Shown here in pieces: positions 1-64,000 of a stretch of DNA of 64,000 nucleotides. The DNA lies in assembly GCA_018263115.1 (NCBI GenBank), contig JADFDC010000004.1, forward strand, positions 1 through 64,000, read 5' to 3'. This DNA is from Thiobacillus sp. (GTDB lineage: Bacteria; Pseudomonadota; Gammaproteobacteria; Burkholderiales; Thiobacillaceae). The notes beneath the pieces were generated by a model that saw nothing but the letters and a program-made list of their open reading frames with translations, had not been told where the DNA came from and did no database searches. Positions within the stretch are counted from its first letter, which is position 1. Each line of letters begins with the position of its first letter. The translations under genes and the position numbers were made by a program.

Positions 1-814
1 CGGGCTGGTTGAAGGCCCGCGCTATCGCGGCACGCTGTGCGTGTCGTCGCAGGTGGGATGCGCGCTGGAATGCACGTTCTGCTCGACTGGGCGGCAGGGC
101 TTCAACCGGAATCTGACGGTGGCGGAAATCATCGGCCAGCTCTGGCATGCGGTTTGCGAGTTGAAAAAGGCAGGCTGGGGTGAACGTCCGGTGACGAACG
201 TGGTCATGATGGGCATGGGCGAGCCGCTGGCGAATTTCGACAACGTGGTGACGGCGCTGGATGTGATGCTGGACGATAACGCCTACGGCCTGTCGCGCCG
301 GCGGGTGACGGTATCGACGTCGGGCCTGGTGCCGGCCATGGACCGGCTGGCGCAGCGCTGCCCGGTGGCGCTGGCAGTGAGTTTGCATGCGCCCAACGAT
401 GCGCTGCGCGACCAGATTGTGCCGATCAATAAAAAATATCCGTTGAAGGAACTGATGGCGGCTTGCCAGCGTTACCTGGAATTCGCGCCGCGCGATTTCA
501 TCACGTTTGAATATGTGATGCTGAATGGCGTGAACGACTCACCCGAACACGCGCGGCAATTGCTGGAGCTGGTGAAGGACACGCCGTGCAAGTTCAACCT
601 GATTCCGTTCAATCCGTTTCCGGATTCGGGTTACGAGAAAAGCACGCCCGAATCGCTGCGCGTGTTCCGCGACATTCTGGTTCAGGCCGGCTACGTCGCC
701 ACCACGCGCAAGACGCGCGGGGACGACATCGACGCGGCCTGCGGCCAGCTGGCCGGCCAGGTGGCGGACAAGACGGGGCGGGTATTAAAGAGAATCAACA
801 TGGAGGCGGCATAG
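1..814 (+). CDS. rlmN: 23S rRNA/tRNA adenine-C2 methyltransferase RlmN (5'-truncated by window edge)
   Basis: Radical SAM enzyme that methylates C2 of A2503 in 23S rRNA and A37 in some tRNAs. The reading frame is open from base 2, so the true start lies outside the window and about 270 residues remain. The radical-SAM CxxxCxxC motif (CALECTFC) is encoded around 59-82, inside the family signature [10 protein letters not shown]. The C-terminal DIDAACGQL segment carries the second catalytic cysteine, and GMGEPL is the usual SAM-binding stretch. The stop lies one base before pilW, so the two are probably co-transcribed. The GTG at 41 is internal to the conserved domain and is not the start. Confidence 0.97.
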
Positions 815-815
815 A

Positions 816-1601
816 GTGAAGAGAGTCCTGTTGTTATCGCTGATTGCATCGCTGGCGGGATGCGCCAATCCGCCGGGGGGTATCCAGTCATCTTCCGGCC
901 CGTCGACGGGCACGCCGCAAGTGGAAACCGATGCCAGTTCCCGTGCCAAGGCCTTTACCGATCTGGCGGGCGCATACTTCAGCCGCGGCCAGATGAAGAT
1001 TGCGCTGGACGAAGTGCGCAAGGCGATTCAGGCGGACAACCGTTACGGCCCGGCCTACAACGTGCTGGGATTGATTTACATGGAGCTGGCCGAAGACAAG
1101 CTGGCGGAAGAAAACTTCCGCAAGTCAATTGATCTTAATCGGGCGGACTCCGAGGCGCACAACAATTTTGGCTGGTTCCTGTGCACGCGTGATCGTTACG
1201 ACGAGGGGCTTTCACAGTTTACCGAGGCGTTGCGAAATCCGCTGTATGCGAATCCCGAGCAGGCCATGACCAATGCCGGTTTGTGCAGCGAGAAGAAGGG
1301 TGATGCCAAACAGGCTGAAGCCTATTACAACAAGGCGCTGAAATTGCAGCCGGATGCGCCGCTGGCGACCATCAAGCTCGCTGCGCTTAATTTCAGGCAG
1401 GGCAAGATCAACGATGCGCAGCGTCTGCTGGGCCGTTATGGCGAAGTCGCGCCGCCTACCGCCGAAAGCCTGTGGCTGGGCGTGCTGCTGGAGCGCAAGC
1501 AGGGTGACAAGGAACAGGCTGCCGCGTACGCGCTGCAATTGCGCAAGCGCTTTCCGGAATCCGAAGAGGCGCAGAAGTTGATGCGGGGTCAGTACGAATG
1601 A
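816..1601 (+). CDS. pilW: Type IV pilus biogenesis/stability lipoprotein PilW
   Basis: A 261-residue lipoprotein with tetratricopeptide repeats. The N-terminus has a short hydrophobic signal with lipobox LAGC (Cys16). A run of TPR motifs fills roughly residues 45-230, including YGPAYNVLGLIYMELAEDKLAEENFRKS-like A/B helices. In the PilW/PilF family this outer-membrane pilotin helps the PilQ secretin assemble or remain stable during type IV pilus formation. The start is a GTG one base after rlmN, and the end overlaps rodZ by 4 bp (ATGA), implying translational coupling. The rlmN-pilW-rodZ-ispG order is the standard proteobacterial one and supports the name. Confidence 0.9.
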   Translation: MKRVLLLSLIASLAGCANPPGGIQSSSGPSTGTPQVETDASSRAKAFTDLAGAYFSRGQMKIALDEVRKAIQADNRYGPAYNVLGLIYMELAEDKLAEENFRKSIDLNRADSEAHNNFGWFLCTRDRYDEGLSQFTEALRNPLYANPEQAMTNAGLCSEKKGDAKQAEAYYNKALKLQPDAPLATIKLAALNFRQGKINDAQRLLGRYGEVAPPTAESLWLGVLLERKQGDKEQAAAYALQLRKRFPESEEAQKLMRGQYE

Positions 1602-2509
1602 GCGAACCGCTGGAAATTGGCGATGCGCTGAAGGCGGCACGCGAGGCCAAGGGATGGACGGTACAGGATGCAGCAAACAAGCTGCGTCTGATGGTACGTC
1701 AGGTTGAAGCGATGGAAGTCGAGGATTATGCCGCGCTGGGCCAGCCAGTGTTCGCGCGCGGATTTGTCCGCAACTACGCCAAGCTGCTGGGGATAGATCC
1801 CGAGCCCTTGCTGACGCGCATGTCGGAATCCGGCGCCGCCCCTGCGGAAAAAATCGAAACCGAAACCTATTTGCCCGAGGCGGCTTCTGGAGTTTCACCG
1901 GTTCTGGTTGGAGTGCTGGCGGTGCTTGCATTGCTGCTGGCGATTCCCGCTGCAATTTATTTGTGGCTGAACAGCGGCGGGGAAGAGGAGCATCCTTCCG
2001 CGCCAGCAGTGCAAACTGCTCCGCCGCCACCGGTTCACGCCACACCGGAATCCGCAATACCGCCAGCGGCGCCTTCACCGCAGCCTGCTGCACCCACTGA
2101 GGCGCCGGTTGAGACGCCAGCGCCTGTGTCAAGGCCAGAGCCGCAACCCGCGCCATTGCCAAAACCCGCGCCTGCCCAGGAACCGGTCCAGCCCAAGCCC
2201 GAGTTGCAACCTGCGCCCGATGCCGCCGCGCCGGAGGCATCAGGCAATCCTTACCTTCCCGCCAATTTCAGGCACAAGTCCATCCGCCTGCAGTTTGACC
2301 AGGATGCCTGGGTGCAGATCAAGGATGGCAATGGCCGGACCATACATTCCACCCTCAGCAAGGCGGGCAGCACGGTTGATCTGAGCGGCAAGCCGCCTTT
2401 TGAATTTGTTGTGGGCAATGCCGCCAATGTGCGCATGACTTACAGCGGCAGGGCATTCGATATCAAGCCATATATTGGCGAAACCGTTGCGCGGTTTACG
2501 CTGGAGTAG
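1598..2509 (+). CDS. rodZ: Cytoskeleton protein RodZ (HTH-TM-DUF4115)
   Basis: A 303-residue bitopic membrane protein that links MreB to the cell-wall elongation machinery. Order: N-terminal Cro/C1-type helix-turn-helix (about residues 8-75), one transmembrane helix (about 101-124), a long Pro/Ala/Gln-rich periplasmic linker (about 130-225), and a C-terminal DUF4115 beta domain (about 230-303). The ATG overlaps the pilW stop by 4 bp. The HTH in RodZ proteins mainly mediates MreB contact rather than transcription control. The linker is low-complexity and produces long spurious open frames on the other strand. Confidence 0.92.
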
Positions 2510-2511
2510 CC

Positions 2512-3756
2512 GTGTCAGTGATCAAGTTCACGCCGGGGACGCAACCCCGCACCACGCGTCAGGTTCGCATTGGCCATGTTCTGGTGGGCGGAAGCGCCCC
2601 CATTGTCGTGCAGTCAATGACCAACACCGATACCGCGGATATCGCATCCACGGTGAAGCAGGTGGCCGAGCTGTATCAGGCGGGTTCGGAACTGGTGCGC
2701 GTGACGGTTAATACGCTGGAAGCGGCAAAGGCTGTGCCGGTGATTCGAGAAAAACTCAGCGCGCAAGGCATTGATGTTCCGCTGATTGGCGATTTCCATT
2801 TCAACGGCCACAAGCTGCTGACCCAAGTGCCGGAGTGCGCCCAGGCACTGGGCAAGCTGCGCATCAATCCGGGTAATGTCGGTCGCGGCGACAAGCGCGA
2901 CGAGCAGTTCGGTACGTTGATTGAAATTGCCTGCAAGTATGACAAGCCTGTGCGCATCGGCGTGAACTGGGGCAGCCTGGATCAGGAGTTGGCGGCGCGC
3001 ATGATGGACGAGAACGCCAAGTCATCCGAACCGGCAGATGCTAAGGACATCATGTTCAAGGCCATGATTGCCTCGGCTTTGCAGTCGGCGAAGCGAGCCG
3101 AGGAGCTGGGCCTGCCGGGTGACCATATCATTCTGTCGTGCAAGATGAGCGGCGTGCAGGATCTGATCGCGGTGTATCGCGATCTGGCAAGTCAAAGCAA
3201 CTACGCGCTTCACCTTGGCCTGACCGAAGCAGGCATGGGCAGCAAGGGCATTGTGGCCTCGACCGCCGCGCTGGCGGTGCTGTTGCAGGAAGGCATAGGC
3301 AACACGATTCGCGTTTCTCTGACACCCGAGCCCGGCGAATCTCGAACGAAGGAAGTCATCGTCGCGCAGGAAATTTTGCAGACCATGGGCTTGCGTGCGT
3401 TCACGCCCATGGTGACGGCCTGCCCGGGCTGCGGCCGCACGACTTCGACGGTGTTTCAGGAACTGGCGCTGAAGATTCAAACCTGGCTGCGTGGCCAGAT
3501 GCCTGGCTGGCGCGGCGTCTATCCCGGCGTGGAAGACATGAAAGTGGCGGTAATGGGCTGCGTGGTCAACGGGCCGGGCGAATCCAAGCATGCCAACATC
3601 GGCATATCGCTGCCCGGCACGGGTGAAGTGCCGGTCGCGCCGGTGTATGTGGATGGAAAAAAGACAGTCACGCTGAAGGGCGACAGGATCGCCGAGGAGT
3701 TTCAGGTGATTGTGAATGACTACGTCCAGCGGACGTACGGAACAGGGAAATCATGA
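2512..3756 (+). CDS. ispG: 4-hydroxy-3-methylbut-2-enyl diphosphate synthase IspG (flavodoxin)
   Basis: [4Fe-4S] enzyme of the MEP isoprenoid pathway that converts MEcPP to HMBPP. The protein has 414 residues, longer than the 372-residue E. coli enzyme but typical of beta-proteobacterial forms. The N-terminal TIM barrel contains QSMTNTDT and GDFHFN. The C-terminal part carries the cluster cysteines in CPGCGRT and [10 protein letters not shown]. The start is GTG two bases after rodZ, and the stop overlaps the hisS ATG by 4 bp. dxr, another MEP-pathway gene, lies at 47098 in the same window. Confidence 0.97.
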
Positions 3757-5015
3757 GCAGTAACCTGCAAAGCATCCGTGGCATGAACGACATGCTGCCG
3801 GCGGATGCGGATACCTGGCGGTTTTTCGAGGATACGGTGCGGGCCTGGCTGGAGAGCTATGGCTACCGCGAAATACGCACGCCCATTCTTGAAAACACGG
3901 CGCTGTTCAAGCGCGCCATCGGCGAGGTGACCGATATTGTCGAGAAGGAAATGTACACCTTCATCGATGAGCTGAACGGCGAATCGCTGACGCTGCGCCC
4001 GGAAGGCACGGCGTCCTGCGTACGCGCGGTGGTGCAGAACAACCTGATTTACGATGGCGGCAAGCGGTTGTGGTACATGGGGCCGATGTTCCGTCACGAG
4101 CGGCCGCAGAAAGGCCGCTACCGCCAGTTTCACCAGGTGGGGGTGGAGGCCATGGGATTCGCCGGGCCGGATGTTGATGCCGAGCACATCCTGATGAGTG
4201 CGGATTTGTGGAAGCGGTTGGGCATCGATCCCGTGCTGGAGTTGAATACGCTGGGCGATGCCGAGGCGCGACGCCGCCATCGCGAGCGGCTGATCAAATA
4301 CTTCGAAGCCAACGCGGACGTGCTGGACGAAGATGCGAAGCGGCGGCTGCACGCCAACCCCTTGCGGATTCTGGATACCAAAAACCCGGCCATGCAGGCG
4401 CTGGTGGAAGCCGCGCCGAAGCTGATGGACGATCTGGACGAGGAATCGCTGGCGCATTTCGACGCCGTGCAAAAGCTGCTGCATGATCTGGGCATCGAGT
4501 ACCGCATCAATACGCGGCTGGTGCGCGGGCTCGACTATTACAATCGCACGGTATTTGAGTGGGTGACGGACAAGCTGGGTGCGCAGGGCACGGTTTGCGC
4601 GGGTGGACGGTTTGACGGTTTGATCGAACAGCTGGGCGGCAAGCCTGCGCCTGCCTGTGGTTTTGCCATGGGCATCGAGCGGCTGCTTGCCTTGCTGGAA
4701 GCGGAGGGCATCAAGCCCGGACTGCGTGCACCGGATGTGTATCTGGTGCATGCCGGCGAGCAGGCGGCGGCATGGGCCTGGCAGGTTGCGCGCGGCCTGC
4801 GCGAGAAAAATTTATCCGTTGTGATGCATGCCGGCGGCGGCAGTTTCAAGTCGCAGATGAAAAAGGCGGACGGCAGCGGTGCGCGCTATGCCGCCATCAT
4901 TGGCGACAATGAAGCAGCGGGAAAAAAATTGAGCCTGAAACCCTTGCGCGAGGAAGCGGAACAGGCTGTGGTAAATGTTGATGAAGCCGTGGATATTTTG
5001 CGGAAACAAATTTGA
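3753..5015 (+). CDS. hisS: Histidine--tRNA ligase
   Basis: Class II aminoacyl-tRNA synthetase that charges tRNA-His. It has 420 residues, the normal length. Motif 2 appears as [16 protein letters not shown], the histidine-specific signature as [13 protein letters not shown], and motif 3 as [10 protein letters not shown]. An anticodon-binding domain fills the last ~95 residues. The ATG overlaps the ispG stop, and yfgM follows after 9 bases, so this is the middle of a housekeeping operon. A paralogous domain without catalytic function, hisZ, lies at 18040. Confidence 0.98.
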
Positions 5016-5024
5016 GGATGAGTC

Positions 5025-5666
5025 ATGGCAACATTTGATCTGGAAGAACAGGAAAAGCTCGACGAACTGAAGGCCTGGTGGAAGCGCTGGGGCAACACCG
5101 TCACCATCGTCGTGGCGGGTGTGTTGTTTGCCGCCGCCGGGTACGAGTACTGGAAAAATCATACGGCCAAACAGGGAGCCGAGGCTGCTGCCTTTTTTGA
5201 CCGCATGCAGCAGGCCTTGCAGGCAGGCGACAAGAAACTGGCCAAGGAAACCGGCGCGACCCTGATCGACAAGTTTGCCGGCACGCCTTATGCCACCCGC
5301 GCGGCGATGACGCTGGCTACCCTGAATGCGCGCGACCGCGATGTCAAAAGTGCCAAGGCTCAACTCGAGTGGACGATCGATCACACCAAGGAAGCTGCAC
5401 TCAAGGATGTATCCCGCCTCAGGCTGGCCGGATTGCTGCTGGATGAAAAGCAGTACGATGCGGCTCTGTCCCAACTGAATGCCGCGCATACCGATGCCTA
5501 TGGCCCGCGTTTCGATGACCTGAAGGGCGATGTCTATCTGGCACAGGATAAAAAAGAAGAAGCCCGCGCGGCCTATTCCGCGGCGTACGCCAAGCTCAAG
5601 GAAACCAGCCCGCTTCGCGGCGTGGTGGAAATGAAGCTGGATTCTCTGGGAGGTCCCAAGTCATGA
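5025..5666 (+). CDS. yfgM: Ancillary SecYEG translocon subunit YfgM (TPR, UPF0070)
   Basis: A 213-residue inner-membrane protein with a short cytoplasmic N-terminus (EEQEKLDELKAWWKRWGN), one transmembrane helix at about residues 24-44, and a periplasmic TPR-like domain. In E. coli YfgM associates with SecYEG and PpiD and helps hand outer-membrane proteins to periplasmic chaperones. Its position between hisS and bamB is conserved across proteobacteria. The stop overlaps the bamB start by 4 bp, so translation of the two is probably coupled. Confidence 0.9.
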   Translation: MATFDLEEQEKLDELKAWWKRWGNTVTIVVAGVLFAAAGYEYWKNHTAKQGAEAAAFFDRMQQALQAGDKKLAKETGATLIDKFAGTPYATRAAMTLATLNARDRDVKSAKAQLEWTIDHTKEAALKDVSRLRLAGLLLDEKQYDAALSQLNAAHTDAYGPRFDDLKGDVYLAQDKKEEARAAYSAAYAKLKETSPLRGVVEMKLDSLGGPKS

Positions 5667-6844
5667 GTTTCCGTTTTGCGACTTTTGCAGCGTTGATGCT
5701 GTCGGCAAGCCTGCTTGGCGGCTGCGGCATGCTCGGCAAAACCACCGATACCGTGTCCGGCTGGTTTGGCTCTGGCAAGGCCAAAACCATACTGCCTGCG
5801 CCACTGACTGAATTCAAGGAAAGCGCCCAGCTGTCCAGAGCCTGGTCGGCTTCCGTGGCGGAAGCGGGGCGGTTTGTATTTACGCCCGTGGCCGATGGCG
5901 AAGCAGTTTTCGTGGCGGGCGAATCCGGCAAGGTCGCCCGGCTGAATGTACAGGGCGGCAATGATGTCTGGCGGGTTGATACCGGGAAGTCACTGTCAGC
6001 GGGCGTTGGCGCGGGGGCCGGCCTGGTGCTGGTCGGCGGCAGCAAAGGCGAACTGATCGCACTGGATGCGGCAACAGGCGCCAAACGCTGGGAAGTTACG
6101 CTGTCCAGCGAAGTGAGCAGCGCGCCGGTGGTGGCACGCGACATGATCATCGTGCGCACGGGCGATGGCCGCATCGTCGGCTTGAACCCGGCTGACGGCA
6201 GCCGCCAGTGGCTGTATGTGCGTCAACTGCCTGCGCTGACCTTGCAGGGCACGGAAGCAATGGCTGCGGGAGAAGGGGCGGTTTATGCCGGATTTTCCGG
6301 CGGCAAGCTGGCGGCGATTTCAGCCGCCAACGGCGTGCAGTTCTGGGAATCGACCGTGAGCCTGCCGAAAGGCGCCACCGAACTTGAGCGCGTTACCGAT
6401 GTGGTGGGCAGACCGGCACTGGATGACAGGCGGGTTTGCGCGGTTGCTTATCAGGGCCGCGTGGCCTGCTTCGATCGCAGCAAGGGCACCCTGATCTGGG
6501 CGCGTGATACCTCCAGCAGCGTGGGCTTGGGCATGGATGACCAGTATGTCTATGTGACGGATGCCAAGGATGCCGTGACGGCCTATGACAAGGAGACCGG
6601 CCGCGCGGCCTGGCGCCAGGACAAGCTGGCAAACAGGCGTTTGACTGCGCCGCTGCCGGTAGGCAAGCAGGTGGTGGTAGCTGACTTTGAAGGCTACGTG
6701 CATGTGCTGTCCAAAGAAGACGGCAGTTTTGTCGCGCGCGCCAAGGCGGATGGCGGCGAAGCGCGCGCCATGCCCGTGGATATCGGCCCCGGCTTTGCCG
6801 TGCAGACCGCAAAAGGCGGCGTGGCGGCTTTTAAATTGAATTGA
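5663..6844 (+). CDS. bamB: Outer membrane protein assembly factor BamB
   Basis: A 393-residue lipoprotein of the BAM complex. The signal peptide ends in lipobox LGGC (Cys21). The rest is an eight-bladed beta-propeller of PQQ/WD40-like repeats, visible as recurring patterns such as LIALDAATGAKRWEV, IVGLNPADGSRQW, ACFDRSKGTLIWARD and VTAYDKETGRAAWRQD. BamB binds the POTRA domains of BamA, which is encoded at 49642 in this window. It overlaps yfgM by 4 bp and is followed by an inverted repeat before der. Confidence 0.95.
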   Translation: MSFRFATFAALMLSASLLGGCGMLGKTTDTVSGWFGSGKAKTILPAPLTEFKESAQLSRAWSASVAEAGRFVFTPVADGEAVFVAGESGKVARLNVQGGNDVWRVDTGKSLSAGVGAGAGLVLVGGSKGELIALDAATGAKRWEVTLSSEVSSAPVVARDMIIVRTGDGRIVGLNPADGSRQWLYVRQLPALTLQGTEAMAAGEGAVYAGFSGGKLAAISAANGVQFWESTVSLPKGATELERVTDVVGRPALDDRRVCAVAYQGRVACFDRSKGTLIWARDTSSSVGLGMDDQYVYVTDAKDAVTAYDKETGRAAWRQDKLANRRLTAPLPVGKQVVVADFEGYVHVLSKEDGSFVARAKADGGEARAMPVDIGPGFAVQTAKGGVAAFKLN

Positions 6845-6863
6845 TATTGACGAAGCAAAGCTG

Positions 6864-6929
6864 AACCACAAAGTTCACCAAGTACACAAAGGCTATGAAA
6901 ACTTTGTGCACTTTGTGGTCTTGGTGGTT
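6864..6929. repeat. Imperfect inverted repeat (REP-like), 28-bp arms
   Basis: Arms at 6864-6891 and 6902-6929 are reverse complements at 23 of 28 positions and are separated by 10 bases. Each arm is itself made of reiterated (A)CCACAAAG/CACCAAG units. The motif family resembles short dispersed repeats seen between genes in many proteobacterial genomes. The stem-loop could be made in the bamB-der transcript; there is no T-run that would make it a classic terminator. Confidence 0.7.
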
Positions 6930-6952
6930 TTGCTCTTCGGGATCCTAAATAC

Positions 6953-8374
6953 ATGCTTCCTACCCTCGTGCTTGTCGGCCGGCCCAACGTCGGCAAGTCC
7001 ACCCTTTTCAACCGGTTGACCAAGACGCGCGATGCGCTGGTGCATGATCAGCCGGGTCTGACGCGAGACCGCCACTATGGCCGCGGGCGGGTGGGCGACA
7101 AGCCTTATCTCGTGGTGGATACCGGCGGACTGGAGCCCGTGGCCAAGGACGGCATCATGCACGAGATGGCGCGCCAGACCCTGCAGGCAATCGACGAAGC
7201 GGATGTGGTGGTGTTTATGGTCGATGGCCGCCAGGGCCTGACCGCGCAGGACAAGGTAATCGCGCAGAAGCTGCGCCAGTCGCGCTGCCCGGTGCATCTG
7301 GTGGTTAACAAGGCCGAGGGTATGAACCCGGCCATGGCCGCGGCCGAATTTCACGAACTGGGACTGGGCGAGCCGCTGGCGATTTCCGGCGCGCATGGCG
7401 AAGGGGTGCGTGATCTGGTTGACCTGGCGCTGGCTTCATTTGCCGCGCCTGAGCCGGAAGACGCGCACGACGGCGGCCCCAAGATTGCGATTGTCGGCCG
7501 GCCCAACGCGGGCAAGTCCACGCTGGTGAATGCGCTGCTTGGAGAGGAACGCGTGATTGCCTTCGATCAGCCCGGCACCACGCGCGATTCCATTTATGTC
7601 GATTTCGAGCGTAACGGCAAGCACTACACGCTGATCGACACAGCCGGTGTTCGCAAACGCGGCAAGGTGTTCGAAGCGGTGGAGAAGTTTTCCGTCATCA
7701 AAACGCTGCAAGCCATTGAGGATGCCAATGTCGTTGTGCTGGTGCTGGATGCGCAAGCCGAGATATCCGAACAGGATGCGCACATTGCCGGCTATATTCT
7801 GGAAGAGGGCCGGGCACTGGTGGTAGCCGTCAACAAATGGGATGGCCTGGACGAATACAGGCGCAGCGAGATCAAGCGCGACATCGAGCGCAAGCTCGGC
7901 TTCCTGTCGTTTGCACGCTTCAACTATATCTCCGCGCTGAAAGCCCAGGGCCTCGCGCCGCTGCTGAAGGATGTCGATGCCGCATACTCAGCGGCCATGG
8001 CCAAGCTGTCCACGCCCAAACTGACCCGCACGCTGCTGGCCGCCACAGCCCAGCATGCCCCCCCAAAAACCGGCCTGTTCCGGCCCAAACTCAAGTTCGC
8101 CCACCAGGGCGGCAGCAACCCGCCGGTCATCGTCATCCATGGCAATGCGACCGCCAATGTGCAGAACGATTATCGTCGTTATCTGGAAAACACCTTCCGC
8201 AAGACATTCGAACTGCAGGGCACGCCCTTGCGCATCGAATTCAAGGACGGCTCCAATCCTTACGAATCGCGCAAGCCCAAACCGCTGACCGAACGCGAAA
8301 TGAACCGCGCCCGGCGCGAAAAGCGTTTCCGTCGACGCAAATTCGGCTCGGATACCAAGGGCACACCGAGCTAA
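6953..8374 (+). CDS. der: Ribosome biogenesis GTPase Der (EngA)
   Basis: Double GTPase of 473 residues required for 50S subunit maturation. The first P-loop GRPNVGKST is near residue 8 and the second GRPNAGKST near residue 182; NKAEG and NKWDG serve as the G4 elements. A KH-like domain follows, with a basic C-terminal tail ([16 protein letters not shown]). The start at 6953 lies directly before the first beta strand ([14 protein letters not shown]). bamB-der adjacency is conserved. Confidence 0.98.
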
Positions 8375-8559
8375 GCAAGTTCTGACTGCAACGGTAGCCA
8401 GCAAGCCCCGAAATTTAAAAGCATTTCCGCTTGTGAATGCACGATGGACTGGCCGGGACGCCATGTCCCGAAATAACCGGTTTTCCCGCTTCATTTCTCC
8501 CACTCAAATCGAGACCGCGGCTGATAGCCTTAGGGTGTTCCAAATTGAAGGAAACCCAA

Positions 8560-9819
8560 ATGCTCGAACCTGCTCGTATCGAAACGCCTTCCAGAACGCT
8601 GGATTTCACGCTGGCACGCCAGCCCATCATCGACCGCAAGGGTAACACCATTGCCTATGAGCTGCTGTTCCGCAAGGGAAACAGCCAGCAGGTGGTGGAT
8701 GACCGGGCCGCTACCGCGCATGTGATTGCCCATGCGTTCAACGAACTGGGGCTGGACAGCGTACTGGGCGGAAAGCGCGCCTTCATCAATTTCGATGCCA
8801 TGCTGATCATGACGGACGTGATCGAATTCCTGCCGCCGGACAAGGTGGTGATCGAGCTGCTGGAAACCGTGCAGATCACCCCGGCGATCGTGGCGCGGTG
8901 CAAGGATTTGAAACAGCTTGGATTCAGCATCGCGCTGGATGATGTGGAAGGTATCGACCCTGCGCATTGCCCGCTGATGCCGATTCTGGATTATGTCAAG
9001 ATCGATGTTCTGAAGGTGCCGCCGGAGCAGCTTGCGCCCATCGTGGAAAAAATGGCCAGGCACAAGGTCAAACTGATCGCCGAGAAAGTGGACAGCGAAG
9101 AAATGTCCACACGCTGCCATGATCTTGGATTTGAATTATTCCAGGGCTTCTTTTACGCCAAGCCCACGTTGCTCAATGGCAAACGCACCGACCCTTCCAA
9201 GCAGATCATGCTGCGCTTGATGCATCAGTTGCTGTCGGATGCGGATAACGGCGATATAGAAAAAACATTCAAGCAGGCGCCGGAAATGAGCTACAAGCTG
9301 CTTCGCCTGGTGAACTCGGTGGGCGTGGCGGGTTCGGTCAAAATTCAAACGCTAGCCCAGGCCATCATGGTGCTGGGCCGACGGCAATTGCAGCGCTGGT
9401 TGCAATTGCTGTTGTTTGCCCAGTACAGCCGGGGTGATTTCCCCAGTCCCCTGCTGACCCTGTCCAGCACGCGCGGCAGGATGATGGAAATGCTGGCGGA
9501 GGCGCTGTGCTACGACAAAGCCACTCGCGAAGAGGCCTTCATGGTGGGCATGTTCTCGCTGCTGGATGCACTGCTTGGCGCACCCTTGCCCGAGCTGCTG
9601 GATGAGCTGGCATTGTCCGAAGAGATCCGCCTGGCGATTCTGCAGCACGAGGGACGGCTGGGTATCCTGCTGGGCCTGATCATTGCCATGGAACAGGATG
9701 AAGGCAACAAAGTGGATGATGTCATCGTTGCCCACCCCGAACTGGCCAATGTCAATTTGATGAACCTCCAAATCGAATCCATGATGTGGGCGGACAGCAT
9801 CGCACAGGGTGCGAAGTAA
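8560..9819 (+). CDS. EAL-HDOD domain signalling protein (YuxH-like, degenerate EAL)
   Basis: A 419-residue protein with an N-terminal EAL-like fold (about residues 10-215) and a C-terminal HDOD domain (about 215-400). The EAL motif is replaced by YELLFR and the usual DDFG by DDVEG, so phosphodiesterase activity is not expected; such proteins act as binding or scaffold modules in c-di-GMP, stress or motility signalling. The start is taken at the ATG at 8560, preceded by GAAGGAAA, instead of the upstream ATG at 8437, because family members begin near LDFTLARQPI. It ends one base from the convergent phosphatase gene. Partner and output are unknown. Confidence 0.85.
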   Translation: MLEPARIETPSRTLDFTLARQPIIDRKGNTIAYELLFRKGNSQQVVDDRAATAHVIAHAFNELGLDSVLGGKRAFINFDAMLIMTDVIEFLPPDKVVIELLETVQITPAIVARCKDLKQLGFSIALDDVEGIDPAHCPLMPILDYVKIDVLKVPPEQLAPIVEKMARHKVKLIAEKVDSEEMSTRCHDLGFELFQGFFYAKPTLLNGKRTDPSKQIMLRLMHQLLSDADNGDIEKTFKQAPEMSYKLLRLVNSVGVAGSVKIQTLAQAIMVLGRRQLQRWLQLLLFAQYSRGDFPSPLLTLSSTRGRMMEMLAEALCYDKATREEAFMVGMFSLLDALLGAPLPELLDELALSEEIRLAILQHEGRLGILLGLIIAMEQDEGNKVDDVIVAHPELANVNLMNLQIESMMWADSIAQGAK

Positions 9820-9820
9820 A

Positions 9821-11167
9821 TCAGGGCAGCCTGGCGGGCGCGCCGCTTCTGTGCAGCGAGCTGGCGTCGATCCTGACTTCCCAGAATGCCTTGCCCTGCG
9901 CGTCGAAGCTTTTCAGGACCAGGGCCCGATTATCGCTTGGCCCCTCGGCGGAGAGGGTGCAGAAATTCCGGGCTTCTACCAGGGTGCCGGCAACGCGGGC
10001 GGGATGGTTGAGCTCGGCGGCCTCGACGGGGTGTAATCTGGAAGTAAGTGGTGAACAGGTCAGTTCATGCAGCGGGTAATTGCCTGGTCTGTCCTGTTTG
10101 AGCAATTCCGTACGGTGCCGGTCACCGGAAAGGAATACAACGCCACTGATGTTGTTCAACTCCAGCCAGGCGAGAAAATCACGGCGTTCCTCGCGAAAAT
10201 GATGCCAGCCTTCAAAGCGCGACAAGTCGTTCATAAACTGGCTGCCGCCGGCAATGATCTTGAATCGCGCGCGGGATGCCATCAGCGCATTTTTCAGCCA
10301 GCGCATCTGACCCTCGCCAAACAGTTTCTTGTTCTCGGATTGGTCGCGATCGCTGTCGCGGTACCAGCGATTGTCCAGCAGGAAAAAATCCGCATCGGCA
10401 ATGGAAAACTGGGTATGAATGCCGGGCATGTCAGGCAGCCCAGCACTGAGGTTGGGCCAGTAGCGCTGGAACAGTTCCAGGCTTGCCTCTTTGAAGACAA
10501 AACTCTGATTGTGGTCATTGGGGCCGTAATCGTGATCGTCCCAGATGGCGTAATGCGGCAGGGCTGGCAGCAGCTTTTGCAATGACGGGTGACTGCGAAC
10601 CTTCTGGTACCGCCGAGCCATGCCTGCGGGATGATCGTAATCGCTAGGCCGCAGATAAATGTTATCGCCCAGCCATAGCATCAGATTGGGGCGGATATCT
10701 CCGGTTGCCTGGGTGGCGATGCGGTCGAATATCTCATAACCGCCGCTCCATGACGCTGACCAGTCTGCTTCCGGGTCGTGCAGGTGGGCGCAGGAACCCA
10801 GATAGACCGTGAATTCGGGCGGCCCCTCCGGATTTTGCGCAGCCTGCGTGGTGAAGCGATGGGGGGCGTCGAGCAGTTTGCCATTCCAGATGACTTTATA
10901 GCGATACGTCGTGCCTGGCGTGAGGTTGTCCAGCACAAAACGGCCGGTGAAATCCGTTTCCCGGTTCAACTGGATGGTTGCCGTGCGCTTGACCTGTGAT
11001 TTCGCGACTGGCTGTTCGACTTCCAGCGCAGCTTTGGCTGGCTCGCTGCCCTGGATCCAGATCGTGGCGGTATGCCGGGTAACCGGCCCCAGCATCGGCC
11101 CGGCGGCGGGTTGGGCAAATACAGAAAAGCTTGAAACTGTCGCAATAAACAGGATGAAGAGACGCAT
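9821..11167 (-). CDS. PhoD-like metallophosphatase (alkaline phosphatase D family), exported
   Basis: About 448 residues. A Sec-type signal peptide (MRLFILFIATVSSFSVFAQ) is followed by an N-terminal beta-sandwich (purple acid phosphatase/fibronectin-like) and a C-terminal metallophosphatase domain. Metal-binding segments are visible: GSCAHLHD, LWLGDNIYLR, AIWDDHDYGPND and FLSGDRHRTEL. The family hydrolyses phosphodiesters or monoesters in the periplasm or outside the cell; the substrate here cannot be told. The start at 11167 is chosen because it begins a clean signal peptide; an in-frame TTG nine codons upstream is less likely. It is transcribed alone, convergent with the EAL-HDOD gene. Confidence 0.88.
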   Translation of the reverse strand: MRLFILFIATVSSFSVFAQPAAGPMLGPVTRHTATIWIQGSEPAKAALEVEQPVAKSQVKRTATIQLNRETDFTGRFVLDNLTPGTTYRYKVIWNGKLLDAPHRFTTQAAQNPEGPPEFTVYLGSCAHLHDPEADWSASWSGGYEIFDRIATQATGDIRPNLMLWLGDNIYLRPSDYDHPAGMARRYQKVRSHPSLQKLLPALPHYAIWDDHDYGPNDHNQSFVFKEASLELFQRYWPNLSAGLPDMPGIHTQFSIADADFFLLDNRWYRDSDRDQSENKKLFGEGQMRWLKNALMASRARFKIIAGGSQFMNDLSRFEGWHHFREERRDFLAWLELNNISGVVFLSGDRHRTELLKQDRPGNYPLHELTCSPLTSRLHPVEAAELNHPARVAGTLVEARNFCTLSAEGPSDNRALVLKSFDAQGKAFWEVRIDASSLHRSGAPARLP

Positions 11168-11238
11168 AAAAAGATTCTCGGACACTAGCCGCAAGAGGTC
11201 ATTATGCTCCCAATGAAATTTACTTTTGAAAGTCTGAA

Positions 11239-12321
11239 ATGAGCGAACTGGAAACCCGGGAAATCCGATTGAATCCTATCGTGCCGACCGAGTCGGTGCT
11301 GGTTGCGACCGCGCGTTCGATGAGGCCCAAGAAAGCCGAAGACCTGGCGCCGCGCGACACGCGCAAGCATGTGGAAACCTGCCCGTTCTGCCGGGGCAAT
11401 GAAGCCAAGACGCCGCCGGAGCTGTTTCGCATGGAGGCGGAGGACGGCAACTGGGCAGTGCGTCTGGTTCCCAACCTTTACCCGGTGCTGGGCGACGATC
11501 GCGAAAACACCAATTTTACTTTCGGGCTGCAGCAAACTATCGATGGCTATGGCCGGCATGAGGTATTTGTTGATCATCCCGACCACGGCGCAGCCATTCA
11601 TGAAATGAGTGCAAGCCATCTGGAAAAGGTGTTCCGCGCGTACCGTATGCGCATGGCGCAATTGTATGAATCCGATCCGCGTCTGAAATATGTGCTGGTG
11701 TTCAAGAACTTTGGCCCGGCTGCGGGCGCCTCGATACCGCATACGCACAGCCAGATTATTGCCATGCCGGTGGTGCCGGAAAACGTGCAGGCCGAGGTGA
11801 TCAACAGCGCGGAATACTTCCGCAAGCATCACCGCTGCATTTTCTGCGCGCTGGTCGACGAGGCGCTGACATTTGAAGCCACCATTTATGACCGCGCGTC
11901 GGGTGAAATCCGCCGGAAAATCGATGTCGGCCAGTATGTGATCGAGCGCAGCCAGCACTTCATTGCCATCAAGCCCTTTGCCAGCCGGTTTGAATGGGAA
12001 GTGCACATCCTGCCGCTGGTCCACCAGGCTGACTTTCTGGATACGCCCGAAGATTGGCTGCCTGATCTCGCCCGCATCATGAAACGCACCATGGCCAGGC
12101 TGGATGCGGTAATTGGCGGCGCCCAGTACAACTTCTTTCTTCACTCCGTGCCGCATGGGGGGCCTGCGGAAGGCCATGCCGCCAGTTATCACTGGCATCT
12201 TGAAATCTGCCCGCGCACTTCCATTCCAACCGGGTTTGAGCTGGGCTCGGGATTGTTCGTAAATACCATTAGTCCGGAAGCCGCCGCCAAAAAGCTCAGG
12301 GAAGCAGAACTTGAAGAATAA
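11239..12321 (+). CDS. GalT-family nucleotidyltransferase; candidate APS:phosphate adenylyltransferase (ADP-sulfurylase) or hexose-1-P uridylyltransferase
   Basis: A 360-residue member of the HIT-superfamily GalT group. A zinc-type CPFC sits at residues 48-51, and the active-site segment SIPHTHSQ at 165-172 has the nucleophilic His expected at 170. A second CxxC is at 200-203, and YHWHLEI near 317-323 comes from the second half of the duplicated fold. GalT enzymes form a nucleotidyl-His intermediate. The SxxHxHSQ pattern with a Thr instead of Pro between the two histidines is closer to ADP-transferring relatives than to the classical HPH of GalT. No other Leloir gene is nearby. In Thiobacillus denitrificans the APS:phosphate adenylyltransferase belongs to this family, which makes a sulfur-oxidation role plausible. 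Confidence 0.85.
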   Translation: MSELETREIRLNPIVPTESVLVATARSMRPKKAEDLAPRDTRKHVETCPFCRGNEAKTPPELFRMEAEDGNWAVRLVPNLYPVLGDDRENTNFTFGLQQTIDGYGRHEVFVDHPDHGAAIHEMSASHLEKVFRAYRMRMAQLYESDPRLKYVLVFKNFGPAAGASIPHTHSQIIAMPVVPENVQAEVINSAEYFRKHHRCIFCALVDEALTFEATIYDRASGEIRRKIDVGQYVIERSQHFIAIKPFASRFEWEVHILPLVHQADFLDTPEDWLPDLARIMKRTMARLDAVIGGAQYNFFLHSVPHGGPAEGHAASYHWHLEICPRTSIPTGFELGSGLFVNTISPEAAAKKLREAELEE

Positions 12322-12375
12322 CCAGCCTGGTGTCGACTAGAATGAAGTTGGATTATTGCGGAAAGCATTCATAGC

Positions 12376-14208
12376 GTGATAGCCAAGGATACACAATCAG
12401 GGAAGCCGGAGCAGGAAGAAATATCAAGTCGCGGGGCTGATTTACGCGCGGATAAGCTTTATGTGCTCTGGAGCATCGCCACCCGCCGTCACCTCAGTGA
12501 CGAAGAGCGCATTCAGGCCATCCTCGAAGAATCCTGCAGGGTGCTTGGCGTGGAAGTTGCGCTGGTCGGAGAACTGGCGGATGGAAGGTATCTGGTTCGG
12601 CACGCATTCGATGAAGAAGGGCGTTTTTCGGCGGGCATGGAAATGCCGCTTGCTTCCACGCCTTGTCAATGTGTCGTTGAGCGTGGAGCTTCTGTCTTTT
12701 TGCCGGACATGCCGAGCGACCCGGTCGTGAACTTGTTGCCCGCTGTGACTTTGCTGAAATTGCGGGTGTATGCCGGCACCCCGATCTGGGTAGGCACCCA
12801 GGTGTGGGGCGTGCTGGCTTTCGCCGGCGGCAAGGCCATGGAAGAAGACCGCACACAGGAGAATCTGGCGTTCATCGAGCTGATTGCCAGCTGGATCGGT
12901 TCTTTCATGCTGCAATCCAGGCAGCGAGACAATCTGGAAAAACTCGCCCTGACCGATGCATTGACCAGTTTGCCCAACCGGCGTGCGGCTGAAGCCCGTT
13001 TGAAGGAAGAAATTTCGCATGCCAGGCGTCATGGTGAAGCGTTTATTCTTGGGCTGATTGATCTGGATCACTTCAAACTCATCAACGACCGCTATGGCCA
13101 TGCCGTGGGCGATGAGGTTCTGATCGGCTTTGCCTCGGCGCTGACGAGTTTTCTGCGCACGGAAGACTGGGTGGCCCGCTGGGGCGGTGAGGAATTCATT
13201 GTGTGCCTGCATACCAGCGATGCACGGCAGGCCGAGATCATTCTTGATCGCCTGCGGGAGGAAATCAGGCAGCAGGCATTTGTCACGTCGGTCGGCGACA
13301 TACACCTCACCATGAGTGTCGGCGTAAGCCGGTATGACCCCGACGTCAGTACGCAGGATACGATCCTGGCCGATCTGGATAACACTCTGTATGAAGCCAA
13401 GGCAAGTGGCAGAGACAGGATTGTCACGGGCAGGAAGGGCCGGGGAATCCTGCATACTGCAACCTTGCTGAAAACCGCGGCAGGTGAAAACCGCATCCTT
13501 GCCGCTTATCAAACCATTCATGAACTGAAAAGCCTGGCGCCAGTGGCGGATGAGGCCTTGGCACGCCTGCAAACTCCGCAAGGTGAAATCATTACCGCGA
13601 CCGATTTCATCGAGGCGGCAGAGGGGTTGGGCCTGATGGCCGAGATTGACAGCATTGTCGCCAGTTTGACCATGCAGCGTTGCGCGGGCAGTCTGGCCTC
13701 GGGAGCCGCTACGCCAAGCTTCGCGCATTTCATCAACCTGTCCTCCCAGTTTTTGGCCCGCCGTGATCTGGTCGAGACATTGCTTAACAATGCCCAGGAT
13801 TACTGCTTGCGCTGCGGCATTGAAATGGGGCCTGTCAAACCGGTGGTTTTTGAAATCACCGAGCGCCAGGCCATACAGAATCTGGATACCCTTGAGCAGG
13901 ATTTGAAAGTCCTGCTCGATTTTGGATTCAGGCTGGCGCTGGATGATTTTGGCAGCGGCTATTCTTCTTTCCTGTATTTGGCGCGGTTGCCAATCAGTTA
14001 CCTCAAAATCGAAGGCTGGATGGTCCAGAACATGCAAAGTAACCGCAAGGTGTTGGATCTGGTCAAGTCTTTGGTGGCGTTTTCCAGGAATCAGGAGATC
14101 ATCACCATTGCCGAATGCGTAGAGGATGCTGCCACGATCGACCAGTTGCGGGAAGTCGGCGTGGACTGGGCGCAAGGCTATTATTTCAGCCGGCCGTCGC
14201 TGAATTAA
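12376..14208 (+). CDS. GAF-GGDEF-EAL cyclic-di-GMP turnover protein
   Basis: A 610-residue soluble protein. Order: GAF sensor domain (about residues 35-185), GGDEF diguanylate cyclase (about 190-355), EAL phosphodiesterase (about 365-608). The cyclase signature is GGEEF at about 270-274, a functional variant. The EAL motif is kept as DEALARL; later EAL landmarks are EITE, LDDFGSGYSS and LKIE, and the usual AEGVE reads AECVE. Both activities are therefore possible, with the GAF ligand unknown. There is no transmembrane segment. The start is a GTG with a poor ribosome-binding site; the next start would truncate the N-terminal helix only. Confidence 0.9.
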   Translation: MIAKDTQSGKPEQEEISSRGADLRADKLYVLWSIATRRHLSDEERIQAILEESCRVLGVEVALVGELADGRYLVRHAFDEEGRFSAGMEMPLASTPCQCVVERGASVFLPDMPSDPVVNLLPAVTLLKLRVYAGTPIWVGTQVWGVLAFAGGKAMEEDRTQENLAFIELIASWIGSFMLQSRQRDNLEKLALTDALTSLPNRRAAEARLKEEISHARRHGEAFILGLIDLDHFKLINDRYGHAVGDEVLIGFASALTSFLRTEDWVARWGGEEFIVCLHTSDARQAEIILDRLREEIRQQAFVTSVGDIHLTMSVGVSRYDPDVSTQDTILADLDNTLYEAKASGRDRIVTGRKGRGILHTATLLKTAAGENRILAAYQTIHELKSLAPVADEALARLQTPQGEIITATDFIEAAEGLGLMAEIDSIVASLTMQRCAGSLASGAATPSFAHFINLSSQFLARRDLVETLLNNAQDYCLRCGIEMGPVKPVVFEITERQAIQNLDTLEQDLKVLLDFGFRLALDDFGSGYSSFLYLARLPISYLKIEGWMVQNMQSNRKVLDLVKSLVAFSRNQEIITIAECVEDAATIDQLREVGVDWAQGYYFSRPSLN

Positions 14209-14334
14209 CCCTACGGTTTAATTTCCGGCTTGCATGTCCTGATTTGGGCTAGAATAGTTAAAACTGACCGGGAAGGGGCTTGAAAACCCGTCAGTCAGCC
14301 CAATAACATTTCGAATGTTAATAAGGAGAGCCAA

Positions 14335-14580
14335 ATGGCCGGCAAACCACAACTCTTGCAAGACCCGTTTTTGAATGCCTTGCGCAAGGAACATGTCCCG
14401 GTTTCGATCTACCTGGTGAATGGCATCAAGCTTCAGGGACAGGTTGATTCGTTTGATCAGTACGTGGTTCTGCTGAAAAACTCCGTCACGCAAATGGTAT
14501 ACAAGCACGCCATTTCCACGGTTGTTCCTTCGCGAGCGGTCAACTGGCATAACGGACTTGAAGAAGAAGCGTCTTCCTGA
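14335..14580 (+). CDS. hfq: RNA-binding protein Hfq
   Basis: An 81-residue Sm-like RNA chaperone. Sm1 is seen in [27 protein letters not shown] and Sm2 in [15 protein letters not shown], the YKHA element being diagnostic of Hfq. It forms a hexamer that pairs small RNAs with mRNAs. A good Shine-Dalgarno AAGGAGAG precedes the ATG. It heads the conserved hfq-hflX-hflK-hflC block. A hexamer TAGAAT at 14250-14255 could be the -10 of its promoter, but no convincing -35 is spaced correctly. Confidence 0.98.
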
Positions 14581-14609
14581 CCGTTTTTCCATCTTTTTGG
14601 TAATTCCCC

Positions 14610-15758
14610 CTGTTTGAACGCCATGCGGGCGGCGAACGTGCGTTGCTCGTTTCACTCGATTTCGATTCACCCGACTATGCGGAAAGCACCGAGGAATTTC
14701 AGCGCCTGGCGGAATCCGCTGGTCTGGAAATTTGCGGGCTGATTCGGGGGCGGCGCGCCAAACCCGATCCGCGATTTTTTGCCGGTAGTGGCAAGGCGGA
14801 TGAAATCGCCGCTTCAGTTGCCGAATCCGGGGCAGATGTCGTTCTGTTCAATCATGAGCTTTCTCCCGCACAGGAGCGTAACCTTGAGCGTCATATCCAG
14901 TGCCGGGTAGTGGATCGCGTCAGCCTGATTCTGGACATTTTCGCCACTCGGGCAAAAAGCGCCGAGGGCAAGTTGCAGGTCGAGCTGGCCCAGCTTGAAC
15001 ATCTTTCCACCCGGCTGGTTCGCGGCTGGACTCACCTGGAACGGCAGAAGGGTGGTATCGGTTTGCGCGGACCGGGCGAGACCCAATTGGAAACCGACCG
15101 GCGCCTGCTGGGCGACCGGGTCAAGATGCTGAAGTTGCGACTGGGAAAACTGTCGCGCCAGCGTGAAACGCAGCGCCGGGCGCGTTCCCGGAAACGGGTC
15201 AGGACATTGGCGCTGGTGGGTTATACCAACGCAGGTAAATCCACGCTATTCAATGCCCTTACACGTGCCGAGGTTTATGCGGCGGATCAGCTGTTCGCCA
15301 CGCTGGATACCACCAGTCGCAAACTCTATTTGCCGCAGGCGGGCGAGGTGATTCTTTCCGATACGGTTGGTTTCATCAGCCAGTTGCCGCATGACCTGAT
15401 CGCGGCTTTTCGCGCCACACTGGAGGCGACGGCCCAGGCCGATCTGCTGCTGCATGTGGTGGATGGCGCCAGCCTCAACCGCGACCAGCAGATGCTTGAA
15501 GTCAATAAGGTGCTGGCCGAGATTGGCGCGGCCCGGGTACCCCAGCTTCTGGTAATCAACAAGATCGATCTGGCGGGCCTTGAACCCGGAGTGGTGCAGG
15601 ATGAATATGGTAAACTCCAAGCCGTTCGCGTTTCCGCAAAGACGGGCGTGGGACTTGACCTTTTAAGGCAATCGCTGGCGAGCCTATTGGTCGGCTCAGT
15701 GTCTGAAGGCGGTGCGGAATCCGGTCATGCCGGTACGGTCACATTGACGCTCTCGTAA
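14610..15758 (+). CDS. hflX: GTPase HflX (start codon uncertain, possibly CTG)
   Basis: Ribosome-binding and splitting GTPase of about 370-380 residues. The P-loop is GYTNAGKST, the DxxG element is SDTVGFI, and NKID is G4. A helical N-terminal domain contains GLRGPGETQLE before the G domain. An in-frame stop at 14601 limits the N-terminus. Translation from 14610 gives LFERHAGGERALLV, which matches the family N-terminus MFERPxxGERA, but the codon is CTG. The first ordinary alternative is TTG at 14643, which would lose the conserved FER segment. It lies 30 bases after hfq. Confidence 0.9.
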   Translation: MFERHAGGERALLVSLDFDSPDYAESTEEFQRLAESAGLEICGLIRGRRAKPDPRFFAGSGKADEIAASVAESGADVVLFNHELSPAQERNLERHIQCRVVDRVSLILDIFATRAKSAEGKLQVELAQLEHLSTRLVRGWTHLERQKGGIGLRGPGETQLETDRRLLGDRVKMLKLRLGKLSRQRETQRRARSRKRVRTLALVGYTNAGKSTLFNALTRAEVYAADQLFATLDTTSRKLYLPQAGEVILSDTVGFISQLPHDLIAAFRATLEATAQADLLLHVVDGASLNRDQQMLEVNKVLAEIGAARVPQLLVINKIDLAGLEPGVVQDEYGKLQAVRVSAKTGVGLDLLRQSLASLLVGSVSEGGAESGHAGTVTLTLS

Positions 15759-15778
15759 TCTTAACTTGAATAGATAAC

Positions 15779-16966
15779 ATGGCCTGGAACGATCCCCAGT
15801 GGGGCAAGAAAAACAATTCGGGTCCGCCCGATCTTGACGAGTTGTGGAAGCAGCTTAATCAGCGCATCAACAACCTGTTCGGCGGAAAAGGCGGCGGCAA
15901 GAATGGTGGCGACCAGGGGGGCGGCATGACAGGTGGCCGTCCACCCGCTGCCCTGGCAGGCCTGCTGGTTGGCCTGGCAGTTCTTGTCTGGCTGGCATCC
16001 GGTTTTTATATAGTCGACCAGGGCAAGAAAGGCGTTGTCCAGCGGTTCGGCAAGCTTACTCAAACCACCGAAGCTGGCGCGCAATGGCGCTTGCCCTGGC
16101 CTTTTGAATCGCATCAGGTCGTCAATGTGGACGGGGTACGTACAATCGAAGTGGGTTATCGCGGCAAGTCCAAGAACCTTGCCGAATCACTCATGCTGAC
16201 GGATGACGAGAACATCGTCGATCTGCAGTTTGCCGTTCAGTACAACCTGAAGAGCGCCGAGGATTTTCTGTTCATCAACCGCTACGAGAATGTCGAAGAT
16301 GGCGATGATGTGGTGCGCCAGGCTGCTGAAACAGCCATGCGCGAGGTGGTAGGCAAGAACAAGATGGACTTTGTGCTGAATATTGGCCGGACGGAAGTGG
16401 CGGCGAGCGCCAAGAAGTTGATGCAGGAAATTCTGGATCGCTACAAGACAGGTATCAATGTCAGCCAGGTAACATTGCAGAACGTGCAGGCGCCGGAACA
16501 GGTGCTGGCCGCGTTTGAAGACGTGCAGAAGGCCAATCAGGATCGTGACCGGCTGAAGAACGAAGCGCAAGCCTATGCAAATGACGTGGTGCCGCGCGCG
16601 CGTGGTGTGGCGGCCCGTCTGCTTCAGGAAGCGGAAGGATACAGGCAGAAAGTGATTGCAAACGCTCAAGGTGAAGCGTCACGCTTTTCACAGGTGTTGG
16701 CCGAGTATCAGAAGGCGCCTGTTGTTACACGGCAGCGGCTGTATCTCGATTCCATGGAGCAGGTGATGACCCGCAGCGCCAAAGTGGTGGTGGATCAGAA
16801 AGGCGGCAACAATCTGCTGTATCTGCCGCTGGACAAGCTTCAGCAAATGGTTTCTCAACCTTACGCCGCATCACCCGAGGTGTTGAGTCCTGCTCCTGCC
16901 CAGGCGGGCGCTACGGCCCCGGTTTCGCGGGGCACGCTGGATCGTGAACGGGGAGACAGGCCATGA
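15779..16966 (+). CDS. hflK: FtsH protease activity modulator HflK
   Basis: A 395-residue SPFH/band-7 membrane protein. The N-terminus is Gly- and Asn-rich and cytoplasmic, one transmembrane helix covers about residues 58-78, and the prohibitin-like domain with a long coiled-coil follows in the periplasm. HflK and HflC form a large cage around FtsH and restrain its proteolysis of membrane proteins. The stop overlaps the hflC ATG by 4 bp, consistent with stoichiometric synthesis of the two partners. Confidence 0.96.
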   Translation: MAWNDPQWGKKNNSGPPDLDELWKQLNQRINNLFGGKGGGKNGGDQGGGMTGGRPPAALAGLLVGLAVLVWLASGFYIVDQGKKGVVQRFGKLTQTTEAGAQWRLPWPFESHQVVNVDGVRTIEVGYRGKSKNLAESLMLTDDENIVDLQFAVQYNLKSAEDFLFINRYENVEDGDDVVRQAAETAMREVVGKNKMDFVLNIGRTEVAASAKKLMQEILDRYKTGINVSQVTLQNVQAPEQVLAAFEDVQKANQDRDRLKNEAQAYANDVVPRARGVAARLLQEAEGYRQKVIANAQGEASRFSQVLAEYQKAPVVTRQRLYLDSMEQVMTRSAKVVVDQKGGNNLLYLPLDKLQQMVSQPYAASPEVLSPAPAQAGATAPVSRGTLDRERGDRP

Positions 16967-17841
16967 ACCGCATTGGGTCAATCGTCATTGGCGCGCTGGT
17001 CGTGCTGCTGTTGCTGAACGCCACCATTTTTACCGTGGATCAGCGTCAGACAGCGCTGGTGCGGCAGTTTGGTGAGGTGGTCAAGGTTCATACCGAACCC
17101 GGCCTTAAATTCAAATTGCCGCTGATTCAAAACGTGATCTTTTTTGACCTGCGCATACTGACCAGCGATGCCAAGCAGGCGGAGAGCTTCCTGACGGCCG
17201 AGAAGAAAAACGTGCTGGTGGATTCCTTTTTCAAGTGGCGGGTCATCAACGCACAGCAGTTTTATGTGTCTGTAGGTGGCGATGAAGATCGCGCAGCAAC
17301 CCGCATTCGCCAGACTGTCAATGATGGCCTTCGCGCCGAATTCGGCAAGCGTACCGTTCATGACGTGGTTTCCGGCCAACGCGACCAGATCATGAAACTG
17401 ATCCAGCAGAAGGCGGATGTCGACGCCCGCAAGATCGGCGTGCAGGTCGTGGATGTCCGCCTGAAGCGCGTGGACCTGTCGGATGAGGTCAGTGTCTCCG
17501 TTTATGGACGCATGGAAGCGGAGCGCAAGCGGGATGCCAACGATGCGCGCGCGACGGGCGCCGCCGAAGCAGAAAAGATTCGAGCCGATGCGGACAAGCA
17601 GAAGGAAATCATTATTGCCGAGGCTTACAGCAAGGCCGAGAGCCTCAAGGGTGACGGCGATGCGAAAGCCTCTGCAATTTATGCCACCGCCTACGGCAAG
17701 AACCCCGAGTTTTATGCTTTCTATCGTTCCATGCAGGCTTACCGTGAAAGTTTCCGCAACAAGAGCGACCTGATGGTGCTGGATCCCAGCTCGGATTTCT
17801 TCAAGTACATGAAGAATCCGCGAGCCGCTAGCGGAAAGTAA
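16963..17841 (+). CDS. hflC: Protease modulator HflC
   Basis: A 292-residue SPFH-domain protein with an N-terminal transmembrane anchor (about residues 4-24), the conserved FTVDQRQTALVRQFGEV start of the band-7 domain, and a charged Ala/Glu/Lys-rich coiled-coil from about 175 to 235. It is the partner of HflK in the FtsH-associated complex. Its overlap with hflK and the downstream DUF2065 gene is the usual arrangement in beta- and gamma-proteobacteria. Confidence 0.96.
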   Translation: MNRIGSIVIGALVVLLLLNATIFTVDQRQTALVRQFGEVVKVHTEPGLKFKLPLIQNVIFFDLRILTSDAKQAESFLTAEKKNVLVDSFFKWRVINAQQFYVSVGGDEDRAATRIRQTVNDGLRAEFGKRTVHDVVSGQRDQIMKLIQQKADVDARKIGVQVVDVRLKRVDLSDEVSVSVYGRMEAERKRDANDARATGAAEAEKIRADADKQKEIIIAEAYSKAESLKGDGDAKASAIYATAYGKNPEFYAFYRSMQAYRESFRNKSDLMVLDPSSDFFKYMKNPRAASGK

Positions 17842-17844
17842 ACC

Positions 17845-18033
17845 ATGACTGTGTCTGACCTGATGATCGCGATCGCCCTGCTTTTGGTGATGGAAGGTCT
17901 TTTGCCCTTTGCAGCCCCGGCTCTGTGGCGTGATGCCTTCAAACGCGCCATCGAGTTGAGCGACGGCCAATTGCGTTTCATGGGTGCTGCATCCATGCTT
18001 TGCGGGCTGGCACTGCTGCTGTTCACACGTTAG
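17845..18033 (+). CDS. DUF2065 small membrane protein (YjeT-like)
   Basis: A 62-residue protein with two hydrophobic segments (about residues 5-24 and 43-60) joined by a short charged stretch (WRDAFKRAIELSDGQLR). This is the DUF2065 architecture, usually found just after hflC. The function is unknown; conservation next to hflKC suggests a role with the HflKC-FtsH complex. It starts three bases after the hflC stop and ends six bases before hisZ. Confidence 0.9.
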   Translation: MTVSDLMIAIALLLVMEGLLPFAAPALWRDAFKRAIELSDGQLRFMGAASMLCGLALLLFTR

Positions 18034-18039
18034 CCTCTC

Positions 18040-18999
18040 ATGCGCGCCTGGCTGCTTCCCGAAAACATCGAAGACGTATTGCCTCCCAAAGCCTGGAGGC
18101 TGGAAGAAGTTCGCCGGGCCATGCTGGATATGTGCCGCGAGCGCGGTTATGAACTGGTTGTGCCGCCATTGATCGAGTATCTTGATTCGCTGCTGACTGG
18201 CACGGGCACTGATCTGGATCTCAAGACCTTCAAGCTGGTCGATCAGCTTTCCGGCAGGCTGATGGGAGTGCGTGCTGATATCACGCCGCAAGTGGCGCGC
18301 ATTGACGCCCATCTGTTGGGCAAGAATGCAATCAACCGGCTTTGCTATGTTGGCAGTGTGCTGCATGCCGTGCCGGATGGCGTCTATCACTCCCGCGAGC
18401 CGATTCAGCTTGGCGCGGAGCTCTATGGTCTGGCTGGCGTTGAAGGTGACCTGGAAATTTTACGACTGATGCTGGATGCGCTTGATGCTGCGGGGCAGGG
18501 CAGGGTGCAGCTGGATATTGGCCATGTCGGTATTTACCGTGCGCTGGCGGCAGAATCCAATTTGTCTGGCGAAACAGAACAATTGATGTTCGAAGCCCTG
18601 CAATCCAAAGCCCGGGATGATGTGGCCCGTCTTGCCGACGGCTTGCGTGACGATTTAAGCAATGCGCTGGTGGCGCTGACGGATTTGTATGGAGACGCGT
18701 CCATGCTGGGAGAAGCGCGCAAGCGGCTTCCCAGGTTGCCAGCCATCAGCCAGGCGCTGGATACGCTGGAAACTCTGGCCGATGAATTCTCCGGCCAGGA
18801 TGTGGGGATGGCATTCGATCTTGCCGAACTGCGGGGTTACGGTTATCACAGCGGCGTGGTGTTTTCTGCTTATGCTGGCGGTCGCAGCCGGGCCATTGCG
18901 CTGGGAGGGAGATATGACGAAGTTGGCAAGGTGTTTGGCAGGGCACGTCCCGCAACGGGATTCAGTCTTGATTTGAGGGAACTCATCGAAGCCGCTTGA
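18040..18999 (+). CDS. hisZ: ATP phosphoribosyltransferase regulatory subunit HisZ
   Basis: A paralogue of histidyl-tRNA synthetase that lacks aminoacylation activity and pairs with the short HisG to catalyse the first step of histidine synthesis. The N-terminus LLPENIEDVLPPKAWRLEE and the class II motif 2 region (VRADITPQVARID) are typical. The protein has 319 residues, shorter than the ~380 common in beta-proteobacteria; it stops just after ATGFSLDLRELIEA, where longer versions continue with a C-terminal domain. No obvious frameshifted continuation is visible in the 80 bases before purA. hisG is not in the window. Confidence 0.93.
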   Translation: MRAWLLPENIEDVLPPKAWRLEEVRRAMLDMCRERGYELVVPPLIEYLDSLLTGTGTDLDLKTFKLVDQLSGRLMGVRADITPQVARIDAHLLGKNAINRLCYVGSVLHAVPDGVYHSREPIQLGAELYGLAGVEGDLEILRLMLDALDAAGQGRVQLDIGHVGIYRALAAESNLSGETEQLMFEALQSKARDDVARLADGLRDDLSNALVALTDLYGDASMLGEARKRLPRLPAISQALDTLETLADEFSGQDVGMAFDLAELRGYGYHSGVVFSAYAGGRSRAIALGGRYDEVGKVFGRARPATGFSLDLRELIEAA

Positions 19000-19057
19000 T
19001 GCGAGTGCCAGTTCGGCGTGGTCAGGATCGAAGAATTTCAAGAAGTTTGATATTTGA

Positions 19058-20374
<1,317 letters not shown>

Positions 20375-20393
20375 GGGGTTCGCGCTGGTAATG

Positions 20394-20421
20394 AAAAAGC
20401 CGGGTAACAACCCGGCTTTTT
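20394..20421 (+). terminator. Rho-independent terminator of purA
   Basis: A perfect hairpin: AAAAAGCCGGG at 20394-20404 pairs with CCCGGCTTTTT at 20411-20421 around a 6-base loop, followed by further T residues. The stem has A-tract and T-tract flanks on both sides, so it may also stop transcription of the convergent cytochrome gene ending at 20444. Confidence 0.93.
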
Positions 20422-20443
20422 TCTTGACTTCTTAACCTGCCAT

Positions 20444-21238
20444 TCAGCAGTTTGTTTGCGTGCTGGGCTTGCCGCCTATCATGGGCAACTGGCCGCCGCA
20501 CTCGACGATGTCTTCCGGCACTTTGTAGACCCACATCTGGTACATGGAAGTAATCCACTGAATCGCGAACGAGACGCCCATCAGCGCGCCGCTGCCAATC
20601 ACAAGCCAGGCGAAACCGGGCCACAGCTTGGTGAGATACCAGGACGTTATGTCCAACAGAATGCTGAGGAACGGAACGACAATCACCACGCATTTCAGCC
20701 ACAGCGGACGCATGTAGGCATGCGCGAAAATCGAGCTGACGATGAAGAAGATGAAGGTAATGCCGAACAGGTGAATGTGAGATACGCGAACCAGCGTGCC
20801 AATGCTCATTCCATCATCCTTGGCAACCAGCTTGCTGACGTCGTCATAGTTGGTCAGGTTGGGTTGATGGGGGTTGGAACCGTTATGGCAGGCTATGCAG
20901 CGGGTATCCATGATGGACTTGATCTTGGTATCGTAGCCTTCCTTGGCGCCGCCTTCATGTGCCCACTTTAGAATGACCTGGCGCTCTTCGGCCGGCAACA
21001 TGCCTTGCATGGGACCATTCAGAGCGGATTCCAGACGCGTGCCGCCTTCCTTGCCGCTGTATGCAATACGCAGATCATCGGCGGAAAGAGATGGGTTGCC
21101 ATCGCGGCCGGCGTGGACCGTGAATACCTGAATCATGGCAAACAGATAGCCAGTGCCCAGTACCAGCAGCGTCATGGTGAAAACCATGCGCATGGACAGT
21201 GGCAGAAAACTGAAATGAAGAAAGCGGTTCCCGTTCAT
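20444..21238 (-). CDS. Membrane-bound monoheme c-type cytochrome, uncharacterised
   Basis: A 264-residue protein with one c-type heme site, CIACH at residues 114-118. A transmembrane helix lies at about 17-38, a periplasmic heme domain at about 40-150, and three further hydrophobic helices at about 155-176, 181-201 and 208-231. Histidines within SHIHLFG and FAHAY at the second and third hydrophobic segments could ligate a b-type heme. No well-known family is recognised. The likely role is electron transfer between the quinone pool and periplasmic carriers. It is co-oriented with a cytochrome lipoprotein gene 24 bases upstream, and both require the ccm system encoded nearby. Confidence 0.8.
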   Translation of the reverse strand: MNGNRFLHFSFLPLSMRMVFTMTLLVLGTGYLFAMIQVFTVHAGRDGNPSLSADDLRIAYSGKEGGTRLESALNGPMQGMLPAEERQVILKWAHEGGAKEGYDTKIKSIMDTRCIACHNGSNPHQPNLTNYDDVSKLVAKDDGMSIGTLVRVSHIHLFGITFIFFIVSSIFAHAYMRPLWLKCVVIVVPFLSILLDITSWYLTKLWPGFAWLVIGSGALMGVSFAIQWITSMYQMWVYKVPEDIVECGGQLPMIGGKPSTQTNC

Positions 21239-21262
21239 GATGAAAATCCTGCGAAGTTTGAA

Positions 21263-21652
21263 TTACTGTTCCTTGGCGCCCTGATCGATCCAGTCCTTGA
21301 TCTTGCTGATGGTTTCATCTGGCAAGGGCGCCTTGTCGTGCGGCATGCGCAAGGAAGGATCGGCCTTGTTGCTGACAAGGCGGTACAGGGTGCTGTTGAT
21401 GGATTGTCCTGGAATGACCACCGGCCCGAATCGAGTGCCGCGCATGGTGGCGGCATAGGTGTCCATCAAGAGGCCGGACTTCTCGGTACCAGAACCGCCT
21501 TCCTTGTGACATTCAACGCAATGCTGATCGAGAATGGGTTTGATATCAGCCTGGTAGGTCAAGACTTTGGGGGCATCCTTGCCGCATCCAGACAGCAAAA
21601 CAGCGGCTGCGAAACCGGCAGTGGCCAAAGCCATAAAATGTTTTGTGGGCAT
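21263..21652 (-). CDS. Monoheme c-type cytochrome lipoprotein
   Basis: A 129-residue exported protein. The signal peptide ends in lipobox LSGC (Cys23), so it should be lipid-anchored on the periplasmic side. One heme motif, CVECH, is at residues 45-49, and RMPHDKAPLPDE supplies a probable Met ligand, as in cytochromes related to the PSCyt1/c553 type. The Shine-Dalgarno AAAGGAGCC precedes the ATG. It is the first gene of a two-gene unit with the membrane cytochrome downstream; together they probably form an electron-transfer module of unknown donor and acceptor. Confidence 0.85.
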   Translation of the reverse strand: MPTKHFMALATAGFAAAVLLSGCGKDAPKVLTYQADIKPILDQHCVECHKEGGSGTEKSGLLMDTYAATMRGTRFGPVVIPGQSINSTLYRLVSNKADPSLRMPHDKAPLPDETISKIKDWIDQGAKEQ

Positions 21653-21690
21653 GGTGGCTCCTTTGATTATTTATGTATAAGTAACGGCTA

Positions 21691-21731
21691 ATATATTGAA
21701 TGGCTTTAGGATGCGCAAGTCTTTTTGTCAA
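21691..21731 (-). promoter_or_regulatory. Possible sigma70 promoter elements upstream of the cytochrome pair
   Basis: On the minus strand an exact TTGACA lies at 21731-21726, but the hexamer 17 bases downstream (TAAAGC) is a poor -10. An alternative pairs TATATT (21696-21691) with TTGCGC 17 bases upstream. Either would start transcription 20-60 bases before the cytochrome lipoprotein gene. The assignment is tentative. Confidence 0.35.
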
Positions 21732-21865
21732 AAATGATACAAAAAAGCATTATGTGTTGCTTTTTGCCCATGGCATGGCTGCCTGGCAGGTGGACTGAGG
21801 AAGCATGGCATAATTGGACACAAAGAAAAAAAGGCAACTCGAAGCTGCCTTTTGATTTCAATCAG

Positions 21866-21950
<85 letters not shown>

Positions 21951-21984
21951 GCGGAAGCCGCGTATTTTAAGGAAAGCACACAAA

Positions 21985-24258
21985 TTGTCAACGAAGAAAT
22001 CCGGCCGCAGTTGCGGCAAAGGGACTGAATTCAAGGGTTTGCGCGCCCAGGATCCCTATCTTGAACGAGAAAAAGCCAAATATGGTCAACCGCTCCCATC
22101 ACGTGAGTTTATTCGCCAGGTTTTGGAGCATGAAGGCAGGCCGCTGTCATTTGGTTCGCTTGCGGGTCTGTTAAGCATCAAGGAAGACGAACTGCCGCTG
22201 TTCCAGCGCCGTCTCGGCGCCATGGCACGTGATGGCGACCTTATGCAGAATCGCCGCGAAGAGTGGTGTCTCCCGAGCAAGCTCGACCTGCTTCGCGGCA
22301 AGGTTCAAGGCCATCCGGATGGATTCGGATTCGTAACCCCTGAAGAAGGTGGTGAGGATTTGTTTCTTTCGCCCAAGGAAATGCATCAGGTACTGAATGG
22401 TGACCGCGTGCTGGTGCGTGTTTCCGGTATCGACCGGCGCGGGCGCCGCGAAGGGAAAATCGTCGAAGTGCTTGAGCGCGGCCTGAAAACTGTCGTGGGG
22501 CGCTATTACCAGGAACACGGTGTTGGATTTCTGGTCGCGGAAAACCGGCGCATCAATCAGGACATTTTGATCCCGCGTGAACACGCAGCCAACGCGCAGC
22601 ATGGACAGGTCGTCACCGCCGAGATCATAGGCTGGCCCAGCAAGCATTCCGAAGCGATCGGGAAAATCATTGAAGTGTTGGGCGACTTTACCGGCCCGGG
22701 CATGGAAATCGAGATCGCGCTACGGAAGCATGATTTGCCACATGTGTTCCCACCCGAAGTGGAAACACAGGCAAAGAAATTGCCGAAAAAGGTGTTGAAA
22801 AAGGATTGGGAAGGCCGCGAGGATCTGACTCAAGTACCGCTGGTTACCATTGACGGTGAAACCGCACGCGACTTTGACGATGCTGTGTATTGTGAAAAAC
22901 AGGGACGAGGCTGGCGGCTGGTGGTGGCAATTGCGGATGTATCGCACTATGTGAAGCCCGGCGAGCCCCTGGATAGCGAAGGGTACTCACGAGGGAACTC
23001 GGTATATTTTCCGCGCCGGGTCATTCCCATGCTGCCGGAGGAGTTGTCCAACGGATTGTGTTCACTCAATCCGCAGGTAGAACGGTTGTGCATGGTGTGC
23101 GATGTCAACATCGACGCGCAGGGCAACCTCAATGATTACCGGTTTTATCCTGCCGTGATGTTCTCGCATGCGCGCCTGACGTACGAGCAGGTGTGGGGCT
23201 GGCTGTCGGGCGAATCCAACCCGGGCAAGGAACACAAAGCCCTGATGCCGCATTTGCAGAATCTGGAAAAACTGTTTCACCTGCTGCTGAAGAACCGTCA
23301 GAAACGTGGCGCGATTGATTTCGAGAGTGCGGAGACGCGCATGTTCTTTGATGACGCCGGCAAGATCACCCGGATCGCGCCCGTGCAACGCAACGATGCG
23401 CACAAGCTGATCGAAGAATGCATGCTGGCGGCTAACACCTGCGCGGCGGATTTTTTACTCAGGCAGCACATTCCCGGGCTTTACCGGATTCACGAAGGCC
23501 CCACGCCGGAGAAACTCCAGGCACTGCGTGGATTCATGGGCGAATTCGGTTTGCAGCTCGGCGGCGGCGATGACCCACAGGCCAGGGATTACGCGGCCTT
23601 GCTGGAAAAGATCAAACCGCGTCCCGATGCGCAACTGCTGCAAACCGTGATGCTTCGTTCGCTGAAACAGGCCATGTACAGCCCGGACAATGCCGGGCAC
23701 TTCGGACTGGCCTACGATCATTACACCCATTTCACCTCACCCATCCGGCGTTACCCGGACTTGCTGGTACATCGTGCCATCAAGGCGGGGTTGAAGAAGG
23801 AAAAGCCAGCAAAGCAGCCTCTGGCAGAAATCGGCATGCACTGCTCCGCCACCGAACGCCGGGCTGACGAAGCCACCCGCGATGTTGAAGCCTGGCTCAA
23901 GACCTACTACATGCGCGATCACATCGGCAATGTTTATGAAGGGACGGTTTCCTCAACGACCAGCTTCGGCATATTTGTCGCGCTGGATGAAATCTTCGTC
24001 GAAGGTCTGGTGCATGTGACCGAACTTGGGCAGGACTATTTTCATTATGACCAGACCAAGCACTGGCTGATCGGCGAGCGCACCGGCAAGCGTTTTCGGC
24101 TGGGCGATCGTGTCACGGTGAAAGTGGTTCGCGCCGATATCGAAACCAGCAAGATCGATTTCACGCTGGTGGAGAAGTCGGATACGATCAAACCCGCAGA
24201 TAATCAGGTCAGGAAGAGTGCCCGGGCAAAAGGCAAGGCAACGGCGAAATCTAGGTAG
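21985..24258 (+). CDS. rnr: Ribonuclease R
   Basis: 3'-5' exoribonuclease of about 757 residues that degrades structured RNA and assists trans-translation. It has N-terminal winged-helix and cold-shock OB domains (GHPDGFGFVTPEEGGEDLFLS), a central RNB catalytic domain with TARDFDDAVY acidic residues and HFTSPIRRYPDL, a C-terminal S1 domain and a basic Lys/Ala tail. The start is taken as the TTG at 21985, preceded by AAGGAAAG with suitable spacing. An apparent extension further upstream would read through the antisense of tRNA-Leu and is rejected. Its stop directly abuts the convergent ccmI stop. Confidence 0.95.
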   Translation: MSTKKSGRSCGKGTEFKGLRAQDPYLEREKAKYGQPLPSREFIRQVLEHEGRPLSFGSLAGLLSIKEDELPLFQRRLGAMARDGDLMQNRREEWCLPSKLDLLRGKVQGHPDGFGFVTPEEGGEDLFLSPKEMHQVLNGDRVLVRVSGIDRRGRREGKIVEVLERGLKTVVGRYYQEHGVGFLVAENRRINQDILIPREHAANAQHGQVVTAEIIGWPSKHSEAIGKIIEVLGDFTGPGMEIEIALRKHDLPHVFPPEVETQAKKLPKKVLKKDWEGREDLTQVPLVTIDGETARDFDDAVYCEKQGRGWRLVVAIADVSHYVKPGEPLDSEGYSRGNSVYFPRRVIPMLPEELSNGLCSLNPQVERLCMVCDVNIDAQGNLNDYRFYPAVMFSHARLTYEQVWGWLSGESNPGKEHKALMPHLQNLEKLFHLLLKNRQKRGAIDFESAETRMFFDDAGKITRIAPVQRNDAHKLIEECMLAANTCAADFLLRQHIPGLYRIHEGPTPEKLQALRGFMGEFGLQLGGGDDPQARDYAALLEKIKPRPDAQLLQTVMLRSLKQAMYSPDNAGHFGLAYDHYTHFTSPIRRYPDLLVHRAIKAGLKKEKPAKQPLAEIGMHCSATERRADEATRDVEAWLKTYYMRDHIGNVYEGTVSSTTSFGIFVALDEIFVEGLVHVTELGQDYFHYDQTKHWLIGERTGKRFRLGDRVTVKVVRADIETSKIDFTLVEKSDTIKPADNQVRKSARAKGKATAKSR

Positions 24259-25506
24259 TCAAGGTCTGACCGTATCGATTACCAGCTTGATGTCCTTGGC
24301 GCCGACCTTGACCGGAGTCAGCATGCCTTCAAGGTCGCCGCTTTTGGCCATTGCTTCTCCTGTTAGCGAGATGCGTGCGGTAAGGGTGACTTCCTTGAAT
24401 GAAGACAGGCGCATTTCCGGGTTCATGGCCATGGTGTCGTTCAATTCGAATACCAGGGGCAGCTTGCCTGCTTCGGACCGGATCGCGGCAACCGGCATTC
24501 CACCTTCAAGCGGTTTGGCGAAGAGGAATATTGCGGCATTGGCAGGTACCTTACCCTTCAGCGCTGGGCTGATGTCTACCGTACCATTGATGGTCTGGAT
24601 GACGACTTTGTCCGATCCCAGCACCTTGTCCAGAGGCTTGCCAAAAGCCGTTTCCGCGCGTTCCTTGGCTTCCTTCATGGCCATGGCGATGTCCATCGCA
24701 TAGGGCGACTCAGGTGGCAGCTGATTGAGAAGCTGTTTCCAGTAATAGGCGGCCTGGGCAAAATTGTTTTCCTGAAATGCGCCGATGCCGGCGAGTTCGA
24801 GCGCCTTGGGCTCCTTGGGGTTTATTGCCAATGCCTGGCGAATGAGTTCGGCGGGCTGGCCCTGCATGACGCGGCCATTGAGTATGGCCAGCGATTCTGC
24901 ATAGCCAGCGAGGGCAGTGGCATTCTTGGGCTGCAGCTGCACCGCTTTGGCATATGCCTTGTTCGATTCCGGCCATTGCTCCATGACGGAATGGGTCTTC
25001 GCCAGCATCAGCCAGGCTTCAGCGTCGTTTGGATTCTCTTCAGTTTTATTGCGGATTTTTTCCAGCATGGCGGAGAAATCGCCGTGCTGTCCGGCGGCCA
25101 TCGGCTGCTGGGCGGCCTGTTCAATGGCCCACGGGTTGCCAATCAGAAAATAAATGCCAAAAGCAAGTAGAGGAATGGCAACGCCTAATGCAATGCCGAG
25201 CTTTTTGCCGCCCTTGTTGAAAACGGGCTGATCCTCATCCGAAAGCGCGTCCTCGGCAAGACGATTTTCCAGTTCAAGCTTGGCTGCGTCAAACTGGTCC
25301 TTATCAAATGCCCCCTCTGCATATTCGGCTTCCAGATCGCAAAGCTGGTCGCGATAAACATCGATATTGACCTGTCTGCGTTGCTGAAGCAGTGAGGTGG
25401 AACGGGAACGCAACAACGGGGGCAGCACAAATACCAGTGCCAGTAATGCCAGGCCAAGCGTAAAAACCCAAAAGAGGGGCGGGAAATCAAGCAAGTTCAA
25501 GTTCAA
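24259..25506 (-). CDS. ccmI: Cytochrome c biogenesis protein CcmI
   Basis: A 415-residue apocytochrome chaperone of the System I heme ligation complex. Two transmembrane helices (about residues 10-30 and 106-125) enclose a cytoplasmic charged loop with a leucine-zipper-like stretch. TPR motifs follow in the periplasm (about 150-300), and a C-terminal beta-rich domain (about 310-415) resembles the extended CcmI of beta-proteobacteria. CcmI hands apocytochrome C-termini to CcmF/CcmH. It is the last gene of the ccmABCDEFGHI cluster and its stop codon abuts the rnr stop. Confidence 0.92.
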   Translation of the reverse strand: MNLNLLDFPPLFWVFTLGLALLALVFVLPPLLRSRSTSLLQQRRQVNIDVYRDQLCDLEAEYAEGAFDKDQFDAAKLELENRLAEDALSDEDQPVFNKGGKKLGIALGVAIPLLAFGIYFLIGNPWAIEQAAQQPMAAGQHGDFSAMLEKIRNKTEENPNDAEAWLMLAKTHSVMEQWPESNKAYAKAVQLQPKNATALAGYAESLAILNGRVMQGQPAELIRQALAINPKEPKALELAGIGAFQENNFAQAAYYWKQLLNQLPPESPYAMDIAMAMKEAKERAETAFGKPLDKVLGSDKVVIQTINGTVDISPALKGKVPANAAIFLFAKPLEGGMPVAAIRSEAGKLPLVFELNDTMAMNPEMRLSSFKEVTLTARISLTGEAMAKSGDLEGMLTPVKVGAKDIKLVIDTVRP

Positions 25507-25542
25507 GCTGAACTCCAGGGAAAGTAGGTATGAACCGGCTGC

Positions 25543-25992
25543 TTACTGCTCAAGCAACGCGGCGGCTTTCTTCAATGCTTCGCTGTCAGGCTGGATCTGA
25601 TCCTGCATTTTGTGACGGCGTTTGAGGGTGACGTACCAGATTGTTCCGCCGATAGCCAGAAAGATCACGGGACCCAGCCACAGCAAGTAAGTGACGGGTT
25701 TGAAAGGTGGACGATAGAGCACGAAATCGCCATAGCGATCAGTCAGGTACTCGATCACCTCGGCATCATTCTTGCCGGCTTTCATTTGCTTGCGCATTTC
25801 ACGTCGCAAGTCTTCTGCCAGGTCTGCCCGAGAACCAGCCAGTGATTCGTTTTGACATACCAGACATCTGAGATCCTCGCCCAGCTTGTTGATGCGTGCC
25901 TCGACCTCCGGGTTGTCGGCGTTGGGCGCAGCTTCTCCGGCAAGGGTTGGCGCGGCAAACGCAAATGCAAACAGCAGGACAGCCAGTTTCAT
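25543..25992 (-). CDS. ccmH: Cytochrome c biogenesis protein CcmH (CcmL)
   Basis: A 149-residue thioredox protein that reduces or holds the cysteines of apocytochrome CxxCH motifs. The signal peptide is cleaved near residue 18, the family motif LRCLVCQNESLAGS places the redox cysteines at 43 and 46, and one transmembrane helix spans about 103-123. It overlaps ccmG by 4 bp. The C-terminal TPR domain found in the fused E. coli CcmH is provided separately by ccmI. Confidence 0.95.
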   Translation of the reverse strand: MKLAVLLFAFAFAAPTLAGEAAPNADNPEVEARINKLGEDLRCLVCQNESLAGSRADLAEDLRREMRKQMKAGKNDAEVIEYLTDRYGDFVLYRPPFKPVTYLLWLGPVIFLAIGGTIWYVTLKRRHKMQDQIQPDSEALKKAAALLEQ

Positions 25993-26513
25993 GTTGTTTT
26001 CTCCAGCTTGTCGAGAAGCGGCTCGAATTTTTTCTTCCAGACGGCTTCATCAATCGGGCCAATATGCTTCATGCGGATGATGCCGGCCTGGTCGATGACA
26101 AAAGTTTCGGGTGTGCCCGTCACGCCAAAATCAATACCGACACGGCCATCAAGATCATCGACCGTCACGATATATGGGCTGCCCTTCTGATTCAGCAAGG
26201 CTTCAGCTTCGCGATCCTTGTCTTTCCAGTTGAGGCCGTATATCGAAATCCCTGATTGAGCCAGTTGCATCAGGAACGGGTGTTCCGCGCGGCAGGAAAC
26301 ACACCACGGTGCCCAGATATTGAGCAGCCAGACCTTGCCCTTGGCCTGTTCCGGCGAGAAGGTTGTTCCCGGCTGGCCGATCACGGGCAGGACAAATTTT
26401 GGAGCGGGTTTGCCGATGAAGGGTGAGGGCACTTCACGTGGATTGAGATACAAACCAACATACAGAAAGCCAGCCAGAACTGCGAAGAGAATGAGTGGTA
26501 TCCAGCGTTTCAT
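25989..26513 (-). CDS. ccmG: Thiol:disulfide interchange protein CcmG (DsbE)
   Basis: A 174-residue membrane-anchored thioredoxin-like protein. An N-terminal anchor (about residues 5-22) is followed by the thioredoxin fold with active site WCVSC (Cys71 and Cys74) and GVTGTPETFVID, which contains the cis-Pro. It supplies reducing equivalents to the apocytochrome/CcmH couple. The active-site sequence differs from the usual WCxPC, having Ser in place of Pro. Overlaps of 4 bp with both ccmH and ccmF mark a tight operon. Confidence 0.95.
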   Translation of the reverse strand: MKRWIPLILFAVLAGFLYVGLYLNPREVPSPFIGKPAPKFVLPVIGQPGTTFSPEQAKGKVWLLNIWAPWCVSCRAEHPFLMQLAQSGISIYGLNWKDKDREAEALLNQKGSPYIVTVDDLDGRVGIDFGVTGTPETFVIDQAGIIRMKHIGPIDEAVWKKKFEPLLDKLEKTT

Positions 26514-28489
26514 GCGGTCGCACCTTTAGCAGCAAGCTTGTCGGTAGCCTTTTCGGCCTTTCTGAGTGCGATGCGATAGCGCCGGTCAGAAGCAGCCAGC
26601 GCCCCGCCCAAAGCCAGAAGGAACGCACCGCCCCAGAGCCAGTCCACGAATGGCTTGTGGTAGACCTTGACCGTCCAGGCGCCATTTTCCAGTTGTTCAC
26701 CCAGCGAGACGTACACATCACGGAAAATTCCGTAATCGATGCCAGCTTCCGTCATCGGCATGCCCGAGGCATTGTAGATGCGCTTCTCGGGGTGCAGCAC
26801 AAACTTGCTGCCGGATTTTTCCACTTCAACCGTGCCGCGGCCTGCCACATAGTTGGGCCCGGGTACTTCTTTCACACCCTGGAAAGTGAAACGGTAGCCC
26901 GCCAGTTCGACATGGTCGCCGACATTCATGCGCACATCACGTTCGGACTGGAAGTTTGAAACCACCGTTGCGCCGATTACTCCTACGGCCAGGCCGGCGT
27001 GGGCGATCTGCATGCCCCAATAGCCGCGCGGCAGGCTGGACAGTTTTTGCATCAGACTGCCCTGGACATTCTTCAGCCGCTCGGCAAAACCGATCAGGAT
27101 GGTAAACAGAATCCACAGCGCCAGGAACAGTCCCAGTGTGGCCATCAGATTCATGCCGCCTGTCGTGAACGGCAGGATGACTGCAACAATCAAGGCCACG
27201 GCGAAGGCCCACTTCAGCCGGCTCACCATGTCCGGCAGGCTGGCCTGTTTCCAGCGCGCGAGCGGGCCAATTCCTGTCAGGAACAGAACGGGCGAAATCA
27301 ACGGAATGAACACGGCGTTGAAGTAAGGGGGCCCGACTGAAATCTTGCCGAGTCCCAGGGCATCCATGAACAGCGGGTAAAGGGTACCCAACAGTACGGA
27401 GCCAAGTGCCGCAAGCAGCAGCACGTTATTGCCCAGCAGCAGCGCCTCGCGCGAAAACCAGCTGAATGCGCCGCCGGTCATGAGACGCGGCGCGCGCCAT
27501 GCATACAACGCCAGCGAGCCGCCGATGACAACACCCAGAAAGGACAGGATGAATACGCCGCGGCCTGGGTCGGTGGCGAAGGCGTGTACCGAGGACAGCA
27601 CCCCGGAGCGCACAAGGAAGGTGCCCAGCAGACTGAGTGAGAAAGCGGTAATGGCCAGCAACACTGTCCAGCTTTTGAACGCGCCGCGCTTTTCGGTGAC
27701 GGCTAGCGAGTGGATCAGCGCAGTACCTGCCAACCAGGGCATGAAGGATGCATTTTCGGTCGGGTCCCAGAACCACCAGCCGCCCCAGCCCAGTTCGTAA
27801 TAAGCCCACCAGCTGCCCAGCGCGGTGCCCATGGTCAGGAACATCCACGCTACGGTTGTCCAGGGGCGTGACCAGCGCGCCCATGCGACATCCAGCTTTC
27901 CGGACAGCAGCGCGGCAATGGCGAAGGCAAACGCCACTGAAAATCCGACATAGCCCATGTACAGCATGGGCGGATGAATCACCATGCCCATGTCCTGCAA
28001 CAGCGGGTTCAAATCGGAACCGTCCGGCGGCATCGGGATCAGCCGCAGGAAGGGGTTGGAGGTGGCCAGCATGAATGCAAGAAAGCCCACGCTGATCAAG
28101 CCCATGACGCCAATGACGCGGGACGCCATGTCTTCGGGCAAGTGACGGGAAAACACGGTTACGGCCACGGTCCAGAAGGAAAGTATCAAGGTCCACAACA
28201 GCAAGGAGCCTTCGTGCGAACCCCAAGTGGCGGTGAAACGATAAATTTCAGGCAGTTGCGAGAAAGAGTTTCTGGCAACGTTTTCTACGCTGAAATCGTT
28301 GTTGAGGAACGACCAGGCGAGACAGCCAAAGGCAAAGGCTACAAAAACGAACTGGCCCTGCGCGGCCGGTCGGGCGACGCCCATCAGCGTGGCATTGCCG
28401 CGATGCGCGCCAATGAGCGGCAGAATGCCCTGCGTCAATGCCAGCAATAGCGCAACGACAAGAGCGAAATGGCCTAATTCTGGAATCAT
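26510..28489 (-). CDS. ccmF: Heme lyase CcmF
   Basis: A 659-residue polytopic membrane protein that attaches heme to apocytochromes. It contains the WWD heme-handling domain (GWGGWWFWDPTENASFMPW) flanked by conserved histidines, about 14-15 hydrophobic helices, and a periplasmic domain near the C-terminus (about 530-620). It acts with CcmH and CcmI. An 85-base gap to ccmE contains a small GCCTC-GAGGC hairpin at 28511-28525. The cluster has a single ccmF and no separate NrfE-type lyase, which matters for the CxxCK heme of the octaheme reductase. Confidence 0.97.
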   Translation of the reverse strand: MIPELGHFALVVALLLALTQGILPLIGAHRGNATLMGVARPAAQGQFVFVAFAFGCLAWSFLNNDFSVENVARNSFSQLPEIYRFTATWGSHEGSLLLWTLILSFWTVAVTVFSRHLPEDMASRVIGVMGLISVGFLAFMLATSNPFLRLIPMPPDGSDLNPLLQDMGMVIHPPMLYMGYVGFSVAFAFAIAALLSGKLDVAWARWSRPWTTVAWMFLTMGTALGSWWAYYELGWGGWWFWDPTENASFMPWLAGTALIHSLAVTEKRGAFKSWTVLLAITAFSLSLLGTFLVRSGVLSSVHAFATDPGRGVFILSFLGVVIGGSLALYAWRAPRLMTGGAFSWFSREALLLGNNVLLLAALGSVLLGTLYPLFMDALGLGKISVGPPYFNAVFIPLISPVLFLTGIGPLARWKQASLPDMVSRLKWAFAVALIVAVILPFTTGGMNLMATLGLFLALWILFTILIGFAERLKNVQGSLMQKLSSLPRGYWGMQIAHAGLAVGVIGATVVSNFQSERDVRMNVGDHVELAGYRFTFQGVKEVPGPNYVAGRGTVEVEKSGSKFVLHPEKRIYNASGMPMTEAGIDYGIFRDVYVSLGEQLENGAWTVKVYHKPFVDWLWGGAFLLALGGALAASDRRYRIALRKAEKATDKLAAKGATA

Positions 28490-28574
28490 GTCTCCACCTA
28501 CTTTAATGTGGCCTCTACAAGAGGCAGTTGTTTTTATGAGGTTAATTTCACCGGGATTTTATTTAGCCAAGGCT

Positions 28575-29021
28575 TTATTTCACGATGGTTTCCTGCGCTT
28601 TCTGGGCTTGCTCAAGTGCATGCGCGGCTTCTGGCGGCATGTAATTTTCGTCATGCTTGGCCAGCACCTGCGAGGCGGTGAACAAGCCGTCCGATCCCAG
28701 TTTGCCTTCTGCCACCACACCCTTGCCTTCCTTGAACAGGTCGGGAAGGATGCCCTGATAAACCACCGGGATGGATTTGGCCGTATCGGTCACGACAAAT
28801 TTGACATTGATGCCATCGGGCTGGCGTTTGACGCTCCCGGCTTCGACCAGTCCGCCAATGCGGAAAGCCCGGCCTGTGGGTGCTTCGCCCTGGGCGACCT
28901 GAGTCGGGGAAAAGAAAAACACCAGATTGCTTTGGAAGGCATTCAGCACCAAAGCAGCAATAATACCAATGCCTGCAAGGGCAATACCGATGAGCATCAG
29001 TTTTTTGTGTCTAGCTTTCAT
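28575..29021 (-). CDS. ccmE: Heme chaperone CcmE
   Basis: A 148-residue membrane-anchored OB-fold protein. The signal anchor is at about residues 7-27. The covalent heme-binding histidine is His123 in the motif [10 protein letters not shown], with Tyr127 as axial ligand. It receives heme from CcmC/CcmD and delivers it to CcmF. The start overlaps the ccmD stop by 11 bases. Confidence 0.97.
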
Positions 29022-29187
29022 TTTCGAAATTCCGCATGCGCTTTAAAAGTTTCAGGGTCTGGCTTCTGCCCTTTCTCAGCAGCATGACCTCAATAATGAC
29101 GACCGCGGCCATCACCACATAAGAGCCCCAGACATACAGGCCATATCCGCCCATGGACAGGAAATCATTCACACTCGCCCATTGCAT
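29011..29187 (-). CDS. ccmD: Heme exporter protein CcmD
   Basis: A 58-residue protein, short enough to be missed by length-limited gene finding. It begins [20 protein letters not shown]; the MGGYGxYVWGSY segment is the CcmD hallmark. One transmembrane helix (about residues 18-37) is followed by a basic tail. CcmD is needed to release holo-CcmE from CcmABC. The Shine-Dalgarno GGAGAAA precedes its ATG, it starts 15 bases after ccmC, and it overlaps ccmE by 11 bases. Confidence 0.93.
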
Positions 29188-29202
29188 GTTATTTCTCCAC
29201 CG

Positions 29203-29937
29203 TCATTTTTCAACCAGCGCCTTGACCCAATCCGTGTTGCGTTCGCGCTCAAGTATCAAAGTTCTTACCCGGTAAAGCGCGACCGCGATGGTGTATAGCC
29301 ATGCCGCTATTGCCATCACCAGCATGCCAATCAGCATGATCTTTGCCATCGAGGGCGCCTTGGTCAGACTGACAGAAGCGCCTTGATGCAGCGTGTTCCA
29401 CCACTTTACCGAGAAGTAAATGATGGGTACGTTGATGGCCCCGACCAGTGTCAGGAGCGCGCCGGCACGGTCACCGCGCTGCGGGTCATCAATGGCGGCC
29501 CACAGCGCCATGATGCCTATGTACAGGAAAAGCAGGATAAGTTCCGAGGTCAATCGTGCATCCCATACCCACCATGCACCCCACATGGGTTTTCCCCAGA
29601 GTGCGCCCGTCCAGAGGGCGATGAAAGTGAACAGGGCACCAGTTGGGGCCAATGCCCGTGACATCATGAAGGAAAGCCGGGTTTTGAAAGCCAGCCCGAT
29701 CGCACCCCAGAATGCCATCACCAAATAGATGAACATGGACATCCAGGCGGCGGGAACATGGATGAAAATGATCCGGTACGCCTCGCCCTGCTGGAAATCC
29801 GTGGGCGCCATGAAAAAGCCGATGTATAGACCGATTACAGTGAGAATAACCGCGCTCCAGCCAAACCAGGGAATCAGTTTGCCGCTGAGCTGATAAAACG
29901 TTGCGGGCGATGCGTAGTAGTAAAGGTTGATGGCCAT
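29203..29937 (-). CDS. ccmC: Heme exporter protein CcmC
   Basis: A 244-residue protein with six transmembrane helices that loads heme onto CcmE. The WWD motif is clear (WGKPMWGAWWVWDARLT), and periplasmic histidines flank it (FIHVPAAW and WWNTLHQG). It stops 15 bases before ccmD and starts two bases after ccmB. Confidence 0.97.
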   Translation of the reverse strand: MAINLYYYASPATFYQLSGKLIPWFGWSAVILTVIGLYIGFFMAPTDFQQGEAYRIIFIHVPAAWMSMFIYLVMAFWGAIGLAFKTRLSFMMSRALAPTGALFTFIALWTGALWGKPMWGAWWVWDARLTSELILLFLYIGIMALWAAIDDPQRGDRAGALLTLVGAINVPIIYFSVKWWNTLHQGASVSLTKAPSMAKIMLIGMLVMAIAAWLYTIAVALYRVRTLILERERNTDWVKALVEK

Positions 29938-29938
29938 A

Positions 29939-30607
29939 TTATTCGATCGATACTTTAAGCGCGGCAGCCGCGATCCAGGGCGCCACCAGTAACGTTAACA
30001 CCAGGATGGCGCCCAGGAGTGAAAGATGGGATTCCGCCCCGGTTCCGGCCATGGCGGCATCCACCGCACCGGCGCCGAAGATCAGCACCGGTACATAAAG
30101 CGGCAGGATCAACAGGGTCAAGAGAACACCGCTGCCGCGAAGTCCTAGGGTCAACGCTGCGCCCACGCTGCCCAGCAGGGAAAGGATGGGCGTGCCGATC
30201 AGCAGCGAAAGCATCAGGACCGCAATGGCTTCCGCCGGCAACGCGAACTGGATACCCAGGATGGGGCTGATGATCAGCAGGGGAATGCCATATATCAGCC
30301 AGTGCGCGAGAGATTTTCCCAGCGCCAGCAATACCGGAGGCTGTGGGGTAAGCAGCATCTGTTCGAGTGATCCGTCGCGATAGTCTTCCGCCAGCAATCT
30401 TGGCAGGGACAACAGAGACGCCAGCAGCGCGGATACCCAGACTACACCGGGGCCGATCAATTTCAGCGTGACCGGGTCCGGGCCGATTCCCAGTGGAAAC
30501 ATGCTGGCGACCATGACAAAGAAAAATTGCGAAGTCAGCCAGTCGCCACGGCGCCGCGCGGCCAGCATGAGGTCCCGGCGAATAACAGTGAATAGAAAGC
30601 TTAGCAT
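29939..30607 (-). CDS. ccmB: Heme exporter ABC-type permease CcmB
   Basis: A 222-residue integral membrane protein with six hydrophobic helices. It partners with the CcmA ATPase and CcmC. Characteristic segments are LLSLPRLLAEDYRDGSLEQ and GTPILSLLGSVGAALTLGLR. Spacing to ccmA is 14 bases and to ccmC one base, so it belongs to the same transcript. Confidence 0.95.
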   Translation of the reverse strand: MLSFLFTVIRRDLMLAARRRGDWLTSQFFFVMVASMFPLGIGPDPVTLKLIGPGVVWVSALLASLLSLPRLLAEDYRDGSLEQMLLTPQPPVLLALGKSLAHWLIYGIPLLIISPILGIQFALPAEAIAVLMLSLLIGTPILSLLGSVGAALTLGLRGSGVLLTLLILPLYVPVLIFGAGAVDAAMAGTGAESHLSLLGAILVLTLLVAPWIAAAALKVSIE

Positions 30608-30621
30608 CGGACGTCATTGTC

Positions 30622-31284
30622 TCACGAAGCCAGGCTTGTTTGAGCGGGGCTGCCCACGTGCAAGGTGCGAATATTGCTGCCTTCAAGCGAGATCGGTTGA
30701 TGGGTGGTAAGCACCGCCATGCCGCCCCCATCGATATGCGCTTTCAGCAGGTTTTCCAGCAGCGCCACGCCGTGTACATCCAGGCCGGTCAGTGGTTCAT
30801 CCAGAATCCACAGCAGCGCATTCGAGCAGAGCAGGCTGGCCAGGGCGACCCTGCGACGCTGGCCAAAAGACAAAACCCTGCAAGGCAAATCCAGGCAGCG
30901 TCCCAGACCAAGCTGCACCAGTCTTTCTTCTGCCTGGGTTTCATTCAGGGTGCGTCCTGCCAGTTGCGAGGCAAGGCGCAAATTCTCGATCGGCGTCAGG
31001 TCATCCTTGATGCCATTCAAATGGCCGATATAAGCCATTTCGCGGTGATAGGTTTCACTTGTCTTGTCCAGCTTTACGCCGCGCCAGCGGACTTCGCCCT
31101 CCGCAGGCTGCGAAAGGCCGGTAAGCAGCCGCAACAGGCTGGTCTTGCCCTGGCCGTTGCCGCCCTGGATCAGCAGGGCTTCTCCGCCTTGCAAGGTGAA
31201 ATTCATGCCAGAGAAGAGTTCACGTTCGCCACGGGTGCAGCGGAGATCATGAAACGAAAGAGTGGCTACAGATTCGGACATCAT
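30622..31284 (-). CDS. ccmA: Heme exporter ATP-binding protein CcmA
   Basis: A 220-residue ABC ATPase with Walker A GGNGQGKTS (near residue 41), signature LSFGQRRRVALA and Walker B LWILDEPLTGLD. ATP hydrolysis by CcmAB drives release of holo-CcmE rather than heme transport itself. It is the first gene of the ccmABCDEFGHI operon; its promoter should lie in the repeat-rich gap 31285-31545. The start has two adjacent ATG codons. Confidence 0.95.
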   Translation of the reverse strand: MMSESVATLSFHDLRCTRGERELFSGMNFTLQGGEALLIQGGNGQGKTSLLRLLTGLSQPAEGEVRWRGVKLDKTSETYHREMAYIGHLNGIKDDLTPIENLRLASQLAGRTLNETQAEERLVQLGLGRCLDLPCRVLSFGQRRRVALASLLCSNALLWILDEPLTGLDVHGVALLENLLKAHIDGGGMAVLTTHQPISLEGSNIRTLHVGSPAQTSLAS

Positions 31285-31339
31285 TCAGGGCTTGTTTTGA
31301 ACAGGGGAGCATAACCAATCCGCCTGTTGAATCCAAGCA

Positions 31340-31381
31340 TTATTGAGGGGAAATTCAAGAACTTGAATTTCCCCTCAATAA
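31340..31381. repeat. Perfect 20-bp inverted repeat upstream of ccmA
   Basis: TTATTGAGGGGAAATTCAAG at 31340-31359 is perfectly complementary to 31362-31381, with only AA between the arms. It lies 56 bases upstream of ccmA and downstream of the octaheme gene terminator. It has no T-run suited to termination of either flanking gene, so an operator, a cruciform or a remnant of a small palindromic element are all possible. Confidence 0.85.
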
Positions 31382-31398
31382 ACCACCGAGCCTGAATT

Positions 31399-31493
31399 GT
31401 TATTGATCCGAAACACAGCTCGGCTTTCAAGGCGATAGGCAAGAGCCAGACGAACATTGATTTTTTCAAGTTCATTCGTTTCAGATCAATAAC
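31399..31493. repeat. Inverted repeat with 16-bp arms, 63-bp spacer
   Basis: GTTATTGATCCGAAAC (31399-31414) matches the reverse complement of GTTTCAGATCAATAAC (31478-31493) at 15 of 16 positions. The enclosed 63 bases contain an additional short palindrome (GAAC...GTTC at about 31452-31473). Together with the perfect repeat at 31340-31381 this fills most of the gap between the octaheme gene and ccmA. A 64-codon open frame crosses it but looks accidental. Confidence 0.75.
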
Positions 31494-31499
31494 GCAGAT

Positions 31500-31528
31500 A
31501 AAAAAAGGCCGGCTGATGAGGCCGGCCT
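31500..31528 (-). terminator. Rho-independent terminator of the fccAB-octaheme unit
   Basis: On the minus strand AGGCCGGC (31528-31521) pairs with GCCGGCCT (31513-31506) around a 7-base loop and is followed by a run of seven T residues (31506-31500). It lies 18 bases after the octaheme gene stop, so the ccm operon downstream is expected to have its own promoter. Confidence 0.9.
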
Positions 31529-31545
31529 GAAGGTTGCGGAGGAGA

Positions 31546-33315
31546 TTATTTAGCTGCTGGGGCCGCTGCTGGGGCTGCTGCGGGGGCGGCAGCAGGCGCC
31601 ATGGCGACCGGCTTCTTCATGTCGGCCAGGGCTTTCCTTAGCATGGCCACGCCATCCTTGGAGGCGGTGATCGACGTAGCCAGGGACTCGCGCGCATCAG
31701 CCGGGTTGTGGAAGCCGTCGGAGTTCTCGGCGGTCCACCATTCCCAGTACAGGTTGGCGTCATACTGCTTGTCATAGGCCTTCTCGATGATGTCCTTGGC
31801 CACACCAGCATCCTTGGCCTTGACGATCATGTCGATCAGCTGCGACAGCCAGAATTCCGCATCCGCCATCTTGCCGCGGGTGTAGTTCTGGATGGCGTCG
31901 ATGCTGTACTTGGCTTGCTGCTCGGTCCAGTCACCGTGGCAGGTCAGACAGGTCTCCTTGATATGCTCTTTCGGAGAGATCTGCTGGTGCGAAGTGTAAA
32001 TCTTGCTTTTTTCACCCTTGAGCTTGGGCATGTGGCAATGCTTGCACTCGACGCCGGCTTTTTCATGCTTGGAACCCCAGTAGGTTTCCATTTCCGGATG
32101 CTGGAGCTTCGGCAGCAAAGCACCCGTGGCGGCATGCTTGAAGTCGATGTACTTGTATTCCTTCAGCATGCGGTCCTTGTAGCCGAACACATTGGTCCAC
32201 TGGAACAGGTTGGTCCGACGGTCTGCCATGCCGACAGTGAACTTTCCGGGGACGACTTCCTGTGTGGTGTCATAGCCAGGGCCGCAGTTGTATTCCACGT
32301 GGCACTGGGCGCACATCAGGTTGGAGTCAGACTTGTTCAGCAGGCCAATGGCACGGAAGTCCTTGCCATCGCGCTGGAAGTTGACCTTGGTCATGGTGAT
32401 CTGCTTGCTCTTTTCCGGGTTCATCGGATAGGTGCCCAGCTTGCGGTCCACCACGGCTTCGATCAGGGCATCACGCACCACGCGCGGCTGGGTGCTGTGC
32501 GGATCATGGCACATGTAGCAGTTCAGCGGATGCTTCATGCCGCGCGCAAATTCAACCGGCTTGGACGTGCGAGCCCACTTGGCTGCGGGATCCGGGTCAC
32601 CCATGTATTTCCAGTCCAGGATGTGGTCCTGTGTCTTGCAGTTCATGCACACCGGGTTGACGGCGGTCACGGTCTGTTTCATGAAAACCTTCTGGTCGGA
32701 AGACTCGGGTTCGCGGTCGTAAAGCACGTTCCAGGGATCGGCAGCCGCTTCCTTGGCCTTGCTGACGTGCCTCCAGTCCTTGAACTGGAAGCGGCCGCCA
32801 AAGCCGCGGTCCACCGCCCACTGGTCAACCAGCATGAAGGCGTGGGAACGGGGTTCGCCGTGTTCAAAGGTGAAGCCGTAGCCCTCCATGATCTTGTCGA
32901 ACAGCGGTGAGCGACCCTTGAAGGTGGCTTTTTCCAGGCGTGCTGGCGCGTTATAGTCCATTTTCACAAGGGATTCGTACTGATCCTTGTGGCAGGCGCC
33001 ACAGGCCCGGTGATCCTTGATGGTGGCGGGCTTGATTTCCTTCTTCTTGTCCTTGCTGGCGGCCAGGTGTTCCGCGGTGCCGGTATGGCAGCTTACGCAG
33101 TTGACCTTGGCGTGCTTGCCGCTGGCATGGAATTCCTCGATGTTGTCATGACAGGCATAACATTTCTTCGAGTCCACCGGTTGCTTGTCCAGCATGATCG
33201 GTGCCAAACCGGATGAGGCTGCAGCCGGCTTGTCGACAGCCGAGGCCGGAAAGGCCAGAGATAGCAGGGTAAGCGCCACCCCACCCAGCCAACTGTGTTT
33301 AATTATCTTCATCAT
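31546..33315 (-). CDS. Octaheme c-type cytochrome nitrite reductase (ONR/TvNiR-like)
   Basis: Exported cytochrome of about 589 residues with eight heme sites: CYACH 52, CVSCH 73, CGACH 105, CMNCK 223, CYMCH 266, CAQCH 335, CKHCH 424, CLTCH 456. The lysine-ligated fourth site is the catalytic-heme arrangement of octaheme nitrite reductases such as Thioalkalivibrio TvNiR, and the last five sites align in order with NrfA, including CAQCHVEY and CKHCHMPK. The family reduces nitrite to ammonium with six electrons and can act on hydroxylamine and sulfite. Signal peptide ends near SAFPASA-type cleavage; the C-terminus is an Ala/Pro repeat tail. Tandem ATGs at 33315 and 33312 follow AAGGAGG. It is 57 bases downstream of fccB. 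Confidence 0.9.
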   Translation of the reverse strand: MMKIIKHSWLGGVALTLLSLAFPASAVDKPAAASSGLAPIMLDKQPVDSKKCYACHDNIEEFHASGKHAKVNCVSCHTGTAEHLAASKDKKKEIKPATIKDHRACGACHKDQYESLVKMDYNAPARLEKATFKGRSPLFDKIMEGYGFTFEHGEPRSHAFMLVDQWAVDRGFGGRFQFKDWRHVSKAKEAAADPWNVLYDREPESSDQKVFMKQTVTAVNPVCMNCKTQDHILDWKYMGDPDPAAKWARTSKPVEFARGMKHPLNCYMCHDPHSTQPRVVRDALIEAVVDRKLGTYPMNPEKSKQITMTKVNFQRDGKDFRAIGLLNKSDSNLMCAQCHVEYNCGPGYDTTQEVVPGKFTVGMADRRTNLFQWTNVFGYKDRMLKEYKYIDFKHAATGALLPKLQHPEMETYWGSKHEKAGVECKHCHMPKLKGEKSKIYTSHQQISPKEHIKETCLTCHGDWTEQQAKYSIDAIQNYTRGKMADAEFWLSQLIDMIVKAKDAGVAKDIIEKAYDKQYDANLYWEWWTAENSDGFHNPADARESLATSITASKDGVAMLRKALADMKKPVAMAPAAAPAAAPAAAPAAK

Positions 33316-33372
33316 TACCCTCCTTGAGCACGTGTTGTTAACACACTTCAAAAACACACTTCAAAAAATCAA

Positions 33373-34755
33373 TCAGGAAAAGGCATCCGCCATCACATTG
33401 CGCAGCCAGCCTACGGCATACTCGGCTTCCAGCTTGCGGTAGGCCGCTGGCACTGGTGACTTGTCAGGCATGGTCATCATGGAAACGCCGCTGCCTTCCT
33501 TGATGTACTTGAACGTGCCGCCTTCCACGCGATACAGGTGCGCAACCGAGATACCGTAGTCGTCACCCACCACGCTGTAACAGGTGTTGGCGTAATACGG
33601 CTGCGGCACCGCCTGACCATTGACCTTGGCGACAATGGCCGCGGCCGCCACCTTGGCCTGGGTCATGGCGATATGTGCCGACTTGGGCATGTCGAATGCG
33701 GCGTTGGGGTTGCCATACAGCGGCATTTCACCCGCCACGCACGAATCGCCCACGACATAGATGCTTGGGTCCACAGCAGAAGCCATGGTCATTGGCTCCA
33801 CCTTGCACCAGCCCTTCTCGAAGTTGTTGCCCGAGGCACCAGTGAGGCCCGCGTCGGCGGCGATCTTGCCGGCCTTGTGCGGCGGAATGATGTTCAGCAC
33901 ATCGGCCTTGACGTCAACAAAGTCGGATGACACGGTTTTGGTCTTGGCGTCCAGCTTGGTGATGGTGCCACCTTCGGCGCCCTTGACCCATTCGATCATG
34001 CCGTTGGTGCCCATGCCTTCTTTCTCCCAGCCGTACATCTTGGCCCAGGCCTGGTTGAACAGGCCCTTCTTGGAGTGTGAATCGTTGGCGTCCAGGATGA
34101 TGACCTTGGACTTGGCCTTTCCATGGTGCTTGAAATAGTTGGCCACCAGCGAGGCGCGCTCGTAGGGCCCGGGCGGGCAGCGGAACGGACCCTTGGGCAC
34201 GACGATGACGAACTTGCCGCCGTCGGGCATGGCTTCCAGTTGCTTTTTAAGTAACAGTGTCTGGGGTCCGGCCTTGTAGGCATGGGGAATGTCCTCGATC
34301 ATCGATTCGTTGTAGCCCTCGATGCCGGTGTAGTGGAAGTCGATGCCGGGCGATACGACCAGAGCATCGTAGGGCAGGGTCTTGCCTCCCTTTGTAGTCA
34401 CGGTTTTCTTGGCGCGATCAACTCCTACGACAAAGTCGTGCAGCACGTTGATGCCACGCTTCTTCAGGCCGTCGTAGCCGATTTCCAGGGTTTTGATGTC
34501 ACGATGGCCGACGATGACTTCGTTTGAAAGCGGGCAGGAAGTGTAGACCTTGTTGGGTTCGATCAGGGTGACATCGATGCTCGCATCGCCCAGCTTGACG
34601 TACTTGGCAGCGGTGGCGCCGGCGTAGCCGCCGCCGATGACGACGACTTTGGCTTTTGCCGCACCGGCACGCGCCAATGAGGGAATACCCAGGACAGGAA
34701 CGGAACTGGCGGCAGCGGCTAGCTTGATAAATTCGCGACGATTGATTTGGCTCAT
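33373..34755 (-). CDS. fccB: Sulfide dehydrogenase flavoprotein chain FccB
   Basis: A 460-residue periplasmic FAD protein that oxidises sulfide to sulfur/polysulfide and passes electrons to FccA. A twin-arginine signal (INRREFIKLAAAA) leads the protein. The FAD-binding Rossmann motif is VVVIGGGYAGATAA. The covalent FAD cysteine is expected at Cys74 (YTSCPLSNEV), and the redox disulfide at Cys193 (RCPPGPYERAS) and Cys392 (NTCYS), all as in flavocytochrome c. The start at 34755 is preceded by AAGGAGA. It lies 10 bases after fccA, and the octaheme gene follows in the same direction. Confidence 0.95.
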   Translation of the reverse strand: MSQINRREFIKLAAAASSVPVLGIPSLARAGAAKAKVVVIGGGYAGATAAKYVKLGDASIDVTLIEPNKVYTSCPLSNEVIVGHRDIKTLEIGYDGLKKRGINVLHDFVVGVDRAKKTVTTKGGKTLPYDALVVSPGIDFHYTGIEGYNESMIEDIPHAYKAGPQTLLLKKQLEAMPDGGKFVIVVPKGPFRCPPGPYERASLVANYFKHHGKAKSKVIILDANDSHSKKGLFNQAWAKMYGWEKEGMGTNGMIEWVKGAEGGTITKLDAKTKTVSSDFVDVKADVLNIIPPHKAGKIAADAGLTGASGNNFEKGWCKVEPMTMASAVDPSIYVVGDSCVAGEMPLYGNPNAAFDMPKSAHIAMTQAKVAAAAIVAKVNGQAVPQPYYANTCYSVVGDDYGISVAHLYRVEGGTFKYIKEGSGVSMMTMPDKSPVPAAYRKLEAEYAVGWLRNVMADAFS

Positions 34756-34765
34756 GATGGTCTCC

Positions 34766-35341
34766 TTATTTGTTCTGGCTGGCGTAAAACTCGGCAACGG
34801 CTTTTATTTCTTCGTCGCTGAGTTTCTTGGCGGCCTTGACCATTTGCTTGTTGGGCATGTTGAACGCGTCGTCGCGATATTTGAGCGCCTCCAGTTGCAG
34901 GTATTGGGACCACTGGCCATGCAGTGAAGGGGTATCGGCATCTTCGGACTTGCCGGTGTCGCCATGGCAACCCGCGCATTTTTCCGTGACCTTCTTGCCG
35001 AGTTTCACCAGTTTGGCGTCGGTCTTTTGCTTGACAGGCATCCAGGGCAATTTTGAATAGTAAGCAGCCAGTGCGGCAATTTCCTCGTCGGAGTAGCCGC
35101 TGATCAGGCGGGTCATGTTGGCGGACGGGCGCTTGCCGGTCTTCCATTCCATCATGATGTTCTTGAGGTAACCTTCTGGCAGTCCGGCAATGGAGGGCAT
35201 GGACTCCCCCGCGCTGACGCCCCCGGTTCCGTGGCAGTTGTTACAGGTGTTGGCCAGACCGGCTACGTTGAGTTCGGCGTGGGCGCTGCTCGCAAGCAGC
35301 AAACCGCTGGCTAGCGCGGAAAGCAATAAGGCTTTTTGCAT
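34766..35341 (-). CDS. fccA: Sulfide dehydrogenase diheme cytochrome chain FccA
   Basis: A 191-residue periplasmic cytochrome with a Sec signal (cleavage after ASSAHA, about residue 22) and two class I cytochrome c domains: CNNCH at 33-37 and CAGCH at 122-126, each followed by Met-containing ligand regions (SANMTRL and FNMPNK). It is the electron acceptor subunit for FccB and passes electrons to soluble cytochromes. The start at 35341 is preceded by GGAGGAGA. As first gene of the unit it is the target of the FNR-like box at 35435-35448. Confidence 0.93.
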   Translation of the reverse strand: MQKALLLSALASGLLLASSAHAELNVAGLANTCNNCHGTGGVSAGESMPSIAGLPEGYLKNIMMEWKTGKRPSANMTRLISGYSDEEIAALAAYYSKLPWMPVKQKTDAKLVKLGKKVTEKCAGCHGDTGKSEDADTPSLHGQWSQYLQLEALKYRDDAFNMPNKQMVKAAKKLSDEEIKAVAEFYASQNK

Positions 35342-35406
35342 GGTCTCCTCCAAATTTATGTCGAGTTAGTTTCTTAGGGTTGTTTAGAATACTTCTTGGT
35401 CCATGC

Positions 35407-35412
35407 ATACTA
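35407..35412 (-). promoter_or_regulatory. Possible -10 element for fccA
   Basis: TAGTAT on the minus strand matches TATAAT at 4 of 6 positions. Taken as a -10, it would put the transcription start at about 35400, which places the FNR-like box centre at -41.5, the classic class II activator position. No separate -35 is needed in that arrangement. Confidence 0.45.
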
Positions 35413-35434
35413 GACAGAACAAAAGGGTTATTCC

Positions 35435-35448
35435 TTGACGCAAATCAA
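35435..35448. promoter_or_regulatory. FNR/ANR-type binding site between fccA and rlmB
   Basis: TTGACGCAAATCAA matches the FNR consensus TTGAT-N4-ATCAA at 9 of 10 specified bases. It lies in the 166-base divergent region, 94 bases upstream of fccA and 60 upstream of rlmB. Relative to the putative fccA start it is centred at -41.5. An oxygen- or redox-responsive CRP/FNR-family regulator is inferred; none is encoded in the window. Confidence 0.65.
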
Positions 35449-35507
35449 TTATTTTTTGTTTTTTTCAGATATCCATATCAACTAGATCCGTATATTAGAG
35501 AACAACG

Positions 35508-36242
35508 ATGAAGCCTCGCCTGATGTACGGATTCCATGCCGTCAAAGCACGCCTGCGTGCCGCGCCGAATACAGTCATTGAAGTCTGGGTGGACGAAGAC
35601 CGGCAGGATGCGCGCATGCGGGATTTCCTTTCGGTGTTGGCAAATGCCGGGCTCGCCGCCCACATGGCGGACGGCGGAAGGCTGGACAAGATGGTTGGCG
35701 GTGCGCGCCATCAGGGGGTCGTTGCAAAAGTCGAGCCCGTTACTATGGCGCGTACCCTGGCTGAAGTCATTGAAGCCGTCGAAGGCGCGCCGTTGATCAT
35801 CGTGCTGGATGGCGTGACGGATCCCCATAACCTGGGGGCGGTGTTGCGCTCGGCGGATGCTTTTGGCGCCCATGCGGTCGTTGCGCCAAAGGATCGCGCA
35901 GTAGGCTTGAATTCGACTGTGGAAAAGGTTGCCAGCGGCGCAGCCGAAACGGTTCCCTATTTGATGGTGACTAATCTTGCGCGCAGTCTGGATGAGCTCA
36001 AGGAGCTTCGAGTGTGGACAGTTGCCATGGAGGCCGATGCGCCCAGGTCCCTTGATAAAACCGACGCGAAAGGCGGCATTGCCTGGGTATTGGGTGCCGA
36101 AGGGGCGGGCTTGAGACAGCTGACGCGCAAGACATGCGATGAGGCCGCGCGGATTCCTATTGGCGGCGCAGTCGAAAGTCTGAACGTTTCGGTTTCGGCC
36201 GCGATCTGCCTGTACGAAACGGCGAGACAGAGGGTTGGATGA
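35508..36242 (+). CDS. rlmB: 23S rRNA (guanosine(2251)-2'-O)-methyltransferase RlmB
   Basis: A 244-residue SpoU/TrmH-family methyltransferase. N-terminal L30e-like RNA-binding domain (YGFHAVKARLR), then the trefoil-knot SAM domain with motif 1 VLDGVTDPHNLGAVLRSADAFGAH-type segment, motif 2 LGAEGAGLRQL and motif 3 IPIGGAVESLNVSVS. In the usual beta-proteobacterial order rnr precedes rlmB; here about 11 kb of cytochrome genes separates the two. A TATATT at 35491-35496 could be its -10. A 7-bp stem-loop (36247-36268) lies just past the stop. Confidence 0.95.
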   Translation: MKPRLMYGFHAVKARLRAAPNTVIEVWVDEDRQDARMRDFLSVLANAGLAAHMADGGRLDKMVGGARHQGVVAKVEPVTMARTLAEVIEAVEGAPLIIVLDGVTDPHNLGAVLRSADAFGAHAVVAPKDRAVGLNSTVEKVASGAAETVPYLMVTNLARSLDELKELRVWTVAMEADAPRSLDKTDAKGGIAWVLGAEGAGLRQLTRKTCDEAARIPIGGAVESLNVSVSAAICLYETARQRVG

Positions 36243-36339
36243 TCAGGGCCGCACCTTTTGATGCGGCCGAGGATGTTGCTGCAGTCTGCCTGTACCAAGG
36301 GGCATTGGGTAAACAACAAGCTATAGGGAGTGGGCGGTC

Positions 36340-36885
36340 ATGAATGAATACGATGCTCGCGATATTCTGGTTGCGTCAGAAGTCATTGCCGATGCGCAAA
36401 CTGTTCAAACGTGCCTGGACAGACTGGGAAGGGATATCTCGGGCGTGCTGCATGACCGGTTTCCACTGGTGTTGCCCGTGATGGGCGGCGCTATCGTGTT
36501 TGCGGGCCAGCTGTTGCCCCGCCTAGATTTTCCGCTTGAGTTCGATTATCTCCATGTAACACGTTATCGCGGCAAGACCCAGGGCGGCGCCATCGAGTGG
36601 CGCGTGCTGCCGGGAAAATCAGTTTCTGGCCGGTCGGTGCTTGTGCTGGACGACATTCTGGATGAAGGCGAAACCCTGTATGCCATCCGGCAGAAGTTGC
36701 AGGAGATGGGGGCGGCACGCATTTATACCGCCGTGCTCGCAGACAAGGCCATCGAGAAATCCAAGCCGGTCAAGGCGGATTTTGTCGGTCTGACCGTTCC
36801 CAACCGCTATGTTTTTGGTTGCGGCATGGACGCGTATGGCCTGTGGCGGAATCTGCCGGAAATACGCGCGTTGCAGGCAGAATAG
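36340..36885 (+). CDS. Hypoxanthine-guanine phosphoribosyltransferase
   Basis: A 181-residue type I phosphoribosyltransferase. The PRPP-binding motif VLVLDDILDEGETL is near residues 104-117; the flexible loop region VTRYRGKTQGG and the purine-binding C-terminal VGLTVPNRYVFGCGMD are visible. It salvages hypoxanthine and guanine to IMP and GMP. It precedes a methylthio-nucleoside phosphorylase by 29 bases; the phosphorylase product hypoxanthine would be its substrate. The gene could be called hpt. Confidence 0.92.
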   Translation: MNEYDARDILVASEVIADAQTVQTCLDRLGRDISGVLHDRFPLVLPVMGGAIVFAGQLLPRLDFPLEFDYLHVTRYRGKTQGGAIEWRVLPGKSVSGRSVLVLDDILDEGETLYAIRQKLQEMGAARIYTAVLADKAIEKSKPVKADFVGLTVPNRYVFGCGMDAYGLWRNLPEIRALQAE

Positions 36886-36914
36886 AAGCAGAATAGAAAT
36901 AACTGGGAAAAAAC

Positions 36915-37676
36915 ATGCTGGGAATTATCGGGGGCACCGGCCTTACCAAACTGGCCAATCTTGAAATCACCCACCGTCAGGTGGCGCGCACGCCCTATGG
37001 TGAACCTTCAGGCGCGTTGACCTTCGGCAGGCTGTGTGGCGAAGAAATCATTTTTCTGGCGCGCCATGGTTATGGCCATACCATCCCGCCTCATGAAGTG
37101 AACTATCGCGCCAATCTGTGGGCGCTCAAGGAACACGCCGTGGATCGTATCGTGTCCATTGCCACAGTCGGGGGCATCAACCCGGCATTGCCTGCGGGCA
37201 GCATGGTCGTACCCGACCAGATCATCGACTACACCTGGGGCCGGATTGGTACCTTCGCCATCTCTGGCGAAAAGCAGGTCACGCATCTGGATTTTACCGA
37301 GCCCTACTGCGAAGCCATGCGCCGAGACATATTGCGCGCGGCTTCACTGAAGAATCTGGCGGTGCGTGATGGGGGCGTGTATGCGGTATCCCAGGGGCCG
37401 CGTCTTGAAACCGCCGCCGAGATCAACCGCATGGAACGGGACGGCGCCGACATGGTCGGCATGACCGGCATGCCGGAAGCCTATCTCGCGCGTGAAATCG
37501 AGCTTTGCTATGCCGCGATCGGCGTGGTGGTCAACGATGCGGCAGGTCGTGGCGCATCAAAAAACGGCATCCATGAAACCGATATCCAGCGCGGGCTTGA
37601 AGACCTGATGGGCCGGGTCAGGGTGCTGCTGGAAGAACTGGTGGTGCTGGCACATCCGGAATCCTGTCCAAAATAG
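36915..37676 (+). CDS. S-methyl-5'-thioinosine (or thioadenosine) phosphorylase
   Basis: A 253-residue PNP/MTAP-family enzyme. Phosphate-binding elements GGTGLT, ARHGYGHTIPPHEVNYRAN and the TVGGINP loop are present, with GADMVGMTGMPEA as the ribose/base pocket. The base-specificity segment reads VVNDAAGRG, having Asn where 6-amino-specific MTAP enzymes carry Asp, which favours 6-oxopurine substrates such as methylthioinosine (the Pseudomonas PA3004 type). Linkage to a hypoxanthine phosphoribosyltransferase fits this reading. The pathway removes methylthio-nucleosides made by polyamine and homoserine-lactone synthesis. Confidence 0.87.
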   Translation: MLGIIGGTGLTKLANLEITHRQVARTPYGEPSGALTFGRLCGEEIIFLARHGYGHTIPPHEVNYRANLWALKEHAVDRIVSIATVGGINPALPAGSMVVPDQIIDYTWGRIGTFAISGEKQVTHLDFTEPYCEAMRRDILRAASLKNLAVRDGGVYAVSQGPRLETAAEINRMERDGADMVGMTGMPEAYLAREIELCYAAIGVVVNDAAGRGASKNGIHETDIQRGLEDLMGRVRVLLEELVVLAHPESCPK

Positions 37677-37682
37677 TTCGGC

Positions 37683-38210
37683 ATGGCTGTACGTGAAGTC
37701 CTGAGAATGGGTGATGCGCGACTCCTGCGTGAAGCGCGGCCTGTTGATCAGTTTGGTACAGATGAACTGAACAATCTTGTCAGGGACCTGCTGGACACCA
37801 TGCATCATCTGAATGGCGCCGGTCTTGCCGCGCCGCAAATCGGCGTGGATTTGCAAGTGGTGATTTTTGAAATCACGAACAATCCCCGTTATCCGGATGT
37901 TGCTCCCATTCCTTTGACCGTGCTGGTAAATCCCGAACTGGAATATTTATCGGATGAAATACAGGAGGACTGGGAAGGCTGTTTGTCGTTGCCTGGCTTG
38001 CGTGGCCGCGTGCCGCGTTATTCCCATGTGCGCTATCGCGGCTTTGATGTTGCAGGCAATTCGATCGATCGTATTGTTGAAGGCTTTCATGCTCGAGTGG
38101 TCCAGCACGAGACCGATCATCTGCATGGCGTTCTGTATCCCATGCGCATGCGGGATTTATCAGATTTCGGTTTTACCGATGTGCTGTTTCCCCAATCTCA
38201 AGACTGTTGA
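37683..38210 (+). CDS. def: Peptide deformylase
   Basis: A 175-residue metalloenzyme that removes the formyl group from nascent N-terminal methionine. All three family motifs are visible: GLAAPQIGV (motif 1), EGCLSLPG (motif 2, metal Cys) and QHETDHLHG (motif 3, HExxH-type metal site). It starts six bases after the phosphorylase gene. This is probably an accessory copy, because the primary def is usually linked to fmt, which is not in this window. Confidence 0.95.
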
Positions 38211-38336
38211 ATAGCTGTTGTCATTTCGGCATTTTCGACAAAAATTCGTACCCGACAAACGGCCTAAAGCGCACTGTAATCCGTCCGCTAACGAGAGTGT
38301 CGATTGTGAAGATCGTAATTCATTGAGGACTGTTTC

Positions 38337-38687
38337 TTGAGCGAGGCAAGACTACCCCTGACAGTGATAGATGCCGAGCGCCTGGATGGCGCGGTGACGC
38401 TGTTGCTGGACGCCAGCCGCAATTGGTCGTCACCTGACCGCGAAGGCAGGCTGGCCATCTCGCTGGAAGTCAGCAGGGAAATGTGGAGCGATGTTCAGCT
38501 CGCGCTTTCGACAAGACAAACCAGCCTGCCGCTGGAAGTTAAAAACAATCTTCTGATTGTCAGCGTCTATGCGCAAGGCAAGTTGATCGAATGTGAGCAG
38601 ATGCCTTCGCGTGAGAGACTGGCCTCACTGATTTTCATGACCCGTAACCTTGCAGCCAGCCTGAGAGAGTGGCGAGCGGCAGCTTGA
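38337..38687 (+). CDS. Hypothetical protein, 116 residues
   Basis: No family is recognised. The start is a TTG with GAGGA about seven bases upstream. The protein is mixed alpha/beta in pattern, with no signal peptide, transmembrane helix or Cys motif; the C-terminal half (ERLASLIFMTRNLAASLREWRAA) is an amphipathic helix. Codon use is like that of the neighbours. A 126-base gap from def suggests its own promoter. Confidence 0.65.
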   Translation: MSEARLPLTVIDAERLDGAVTLLLDASRNWSSPDREGRLAISLEVSREMWSDVQLALSTRQTSLPLEVKNNLLIVSVYAQGKLIECEQMPSRERLASLIFMTRNLAASLREWRAAA

Positions 38688-38698
38688 AAACAAAAAAC

Positions 38699-38920
38699 AT
38701 GCAAAACAAAAAAAATTATTTGATTGCGGCGGAAGACACGGTTGGCGGCATTGTGAGTGGCACGGCCATTTCACCACAGCGCAATCGTTCGCGTCCTCAG
38801 GAAACCTGGGAAGAACAAATCCAGCCCGCCAAGAAACCTGAACGCAAAAAGACCAATACGAAACCCCGTGCGCCGGTGCGTGGCAGATATATCGACGAAT
38901 ACGCACGACCGGCCATCTAG
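38699..38920 (+). CDS. Small basic hypothetical protein, 73 residues
   Basis: An open frame starting MQNKKNYLIAAEDTVGG, 11 bases after the previous stop and ending six bases before the convergent glnD stop. The protein is hydrophilic and Lys/Arg/Pro-rich (KKPERKKTNTKPRAPVRGR), probably disordered. No family is recognised. It fills a gap that would otherwise be empty, but support is limited to position and length; an in-frame TTG at 38684 is an alternative start. Confidence 0.4.
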   Translation: MQNKKNYLIAAEDTVGGIVSGTAISPQRNRSRPQETWEEQIQPAKKPERKKTNTKPRAPVRGRYIDEYARPAI

Positions 38921-38926
38921 GCAGCA

Positions 38927-41488
38927 TCAGGTTCTGGCAGGTTGCTCCAGCACGCTAATCAGATCCTGCTCCAGTTCCAGCAGGTTTTTCTGTTTTTCCA
39001 GCGCTTCACCACGAATCAGAAAACGGTCTTCGACCCGTTCGCCGAGCGTATGGATTTTGGCGCTGTAAAGCGTGATGCCATGTCGCTGAAATACCTGCGC
39101 AATGCCATGCAACAGCCCTGCCCGGTCTCCGCAGGTAAGCGACAGAATGTGGTAGCGCGCACGTTCATCGGGCTGGATTTCGATCTCGGCCTGAATGGGG
39201 AAATGCCGCAACCGGCGAGAGTAACGGCCCGCAGGAACCGGCTCTGATGGACGGGCAGGATCCAGCCCAAGCGCGAGTTCATGTTCCATGAACTGCAGAA
39301 AATCACGGTAGTGGACATCGCGCCGGCCGTCGTCCAGCACCTGAAAACTGTCCAGCGCATAACCATGCCGGCTGGTGTGCACCCTGGCTTCCACCACTGA
39401 AAACTGGTTGCGCGCGAAAAATCCGCACACGCGCGCGAACAGATCAGGCATGTCGGGGCAGTAAACCAGCACCTGAATGCCTTCCCCGGCGGGAGACAGG
39501 CGGGCGCACACAATGGGTTGTCGAGTGTCCGGTTTTTGCCAGAGCATGCGCGCGTGCCAGGCAATATCGGCGGCATCAAAACGCAGGAAGTAGCTTTCAT
39601 CGAGATGGCGCCACAGGGCATCGGCCGCTTCGGGCTGAATGCCATACAACGCAAGTCTGGCGCGCGCGTCCGACTGTGTTTCGCTGATGCCGCCGGTCGC
39701 GCGGGCCTCGCCCGTAAGACGCGCACGCGTGGCGTGATAAAGGTCTTCCAGCAGTTTGCCCTTCCAGGCATTCCATACTTTGGGACTGGTGCCGCGAATA
39801 TCCGCGACGGTCAGGATGTAAAGCGCATCAAGGCGCCGCAATGCCCCAACTTTGCTGGCAAATGTCTCGATGATATCCACATCGCTCAAGTCTTCCTTCT
39901 GCGCTGTGCGTGACATGGTCAGGTGTTCCCTGACCAGCCATGCTACAAGTTCGACATCTTCTTGCGGCAAGCCATGCGACCGGCAAAACAGCCGCGCATC
40001 GCGCATACCCAGCTTGGAGTGATCGCCTCCGCGCCCTTTGGCAATGTCATGGAACAGGGCAGCCAGGACGAGAAGCTCGGGTTTGTCGAACCCGGAAATC
40101 AATCTTGAGGCCAGCGGATATTCATGGGCGAATTCCGCTACAGTGAATCGCCGGACATTCCGCAACACGGCCAGTGTGTGCTCGTCGACGGTATAAATGT
40201 GAAATCCGTCATGTTGCATCTGGCCGGAAATCCGGCCAAACGCCGGCAGATAACGGCCGAGAATGCCATATCGCGTCATGGCTTTCAGCGCCCAGGTCAC
40301 GCCATGCGGCTCGCGCAGGATTGCCAGAAACGCAGCCCGGTTTTCAGGATTGGCGCGGAATGCAGCATTCACTTTCAGTCGGGCCCGCCAGATCGCGCTG
40401 ATCAGGTCGGGTGAAAAGGCCGGGATGGAGTGGCGCATGGCGATCAGGAATGCACGGAACAGAGCGCCGGCATCCAGTTCGAACAATTCCGAATTGCGAA
40501 ACGCCAGTGTGTTGCCACGCAGAACAAATTCGTTATCCAGTACGCGATCTTCGACGGGCTCATTGACTACTCGCGCCCGCAATGCCGGAATCAGCATTTC
40601 ATTGGCCAGTTGAACCTGTTTGGCGGCACGGTAGTAGCGCTGCATCAGCAGCTCGCTGGCCCTGCGGTGTGTGGAAGCGGCGATACCCAGTGATTCCGCC
40701 AACTGGGTTTGGTAATCGTAGGCAAGGCGATCTTCGCGCCGTCGCGCCAGCAGGTGGAGATGAATGCGCAAGAGGTCAAGAACGCCCTGAACCCGGGACA
40801 ATCGCATTGCTTCGGTGCGTGGCAGAATGCCTGACCTGGATAGCGCTTGCCAGTTGCCGCCCGCATTGGCAGCCAGACTCAGCCAGTGGATCATGTGCAG
40901 ATCGCGCAGGCCGCCGGGGCTGTCCTTCAAATTGGGTTCCAATTTATAGGCGCTGTCTTCAAAACGGTTGTGGCGGTTCTTCTGTTCCAGTAGTTTGCCT
41001 TCGACAAACCGCCGCGAGTTGAAGCGCACCGAAAACAACTGCCTGAACCGATTGAACAGGACTGTGTTTCCCCAGACCTGTCGCGCTTCCAGCAAGGCGG
41101 TTTCGGTGGTGATGTCCTTGCCGGCTTCATCCGCGCATTCCCCGGCGGTGCGGATACTGTGACCGATTTCGAGACCGGCATCCCAGCAGGCCTGCACCCA
41201 GGTCTCCAGCCGTGTTTTCAATGCTTCGTCCGGCGTATTCGGAATCAGCACCAGCACATCTACATCCGATGCCGGAAACAGCTCGCCCCTGCCGTAGCCG
41301 CCTACTGCCGCCAGGCTGGTGTCCGGCGGGAGCAGGGTATTGCAAAGCGTGCACAAAACCGAATCGACGAGCTTTGCATGCTGCTTAAGATAGTGCTGGG
41401 GATGAGGGCGGGACTGGAAAGCCGCTGCCAGGTCCGCGCGGCCCTGTTTGAGCCGCTCGCGCAGGGCGGCCAGCTCCGCCGCCTGCAT
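38927..41488 (-). CDS. glnD: [Protein-PII] uridylyltransferase/uridylyl-removing enzyme GlnD
   Basis: An 853-residue nitrogen sensor that uridylylates PII at low glutamine and removes UMP at high glutamine. It has an N-terminal nucleotidyltransferase domain (GGYGRGELFPASDVD, about residues 63-77), an HD hydrolase domain (LFHDIAKGRGGDHS, about 465-480), and two C-terminal ACT domains (from about 680 and 790) that bind glutamine. The start lies one base after the map stop, so map-glnD form an operon. Confidence 0.97.
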   Translation of the reverse strand: MQAAELAALRERLKQGRADLAAAFQSRPHPQHYLKQHAKLVDSVLCTLCNTLLPPDTSLAAVGGYGRGELFPASDVDVLVLIPNTPDEALKTRLETWVQACWDAGLEIGHSIRTAGECADEAGKDITTETALLEARQVWGNTVLFNRFRQLFSVRFNSRRFVEGKLLEQKNRHNRFEDSAYKLEPNLKDSPGGLRDLHMIHWLSLAANAGGNWQALSRSGILPRTEAMRLSRVQGVLDLLRIHLHLLARRREDRLAYDYQTQLAESLGIAASTHRRASELLMQRYYRAAKQVQLANEMLIPALRARVVNEPVEDRVLDNEFVLRGNTLAFRNSELFELDAGALFRAFLIAMRHSIPAFSPDLISAIWRARLKVNAAFRANPENRAAFLAILREPHGVTWALKAMTRYGILGRYLPAFGRISGQMQHDGFHIYTVDEHTLAVLRNVRRFTVAEFAHEYPLASRLISGFDKPELLVLAALFHDIAKGRGGDHSKLGMRDARLFCRSHGLPQEDVELVAWLVREHLTMSRTAQKEDLSDVDIIETFASKVGALRRLDALYILTVADIRGTSPKVWNAWKGKLLEDLYHATRARLTGEARATGGISETQSDARARLALYGIQPEAADALWRHLDESYFLRFDAADIAWHARMLWQKPDTRQPIVCARLSPAGEGIQVLVYCPDMPDLFARVCGFFARNQFSVVEARVHTSRHGYALDSFQVLDDGRRDVHYRDFLQFMEHELALGLDPARPSEPVPAGRYSRRLRHFPIQAEIEIQPDERARYHILSLTCGDRAGLLHGIAQVFQRHGITLYSAKIHTLGERVEDRFLIRGEALEKQKNLLELEQDLISVLEQPART

Positions 41489-41489
41489 G

Positions 41490-42299
41490 TCAGGCGGCTT
41501 GCGGGATAAGCGCCGGCGCGGCGGGCGTGCCGGCGGAAACGGTCAGTACCTCAAAACCGGATTCGGTTACCAGTACCGTATGTTCCCACTGTGCCGACAA
41601 ACTATGATCCTTGGTCACGATGGTCCAGCCATCACCCAACTGGCGAATGTCTTTCTTGCCGGCGTTGATCATTGGCTCGATGGTAAACGTCATGCCTGCT
41701 TGCAGTTTCATGCCTGTCGCAGGCTTGCCGTAATGCAGTACCTGCGGGTCTTCGTGAAACTTGTTGCCGATGCCATGACCGCAGAATTCGCGCACCACGC
41801 TGTAGCCATGGCCTTCGGCGTGCTTCTGGATGGCATGGCCGATGTCACCCAGTGTCGCGCCAGGCTTGACCTGGGCAATGCCCACCCACATGGATTCGTA
41901 GGTGATCTGGATCAGCCGCCTGGCCTGGATCGACACTTCGCCCACCATGAACATGCGGCTGGTGTCGCCATGCCAGCCATCCTTGATGACCGTGATGTCC
42001 AGATTGACGACATCGCCATTCTTCAGCACCTTGTCGCCCGGCACCCCGTGGCACACCTGATGATTGACCGAGGTACAGATCGACTTGGGATAGGGAACAT
42101 GCCCCGGCGGTGTGTAATTCAACGGCGCGGGAATCGTACCCTGAACGTTCACCATGTAGTCGTGACACAGCCTGTCCAGCTCGCCCGTAGTGACACCTGG
42201 TTTGACATAAGGCGTGATGTAATCCAGCACCTCCGAGGCCAAACGTCCCGCCACGCGCATTTTTTCGATTTCTTCGGGGGTTTTGAGAGTGACGGACAT
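41490..42299 (-). CDS. map: Methionine aminopeptidase, type I
   Basis: A 269-residue cobalt/iron-dependent peptidase that removes the initiator methionine after deformylation. Metal ligands are visible in VNLDITVIKDGWHGDTSRMF (two Asp), the FCGHGIGNKFHEDP histidine and TFTIEPM plus the C-terminal EHTVLVTE glutamates. It is divergent from rpsB, the usual arrangement in proteobacteria. Confidence 0.97.
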   Translation of the reverse strand: MSVTLKTPEEIEKMRVAGRLASEVLDYITPYVKPGVTTGELDRLCHDYMVNVQGTIPAPLNYTPPGHVPYPKSICTSVNHQVCHGVPGDKVLKNGDVVNLDITVIKDGWHGDTSRMFMVGEVSIQARRLIQITYESMWVGIAQVKPGATLGDIGHAIQKHAEGHGYSVVREFCGHGIGNKFHEDPQVLHYGKPATGMKLQAGMTFTIEPMINAGKKDIRQLGDGWTIVTKDHSLSAQWEHTVLVTESGFEVLTVSAGTPAAPALIPQAA

Positions 42300-42332
42300 T
42301 GTCAGGGGAATTCACTAAAACTGCATTTTCCC

Positions 42333-42362
42333 TTGAAAATAAGTACTTAATCAAATTAAAAT
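42333..42362 (+). promoter_or_regulatory. Sigma70-type promoter of the rpsB operon
   Basis: TTGAAA at 42333-42338 and TAAAAT at 42357-42362 each match the consensus at 5 of 6 positions and are separated by 18 bases. Transcription would start near 42369, giving a leader of about 136 bases before rpsB. Confidence 0.65.
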
Positions 42363-42369
42363 AGCGGTC

Positions 42370-42390
42370 TTCCCGGGGTGGTCCCGGGAA
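42370..42390 (+). promoter_or_regulatory. Hairpin at the 5' end of the rpsB leader
   Basis: TTCCCGGG (42370-42377) pairs perfectly with CCCGGGAA (42383-42390) around GTGGT. Relative to the predicted start at about 42369 it would form the very 5' end of the mRNA. It may stabilise the message or be part of the S2 autoregulatory leader known in other bacteria; it could alternatively act as an upstream terminator. Confidence 0.5.
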
Positions 42391-42504
42391 AATTCACACA
42401 CCCGCTTCAATGTTATTCCTTAGCGGAAAACATGAAACCAAGGGTGCGCTGACTGGAAGGTCGGCGCCAGGCGGGTGGAGGCTCAACCTTTGAAAGGAAA
42501 TAGT

Positions 42505-43248
42505 ATGTCCGTGACCATGCGTCAAATGCTGGAGGCTGGTGTTCATTTTGGTCACCAGACCCGTTACTGGAACCCCAAGATGGCCCCGTTCATTTTCGGC
42601 CATCGCAACAAGATTCACATCGTCAACCTTGAGAAGTCGCTGCCCATGTTCGAGGACGCGCTCAAGTTCGTACGCCAGCTGGCTTCCAACAAGGGCACCA
42701 TCCTGTTTGTGGGCACCAAGCGCCAGGCGCGCGAGATCGTGGGCGAAGAAGCTGCGCGTGCCGGCATGCCTTTCGTCAACCACCGCTGGCTGGGCGGCAT
42801 GCTGACCAACTTCAAGACCGTGAAGCAGTCGGTCAAGCGCTTGAACGACATGGAAGCCGCCCTGAGCGAAGCGGGCAAGCTGTCCAAGAAGGAAACCCTG
42901 CTGCAAACGCGCGAAGTTGAAAAACTCAACCGCAGCCTGGGTGGCATTCGTGAAATGAACGTGCTGCCCGATGCGATTTTTGTCATCGATGTCGGCTATC
43001 AAAAAGGCGCGATTACCGAAGCCAGGAAACTTGGCGTGCCGGTGATTGGCGTGGTGGATACCAACAACAGCCCTGAAGGTGTGGATTACGTCATTCCCGG
43101 CAATGATGACTCCAGCCGTGCCATCCGTCTGTATGCCCGCGGGATCGCCGATGCGGTGCTGGAAGGTCGTGCGCAGGTCATCCAGGAAATGGTAGGCGGC
43201 GAGGAAGAGTTCGTTGAAGAGGACAGCGGCGAGGCCAGTGCGGCCTGA
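42505..43248 (+). CDS. rpsB: 30S ribosomal protein S2
   Basis: A 247-residue ribosomal protein. The start [20 protein letters not shown] is the family N-terminus and is preceded by AAAGGA; an in-frame ATG 10 codons upstream gives a non-conserved extension and is rejected. [25 protein letters not shown] and the C-terminal acidic tail ([12 protein letters not shown]) are typical. It is the first gene of rpsB-tsf-pyrH-frr-uppS and is separated from tsf by a hairpin. Confidence 0.98.
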
Positions 43249-43265
43249 TTGTCCCTGAATGACAC

Positions 43266-43289
43266 AAGAGGGGCGGTGGCCCCTCTTTT
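43266..43289 (+). terminator. Intrinsic terminator/attenuator between rpsB and tsf
   Basis: AAGAGGGGC (43266-43274) pairs with GCCCCTCTT (43279-43287) around GGTG and is followed by TT. The T-run is short, so partial readthrough into tsf is expected, as in the known rpsB-tsf attenuation of E. coli. Confidence 0.75.
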
Positions 43290-43324
43290 CATATTTGATC
43301 TGGAAAAGTATTAAGGAGCAGCAA

Positions 43325-44206
43325 ATGGCGGAAATTACCGCAAGCATGGTGAAGGATCTGCGTGACCGGACCGACGCCCCGATGATGGATTGCAAGAAAG
43401 CGTTGTCCGAAGCGGGCGGTGACATGGATAAGGCCGAAGAACTCCTGCGCGTGAAGTTCGGCAGCAAGGCGACCAAAGCCGCGGGCCGTATCGCCGCCGA
43501 AGGCGTGGTCGGTATTTACATCAGCCCCGATGCGAAGATGGGCGCCATGATCGAAGTGAACTGCGAAACCGATTTCGTGGCCAAGAACGATGATTTTCTG
43601 GCCTTCACCAAATCGCTGGCGGAAATGGTTGCCAAAAGCAATCCGGCTGACGTCGCTGCATTGTCCGCAATGGATATGGGCGGCAAGACGGTCGAGGAAG
43701 TGCGCACCCAGCTGGTCGGCAAGATCGGTGAGAACATGAGCCTGCGCCGTTTTGTGCGCACCCCGGCACAGGGCCGTCTGGCCAGTTACGTGCATGGAGG
43801 TTCCAGGATAGGCGTCCTGGTGGATGTGGTGGGCGGCGATGAATCGCTGGCCAAGGACATTGCCATGCATATCGCGGCCAGCAAGCCGGTTTCGCTGTCC
43901 AGGGAAAACGTACCTGCTGAACTTATTGAAAAAGAGCGTTCTGTTGCTGCGCAGAAGGCCGCCGAATCAGGCAAGCCTGCAGACATCGTCGCCAAGATGG
44001 TCGAGGGCTCCGTCGCCAAATATCTGAAGGAAGTGACGCTGCTGGGCCAGCCTTTCGTCAAGGACGACAAACAGACCATCGAGCAGTTGTTGAAATCCAA
44101 AGGTGCGTCGGTTGCAAGCTTTACCCTGTATATCGTGGGCGAGGGCATCGAGAAGAAGAAGGATGACTTCGTCGCCGAGGTGATGGCGCAGGCAGGCAAA
44201 GCCTGA
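43325..44206 (+). CDS. tsf: Elongation factor Ts
   Basis: A 293-residue nucleotide exchange factor for EF-Tu. The N-terminal UBA-like domain ([27 protein letters not shown]) and core signature [10 protein letters not shown] are present. The start is chosen at this conserved N-terminus, preceded by AAGGAGCAGCA; the frame is open further upstream through the terminator but is not conserved. Confidence 0.98.
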
Positions 44207-44207
44207 C

Positions 44208-44927
44208 ATGCCGGCCCCGGTTTACAGACGCATTCTGCTCAAGCTGTCGGGCGAGGCTCTGATGGGGCCGGAAGCCTTTGGCTACCATGCCGATACCCTG
44301 CGCGGCATTGTTGTCCAGATCAGGGAAGTGACAGAGCTGGGTGTGCAGGTGGGTATCGTGGTTGGTGGCGGCAATCTGTTTCGCGGCGCCACCGGCGCGC
44401 TGGGCGGCATGGATCGAGCCACGGCGGACAGCATGGGAATGCTGGCCACGGTGATGAACGCACTGGCCTTGAAGGATGCTTTGCAGACCACGGGTGTGTC
44501 AGCCACGGTAATGACGGCAGTCAGTATTGCCCACGTCGGCGAAGCATTCGAGCGCGAGATTGCCTTGCGCCATTTGCAGAACGGCCAGGTGGTGATTTTC
44601 GGCGGCGGCACTGGCAATCCATTTTTTACCACCGATACGGCAGCTGCTTTGCGCGGTGCAGAAATCGGCGCCGAACTCATGCTCAAGGCGACCAAGGTGG
44701 ATGGGGTGTATACCGCCGATCCCAAGAAAGACGCATCCGCCATCCGTTACGAGCGGCTGAGTTTTGACGAGGCCATCGCCAAAAACCTGGGTGTGCTGGA
44801 TCTGGCGGCCTTTGCACTCTGCCGCGAACAGGGCCTGCCGCTGGCGGTGTTCAGCATTTTCAAGCCCGGCGCGTTGAGGCGCGTGGTGATGGGCGAGAAT
44901 GAAGGCACACGCGTGACGCTGAATTAA
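44208..44927 (+). CDS. pyrH: Uridylate kinase (UMP kinase)
   Basis: A 239-residue hexameric amino-acid-kinase-fold enzyme that phosphorylates UMP to UDP. The N-terminal KLSGEALMG lysine loop, GGGNLFRG nucleotide-binding segment and [14 protein letters not shown] are characteristic. It starts one base after the tsf stop. Confidence 0.98.
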
Positions 44928-44939
44928 GGAGACAAAATC

Positions 44940-45509
44940 ATGGCTGACCAGACCATCGCGGACGTGAAAAAGTCCGCCGAGCAGAAAATGCAGAAGACCA
45001 TCGAGGCGCTGAAAGCCGATCTGGGCAAAGTGCGAACCGGCCGCGCGCATACCGGCATACTTGATCACGTCATGGTCGATTACTACGGCAGCATGACCGC
45101 GGTTCCGCAAGTGGCCAATGTCACGCTTATAGATTCGCGTACCATCGGCGTGCAGCCGTGGGAAAAGAACATGGTGGGCAAGGTGGAAAAAGCCATTCGC
45201 GATTCGGATCTGGGTTTGAACCCGGCCACGCAGGGCGAGATTATCCGTGTGCCCATGCCCGCGCTGACGGAAGAGCGTCGCCGCGATCTGATCAAGGTCG
45301 TGAAAGGTGAAGGTGAGAGCGCCCGCGTGGCGGTGCGCAACGTGCGCCGCGACGCCAACACGGCGCTAAAGGACATGGTCAAGAACAAGACAGCCAGCGA
45401 AGACGATGAACGCCGCGCGCAGGATGACGTGCAGAAGCTGACCGACAAGTTCATATCTGAAATCGACAAGTTGTTGCAGGCGAAAGAAGCCGACTTGATG
45501 GCGGTTTGA
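44940..45509 (+). CDS. frr: Ribosome recycling factor
   Basis: A 189-residue protein, slightly longer than the usual 185. The three-helix bundle segments ([21 protein letters not shown] and a long C-terminal helix) and the domain II hinge [10 protein letters not shown] are recognisable. It releases ribosomes after termination together with EF-G. AAGGAGA precedes its ATG, 12 bases after pyrH. Confidence 0.97.
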
Positions 45510-45543
45510 TCTGACGTCAAATCTCACTGGATGGCCACGGGCC

Positions 45544-46302
45544 ATGATATTCAAAAGCTCCACCACAGATATTCCCGAGGTGCGTCAGGTACCTCGCCAC
45601 ATTGCCATCATCATGGATGGAAACGGGCGGTGGGCCAAGCAACGTTTCATGCCACGCGTGGCAGGACACAAGCGGGGCGTGGACACGGTCAGGGAGGTCG
45701 TCAAGGCCTGTATCGAGCGCGGGGTGGAGCAACTGACACTGTTTGCATTCAGCTCGGAAAACTGGCGACGTCCGGAAGATGAAGTGACCAAGCTCATGGA
45801 GCTGTTCGTGCTGGCGCTCGAGCGCGAGGTCGACAAGCTGCACAAGAATGGCGTGCGCTTGCGCATTGTCGGTGATCTGGCCAGGTTTGGCCCACGACTT
45901 AACAAGCTGATTGCCGACGGCGAAGCGCTGACCGGAAACAACACCCGTCTCAGCCTCAATATCGCGGCGAATTACGGTGGACGCTGGGACATTCTGCAGG
46001 CAATCAATCGGCTGATAACCGATCCTGACAGAAACGGTCCCATCACCGAAGCGGATATTGCACAGGGCCTGTGTCTGTCTGATGCGCCAGAACCCGACTT
46101 GTTTATCCGCACGGGTGGCGAGAAACGCATCAGCAATTTCCTGCTTTGGCAGTTGGCATACACCGAACTCTATTTCACCGACACGCTGTGGCCGGATTTT
46201 GATGCGGTGGCGCTGGATGCGGCAATAGATTCCTACCAGAAGCGTGAACGCCGTTTTGGCCGTACCAGCGAACAAGTGACCGAAGCGGCAAGCAAAACAT
46301 GA
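45544..46302 (+). CDS. uppS: Isoprenyl transferase (undecaprenyl diphosphate synthase)
   Basis: A 252-residue cis-prenyltransferase that makes the C55 lipid carrier for peptidoglycan and O-antigen. Signature motifs: [24 protein letters not shown] and [19 protein letters not shown]; the more common RTSGE is RTGGE here. Its stop overlaps the cdsA ATG by 4 bp. Isoprenoid precursors come from the MEP pathway (ispG and dxr in this window). Confidence 0.96.
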
Positions 46303-47087
46303 ACAGGGTGATTACCGGCATTGTGATGCTGGCCGTTTTTGTTCCCGCCCTGTTTTTCCTGCCCACCCTCTTATGGGCGATCCTGATCGCGCTGGTTGCA
46401 GGCATGGCAGGGTATGAATGGGCGAAGATTTCAGCCTTTCCCCAAGCTTTGCCAGGCTTGTATGGCGCGGGCATGGCAGTCATCGCAATGGTGGTGTATT
46501 TCCTGCCATCCCCTTCGCATGCCATGCTGCTCTTGTGGGCGATGTCCGCTGTGTTCTGGGTATTGGTCGCGCCGCTTTGGCTTGCAAACCGCTGGCGGGG
46601 CGAAACTTATTTTGTTCGCGCGCTCACTGGAGCGCTGGTCATTTTGCCTACCTGGGCAGCCATCGTGGCATTTCGCGAGCGCAGCCCCTGGCTGCTGCTA
46701 GGCGTGATGGCCCTGGTCTGGATTGCCGATTCGGCGGCTTATTATGCGGGTCGTCGTTTTGGCCGGCGCAAGCTGGCGCCTGGCATCAGCCCCGGAAAAT
46801 CCTGGGAAGGCGTGGCGGGTGCTGGCATCGCGCTGGTACTGTACGCCTCCGCCATCAGCGCCGCCATAGTCGGTTTGCGGATTGCTGGCGCGCTGGCGCT
46901 GGCGGCCGCGCTGCTGTATTTCTCCATCCTTGGGGATTTGTTTGAATCCTGGATGAAACGTCTGGCAGGCGTAAAGGACAGCGGCACGATATTGCCCGGA
47001 CACGGTGGCGTGCTGGACAGGATTGATGCCCTGACCGCTGCCTTGCCGATTGCAGCCGGCATTCTTCATTTTGTTTCCTGGGTTTGA
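46299..47087 (+). CDS. cdsA: Phosphatidate cytidylyltransferase CdsA
   Basis: A 262-residue polytopic membrane enzyme that makes CDP-diacylglycerol. About seven hydrophobic helices are seen. The family signature [20 protein letters not shown] with the following LDRIDAL lies near residues 210-235. Translationally coupled to uppS by a 4-bp overlap. Confidence 0.96.
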
Positions 47088-47097
47088 GGCGCGGCTG

Positions 47098-48285
47098 ATG
47101 AATGCGCAGGTTCTGACCATCCTCGGCGCTACCGGCACCATCGGCGTTAATACGCTGGATGTCGTTGCGCGCCACACCGGGCGCTTCAGCATTTTCGCGT
47201 TGACCGGGGCCACCCAGACCGAGAAACTTTTTCAGCAGTGTCTGCAATTCCGTCCGCGATACGCGGTGATGACAGAGCAAGCCGCCGCCGACGAACTTCG
47301 CCAGAAACTGGCTGCCGCGAAGTGCGGCACGGAAGTGCTTGCGGGACGTCAGGCGCTGGTCGACGTTGCCACCGCGCCTGAAGTGACGACGCTGATGGCG
47401 GCCATTGTCGGCGCTGCCGGTCTGCCCGCAACGCTTGCGGCGGCAAAAGCCGGCAAGCGCATCCTGCTTGCCAACAAGGAGACGCTGGTTGTTTCCGGCC
47501 AGCTTTTCATGGACGCAATTCATGAAAGCGGCGCGGCGCTGCTGCCCATCGATTCCGAGCACAGCGCCATTTACCAGTCGCTGCCCATGGGCTTTGACGG
47601 CGATCTGGCCAAGGCCGGCGTGAACACGATCTGGCTGACAGCATCGGGCGGACCTTTTCGCACCTGGAGCCTGGAACAGATGGCCGGTGTCACGCCCGAG
47701 CAGGCGGTGGCGCATCCCAACTGGGTAATGGGCCGGAAGATTTCAGTGGATTCGGCCAGCATGATGAACAAGGGGCTGGAAGTGATCGAAGCCCGCTGGC
47801 TGTTCAACGCACAAGCTGATCAGATCCGCGTGCTGGTGCATCCGCAAAGCATCATCCATTCCATGGTGGAATACCGTGATGGCTCGGTGATGGCACAGCT
47901 TGGAACGCCGGACATGCGCACGCCGATTGCCTTTGCGCTGGGATTTCCAGAGAGGATTGAAGCAGGCGTATCCCCCCTGGATTTGCTGGGCAGCAGCCTC
48001 CAGTTCGAGCAGCCGGACTACAAGCGTTTTCCCTGCCTGCAGCTGGCTTTTGATGCCTTGCGGACAGGCGGGTTTGCGCCTGCTGTATTGAATGCGGCCA
48101 ACGAAGTCGCCGTCGATGCTTTTCTGGACGGCAAATGCGGCTTTGGCGATATTCCAGGTGCCATTAGCCACGCGCTTGAACGCTTGCCTGACGCAAGTCC
48201 GCTCACACTCGAAGATTTACTGGACGCCGATCATCGTGCCCGGACACTGGCCCGGGAATACCTGCTTGCCAGGGAAGTCGCATGA
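47098..48285 (+). CDS. dxr: 1-deoxy-D-xylulose 5-phosphate reductoisomerase
   Basis: A 395-residue NADPH-dependent enzyme, second step of the MEP pathway. The N-terminal nucleotide motif is [13 protein letters not shown], with Thr where Ser is usual. LANKETLV, the metal/substrate site [15 protein letters not shown] and [11 protein letters not shown] are all present. The start at 47098 is chosen at the conserved [13 protein letters not shown]; the frame is open upstream into cdsA. The stop overlaps rseP by 4 bp. Confidence 0.97.
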
Positions 48286-49631
48286 CGTTGTTGACGACCA
48301 TCCTGTCTTTCCTGGTCATGATCGGCATTCTGGTGGTGGTGCATGAATACGGCCACTATCTCGCCGCGCGGCTTTCTGGCGTCAAGGTGTTGAAGTTCTC
48401 TGTCGGCTTTGGCAAGCCGCTGTTCAGCCGCCGTATGGGGCAGGATCAGACAGAATGGGTTGTCAGCGCGCTGCCACTGGGCGGCTACGTGAAAATGCTG
48501 GACGAGCGTGAAGGCACTGTCGCCAGGGAAGAAGCGCATCGTGCTTTTAACCGGGCAACAGTGTGGCGGCGCATGGCCATCGTGGTTGCCGGCCCGCTGG
48601 CGAATTTCCTGTTGGCGGTAGTTGTCTTCTGGGTCTTGTTCATCCACGGCGTTCCGGCGCTCAAGCCGATTGTGGGAGAACCTGATCAGCAGACACCCGC
48701 GGCACTGGCGGGCCTTCGCAATGGCGATGAGATCGTCAGCGTTAATGGGCGGCGCGTTGAGACCTTTGCCGATTTACAGATGGCGCTGCTGGAATCGGCT
48801 GTCAACAAGACCAGGCCCGCGATCGCCTTGATTAATGGCGAGCAGCTTGAACTTGATTTCAGTCAGGTTGACACCGGAGATATGGAAGACAGTGCCCGAA
48901 CGCTTGGCATTGTTCCTTACACGCCCGATCTGGCGCCGGTTGTCGGGCGCCTGGAGCCTGGCGGTGTTGCGGAGAAAAGCGGACTGAAGCCAGGCGACAG
49001 GATTCAGACGGTCAATGGGCAAGCGATTCGAACCTGGCAGGATTTTTCGAAGCAGGTGCGGGCTTTCCCTGGCAAGGAAATCGAAGTGGCGGTTGAATCC
49101 AGCCAGATCCGGCGGTCGATTCGCATGACGCCTGCCCGGGCAAGTGACAAGGGTGCCGAGATTGGCCGGGTGGGCGCGGGGCCAAAAGTTGACCCGGCGC
49201 TATTTGAAGCCCTGCGAACCGAACAGCGCTATGGACCCTTAGTCGCGCTGGGACAGGCGATGATCAAAACCTGGGACACCACGGTGTTCAGCCTGAAAAT
49301 GCTGGGACGCATGGTGATTGGCCAGGTGTCCTGGCGCAATCTGTCCGGCCCAATATCGATCGCGGATTACGCGGGGCAAACAGCCCAGCAGGGCTGGATG
49401 AGTTTTCTGGGGTTTCTGGCCGTCATCAGCATTGGACTGGGCGTCATTAATCTTCTGCCAATTCCCTTACTGGATGGCGGCCATCTAATGTATTATATTT
49501 TCGAGGTTTTTCGGGGCAGGCCCGTTTCTGAAAAGGTTTTGGATATCGGCGCGCGCATTGGCATGGCCATGCTGGGAACCCTGATATTCATGGCTTTGTA
49601 TAACGACATTCTTCGCGTTCTAACCCGGTGA
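48282..49631 (+). CDS. rseP: Site-2 protease RseP
   Basis: A 449-residue intramembrane zinc protease of the sigmaE envelope-stress pathway. The zinc motif HEYGH is in the first transmembrane helix, two PDZ domains lie in the periplasmic loop ([16 protein letters not shown] and [15 protein letters not shown]), and the C-terminal [10 protein letters not shown] supplies the third ligand. The neighbouring bamA and skp genes are themselves typical sigmaE targets. Confidence 0.97.
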
Positions 49632-49641
49632 ATACAAAAGA

Positions 49642-51963
49642 ATGAAAAAACGCATCTTAACTTCGCTTGTCCTGGCGGCTCTGGCTAGCCCGGCTTTTTC
49701 AATCGAGCCGTTTGTCATTCGCGACATCCGGGTTGAAGGTCTGCAGCGCACGGAAGCCGGTACGGTCTTCAGTTACCTGCCGGTCAAGGTTGGCGAAACG
49801 CTGAATGACGACCGGGCCGCCGCCGCCATCAAGGCCTTGTTCGCCACAGGCTTTTTCAAGGATGTGAAGTTGGAGGCACAGGGCGACGTGCTGATTGTGG
49901 CAGTCGAGGAACGGCCGTCAATTTCCAAGCTGACGCTCTCCGGCATGAAGGAGTTTTCCGAAGAAGACCTTAAGACCGGGCTCAAGCAAACCGGCCTGGC
50001 CGAGGGCAGGGTGTTCGACAAGAGCTTGCTGGATCGGGCCGAACAGGAGCTCAAGCGCCAGTATTTCAATCTAGGACGGTATTCCGTGCAGGTGGTTACA
50101 ACGGTCACCCCGCTTGAGCGGAACCGGGTCGCGCTTCAGTTTGACGTGGTGGAAGGCGAAGCTGCCAAAATCAGGCAGATCAACCTTATCGGTAATAAAG
50201 CGTTTGCCGAAAAGAAACTGCTCAAGCTGTTCAACTCATCCACGCCGGGCTGGCTGTCCTGGTATACCAAAGACGATCAGTATTCCAAAACCAAGCTGTC
50301 CGGCGACCTGGAAACCCTGCGTTCCCATTACCTGAATCAGGGCTACCTCGAGTTCAATATCGATTCCACCCAAGTTTCGATCAGCCCCGACAAGAAGGAT
50401 ATTTATATTACCGTCAACATGACGGAAGGTCCGAAGTACACGGTTTCCGATGTCAAGCTTGCCGGTCAGATGCTGGTGCCGGAACAGGAACTGAAAAAAC
50501 TGATCATGGTGAAGCCGGGAGAAGTGTTTTCCCGCGAGAAACTGACCGAATCCTCACGCAAGATCAGTGACCGCCTGGGCAATGAAGGCTATGCCTTCGC
50601 CAATGTCAATGCCGTGCCGGAGCTCGACAAGGAAAAGCATCAGGTGGCCTTTACCCTGTTTGTCGATCCGGGCCGGCGCGTGTACATCAATCGCGTCAAT
50701 GTTGCGGGTAACAGCAAGACGCGCGATGAGGTCGTTCGCCGCGAAGTCAGGCAAATGGAAGGCGGCTGGTACAACGCCGAGAAAATCAATCTCTCCCGCG
50801 ACCGGTTGAACCGCCTTGGCTTCTTCAACGAGGTCAATGTTGAAACACCTGCCGTGCCTGGTGCCACGGATCAAGTGGACGTCAATATCAGCGTGGCGGA
50901 AAAGGCGACCGGCAATATTCTGTTGGGCGCGGGCTTCTCTTCATCCGAGGGCCTGGTGCTGTCCGGGTCAGTCAACCAGAGCAACGTGTTCGGCACCGGC
51001 AACCGCCTGGCTGTTCAGATCAACAGCGGCAGCGTGAACACGGTTTACTCTCTGTCGTTTACCAATCCCTACTACACGCTGGATGGGGTCAGCCTGGGCT
51101 ATGACCTGTATCGCCGCGATGTGGATGCCACCTCGCTTGACGGTGTCGGCGAATATGAGTCTTCTACCACGGGGCTGGGTGCGCGTCTGGGCCTGCCCAT
51201 CAGCGAAAAGGACAGCATATATTTTGGCGCGGGTATTGAACAATTGGCTATTGGAACAACCGCCAACAGCCCGATTCAGTACAAGAATTTTGTAACGAGA
51301 TTCGGCAGCGGCAATGAGGCGACAGTCAACACCCTGCGCCTTGACACCTCGATTGCGCGCGATACGCGAGACAACTTCCTGTTCCCGACCAAGGGTCTGA
51401 TGCAGCGTGCGGCTGTGGAATTTGGTGCCCCCCCCGGAGACTTGCAGTATTACAAGCTGTCGCTCCAGCATCAACAGTATTTCCCGTTGACAAAGGACTT
51501 TACCCTCATGATCAATGGTGAAGCAGGGTATGCAGCGGGTATTGGCGGCAAGCCCCTGCCTTTCTTCCGCAATTTCTTTACTGGTGGTGTAAGCTCGGTT
51601 CGCGGCTTCGAGTCCGGCACCATCGGCCCCAAAGATCTGGATACGGTAACCAACGAGGTTGTAACCCTGGGTGGCGACACCAAGCTGGTCGGTAATGTGG
51701 AATTGCTGTTCCCCATGCCCGGCATGAAGGACAACTCGGTTCGCCTCTCGACTTTCCTCGATGCCGGTGGCGTGTTCGGCGAGGGCAATGCACTATATGG
51801 TTCAAATACCTTCAGCTTCGACGACATGCGATTCTCGGCCGGGCTGGGCGTGGCCTGGAACTCACCTCTTGGTCCGCTGCGTTTCAGTCTGGCTTATCCA
51901 CTAAACAAGAAAGATACGGATAAGACACAGGTCTTCCAGTTCAACCTGGGCAGTACGTTCTAA
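49642..51963 (+). CDS. bamA: Outer membrane protein assembly factor BamA
   Basis: A 773-residue Omp85 protein. The signal peptide (MKKRILTSLVLAALASPAFS) is followed by five POTRA domains (to about residue 420) and a 16-strand beta barrel ending in the C-terminal Phe signature (FNLGSTF). The lid-lock motif region GGVSSVRGFESGTIGP is present. It is the core of the BAM complex together with BamB encoded at 5663. Shine-Dalgarno is weak (AAAAGA). Confidence 0.98.
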   Translation: MKKRILTSLVLAALASPAFSIEPFVIRDIRVEGLQRTEAGTVFSYLPVKVGETLNDDRAAAAIKALFATGFFKDVKLEAQGDVLIVAVEERPSISKLTLSGMKEFSEEDLKTGLKQTGLAEGRVFDKSLLDRAEQELKRQYFNLGRYSVQVVTTVTPLERNRVALQFDVVEGEAAKIRQINLIGNKAFAEKKLLKLFNSSTPGWLSWYTKDDQYSKTKLSGDLETLRSHYLNQGYLEFNIDSTQVSISPDKKDIYITVNMTEGPKYTVSDVKLAGQMLVPEQELKKLIMVKPGEVFSREKLTESSRKISDRLGNEGYAFANVNAVPELDKEKHQVAFTLFVDPGRRVYINRVNVAGNSKTRDEVVRREVRQMEGGWYNAEKINLSRDRLNRLGFFNEVNVETPAVPGATDQVDVNISVAEKATGNILLGAGFSSSEGLVLSGSVNQSNVFGTGNRLAVQINSGSVNTVYSLSFTNPYYTLDGVSLGYDLYRRDVDATSLDGVGEYESSTTGLGARLGLPISEKDSIYFGAGIEQLAIGTTANSPIQYKNFVTRFGSGNEATVNTLRLDTSIARDTRDNFLFPTKGLMQRAAVEFGAPPGDLQYYKLSLQHQQYFPLTKDFTLMINGEAGYAAGIGGKPLPFFRNFFTGGVSSVRGFESGTIGPKDLDTVTNEVVTLGGDTKLVGNVELLFPMPGMKDNSVRLSTFLDAGGVFGEGNALYGSNTFSFDDMRFSAGLGVAWNSPLGPLRFSLAYPLNKKDTDKTQVFQFNLGSTF

Positions 51964-51985
51964 TACGAAGCAAATGGAGTCCTTA

Positions 51986-52480
51986 ATGAAACACACCCTG
52001 TCGATCGCGGTTTTATCTCTCGGCGCGCTAGCTGCAGGGGCTGTTCATGCGGAAAAAATCGGCTTTGTGAATACGGAAAGGCTGCTGCGCGAGGCGCCGC
52101 TTTCCGTCAAGGCGCAGAAGAAACTGGAAAAGGAGTTTTCGCCGCGCGAACAGGAGCTGCAGAAAATGGCCAAGCAGGCCAGAGACCTTCAGGCACAGCT
52201 CGACAGGGAGGGTGTTACCATGTCGGAGACCGAGCGCAAGAACAAGGAGCGCGATCTCGCCAATCTCAATCGCGAATTCCAGCGGCAAAGCCGCGAATTT
52301 CGTGAAGACCTGAACCTGCGTCGCAACGAAGAGCTGGGTGCCATCCAGGAAAAGGCGCGCAAGGCCATCCTCGAAATCGCCAAAACCGAAAAGTTTGACC
52401 TGATAGTTGAACAGGCAGTCTATTTCAATCCCAAGATCGACATCACCGACCGTGTGATGAAGGAACTGGGCGAGCGATAA
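51986..52480 (+). CDS. skp: OmpH/Skp-family periplasmic chaperone
   Basis: A 164-residue periplasmic trimeric chaperone for unfolded outer-membrane proteins. A signal peptide is cleaved after AGAVHA (about residue 22). [16 protein letters not shown] is the family start, followed by a long charged coiled-coil (about residues 40-115). The start at 51986 follows GGAGTCCTTA and gives a clean signal peptide. It lies between bamA and lpxD as usual. Confidence 0.95.
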
Positions 52481-52487
52481 CAGTTTC

Positions 52488-53528
52488 GTGGCAGGGACAT
52501 TTGCCCTCTCTGACATCGTAGCCCGTTTTGACGGAGAGCTTGTCGACGATGATGGGGTAAAGATTTCCCGCGTGGCACCCATCGAACGCGCGGGGCCGCA
52601 CGAAATTGCATTTGTCTCACAGTCAAAATACCTCAAGCAGATCGAGACTACTCAGGCAGGCGCGCTGATCCTGCCACCCGAGGGGAGGGACCTGACTAAG
52701 CGCCCACGCATCATTACGCCCAACCCGTATTTGTATTTTGCCCGCGTTTCCACGCTGTTCAACCCTCTGCCTCAATCCGCGCCGGGCATTCATCCTGCCG
52801 CGGTGGTTCATGAGAATGCAAACGTTGCGGGCAATGCTTCGGTTGGACCGGGCGCGGTCATTGGCAAGGACGCAATAATTGGTGAACGCACAGTTATCGG
52901 CCCCAACTGCTCGATTGGCGATGGCGTGCGAATCGGCGATGACTGCCTGCTGTATGCCAATGTGTCGGTGTATCACGGCTGCGTCGTAGGCAACCGCGTG
53001 ATTCTCCACAGCGGTTGTGTGATCGGCTCCGATGGTTTCGGGCTGGCAAATGAAAAAGGCCGCTGGGTAAAAATTCCACAGACAGGACGCGCGATACTTG
53101 AGGATGATGTCGAAGTCGGCGCCTGCACGACCATCGATCGGGGTGCGCTGGACGACACCGTGATCGAGGAAGGTGTCAAACTGGACAACCAGATCCAGGT
53201 CGCGCACAACGTCCGCATTGGCGCGCATACCGCCATCGCCGGATGCACCGGCATTGCCGGCAGCGCAAAAATCGGCAGGCATTGCATGATCGGCGGCGCG
53301 GCGATGATTCACGGTCACATCGAGATTGCCGATGGTGTGCGAATCTCAACCAATACTCTCATAACAAAATCCTTGAGCAAGCCCGGAACATATACTTCCG
53401 CGCTGCCGTTTTCCGAACATGGAGAATGGCTGAAGAACGCGGTGCACATGCGCAACCTGGACAAGCTGGTCGCGCGCATCAAGGAACTGGAAAAACGGAT
53501 TGCGGAAATCGAAGGGAAAGACAAATGA
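52488..53528 (+). CDS. lpxD: UDP-3-O-(3-hydroxyacyl)glucosamine N-acyltransferase LpxD
   Basis: A 346-residue left-handed beta-helix acyltransferase, third step of lipid A synthesis. The N-terminal uridine-binding domain (to about residue 100) is followed by hexapeptide repeats and the active-site histidine region ([17 protein letters not shown] and [16 protein letters not shown]). The start is GTG, seven bases after skp. It overlaps fabZ by 4 bp. Confidence 0.97.
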
Positions 53529-53968
53529 AAACCATGGACATACAAGACATCATGCGGCACCTGCCGCATCGTTACCCGTTTTTGCTGGTGGACCGGGTGC
53601 TGGAATGCGAGCCGGGCAAGAGCATCGTGGCATTGAAAAACGTGACCATGAATGAACCGCATTTTCCCGGGCATTTCCCGCATCATCCTGTCATGCCGGG
53701 CGTTCTGATTCTGGAAGCACTCGCTCAGGCGGCTGCGATCCTGTCTTATGTGACAGAGAGCAAGGTGCCGGACGAGGACTCGGTGGTGTATTTCGCCGGC
53801 ATCGACGGCGCGCGCTTCAAGAAGCCCGTGATGCCGGGTGACCAGTTGATCCTGAAAGCCGAGATCCTACGCAACATGCGCGGCATCTGGAAATATTCCA
53901 CGTGTGCCGAGGTGAATGGCGAGATTGCCGCCGAGGCTGAAATGATGGCCGCGCTCAGGAACATGTGA
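53525..53968 (+). CDS. fabZ: 3-hydroxyacyl-[acyl-carrier-protein] dehydratase FabZ
   Basis: A 147-residue hot-dog-fold dehydratase of fatty acid elongation. The catalytic His and the signature [16 protein letters not shown] are present, preceded by [13 protein letters not shown]. The start at 53525 overlaps the lpxD stop; the upstream part of the open frame lies inside lpxD and is not coding. Its placement within the lpx genes balances 3-hydroxyacyl-ACP use between phospholipid and lipid A. Confidence 0.97.
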
Positions 53969-53969
53969 T

Positions 53970-54740
53970 ATGTCGCACATTCACTCCACTGCGATCATTG
54001 AAGCCGGCGCAAAAATTGATGCAAGCGTCGAGATCGGCCCATATGCAGTGATTGGGCCGCATGTGGAAATCGGCGAAGGCACGACCATCGGCGCGCATGC
54101 CGTCATCACCGGCCATACACGCATCGGCAAGCGCAATCGCATCTTCCAGTTCGTGTCGCTGGGCGAACAGCCGCAGGACAAGAAATATGCTGGCGAGCCT
54201 ACCCGGCTGGAGATTGGCGATGACAACACCATCCGTGAGTTCTGCACCTTCAATACTGGCACGGCACAGGATAAAGGCGTCACCCGTGTTGGCAACCAGA
54301 ACTGGGTGATGGCGTATGTGCATATCGCACACGATTGCGAGGTTGGGAATCATACCGTACTTGCCAACAATGCGACGCTTGCCGGCCATGTCGAAATCGG
54401 CGACTACGCCATCCTCGGCGGGCTGACAGCGGTGCATCAGTTCTGCAAGATTGGCGCGCACGTCATTACCGGCGGCGGCACCATCGTGTTCAAGGATATT
54501 CCGCCTTATGTCATGGCATCCGGCGCACCGGCACAGCCGCATGGCCTGAATTCGGAAGGCCTGAAGCGGCGCGGGTTTTCAGCCGAGACACTGGCCACGC
54601 TCAAGCGCGCCTACAAGACGCTGTATCGCGAAAGCCTGACGCTACAGGAAGCGCTTGAAAAACTGGATGCCGAAACCGCGCCAGAAGTTGCCCAGTTGAC
54701 GGCATTCCTGCGCAAGGCCGAGCGCGGCATCATCAGGTGA
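53970..54740 (+). CDS. lpxA: Acyl-[ACP]--UDP-N-acetylglucosamine O-acyltransferase LpxA
   Basis: A 256-residue hexapeptide-repeat acyltransferase, first step of lipid A synthesis. It begins MSHIHSTAIIEAGAKID, has the active-site region MAYVHIAHDCEVGNHTV and the typical C-terminal helical part (LKRRGFSAETLATLKRAYK). It starts one base after fabZ and overlaps lpxB by 4 bp. Confidence 0.98.
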   Translation: MSHIHSTAIIEAGAKIDASVEIGPYAVIGPHVEIGEGTTIGAHAVITGHTRIGKRNRIFQFVSLGEQPQDKKYAGEPTRLEIGDDNTIREFCTFNTGTAQDKGVTRVGNQNWVMAYVHIAHDCEVGNHTVLANNATLAGHVEIGDYAILGGLTAVHQFCKIGAHVITGGGTIVFKDIPPYVMASGAPAQPHGLNSEGLKRRGFSAETLATLKRAYKTLYRESLTLQEALEKLDAETAPEVAQLTAFLRKAERGIIR

Positions 54741-55867
54741 GCCATACCGTTGGACTGATTGCTGGCGAAGCCTCCGGCGATCTTCTGGGCGCCGAGTTGA
54801 TCGAGGCGCTCAAGTCCAGGCAACCTGATCTCCAGTTCGAAGGCATCGCCGGACCCAAAATGATCGCGGCAGGTACTCGGGCGCTGGCATCCAGCGAGAG
54901 ACTATCGGTCAACGGCTATGTCGAAGTGCTGCGTCATTTGCCCGGACTGCTCAAATTAAGACGCGATGTTGTTGGGCATTTTCTGCGGAATCATCCGAAA
55001 GTATTTGTCGGCATCGACGCGCCGGATTTCAATTTTGGTGTCGAAGAACGGCTGAAAGCCGTGGGCATTCCTGCCGTGCATTTTGTCAGCCCCTCGATCT
55101 GGGCCTGGCGCGGCGAGCGCATCCACCGCATCAGGAAGGCGGTGTCGCACATGCTGGTGGTGTTTCCCTTCGAAGCGGAAATCTACGAGAAGGCCGGCAT
55201 TCCCGTCACCTATGTCGGCCACCCGCTGGCCGACCGTCTGCCGCTGGAACCCGATGTTGCCGGGGCGCGCACGAAACTCAAGCTCGAATCGTCCGGGCCG
55301 GTCATTGCCCTACTGCCGGGCTCACGTCAGGGCGAAGTCAAACGTCTGGCGCCCATCCTGCTACAGGCGGCAAAAATCATTTTGCAGGCCAAACCATCAG
55401 CTCGTTTCGTCATGCCTGCCGCAACCGCTTCACTGAAATCCGTTTTGCAGTCCATGGCGCAGTCTTCTTCCCTGCCGGTTCAGGTGCTGGACGGTCACTC
55501 CCACGAAGCCATGACCGCGGCGGATGTGGTGCTGCTGGCCTCGGGCACCGCTACGCTGGAAGCCGCGCTGCTGAAAAAACCCATGGTCATTACCTATCGC
55601 GTGCCCGCCATCACTTACTGGCTGGCAAAGGGCAAACTTTATCTGCCCTGGGTTGGGCTGCCGAATATTCTGCTCAAACGTTTTGTGGTGCCCGAACTGC
55701 TGCAGGAAAACGCCACGCCGGAAAAAATTGCGCAGGCAACACTGGACTGGCTCGACTCGCCGGAAAAGTGCGCCGAACTGGCGGCCGAATTCAGGCGGTT
55801 GCATGAAACCCTGCGCTGCAACGCCAGCGAGCGTATCGCGGAAGCCTTGATGCCGTTTCTGGAGTAA
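54737..55867 (+). CDS. lpxB: Lipid-A-disaccharide synthase LpxB
   Basis: A 376-residue GT-B fold glycosyltransferase that condenses UDP-2,3-diacylglucosamine with lipid X. The N-terminus GLIAGEASGDLLGAELI and the central FVSPSIWAWRGERI and LLPGSRQGEV are diagnostic. The start is GTG, overlapping lpxA. It is the last gene of the block; a palindromic repeat follows 40 bases after the stop and separates it from the convergent nrdJ. Confidence 0.97.
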   Translation: MSHTVGLIAGEASGDLLGAELIEALKSRQPDLQFEGIAGPKMIAAGTRALASSERLSVNGYVEVLRHLPGLLKLRRDVVGHFLRNHPKVFVGIDAPDFNFGVEERLKAVGIPAVHFVSPSIWAWRGERIHRIRKAVSHMLVVFPFEAEIYEKAGIPVTYVGHPLADRLPLEPDVAGARTKLKLESSGPVIALLPGSRQGEVKRLAPILLQAAKIILQAKPSARFVMPAATASLKSVLQSMAQSSSLPVQVLDGHSHEAMTAADVVLLASGTATLEAALLKKPMVITYRVPAITYWLAKGKLYLPWVGLPNILLKRFVVPELLQENATPEKIAQATLDWLDSPEKCAELAAEFRRLHETLRCNASERIAEALMPFLE

Positions 55868-55906
55868 GAGCTTCGAGTCCATCGGTTCGTAAGCCGCCAT
55901 TTCCTG

Positions 55907-55990
55907 AATCCCCCGGCTCGCAAGTTCGCCACCCCTTTATCAAGGGGGTGAATCTGAGCCCCCCTTGATAAAGGGGGGTTGGGGGGATTT
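55907..55990. repeat. Palindromic dispersed repeat, copy A
   Basis: An 84-base element with outer inverted ends AATCCCCC ... GGGGGATTT and an inner hairpin in which CCCCTTTATCAAGGGGG (55932-55948) pairs with CCCCCTTGATAAAGGGG. It sits between the convergent lpxB and nrdJ stops and may terminate both. The same element in the same orientation occurs at 57824 and 61556. Confidence 0.85.
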
Positions 55991-55993
55991 ATC

Positions 55994-57760
55994 CTAATCC
56001 GCCTCCCGCTCCACCGAACAGCAAAGCGAATTGGCTTCTGCGGCTTCCAGCAAAATCTGCCCCGTCACCGGATTCGGCCGGAACGTCGTGCATCCCTTCA
56101 GCCCTTTTTCAAACGCGTATTCATACAGAGACTTGAAATCGGCAAACGGATAATCCGCCGGCACATTGATGGTTTTCGAAATCGCGTTGTCCACCCACGG
56201 CTGCAACGCGGCCTGCATGTCCAGATGGCGATAGGGCGAAATTCCCCCGGCCGTCACGAAGGCGTCAGGCAACGGTGCATCGTGTCCATGCCATTTCCTG
56301 AACTGCACGTAGGCGTAATCCGTCACGGGATATTCCCTTGGTGTCCCGTCCGCCTCAATGATCCGGCGCCGGTAGTCGTACTGGAAAACCGGCTCCAACC
56401 CGCTGGAGACATTGTTGGCCAGCAGGCTGATCGTGCCGGTGGGGGCGATGGCGGTCAGGTGGGAATTGCGGATGCCGTCCTTGAGAATGCCGTTGCGGAT
56501 GTCTTCCGGCAGATGGCGGATGAAAACACTCTCGATGTGTTTGTTCCGGACGAGAACCGGAAAAGCGCCTTTCTCACGCGCCAGTTCGATGGACGCGCGA
56601 TAAGTCGTTTCGCAAATGCGCTGCATGATGCCGGACGCAGTTTGCAGAGCCGCCTCACTGTCGTAACGGATGCCCAGCATGATCAGCGCATCGCCCAGCC
56701 CGGTCAGGCCGAGTCCCAACCGCCGGGTGGCATGCACCGCCCGTGCCTGTTTTTCGAGGGGAAAGCGCGAAGCGTCGCAGACGTTGTCCATCATGCGCAC
56801 GGCCACCGGCACCGTGTTTTCCAGCGCAGCAAAATCAAACCCTGCCGCTTGCGTGAAGGGATTGCGCACGAAGCGCGTCAGGTTGATCGAGCCCAGATTG
56901 CAGGCGCCGTAATGCGGCAGCGGAATCTCGCCGCAGGGGTTGGTGGCGGCCAGATTTTCCGCGTACCGCAGATTGTTCTGCGTGTTGATGTGATCGATGA
57001 ACAAGACGCCCGGCTCGGCGTAGTCATATGTCGCCTGCATGATTTCCTGCCACAGGTCGCGCGCCCTCAAGGTCCGATAGGCCACCGAACCGGGTTCATG
57101 CGCAGGCGGAAACGCCAGCGGCCAGTCTGCGTCATCTCTCACCGCCTGCATGAAGGCATCCGTCACCAGCACAGAGAGATTGAAATGCCTGAGTTTGGCC
57201 GGATCACGCTTGGCGCGCACGAAGTCGAGAATGTCCGGATGGTCACAGCGCAGCGTCGCCATCATCGCGCCGCGCCGCGCGCCGGTGGAAAGTATCGTTG
57301 CGCACATCGCATCCCAGATGTGCATGAAGGACACCGGGCCGGATGCCGTCACGCCGACGCTCTGGGCGGATGCGCCGGATGGCCGCAGCGTCGAGAAATC
57401 ATAGCCCACGCCGCCGCCCTGCTGCATGGTCAGCGCGCCTTCCTTCAGCGCCTCGAAAATGCCGTCCATCGAATCGTCGATGCGGCCCATGACAAAGCAG
57501 TTGAACAGCGTGACGCGATGACCCGTGCCCGCGCCGGCCAGAATGCGGCCGCCCGGCAGGAACTTGAAGTCTTCCAGCGCAGAATAAAAGCGCGCTTCCC
57601 AGGCTTCGCGATCATGCGCTTCGACGCCGGCCAGCGCCCGCGCCACGCGTCGCCAGGAATCTTCAATACAGGTATCGCCCACGCCGTCTTCCCGGCGGAA
57701 GCGGTATTTGCTGTCCCAGATGTGGCGGGAAATTTCGGTGAGATCGGCGGGGCTGTTCAT
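55994..57760 (-). CDS. nrdJ: Adenosylcobalamin-dependent ribonucleoside-diphosphate reductase (class II)
   Basis: A 588-residue single-chain class II ribonucleotide reductase, which uses coenzyme B12 and therefore works with or without oxygen. Key elements: LFNCFV (Cys88, substrate-site disulfide), NPCGEIPL with the thiyl-radical Cys, ACNLGSINL, the specificity-site region, APTGTISLLANNVSSG, and a C-terminal CC pair for re-reduction. An N-terminal ATP-cone is lacking. It is oriented against the flanking genes and is bracketed by direct repeat copies A and B, suggesting insertion between lpxB and rnhB. No class I or III reductase is in the window. Confidence 0.93.
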   Translation of the reverse strand: MNSPADLTEISRHIWDSKYRFRREDGVGDTCIEDSWRRVARALAGVEAHDREAWEARFYSALEDFKFLPGGRILAGAGTGHRVTLFNCFVMGRIDDSMDGIFEALKEGALTMQQGGGVGYDFSTLRPSGASAQSVGVTASGPVSFMHIWDAMCATILSTGARRGAMMATLRCDHPDILDFVRAKRDPAKLRHFNLSVLVTDAFMQAVRDDADWPLAFPPAHEPGSVAYRTLRARDLWQEIMQATYDYAEPGVLFIDHINTQNNLRYAENLAATNPCGEIPLPHYGACNLGSINLTRFVRNPFTQAAGFDFAALENTVPVAVRMMDNVCDASRFPLEKQARAVHATRRLGLGLTGLGDALIMLGIRYDSEAALQTASGIMQRICETTYRASIELAREKGAFPVLVRNKHIESVFIRHLPEDIRNGILKDGIRNSHLTAIAPTGTISLLANNVSSGLEPVFQYDYRRRIIEADGTPREYPVTDYAYVQFRKWHGHDAPLPDAFVTAGGISPYRHLDMQAALQPWVDNAISKTINVPADYPFADFKSLYEYAFEKGLKGCTTFRPNPVTGQILLEAAEANSLCCSVEREAD

Positions 57761-57823
57761 GTATTCAGCTTATTCCATTTCCATATATGATGCATGGCAA
57801 ACAGCTTGTCCAGGTTTCCGGAA

Positions 57824-57905
57824 AATCCCCCGGCGCTTTGCGCCACCCCCTTTATCAAGGGGGTAGGGTTGAGCCCCCCTTGATAAAGGGGGGTTGGGGG
57901 GATTT
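57824..57905. repeat. Palindromic dispersed repeat, copy B
   Basis: An 82-base element with the same outer ends and inner hairpin as copy A (CCCCCTTTATCAAGGGGGT paired with the later CCCCCCTTGATAAAGGGGGG). It lies in the 184-base divergent region between nrdJ and rnhB. No convincing promoter for either gene was found around it. Confidence 0.85.
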
Positions 57906-57944
57906 GACAAGCATGTTGAATCGAAAAAATATCAGGGAGACAGG

Positions 57945-58544
57945 ATGCAACTCATCCTTGGCCAGACAAACATCATTTGCGGCGTCGACGAAGCCGGACG
58001 CGGCCCCTTGGCCGGGCCGGTGTACGCCGCTGCCGTCATCCTCGATCCGGCCAAACCGATAGCCGGCTTGAATGATTCCAAGAAACTCAGCGAAAAGGCC
58101 CGCGACCGGCTGGCCTTCATCATCAAGGCCGAGGCATTGGCCTGGCACATCGCATCCGCCACGGTGGAAGAAATCGACCGGCTCAACATCCTCCAGGCCA
58201 CCATGCTCGCCATGACCCGCGCCGTGGAAGGGCTGAACGTCCAGCCGGAAGAAGTGCTGGTGGACGGCAACCGCTGCCCGGAATGGGACTACGTTTCAAA
58301 GGCCATCGTCGAAGGCGATGCGAAGGTCGCCGAAATCTCCGCCGCCTCCATCCTCGCCAAAACCGCGCGCGACGCCGTCATGGTCGAACTGCATGAAAGC
58401 TACCCGCAGTACAACTTTGCCGGACACAAGGGCTACGGCACCGCGGCGCATCTCAAGGCCATCAAACAGCATGGCCCGTGCCCCGCGCACCGGAGAAGTT
58501 TTGCGCCAGTGAGGGAGATGCTGGCGCAGGGGGTGTTGTTTTGA
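57945..58544 (+). CDS. rnhB: Ribonuclease HII
   Basis: A 199-residue enzyme that cleaves RNA in RNA-DNA hybrids and at single ribonucleotides. [17 protein letters not shown] carries the Asp-Glu pair, VDGNRCPE the third Asp, and [10 protein letters not shown] the C-terminal signature. The start at 57945 is preceded by AGGGAGA; an upstream in-frame ATG would include repeat-derived sequence. rnhB usually directly follows lpxB in this group; here nrdJ and two repeats intervene. Confidence 0.96.
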
Positions 58545-58585
58545 TTGCTAAACATGCAGACAGGGCCAATACCTGGGAGGGATAA

Positions 58586-58966
58586 ATGAAGGTATATAGA
58601 GGACCAATGACAAAAGAGTTTGCAGATGACTCACATGAATTGGTTGATAAAAGAGATATCCAGAATGTGAAACCTTGGACCTCTACTTTCAGTATTCAGG
58701 TGAACATTACGAAAGACCCGGTTGAGAGACAATCGGTAGCAACCCTACAATTTACAGAGTCGGATATCGATGTGCTTTATCAAGCTTTAGTAAAGGGTCG
58801 GGAAAATCAGAGCCAAACTCTGGAAGCAGTGAGAAGAGAAAATGAATTTCTTGAAGACGCACTGGATAAAATAAAGCGGCTTGCATTACTTGCTCAAATA
58901 AAAGACAAGAATGATTCTTTTGCGAAGATTGTGGGCATTACAAAAGATGCGCTGGGTGAAGAATAA
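58586..58966 (+). CDS. Hypothetical protein, 126 residues (AT-rich gene)
   Basis: No family is recognised. The protein is hydrophilic, without signal peptide or membrane segment. The N-terminal half looks beta-rich (TSTFSIQVNITKD), and a Glu/Lys/Leu coiled-coil runs from about residue 70 to 110. GGGAGG lies upstream of the ATG. Base composition and codon use are clearly more AT-rich than in rnhB and the preceding 50 kb, suggesting acquisition from elsewhere. Confidence 0.65.
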   Translation: MKVYRGPMTKEFADDSHELVDKRDIQNVKPWTSTFSIQVNITKDPVERQSVATLQFTESDIDVLYQALVKGRENQSQTLEAVRRENEFLEDALDKIKRLALLAQIKDKNDSFAKIVGITKDALGEE

Positions 58967-59057
58967 ATATGAGTGTTTGCTCAAGACAAACCAGAAAAGA
59001 TTAAAAAATTCTTATCGCTTATTTTGCGTTTGAATATTAAAAATAGCAGGAGAAGTC

Positions 59058-59729
59058 ATGTATATCATGAATACTAAAAACCTTTGCTCCATAGTAATGG
59101 TTGCTTTTTTATCGCTTATAGCTGGTTCAGCTAGTGCAGTGCTTATTTCAAAGAACGACCCCCTTTATGGGATGGGTTCATTGACGGTAGATTCATCTAC
59201 CGGCCTTGAATGGCTTGATTTATCAGTTACTGATGGCATGTCATTTAATGAAGTTTCTGGCCAACTGGGGTTCGGCGGGACATATTCTGGTTTTCGATTT
59301 GCAACGCCGGAAGAAATATTTGCGCTATTTGTGGAAGCACAAATACCGGACATTAACCAGCCAGGTGATTTTGGTCACATCGGAACTCAAGCCAACGCAC
59401 AGTCAGCTTTAGCACTTGTACAACTAATGGGGCCTTCATACCAAGTTGAAGTATCTGGTGTGTTGCTATCGGAGATTGCTGGCTTCTCGTCACAGCATGC
59501 AAGCATCAATGGCTTTGATCTCATTCAGATGCCATATGTTACTGTCAGAGAAGGTGTTGGAGGTCAGTCATTTGGTGAAGTGTTTACAACTGGCTCATGG
59601 ATTTTTCCTTCGAATCCATATGAAGGGGTGGGGAGTTGGCTAGTGCGACCTGTTCCAGAGCCATCAATAATTTTGCTGATGTGTGCCGGGCTATTGCTCG
59701 TATTTGTCCGAGTCAGACTTAACAGTTAA
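59058..59729 (+). CDS. PEP-CTERM sorting domain protein
   Basis: A 223-residue secreted protein. N-terminal signal peptide (hydrophobic core about residues 10-25, cleavage near GSASA), a beta-rich middle with STGLEWLDLSVTDG and GFRFATPEEI, and a C-terminal PEP-CTERM tripartite signal: VPEPS, a hydrophobic helix and a basic end (VRVR). Such proteins are processed by exosortase (EpsH) and often linked to exopolysaccharide or biofilm; no exosortase is in this window. A Shine-Dalgarno AGGAGAA precedes the ATG. AT-rich like its neighbour. Confidence 0.85.
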   Translation: MYIMNTKNLCSIVMVAFLSLIAGSASAVLISKNDPLYGMGSLTVDSSTGLEWLDLSVTDGMSFNEVSGQLGFGGTYSGFRFATPEEIFALFVEAQIPDINQPGDFGHIGTQANAQSALALVQLMGPSYQVEVSGVLLSEIAGFSSQHASINGFDLIQMPYVTVREGVGGQSFGEVFTTGSWIFPSNPYEGVGSWLVRPVPEPSIILLMCAGLLLVFVRVRLNS

Positions 59730-59744
59730 CCAGCTCAAACTGAA

Positions 59745-60719
59745 TTAAATTCTTTCAGGAAGAGTTCTAGAGCCCTCGAATTCGATCACTAGTTGCCTGA
59801 CACTACTGGCCTCCCGCTCCGGCATCATCAACACCCGCCGCTCCCGGCAATGCCAAATCAATTCAGCGTAAAAATCCGGATCGCTTTCAGCCTTGGAAAG
59901 GACTTGCGCCAGCCCGCGCTCGTCGCCCACGGGGTAGTAGCCGGGATAGGCTTCGCCCAGCATGCCGATGTTGCCGGGGATGTCGGAGGCGATGACGGGC
60001 ACGCACGCGGCGAGCGCTTCGCAGATGACATTGGCGCCGCCTTCCATGAGGGAGCTGATGATCATCAAATGCGCGCGTGCAAGATGGTCGATGACATCTT
60101 TGTGCGGGATTTCGCCCAGCCAGTACCAGCGGGGTATCTGTATCTGAAGGGCTTTTGCCTTCTCTTCCATGTCCGCTGAAAGCGCGCGGCCGAGATGGGT
60201 GATGCGGATGCGTGATTGATCCGGGAGCAGGGCCGCGGCCAGCGCAGCGCGGAACGGGTCCTTCTCTTCGCGCAGGTGGCCGATGACCAGCACGTCGAAT
60301 GTGTTACCGGCTGGGGGCTGGCGGGGGATGTCGGGCGCGGACTGGTAGATGACGCGGGTTTTGTGCGCCAGTTCGGGTGCCAGTTCATCGACGCCCTTTT
60401 CCTGCAATACCACCAGCCGGTGCGCCAGTTTCAATGAGGTCTGGGCGTCGGCATCGTGACGGATGTCGCGGTAGAGGTCGGTGCCGGTCAGCATGACAAT
60501 GAGAGGCTTGTCCGGATGGCGCGCGGCGAAGGCATGGATGCTGGGCGCGCTGCGGCGGGCATGCAGGGCGATCATCAGGTCGGCGGGTTCATTGTTCCAG
60601 ACCGTTGCAACATCAACCTGGTGACCTGCCTCGCGAAGAAATGCCGTCCAGCGCGCGGCGGTATGCCAGTTGCCGCTTTTGCTTTCGGCGCCGTAGGGCG
60701 TAATCAGGACAATATGCAT
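59745..60719 (-). CDS. Glycosyltransferase resembling selenosugar synthase SenB (TIGR04348 type)
   Basis: A 324-residue GT-B fold protein. Family-like segments are LIALHARRSA, MLTGTDLYRDI, RLVVLQEKGVDEL, VIYQSAPD, LIGHLREEKDPFRA-like and the C-terminal NVICEALAACVPVIASDIPG with PGYYPVGD. These match my recollection of the family now named SenB, which joins selenophosphate to a UDP-sugar in selenoneine biosynthesis. SenA and SenC partners are not adjacent, so the product here is uncertain; a generic GT4 glycosyltransferase is the alternative. The start is the ATG at 60719; a TTG six codons upstream is possible. The 35-base gap to the divergent trmH-family gene should hold overlapping promoters. 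Confidence 0.72.
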   Translation of the reverse strand: MHIVLITPYGAESKSGNWHTAARWTAFLREAGHQVDVATVWNNEPADLMIALHARRSAPSIHAFAARHPDKPLIVMLTGTDLYRDIRHDADAQTSLKLAHRLVVLQEKGVDELAPELAHKTRVIYQSAPDIPRQPPAGNTFDVLVIGHLREEKDPFRAALAAALLPDQSRIRITHLGRALSADMEEKAKALQIQIPRWYWLGEIPHKDVIDHLARAHLMIISSLMEGGANVICEALAACVPVIASDIPGNIGMLGEAYPGYYPVGDERGLAQVLSKAESDPDFYAELIWHCRERRVLMMPEREASSVRQLVIEFEGSRTLPERI

Positions 60720-60754
60720 TTTGTTATCTTGGCACAAACCGCGAAAATGGGAAC

Positions 60755-61534
60755 ATGCAAGACCTGATTACTTCCCGCGGCAACCCGGTTTTCAAACGCC
60801 TGAAGAAGCTGGCCGATTCCTCGCGCGAACGCCGCGAGACGCGGATGACGCTGCTGGATGGCGAGCATCTGATCGAGTCTTGTCTCGATGCGGACGGGCA
60901 GCCGCACACGCTGCTGCATGCGGAGTCGTGCGCGGAAGAAATCTGGCAGCCGCTGGCCGCGCGTTGCGAGGGGGCAAAGGTTGTGTCAATTGCCGATGCC
61001 CTGTTTGCAGAGCTGTCGCCGGTCGACTCGCCAACCGGCGTGCTGGCGGAGGTTGCATGGATCGATGCGAAGACTCCCAAAAACGCCACACCGCTGGTGC
61101 TGCTGCTGGAGGATATTCAGGACCCCGGCAATCTGGGTAGCCTGCTGCGCAGCGCGGCTGCTGCCGGCGCCACGCTGGCGGTGCTGTCAAAAGGCTGCGC
61201 TGATGCATGGTCGCCCAAGGCGCTGCGGGGCGGGCAGGGCGCACAGTTTGTGCTGCCCATGCTGCTGCGTGCTGATCTGGTTGAGTGGATGCAATCGGCG
61301 GGTATGCCGGTCTGGGCGCTGGCGCTGGAGGGGGAGAAAAGCGTGTTCGATCTTGATCTGAAAGGCGCGGCGGGCATTCTGGTGGGCAACGAAGGTGCGG
61401 GCTTGTCTGACGGAGTGTTGAAGATTGCTTCAGGCAGGGTGGCGATTCCCATGCCGGGCAAGGTCGAGTCGCTCAATGCCGCGGCGGCGGCCGCGGTTGC
61501 GTTGTTTGAGGCGGTAAGACAAAAAGCAATCTAG
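60755..61534 (+). CDS. TrmH/SpoU-family RNA 2'-O-methyltransferase
   Basis: A 259-residue SPOUT methyltransferase. The N-terminal substrate-binding domain (SRGNPVFKRLKKLADSSRERRE, then LLDGEHLIES) is followed by the knotted SAM domain with LLEDIQDPGNLGSLLRSA, GNEGAGLSDGVL and IPMPGKVESLNAA. The target RNA is not known; rRNA is most likely. It is a paralogue of rlmB at 35508. It normally follows rnhB in related genomes, here separated by the AT-rich genes and the SenB-like gene. Repeat copy C follows its stop. Confidence 0.93.
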   Translation: MQDLITSRGNPVFKRLKKLADSSRERRETRMTLLDGEHLIESCLDADGQPHTLLHAESCAEEIWQPLAARCEGAKVVSIADALFAELSPVDSPTGVLAEVAWIDAKTPKNATPLVLLLEDIQDPGNLGSLLRSAAAAGATLAVLSKGCADAWSPKALRGGQGAQFVLPMLLRADLVEWMQSAGMPVWALALEGEKSVFDLDLKGAAGILVGNEGAGLSDGVLKIASGRVAIPMPGKVESLNAAAAAAVALFEAVRQKAI

Positions 61535-61555
61535 GCGTAAATTCCCCGTCCCTTG

Positions 61556-61636
61556 AATCCCCCCGCCCTTCGGTCGACCCCCTTTATCAAGGGGGTGATT
61601 TGAGCCCCTCTTGTCAAAGGGGGGTTGGGGGGATTT
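61556..61636. repeat. Palindromic dispersed repeat, copy C
   Basis: An 81-base element homologous to copies A and B, slightly diverged in the right arm (CCCCTCTTGTCAAAGGGGGG). It lies between the convergent stops of the trmH-family gene and ppsR, again a position where a hairpin could end transcription in both directions. Confidence 0.8.
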
Positions 61637-61652
61637 TCTCAATGGGGCGCGC

Positions 61653-62432
61653 TTAACTTCCGTGCACTATCAGCGCTGCGATTTCCTCCACCGATTTCCG
61701 GGTGGACTCGATGACTGGCACGCCGCTGGCGGTCAGCATTTTTTCCGCTGCCCGGATTTCATTGCGGCAGTTTTCCAGGCTGGAATAGTGGCTGCCGGGC
61801 AGGCGCTCGTTGCGGATTTGCGCCAGCCGCTCCGGTGCAAGCGTCAGGCCGCGCAGCTTGGCTTTGTGCGCAAGCAGCACTTCGGGCAGGGTGGGCGCGC
61901 CCAGATCATCCGGCGTCAGCGGGTAATTGGCGGCCTTCCTGCCATACTGCAAGGCAAGGTAAAGCGAGACCGGGGTCTTGCCCGCACGGGAAACCCCTAC
62001 CAGGATCAGGTCGGCTTCGCCCAGTCTTTCCGGATTCAGACCATCGTCGACGGCCAGCGCGAAATTCACCGCATCCATGCGTGTGTCGTAGCTGTTGCTC
62101 ATGCCGTGCGTCTGCCCCGCCGTGGCGGCCGGCGCCACGCCAAGGAAGGCAGACATGGGTTCGCTGAATGCCTCGAACACATCGAATACGGGAATATCAC
62201 ATTGTTTGAGCTCGGTTCGGATAAGCTGATCGGTGATGGTGGAAATGACCATCGCGCGCGGGCTTTCCCGAATGCGGCTGACGAGTGCATGGGCCTTGTC
62301 CGGCGTGTCGATAAAAGGGATGGTTAGCGTTTTGTATTCAAGCCCTCTAAACTGTGAAAGCAGGCTTTTGCCGACCGCCGCAGCGGTTACGCCTGTGTGA
62401 TCCGATACGAAAAATACTGTCAGTTCTTTCAC
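61653..62432 (-). CDS. ppsR: Phosphoenolpyruvate synthase regulatory protein (bifunctional kinase/pyrophosphorylase, DUF299)
   Basis: A 259-residue regulator that inactivates PEP synthase by ADP-dependent threonine phosphorylation and reactivates it by Pi-dependent dephosphorylation. The N-terminus [16 protein letters not shown] and the P-loop GVSRAGKTP (near residue 150) are diagnostic. The start is GTG at 62432, set by the conserved N-terminus; the frame is open further upstream into ppsA but not conserved. Its target enzyme is encoded divergently 11 bases away. Confidence 0.93.
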
Positions 62433-62443
62433 GAGAAATGCCC

Positions 62444-64000
62444 ATGACCATGCATGAACCCGACTATATCGCGCCGCTGGAAACCTTGTCGATGCAGGAT
62501 GTGCCAAAAGTGGGCGGCAAGAACGCCTCGCTGGGCGAGATGATCGGTGCGCTGTCCGGACTGGGCGTGAAAGTGCCCGGAGGCTTTGCCACGACGGCGA
62601 AGGCCTTTTGGGACATGCTGGACCACAACAGGCTGCGCGAAAAAATCAACGCGCGGCTGGCCGGGCTGGATGTCGGCGATGTGACCGCGTTGCAAGCGGC
62701 CGGGCGCGATATCCGCAGCTGGGTTGAATCTGCGGCACTTCCATCGACATTGGAGCAGGGCATACGCACAGCCTACGATGCCCTAGGCGGAAATGTTTCC
62801 GTCGCGGTGCGTTCATCGGCCACGGCGGAAGACCTGCCGGATGCCTCGTTCGCGGGCCAGCAGGAAACCTATCTCAACGTGCGCGGGGCAGATGCAGTGG
62901 TCAGACACGTCAAGAAAGTCTTTGCCTCGCTATACAACGACCGCGCCATCGCCTACCGGGTGCACCATGGTTTTGAACACTCTCAGGTTGCATTGTCTGC
63001 CGGTATCCAGCGCATGGTGCGTTCCGATCTGGCAGCGGCCGGTGTGATCTTCACGCTGGATACTGAGTCCGGTTTCCACGATGTGGTGTTCGTCACATCG
63101 AGCCACGGCCTGGGTGAGATGGTGGTGCAGGGCGCGGTGAATCCGGACGAGTTCTATGTGCACAAGCCGACAAAAGCCCTGATTTCGAAAACGCTGGGCA
63201 GCAAGGCCATCCAACTGGTGTATGGCAGAGCCGGCACGGTACAGGTCGACACGCCGGAATCCGACCGCCTGCGCTTTTCCATTACCGATGCGGATGTGCT
63301 GGCGTTGGCCGGAATGGCCATGACCATCGAGCAGCACTACAAGCGCCCGATGGATATCGAATGGGCCAAGGACGGAGAAACCGGCGAGCTGTTCATCGTG
63401 CAGGCCCGGCCCGAGACCGTGAAGGCGCGTGCTACCGGCTTGCAGGAGAAATACGTACTCAAGGGAACCAGTGAAGTCAGAGTGACCGGCCGCGCCATCG
63501 GCCAGAAAATCGGTGCGGGCCGGGTCTGCGTGGTTGGCAGCCCGAAGGAAATGGAGCGTGTGCAGCCCGGCGATGTGCTGGTGGCCGACATGACCGACCC
63601 GGACTGGGAGCCGGTGATGAAGCGTTCCGCCGCCATCATCACCAATCGCGGCGGGCGTACCTGCCATGCAGCGATTGTTGCGCGCGAATTGGGCATTCCC
63701 GCCGTGGTGGGGTCGGGCAATGCCACGGATGTACTGAAGGCTGGCGAGGAGGTTACGGTGTCATGCGCCGAGGGTGACACCGGCAAGGTGTATGCGGGCA
63801 TACTCGATTTCATCTGCGAGCGGGAAGAGGATGCCGCGCTGCCCGACCTGCCAGTCAAGATCATGATGAATGTGGCCAATCCCGAGCGTGCGTTTGAATT
63901 TACGCAGATTCCCAATCACGGCATCGGACTGGCGCGCATCGAGTTCATCATCAACAACCAGATCAGCATTCACCCGCTGGCCGCGCTGGCTTATCCCGAT
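62444..64000 (+). CDS. ppsA: Phosphoenolpyruvate synthase (3'-truncated by window edge)
   Basis: The first 519 codons of an enzyme normally of about 790 residues that makes PEP from pyruvate and ATP in gluconeogenesis. The N-terminal ATP-grasp domain begins [14 protein letters not shown] and includes [20 protein letters not shown] and MDIEWAKDG. The swivelling phosphohistidine domain has [14 protein letters not shown] with the catalytic His at residue 408. The PEP-binding barrel has just begun at the window end ([13 protein letters not shown]). The start is ATG 62444, with GAGA upstream; ATG 62450 is an alternative. Confidence 0.97.

Follow-up and report, generated by a model that had tools for sequence, protein, structure and literature searches.

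Sulfide oxidation together with nitrate ammonification is represented by Desulfurivibrio alkaliphilus, which serves here as a comparison system, and a paper on Trichlorobacter ammonificans reportedly presents a new octaheme module. The flavocytochromes c of Allochromatium and Thermochromatium consist of a flavin subunit with three key cysteines and a diheme c-type partner. NrfA, the pentaheme nitrite reductase, receives electrons from quinol via partner proteins (PMC12285233). For TvNiR, the octaheme nitrite reductase from Thioalkalivibrio, sulfite and hydroxylamine are further substrates (PMC5433712). The words operon, gene cluster and flavocytochrome do not occur in the available text of PMC5433712 on the Thioalkalivibrio enzymes, and no description of an fccAB-onr operon came up in searches of open-licence PubMed Central papers, including passages of PMC10993476, PMC5433712, PMC12285233, PMC6449678 and PMC5728499.

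The window analysed here is a stretch of 64,000 nucleotides from a Thiobacillus genome. It carries fccA, fccB and onr (octaheme nitrite reductase, ONR), co-oriented on the minus strand in the order fccA, fccB, onr, with spacings of 10 bases (fccA-fccB) and 57 bases (fccB-onr) for the start codons chosen here, which confirms the operon-like layout given in a preliminary description of this DNA (Table 1). An alternative TTG start for fccA is possible at 35353. The terminator proposed after the last gene was recovered as a hairpin of 8 pairs, 7 of them G-C, plus a T run, folding at -19 kcal/mol (z -4.1); terminator-like sites as a class are not in excess between 30000 and 37000 (5, vs a shuffle mean of 7.9), and the search for promoters gave no support in the same interval (1 promoter-like site vs a shuffle mean of 3.1).

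Table 1. Predicted features of the fccAB-onr locus and its surroundings in the window.
Feature	Position	Strand	Description	Basis
FNR/DNR-type palindrome	35435..35448	-	TTGACGCAAATCAA, upstream of fccA, 9/10 consensus bases	
fccA	34766..35341	-	diheme c-type cytochrome subunit, flavocytochrome c sulfide dehydrogenase	ORF, PDB and Pfam matches
fccB	33373..34755	-	flavin subunit, flavocytochrome c sulfide dehydrogenase	Pfam and PDB matches
onr	31546..33315	-	octaheme c-type nitrite reductase, TvNiR kind	PDB match and residue alignment
Intrinsic-terminator-like stem, then T run	31506..31528	-	3' of onr	
ccmA-like gene	30622..31284	-	first of the downstream cytochrome c maturation genes, same strand	ORF, named by reading
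ccmB-like gene	29939-30607	-		ORF named by reading, synteny with linked loci
ccmC-like gene	29203-29937	-		ORF named by reading, synteny with linked loci
ccmF	26510..28489	-	heme lyase	TIGR00353, 741 bits

The identities first given to the three genes (fccA, fccB, octaheme reductase) were borne out by Pfam and PDB matches. FccA has the heme subunit 3vrd_A as its best PDB match (90 bits) and the Pfam domains Cytochrome_CBB3 and Cytochrom_C; two CxxCH motifs and an expected signal peptide were recognised by reading. FccB, next to which this c-type cytochrome partner is encoded, matches FCSD_central (153 bits), FCSD-flav_bind and, as its best PDB chain, 3vrd_B (387 bits, three cysteines aligned), and a Tat-type RRxFIK leader was found by reading. 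Alignment with 3vrd and 1fcd places in FccB the three cysteines that we take to be the FAD-attaching residue and the redox-active pair. They are kept in 31 of 31 ONR- or Nap-linked FccB proteins, a narrow pattern having lost 9/31 at the first and 1/31 at the third cysteine until inspection found the residue present in all. At the level of sequence, FccAB is thus a flavocytochrome c sulfide dehydrogenase of the Allochromatium/Thermochromatium kind, with predicted sulfide oxidation. It differs from these systems in that the linked FccB forms its own clade, standing before reductases and apart from an additional FccB encoded in the same genome (L091); the Thermochromatium FccB chain falls on the same side of the tree as the ONR-linked proteins (support 89, long branch). 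Short or unmatched rows were left out of the FccB tree, including two of the three further FccB encoded by the window's genome (the one on C33 and the second one on C44).

The octaheme protein matches Pfam Cytochrom_C552 (178 bits), its best PDB chain is the eight-heme nitrite reductase 2zo5 (717 bits), and it is 59% identical to TvNiR over 508 aligned residues. It has eight c-type heme motifs, the fourth of which, CMNCK (CxxCK), aligns to K188, and the six aligned TvNiR positions R131, K188, Y303, C305, Q360 and H361, including the Tyr-x-Cys pair, are all identical. We take R131, Y303, C305, Q360 and H361 to be catalytic. Eight motifs and a CxxCK are present in 31/31 linked ONR rows, as is the arginine, two of the 31 having been lost by a narrow pattern and recovered by inspection. 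NrfA shares a homologous heme core, and the same reaction is expected of ONR, but the protein lies far under the NCBIfam cut-offs for NrfA (101.7 and 77.4 bits vs 595 and 692.5) and has eight hemes, not five; none of fccA, fccB and onr is a quinol-linked partner of the kind found in the NrfA system. A separate NrfE-type heme lyase was also rejected, the genome search having given a single ccmF/nrfE-type gene, the ccmF of Table 1. Membership of the HAO family was discarded, since none of the 22 PDB matches with E up to 0.001 is an HAO chain. Octaheme tetrathionate reductase and MccA also seem unlikely: neither is named among these PDB matches, and the CxxCK and TvNiR residues are present. The preliminary description had held that placement outside the nitrite reductases would count against its reading; the protein groups with TvNiR-type enzymes. 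It is, as judged from these features, a nitrite reductase of the TvNiR kind, with predicted activity from nitrite to ammonia, and differs from TvNiR in that its gene sits directly behind fccAB.

The arrangement probably represents a sulfide-fed periplasmic nitrite ammonification circuit. FccB would oxidise sulfide at the centre formed by its flavin and cysteines, with sulfane sulfur or polysulfide as the product, and the electrons would pass onto the two FccA hemes and from FccA to ONR, either directly or via a small c-type cytochrome. ONR would then reduce nitrite to ammonium with six electrons, the nitrite being supplied by Nap, a nitrate reductase that shares the periplasmic compartment. 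Expression of the unit would be switched on by an FNR/DNR-type regulator when oxygen is absent or N-oxides are present, and the downstream Ccm proteins would mature the hemes. Such a system may act as a soluble, non-proton-pumping sink clearing sulfide and nitrite together. The proposal, made already in the preliminary description, that sulfide oxidation and nitrite ammonification are coupled gains comparative evidence from linkage, FccAB exchange, FNR-type boxes and the co-occurrence and occasional adjacency of nap, whereas we infer the electron flow, the co-transcription and the ammonium product.

A search for conserved fccA-fccB-octaheme neighbourhoods, as suggested at the outset, found the row again: among the best 80 ONR contigs (of 233 found), 30 have fccB immediately before onr, and fccAB and onr stand back to back on a Thioalkalivibrio contig (L054). 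The window's ONR clade (SH-aLRT 99) holds 32 rows including the window, of which 29 are linked, two end at contig edges and one has fccAB 4.9 kb off. That many related species keep the row suggests one built-in sulfur-to-nitrogen circuit. The trees are quick searches with SH-aLRT support only, that of ONR computed without three fragments (L076, L077, L086). The FccB and ONR trees disagree (p-AU 1.0e-8 and 2.0e-6, for groups named once the trees had been seen, the FccB lineage having been defined after viewing and L026 and L029 added by alignment score), and FccAB lineages, by this phylogenetic reading, are swapped in front of ONR in the same slot. No fccAB linkage is seen in 37/78 ONR rows, so FccAB is not required for ONR generally, which favours a different explanation: the genes may be co-regulated but not wired, with FccAB feeding a general cytochrome c pool on which ONR separately draws to detoxify nitrite, NO or hydroxylamine while nitrate is respired. 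Soluble cytochromes of the periplasm are able to pass electrons freely among themselves, which fits such a pool. The gene content of the window's family also bears on it. We counted 36 ONR genomes there (39 matches minus three weak multiheme ones, G781, G836 and G854), including G770 and G771, whose ONR are 51-53% identical, none seen beside FccB. NapA occurs in 35/36 of them vs 22/81 others (Fisher p 1.3e-13, kinship ignored), or in 32/36 vs 17/81 at the curated cut-off. NarG is not associated with ONR in this family (25/36 vs 57/81), and a cd1-domain gene is commoner with it (27/36 vs 36/81, p 0.003), so most of these ONR genomes may also denitrify; the presence of NarG and a cd1-domain gene in most of them is again in keeping with a shared pool. 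In the window's own genome, the searches gave one ONR and two NapA, and no NarG, cd1 domain or copper NirK. The direct linkage of 29/32 members of the clade and the exchange of FccAB before the same ONR position argue for more than common regulation, and we consider the pool explanation unlikely, albeit the strongest competitor of the sulfide-fed circuit.

The FNR-type box before fccA, noted in the preliminary description, was scored against what we take to be the FNR/DNR consensus. Since 2% of letter shuffles of the fccA upstream stretch matched its score equally well and five further 9/10 boxes lie within the window, it persuades mainly through conservation in relatives. In 23/27 ONR-linked loci, fccA has a box scoring 9 or 10 in front of it, compared with a background of 0.10 per kb over 30 loci that counts the fccA boxes too; the 27 were taken from 30 linked loci (L012, L026 and L032 are without the upstream part), with starts set by rule. 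In three of the four loci without such a box (L015, L017, L046), nap genes lie immediately upstream. Conversely, L197, L198 and L203 have a 9/10 box before fccA although no N-oxide reductase was seen there. The recurring FNR-type boxes and the association with NapA suggest a function with N-oxides rather than a role of ONR as mainly a sulfite reductase, scavenging sulfite from sulfur oxidation beside a sulfur-oxidation enzyme. This role would be in line with the dsrA gene of the window's genome and with the reduction of sulfite by Thioalkalivibrio ONR in vitro (PMC5433712), but reducing sulfite to sulfide next to a sulfide oxidase would amount to a futile cycle, and we judge it quite improbable.

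In some relatives, the unit is fuller than the three-gene row first described: a contiguous nap-fccAB-onr-ccm row is found in two species (L015/L181 and L017/L180), and in L046 napH and napB adjoin the row at the point where the contig ends. Slightly less probable even than sulfite scavenging is that fccAB and onr adjoin only because heme-rich proteins gather near ccm, as many linked loci running on into ccm-related genes 3' of onr, and three with fccAB directly beside ccm and onr absent (L216-L218), might imply, whereas L019, L020, L047 (ccmF 3 kb on) and L055 hold the fccAB-onr pair without adjoining ccm.

In loci picked non-randomly from among the ranked matches listed, FccAB of the ONR-linked clade also adjoins a molybdenum enzyme, a multiheme protein without an assigned name, only ccm genes, or no recognisable partner. 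L211 was left uncounted as a Nap-linked locus, its NapA-type hit being weak and behind an FccB of another kind. As the same FccAB clade precedes other reductases or none known, FccAB may serve as a donor module that is interchangeable and not specific to ONR. More broadly, and tentatively, one diheme FccAB lineage could be an interchangeable sulfide-oxidising front end, genetically coupled to various periplasmic reductases to form soluble sulfide:acceptor oxidoreductases whose electrons would not pass through the quinone pool. The partners named for this front end are ONR, an HAO-family octaheme protein, NapAB, a PhsA/ArrA-like molybdenum enzyme and other multiheme cytochromes. If this were true, species with the nap-fccAB-onr row would convert nitrite, perhaps derived from nitrate, to ammonium in the periplasm, powered by sulfide.

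Relatives of Thiobacillus are generally seen as sulfide-driven denitrifiers, with nitrogen lost as gas. The conserved fccAB-onr unit, which nap adjoins in some species, leads to the prediction that some members of this group can retain nitrogen as ammonium during sulfide removal, instead of or beside denitrification. In the genome of the window, for which the searches gave no cd1 or copper nitrite reductase, fccAB-onr may be the main nitrite route, and in the 27/36 ONR genomes of its family with a cd1-domain gene the unit would be a branch point. The fccAB-onr unit would provide a specific genetic marker of sulfide-driven ammonification, together with a testable claim on the electron source of ONR.

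The preliminary description placed fccA and fccB, encoding the subunits of a flavocytochrome c sulfide dehydrogenase (FCSD), in one predicted transcription unit with an octaheme cytochrome gene (onr); the three genes are as described in position, on a single strand and with short gaps (10 bases between fccA and fccB, 57 between fccB and onr). A terminator-like hairpin (fold z -4.1) follows onr, the last gene, with no enrichment of terminator-like sites across the surrounding region (5 vs 7.9 in shuffles), and an FNR-type box, TTGACGCAAATCAA, lies upstream of fccA, the first gene of the row. A divergent TrmH-type rRNA methyltransferase gene is found upstream of fccA, and ccmABC, E, F, G, H and I lie downstream of onr on the same strand; these genes were assigned by reading, with a family-model check among the ccm genes for ccmF only.

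Features of the fccAB-onr locus in the window
Feature	Position	Strand
fccA	34766-35341	-
fccB	33373-34755	-
octaheme cytochrome gene (onr)	31546-33315	-
FNR-type box	35435-35448	-
Ala/Pro repeat tail of ONR	31549-31600	
ccmF	26510-28489	-

FccB contains FCSD-specific Pfam domains and aligns over its length, including three key cysteines, with solved flavin subunits of flavocytochrome c, the heme subunit of which is matched by FccA. The octaheme protein matches an eight-heme nitrite reductase structure at 717 bits; it is 59% identical over 508 aligned residues to the TvNiR-type enzyme, with the same residues at positions R131, K188 (of CxxCK), Y303, C305, Q360 and H361. Past the stretch that aligns with TvNiR, the protein closes with a tail of Ala/Pro repeats. 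NrfA and HAO were rejected as identities: scores fell far under the NrfA cut-offs, and no HAO chain occurred among 22 PDB matches.

A scan of one genome per species gave 233 close relatives; in 30 of the best 80, fccB immediately precedes onr in the same orientation (linked). The octaheme nitrite reductase (ONR) of the window falls within a clade of 32 tree rows (SH-aLRT 99), of which 29 are linked and two are ended by contig ends; in the remaining one, from Gallionellaceae (contig L027), fccAB stands 4.9 kb upstream of onr. The whole ONR tree (78 rows) comprises 31 linked rows, the window included, 37 unlinked and 10 cut off. Linkage is also seen in L047, from a gammaproteobacterium, and in the distant betaproteobacterial locus L055, and fccAB and onr stand back to back in a Thioalkalivibrio contig (L054).

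The FccB tree (53 rows, rooted at the midpoint only) has a first side with 28 ONR-linked, 3 NapA-linked and 6 other rows (five with neither ONR nor NapA in reach, one near ONR), with support of 94 (98 without L055), and a second side with 14 rows lacking an ONR or NapA neighbor, including L091 from the window's genome. The Thermochromatium reference falls on the first side and that of T. paradoxus on the second, both on long branches. With FccB kinds separated by score, FccA is diheme in 65 of the 66 first-kind loci in which it was found (nine loci being counted twice, under two identifiers) and monoheme in 16 of 18 loci with the other kind. As a clade, the FccB lineage that the window shares with eight further loci is rejected by the ONR data (p-AU 1.0e-8); conversely, the grouping of L001, L011 and L013 in the ONR tree is rejected by the FccB data (p-AU 2.0e-6), both groups having been chosen after inspection of the trees. 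These conflicts indicate that FccAB lineages were exchanged in front of onr while the slot stayed occupied, a pattern difficult to account for unless some functional connection exists.

An uninterrupted row of napD, A, G, H, B, fccA, fccB, onr and ccm on one strand is present in Thiobacillus sp. 65-29 (L015/L181) and in L017/L180. In L013/L179, also from Thiobacillus, some 4.7 kb separate napB from the fccA that follows it; between nap and fccAB-onr are genes for a multiheme cytochrome and for an outer-membrane porin of the MtrB/PioB type (together L179:9094-12262), perhaps a sign that electrons are exchanged over the outer membrane. Each enzyme is already known; searches of open-licence papers yielded no description of a conserved fccAB-onr operon, of FccAB lineage exchange or of the nap-fccAB-onr-ccm row.

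Boxes were scored against an assumed FNR-type consensus, which does not separate FNR, DNR and NNR sites, and counted at 9 or more of 10 consensus bases no more than 220 bases upstream of fccA. Such a box precedes fccA in 23 of the 27 ONR-linked loci tested; the others are L055 and three loci with nap genes directly upstream (L015, L017, L046). Boxes of 9 or 10 precede the likely napD start in L179, L180 and L181 (in the latter two, where the longest ORF begins), and in the window's own genome the nap genes (L184) likewise have a box of 9 before them. The box is perfect in both loci where an HAO-type protein fills the slot, two molybdenum-enzyme loci score 9 and 8, and two ccm-only loci score 8, with no score of at least 9 in the three Nap-linked, two cytC514-linked and five nine-heme-linked loci tested. 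Three loci in which no N-oxide reductase was seen (L197, L198, L203) have a box of 9; the background is 0.10 per kb (30 loci, fccA boxes included).

The gene neighborhoods suggest an electron-donor slot whose occupant varies from lineage to lineage. First-kind FccB precedes napA-napB in L176-L178 (genes named by NCBIfam in L177), where a search for napG and napH gave no match nearby, and a PhsA/ArrA-like molybdenum enzyme in L200 (by NCBIfam, below cut-off) and L196 (by reading). An HAO-family octaheme protein lies between fccB and ccm in L208 and L212, that of L208 best matching 4qo5 (158 bits), the Ignicoccus octaheme cytochrome. In L199, L205, L210 and L224, fccB is followed by a gene for a five-heme-motif protein of some 500 residues. 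Multiheme proteins related to one another, about 500-620 residues long and with weak family matches, recur behind fccAB or near nap (L199:5095-6563, L205, L210, L224, L177:2732-4276, L182:7471-9330, L185:617-2173); two of them (L182, L185) belong to the window's genome. In L206, L207, L209, L220 and L221, fccAB adjoins a divergently oriented gene whose product, of about 650 residues, carries nine heme motifs; that of L207 (2256-4217), with no PDB match and a weak, below-cut-off formate-dehydrogenase-gamma-like match, is perhaps a quinone-linked cytochrome. In L216-L218, fccAB directly abuts ccm, and no reductase was recognized beside it in L190, L197, L198 and L222. Where ONR occurs without fccAB, its neighbors include a nine-heme protein and a ccmF-like gene (L061) or NapA-like enzymes (L074, L079, L084). 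A ccmF-like gene, less similar to that of the window, directly follows such onr genes in L041-L043, L053, L060-L064, L066, L067, L069, L070, L077, L086 and L090, and possibly encodes a lyase for the CxxCK heme. In E. coli, this heme requires the dedicated NrfEFG lyase. ONR of the window has a CxxCK heme, yet a single ccmF/nrfE-type gene was found in its genome, and the single Ccm system may mature this heme.

The window's assembly (2.35 Mb, 96% complete) contains one ONR, two NapA, dsrA and four FccB-type genes above the Pfam cut-off; NarG, cd1-domain and copper nitrite reductases were not found at the search thresholds used, NrfA being sought through the ONR search only. A 99% complete genome of the same genus (G596) has NarG and cd1-domain matches and no ONR or NapA match. 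ONR is patchy across the family (36 of 117 genomes). NapA occurs in 35 of the 36 genomes with ONR vs 22 of the 81 without (Fisher p 1.3e-13, kinship ignored; 32 vs 17 with a curated cut-off), whereas NarG shows no association (25 vs 57). Because cd1-domain genes are also more common with ONR (27 vs 36; p 0.003, kinship ignored), most ONR genomes of the family may denitrify too, the window's genome being an exception.

As judged from sequence, FccAB probably feeds ONR: it would oxidize sulfide and supply electrons with which ONR would reduce nitrite, derived from Nap, to ammonium. Confidence in this reading is slightly reduced by the association of ONR with cd1-domain genes and by the presence of boxes in front of fccAB where no nitrogen enzyme is seen. 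Electrons would pass from FccA to ONR directly, which is less likely than not, or via a small cytochrome. With FccAB and ONR both presumably soluble, this path would not itself pump protons, and would thus serve as a sink or in detoxification.
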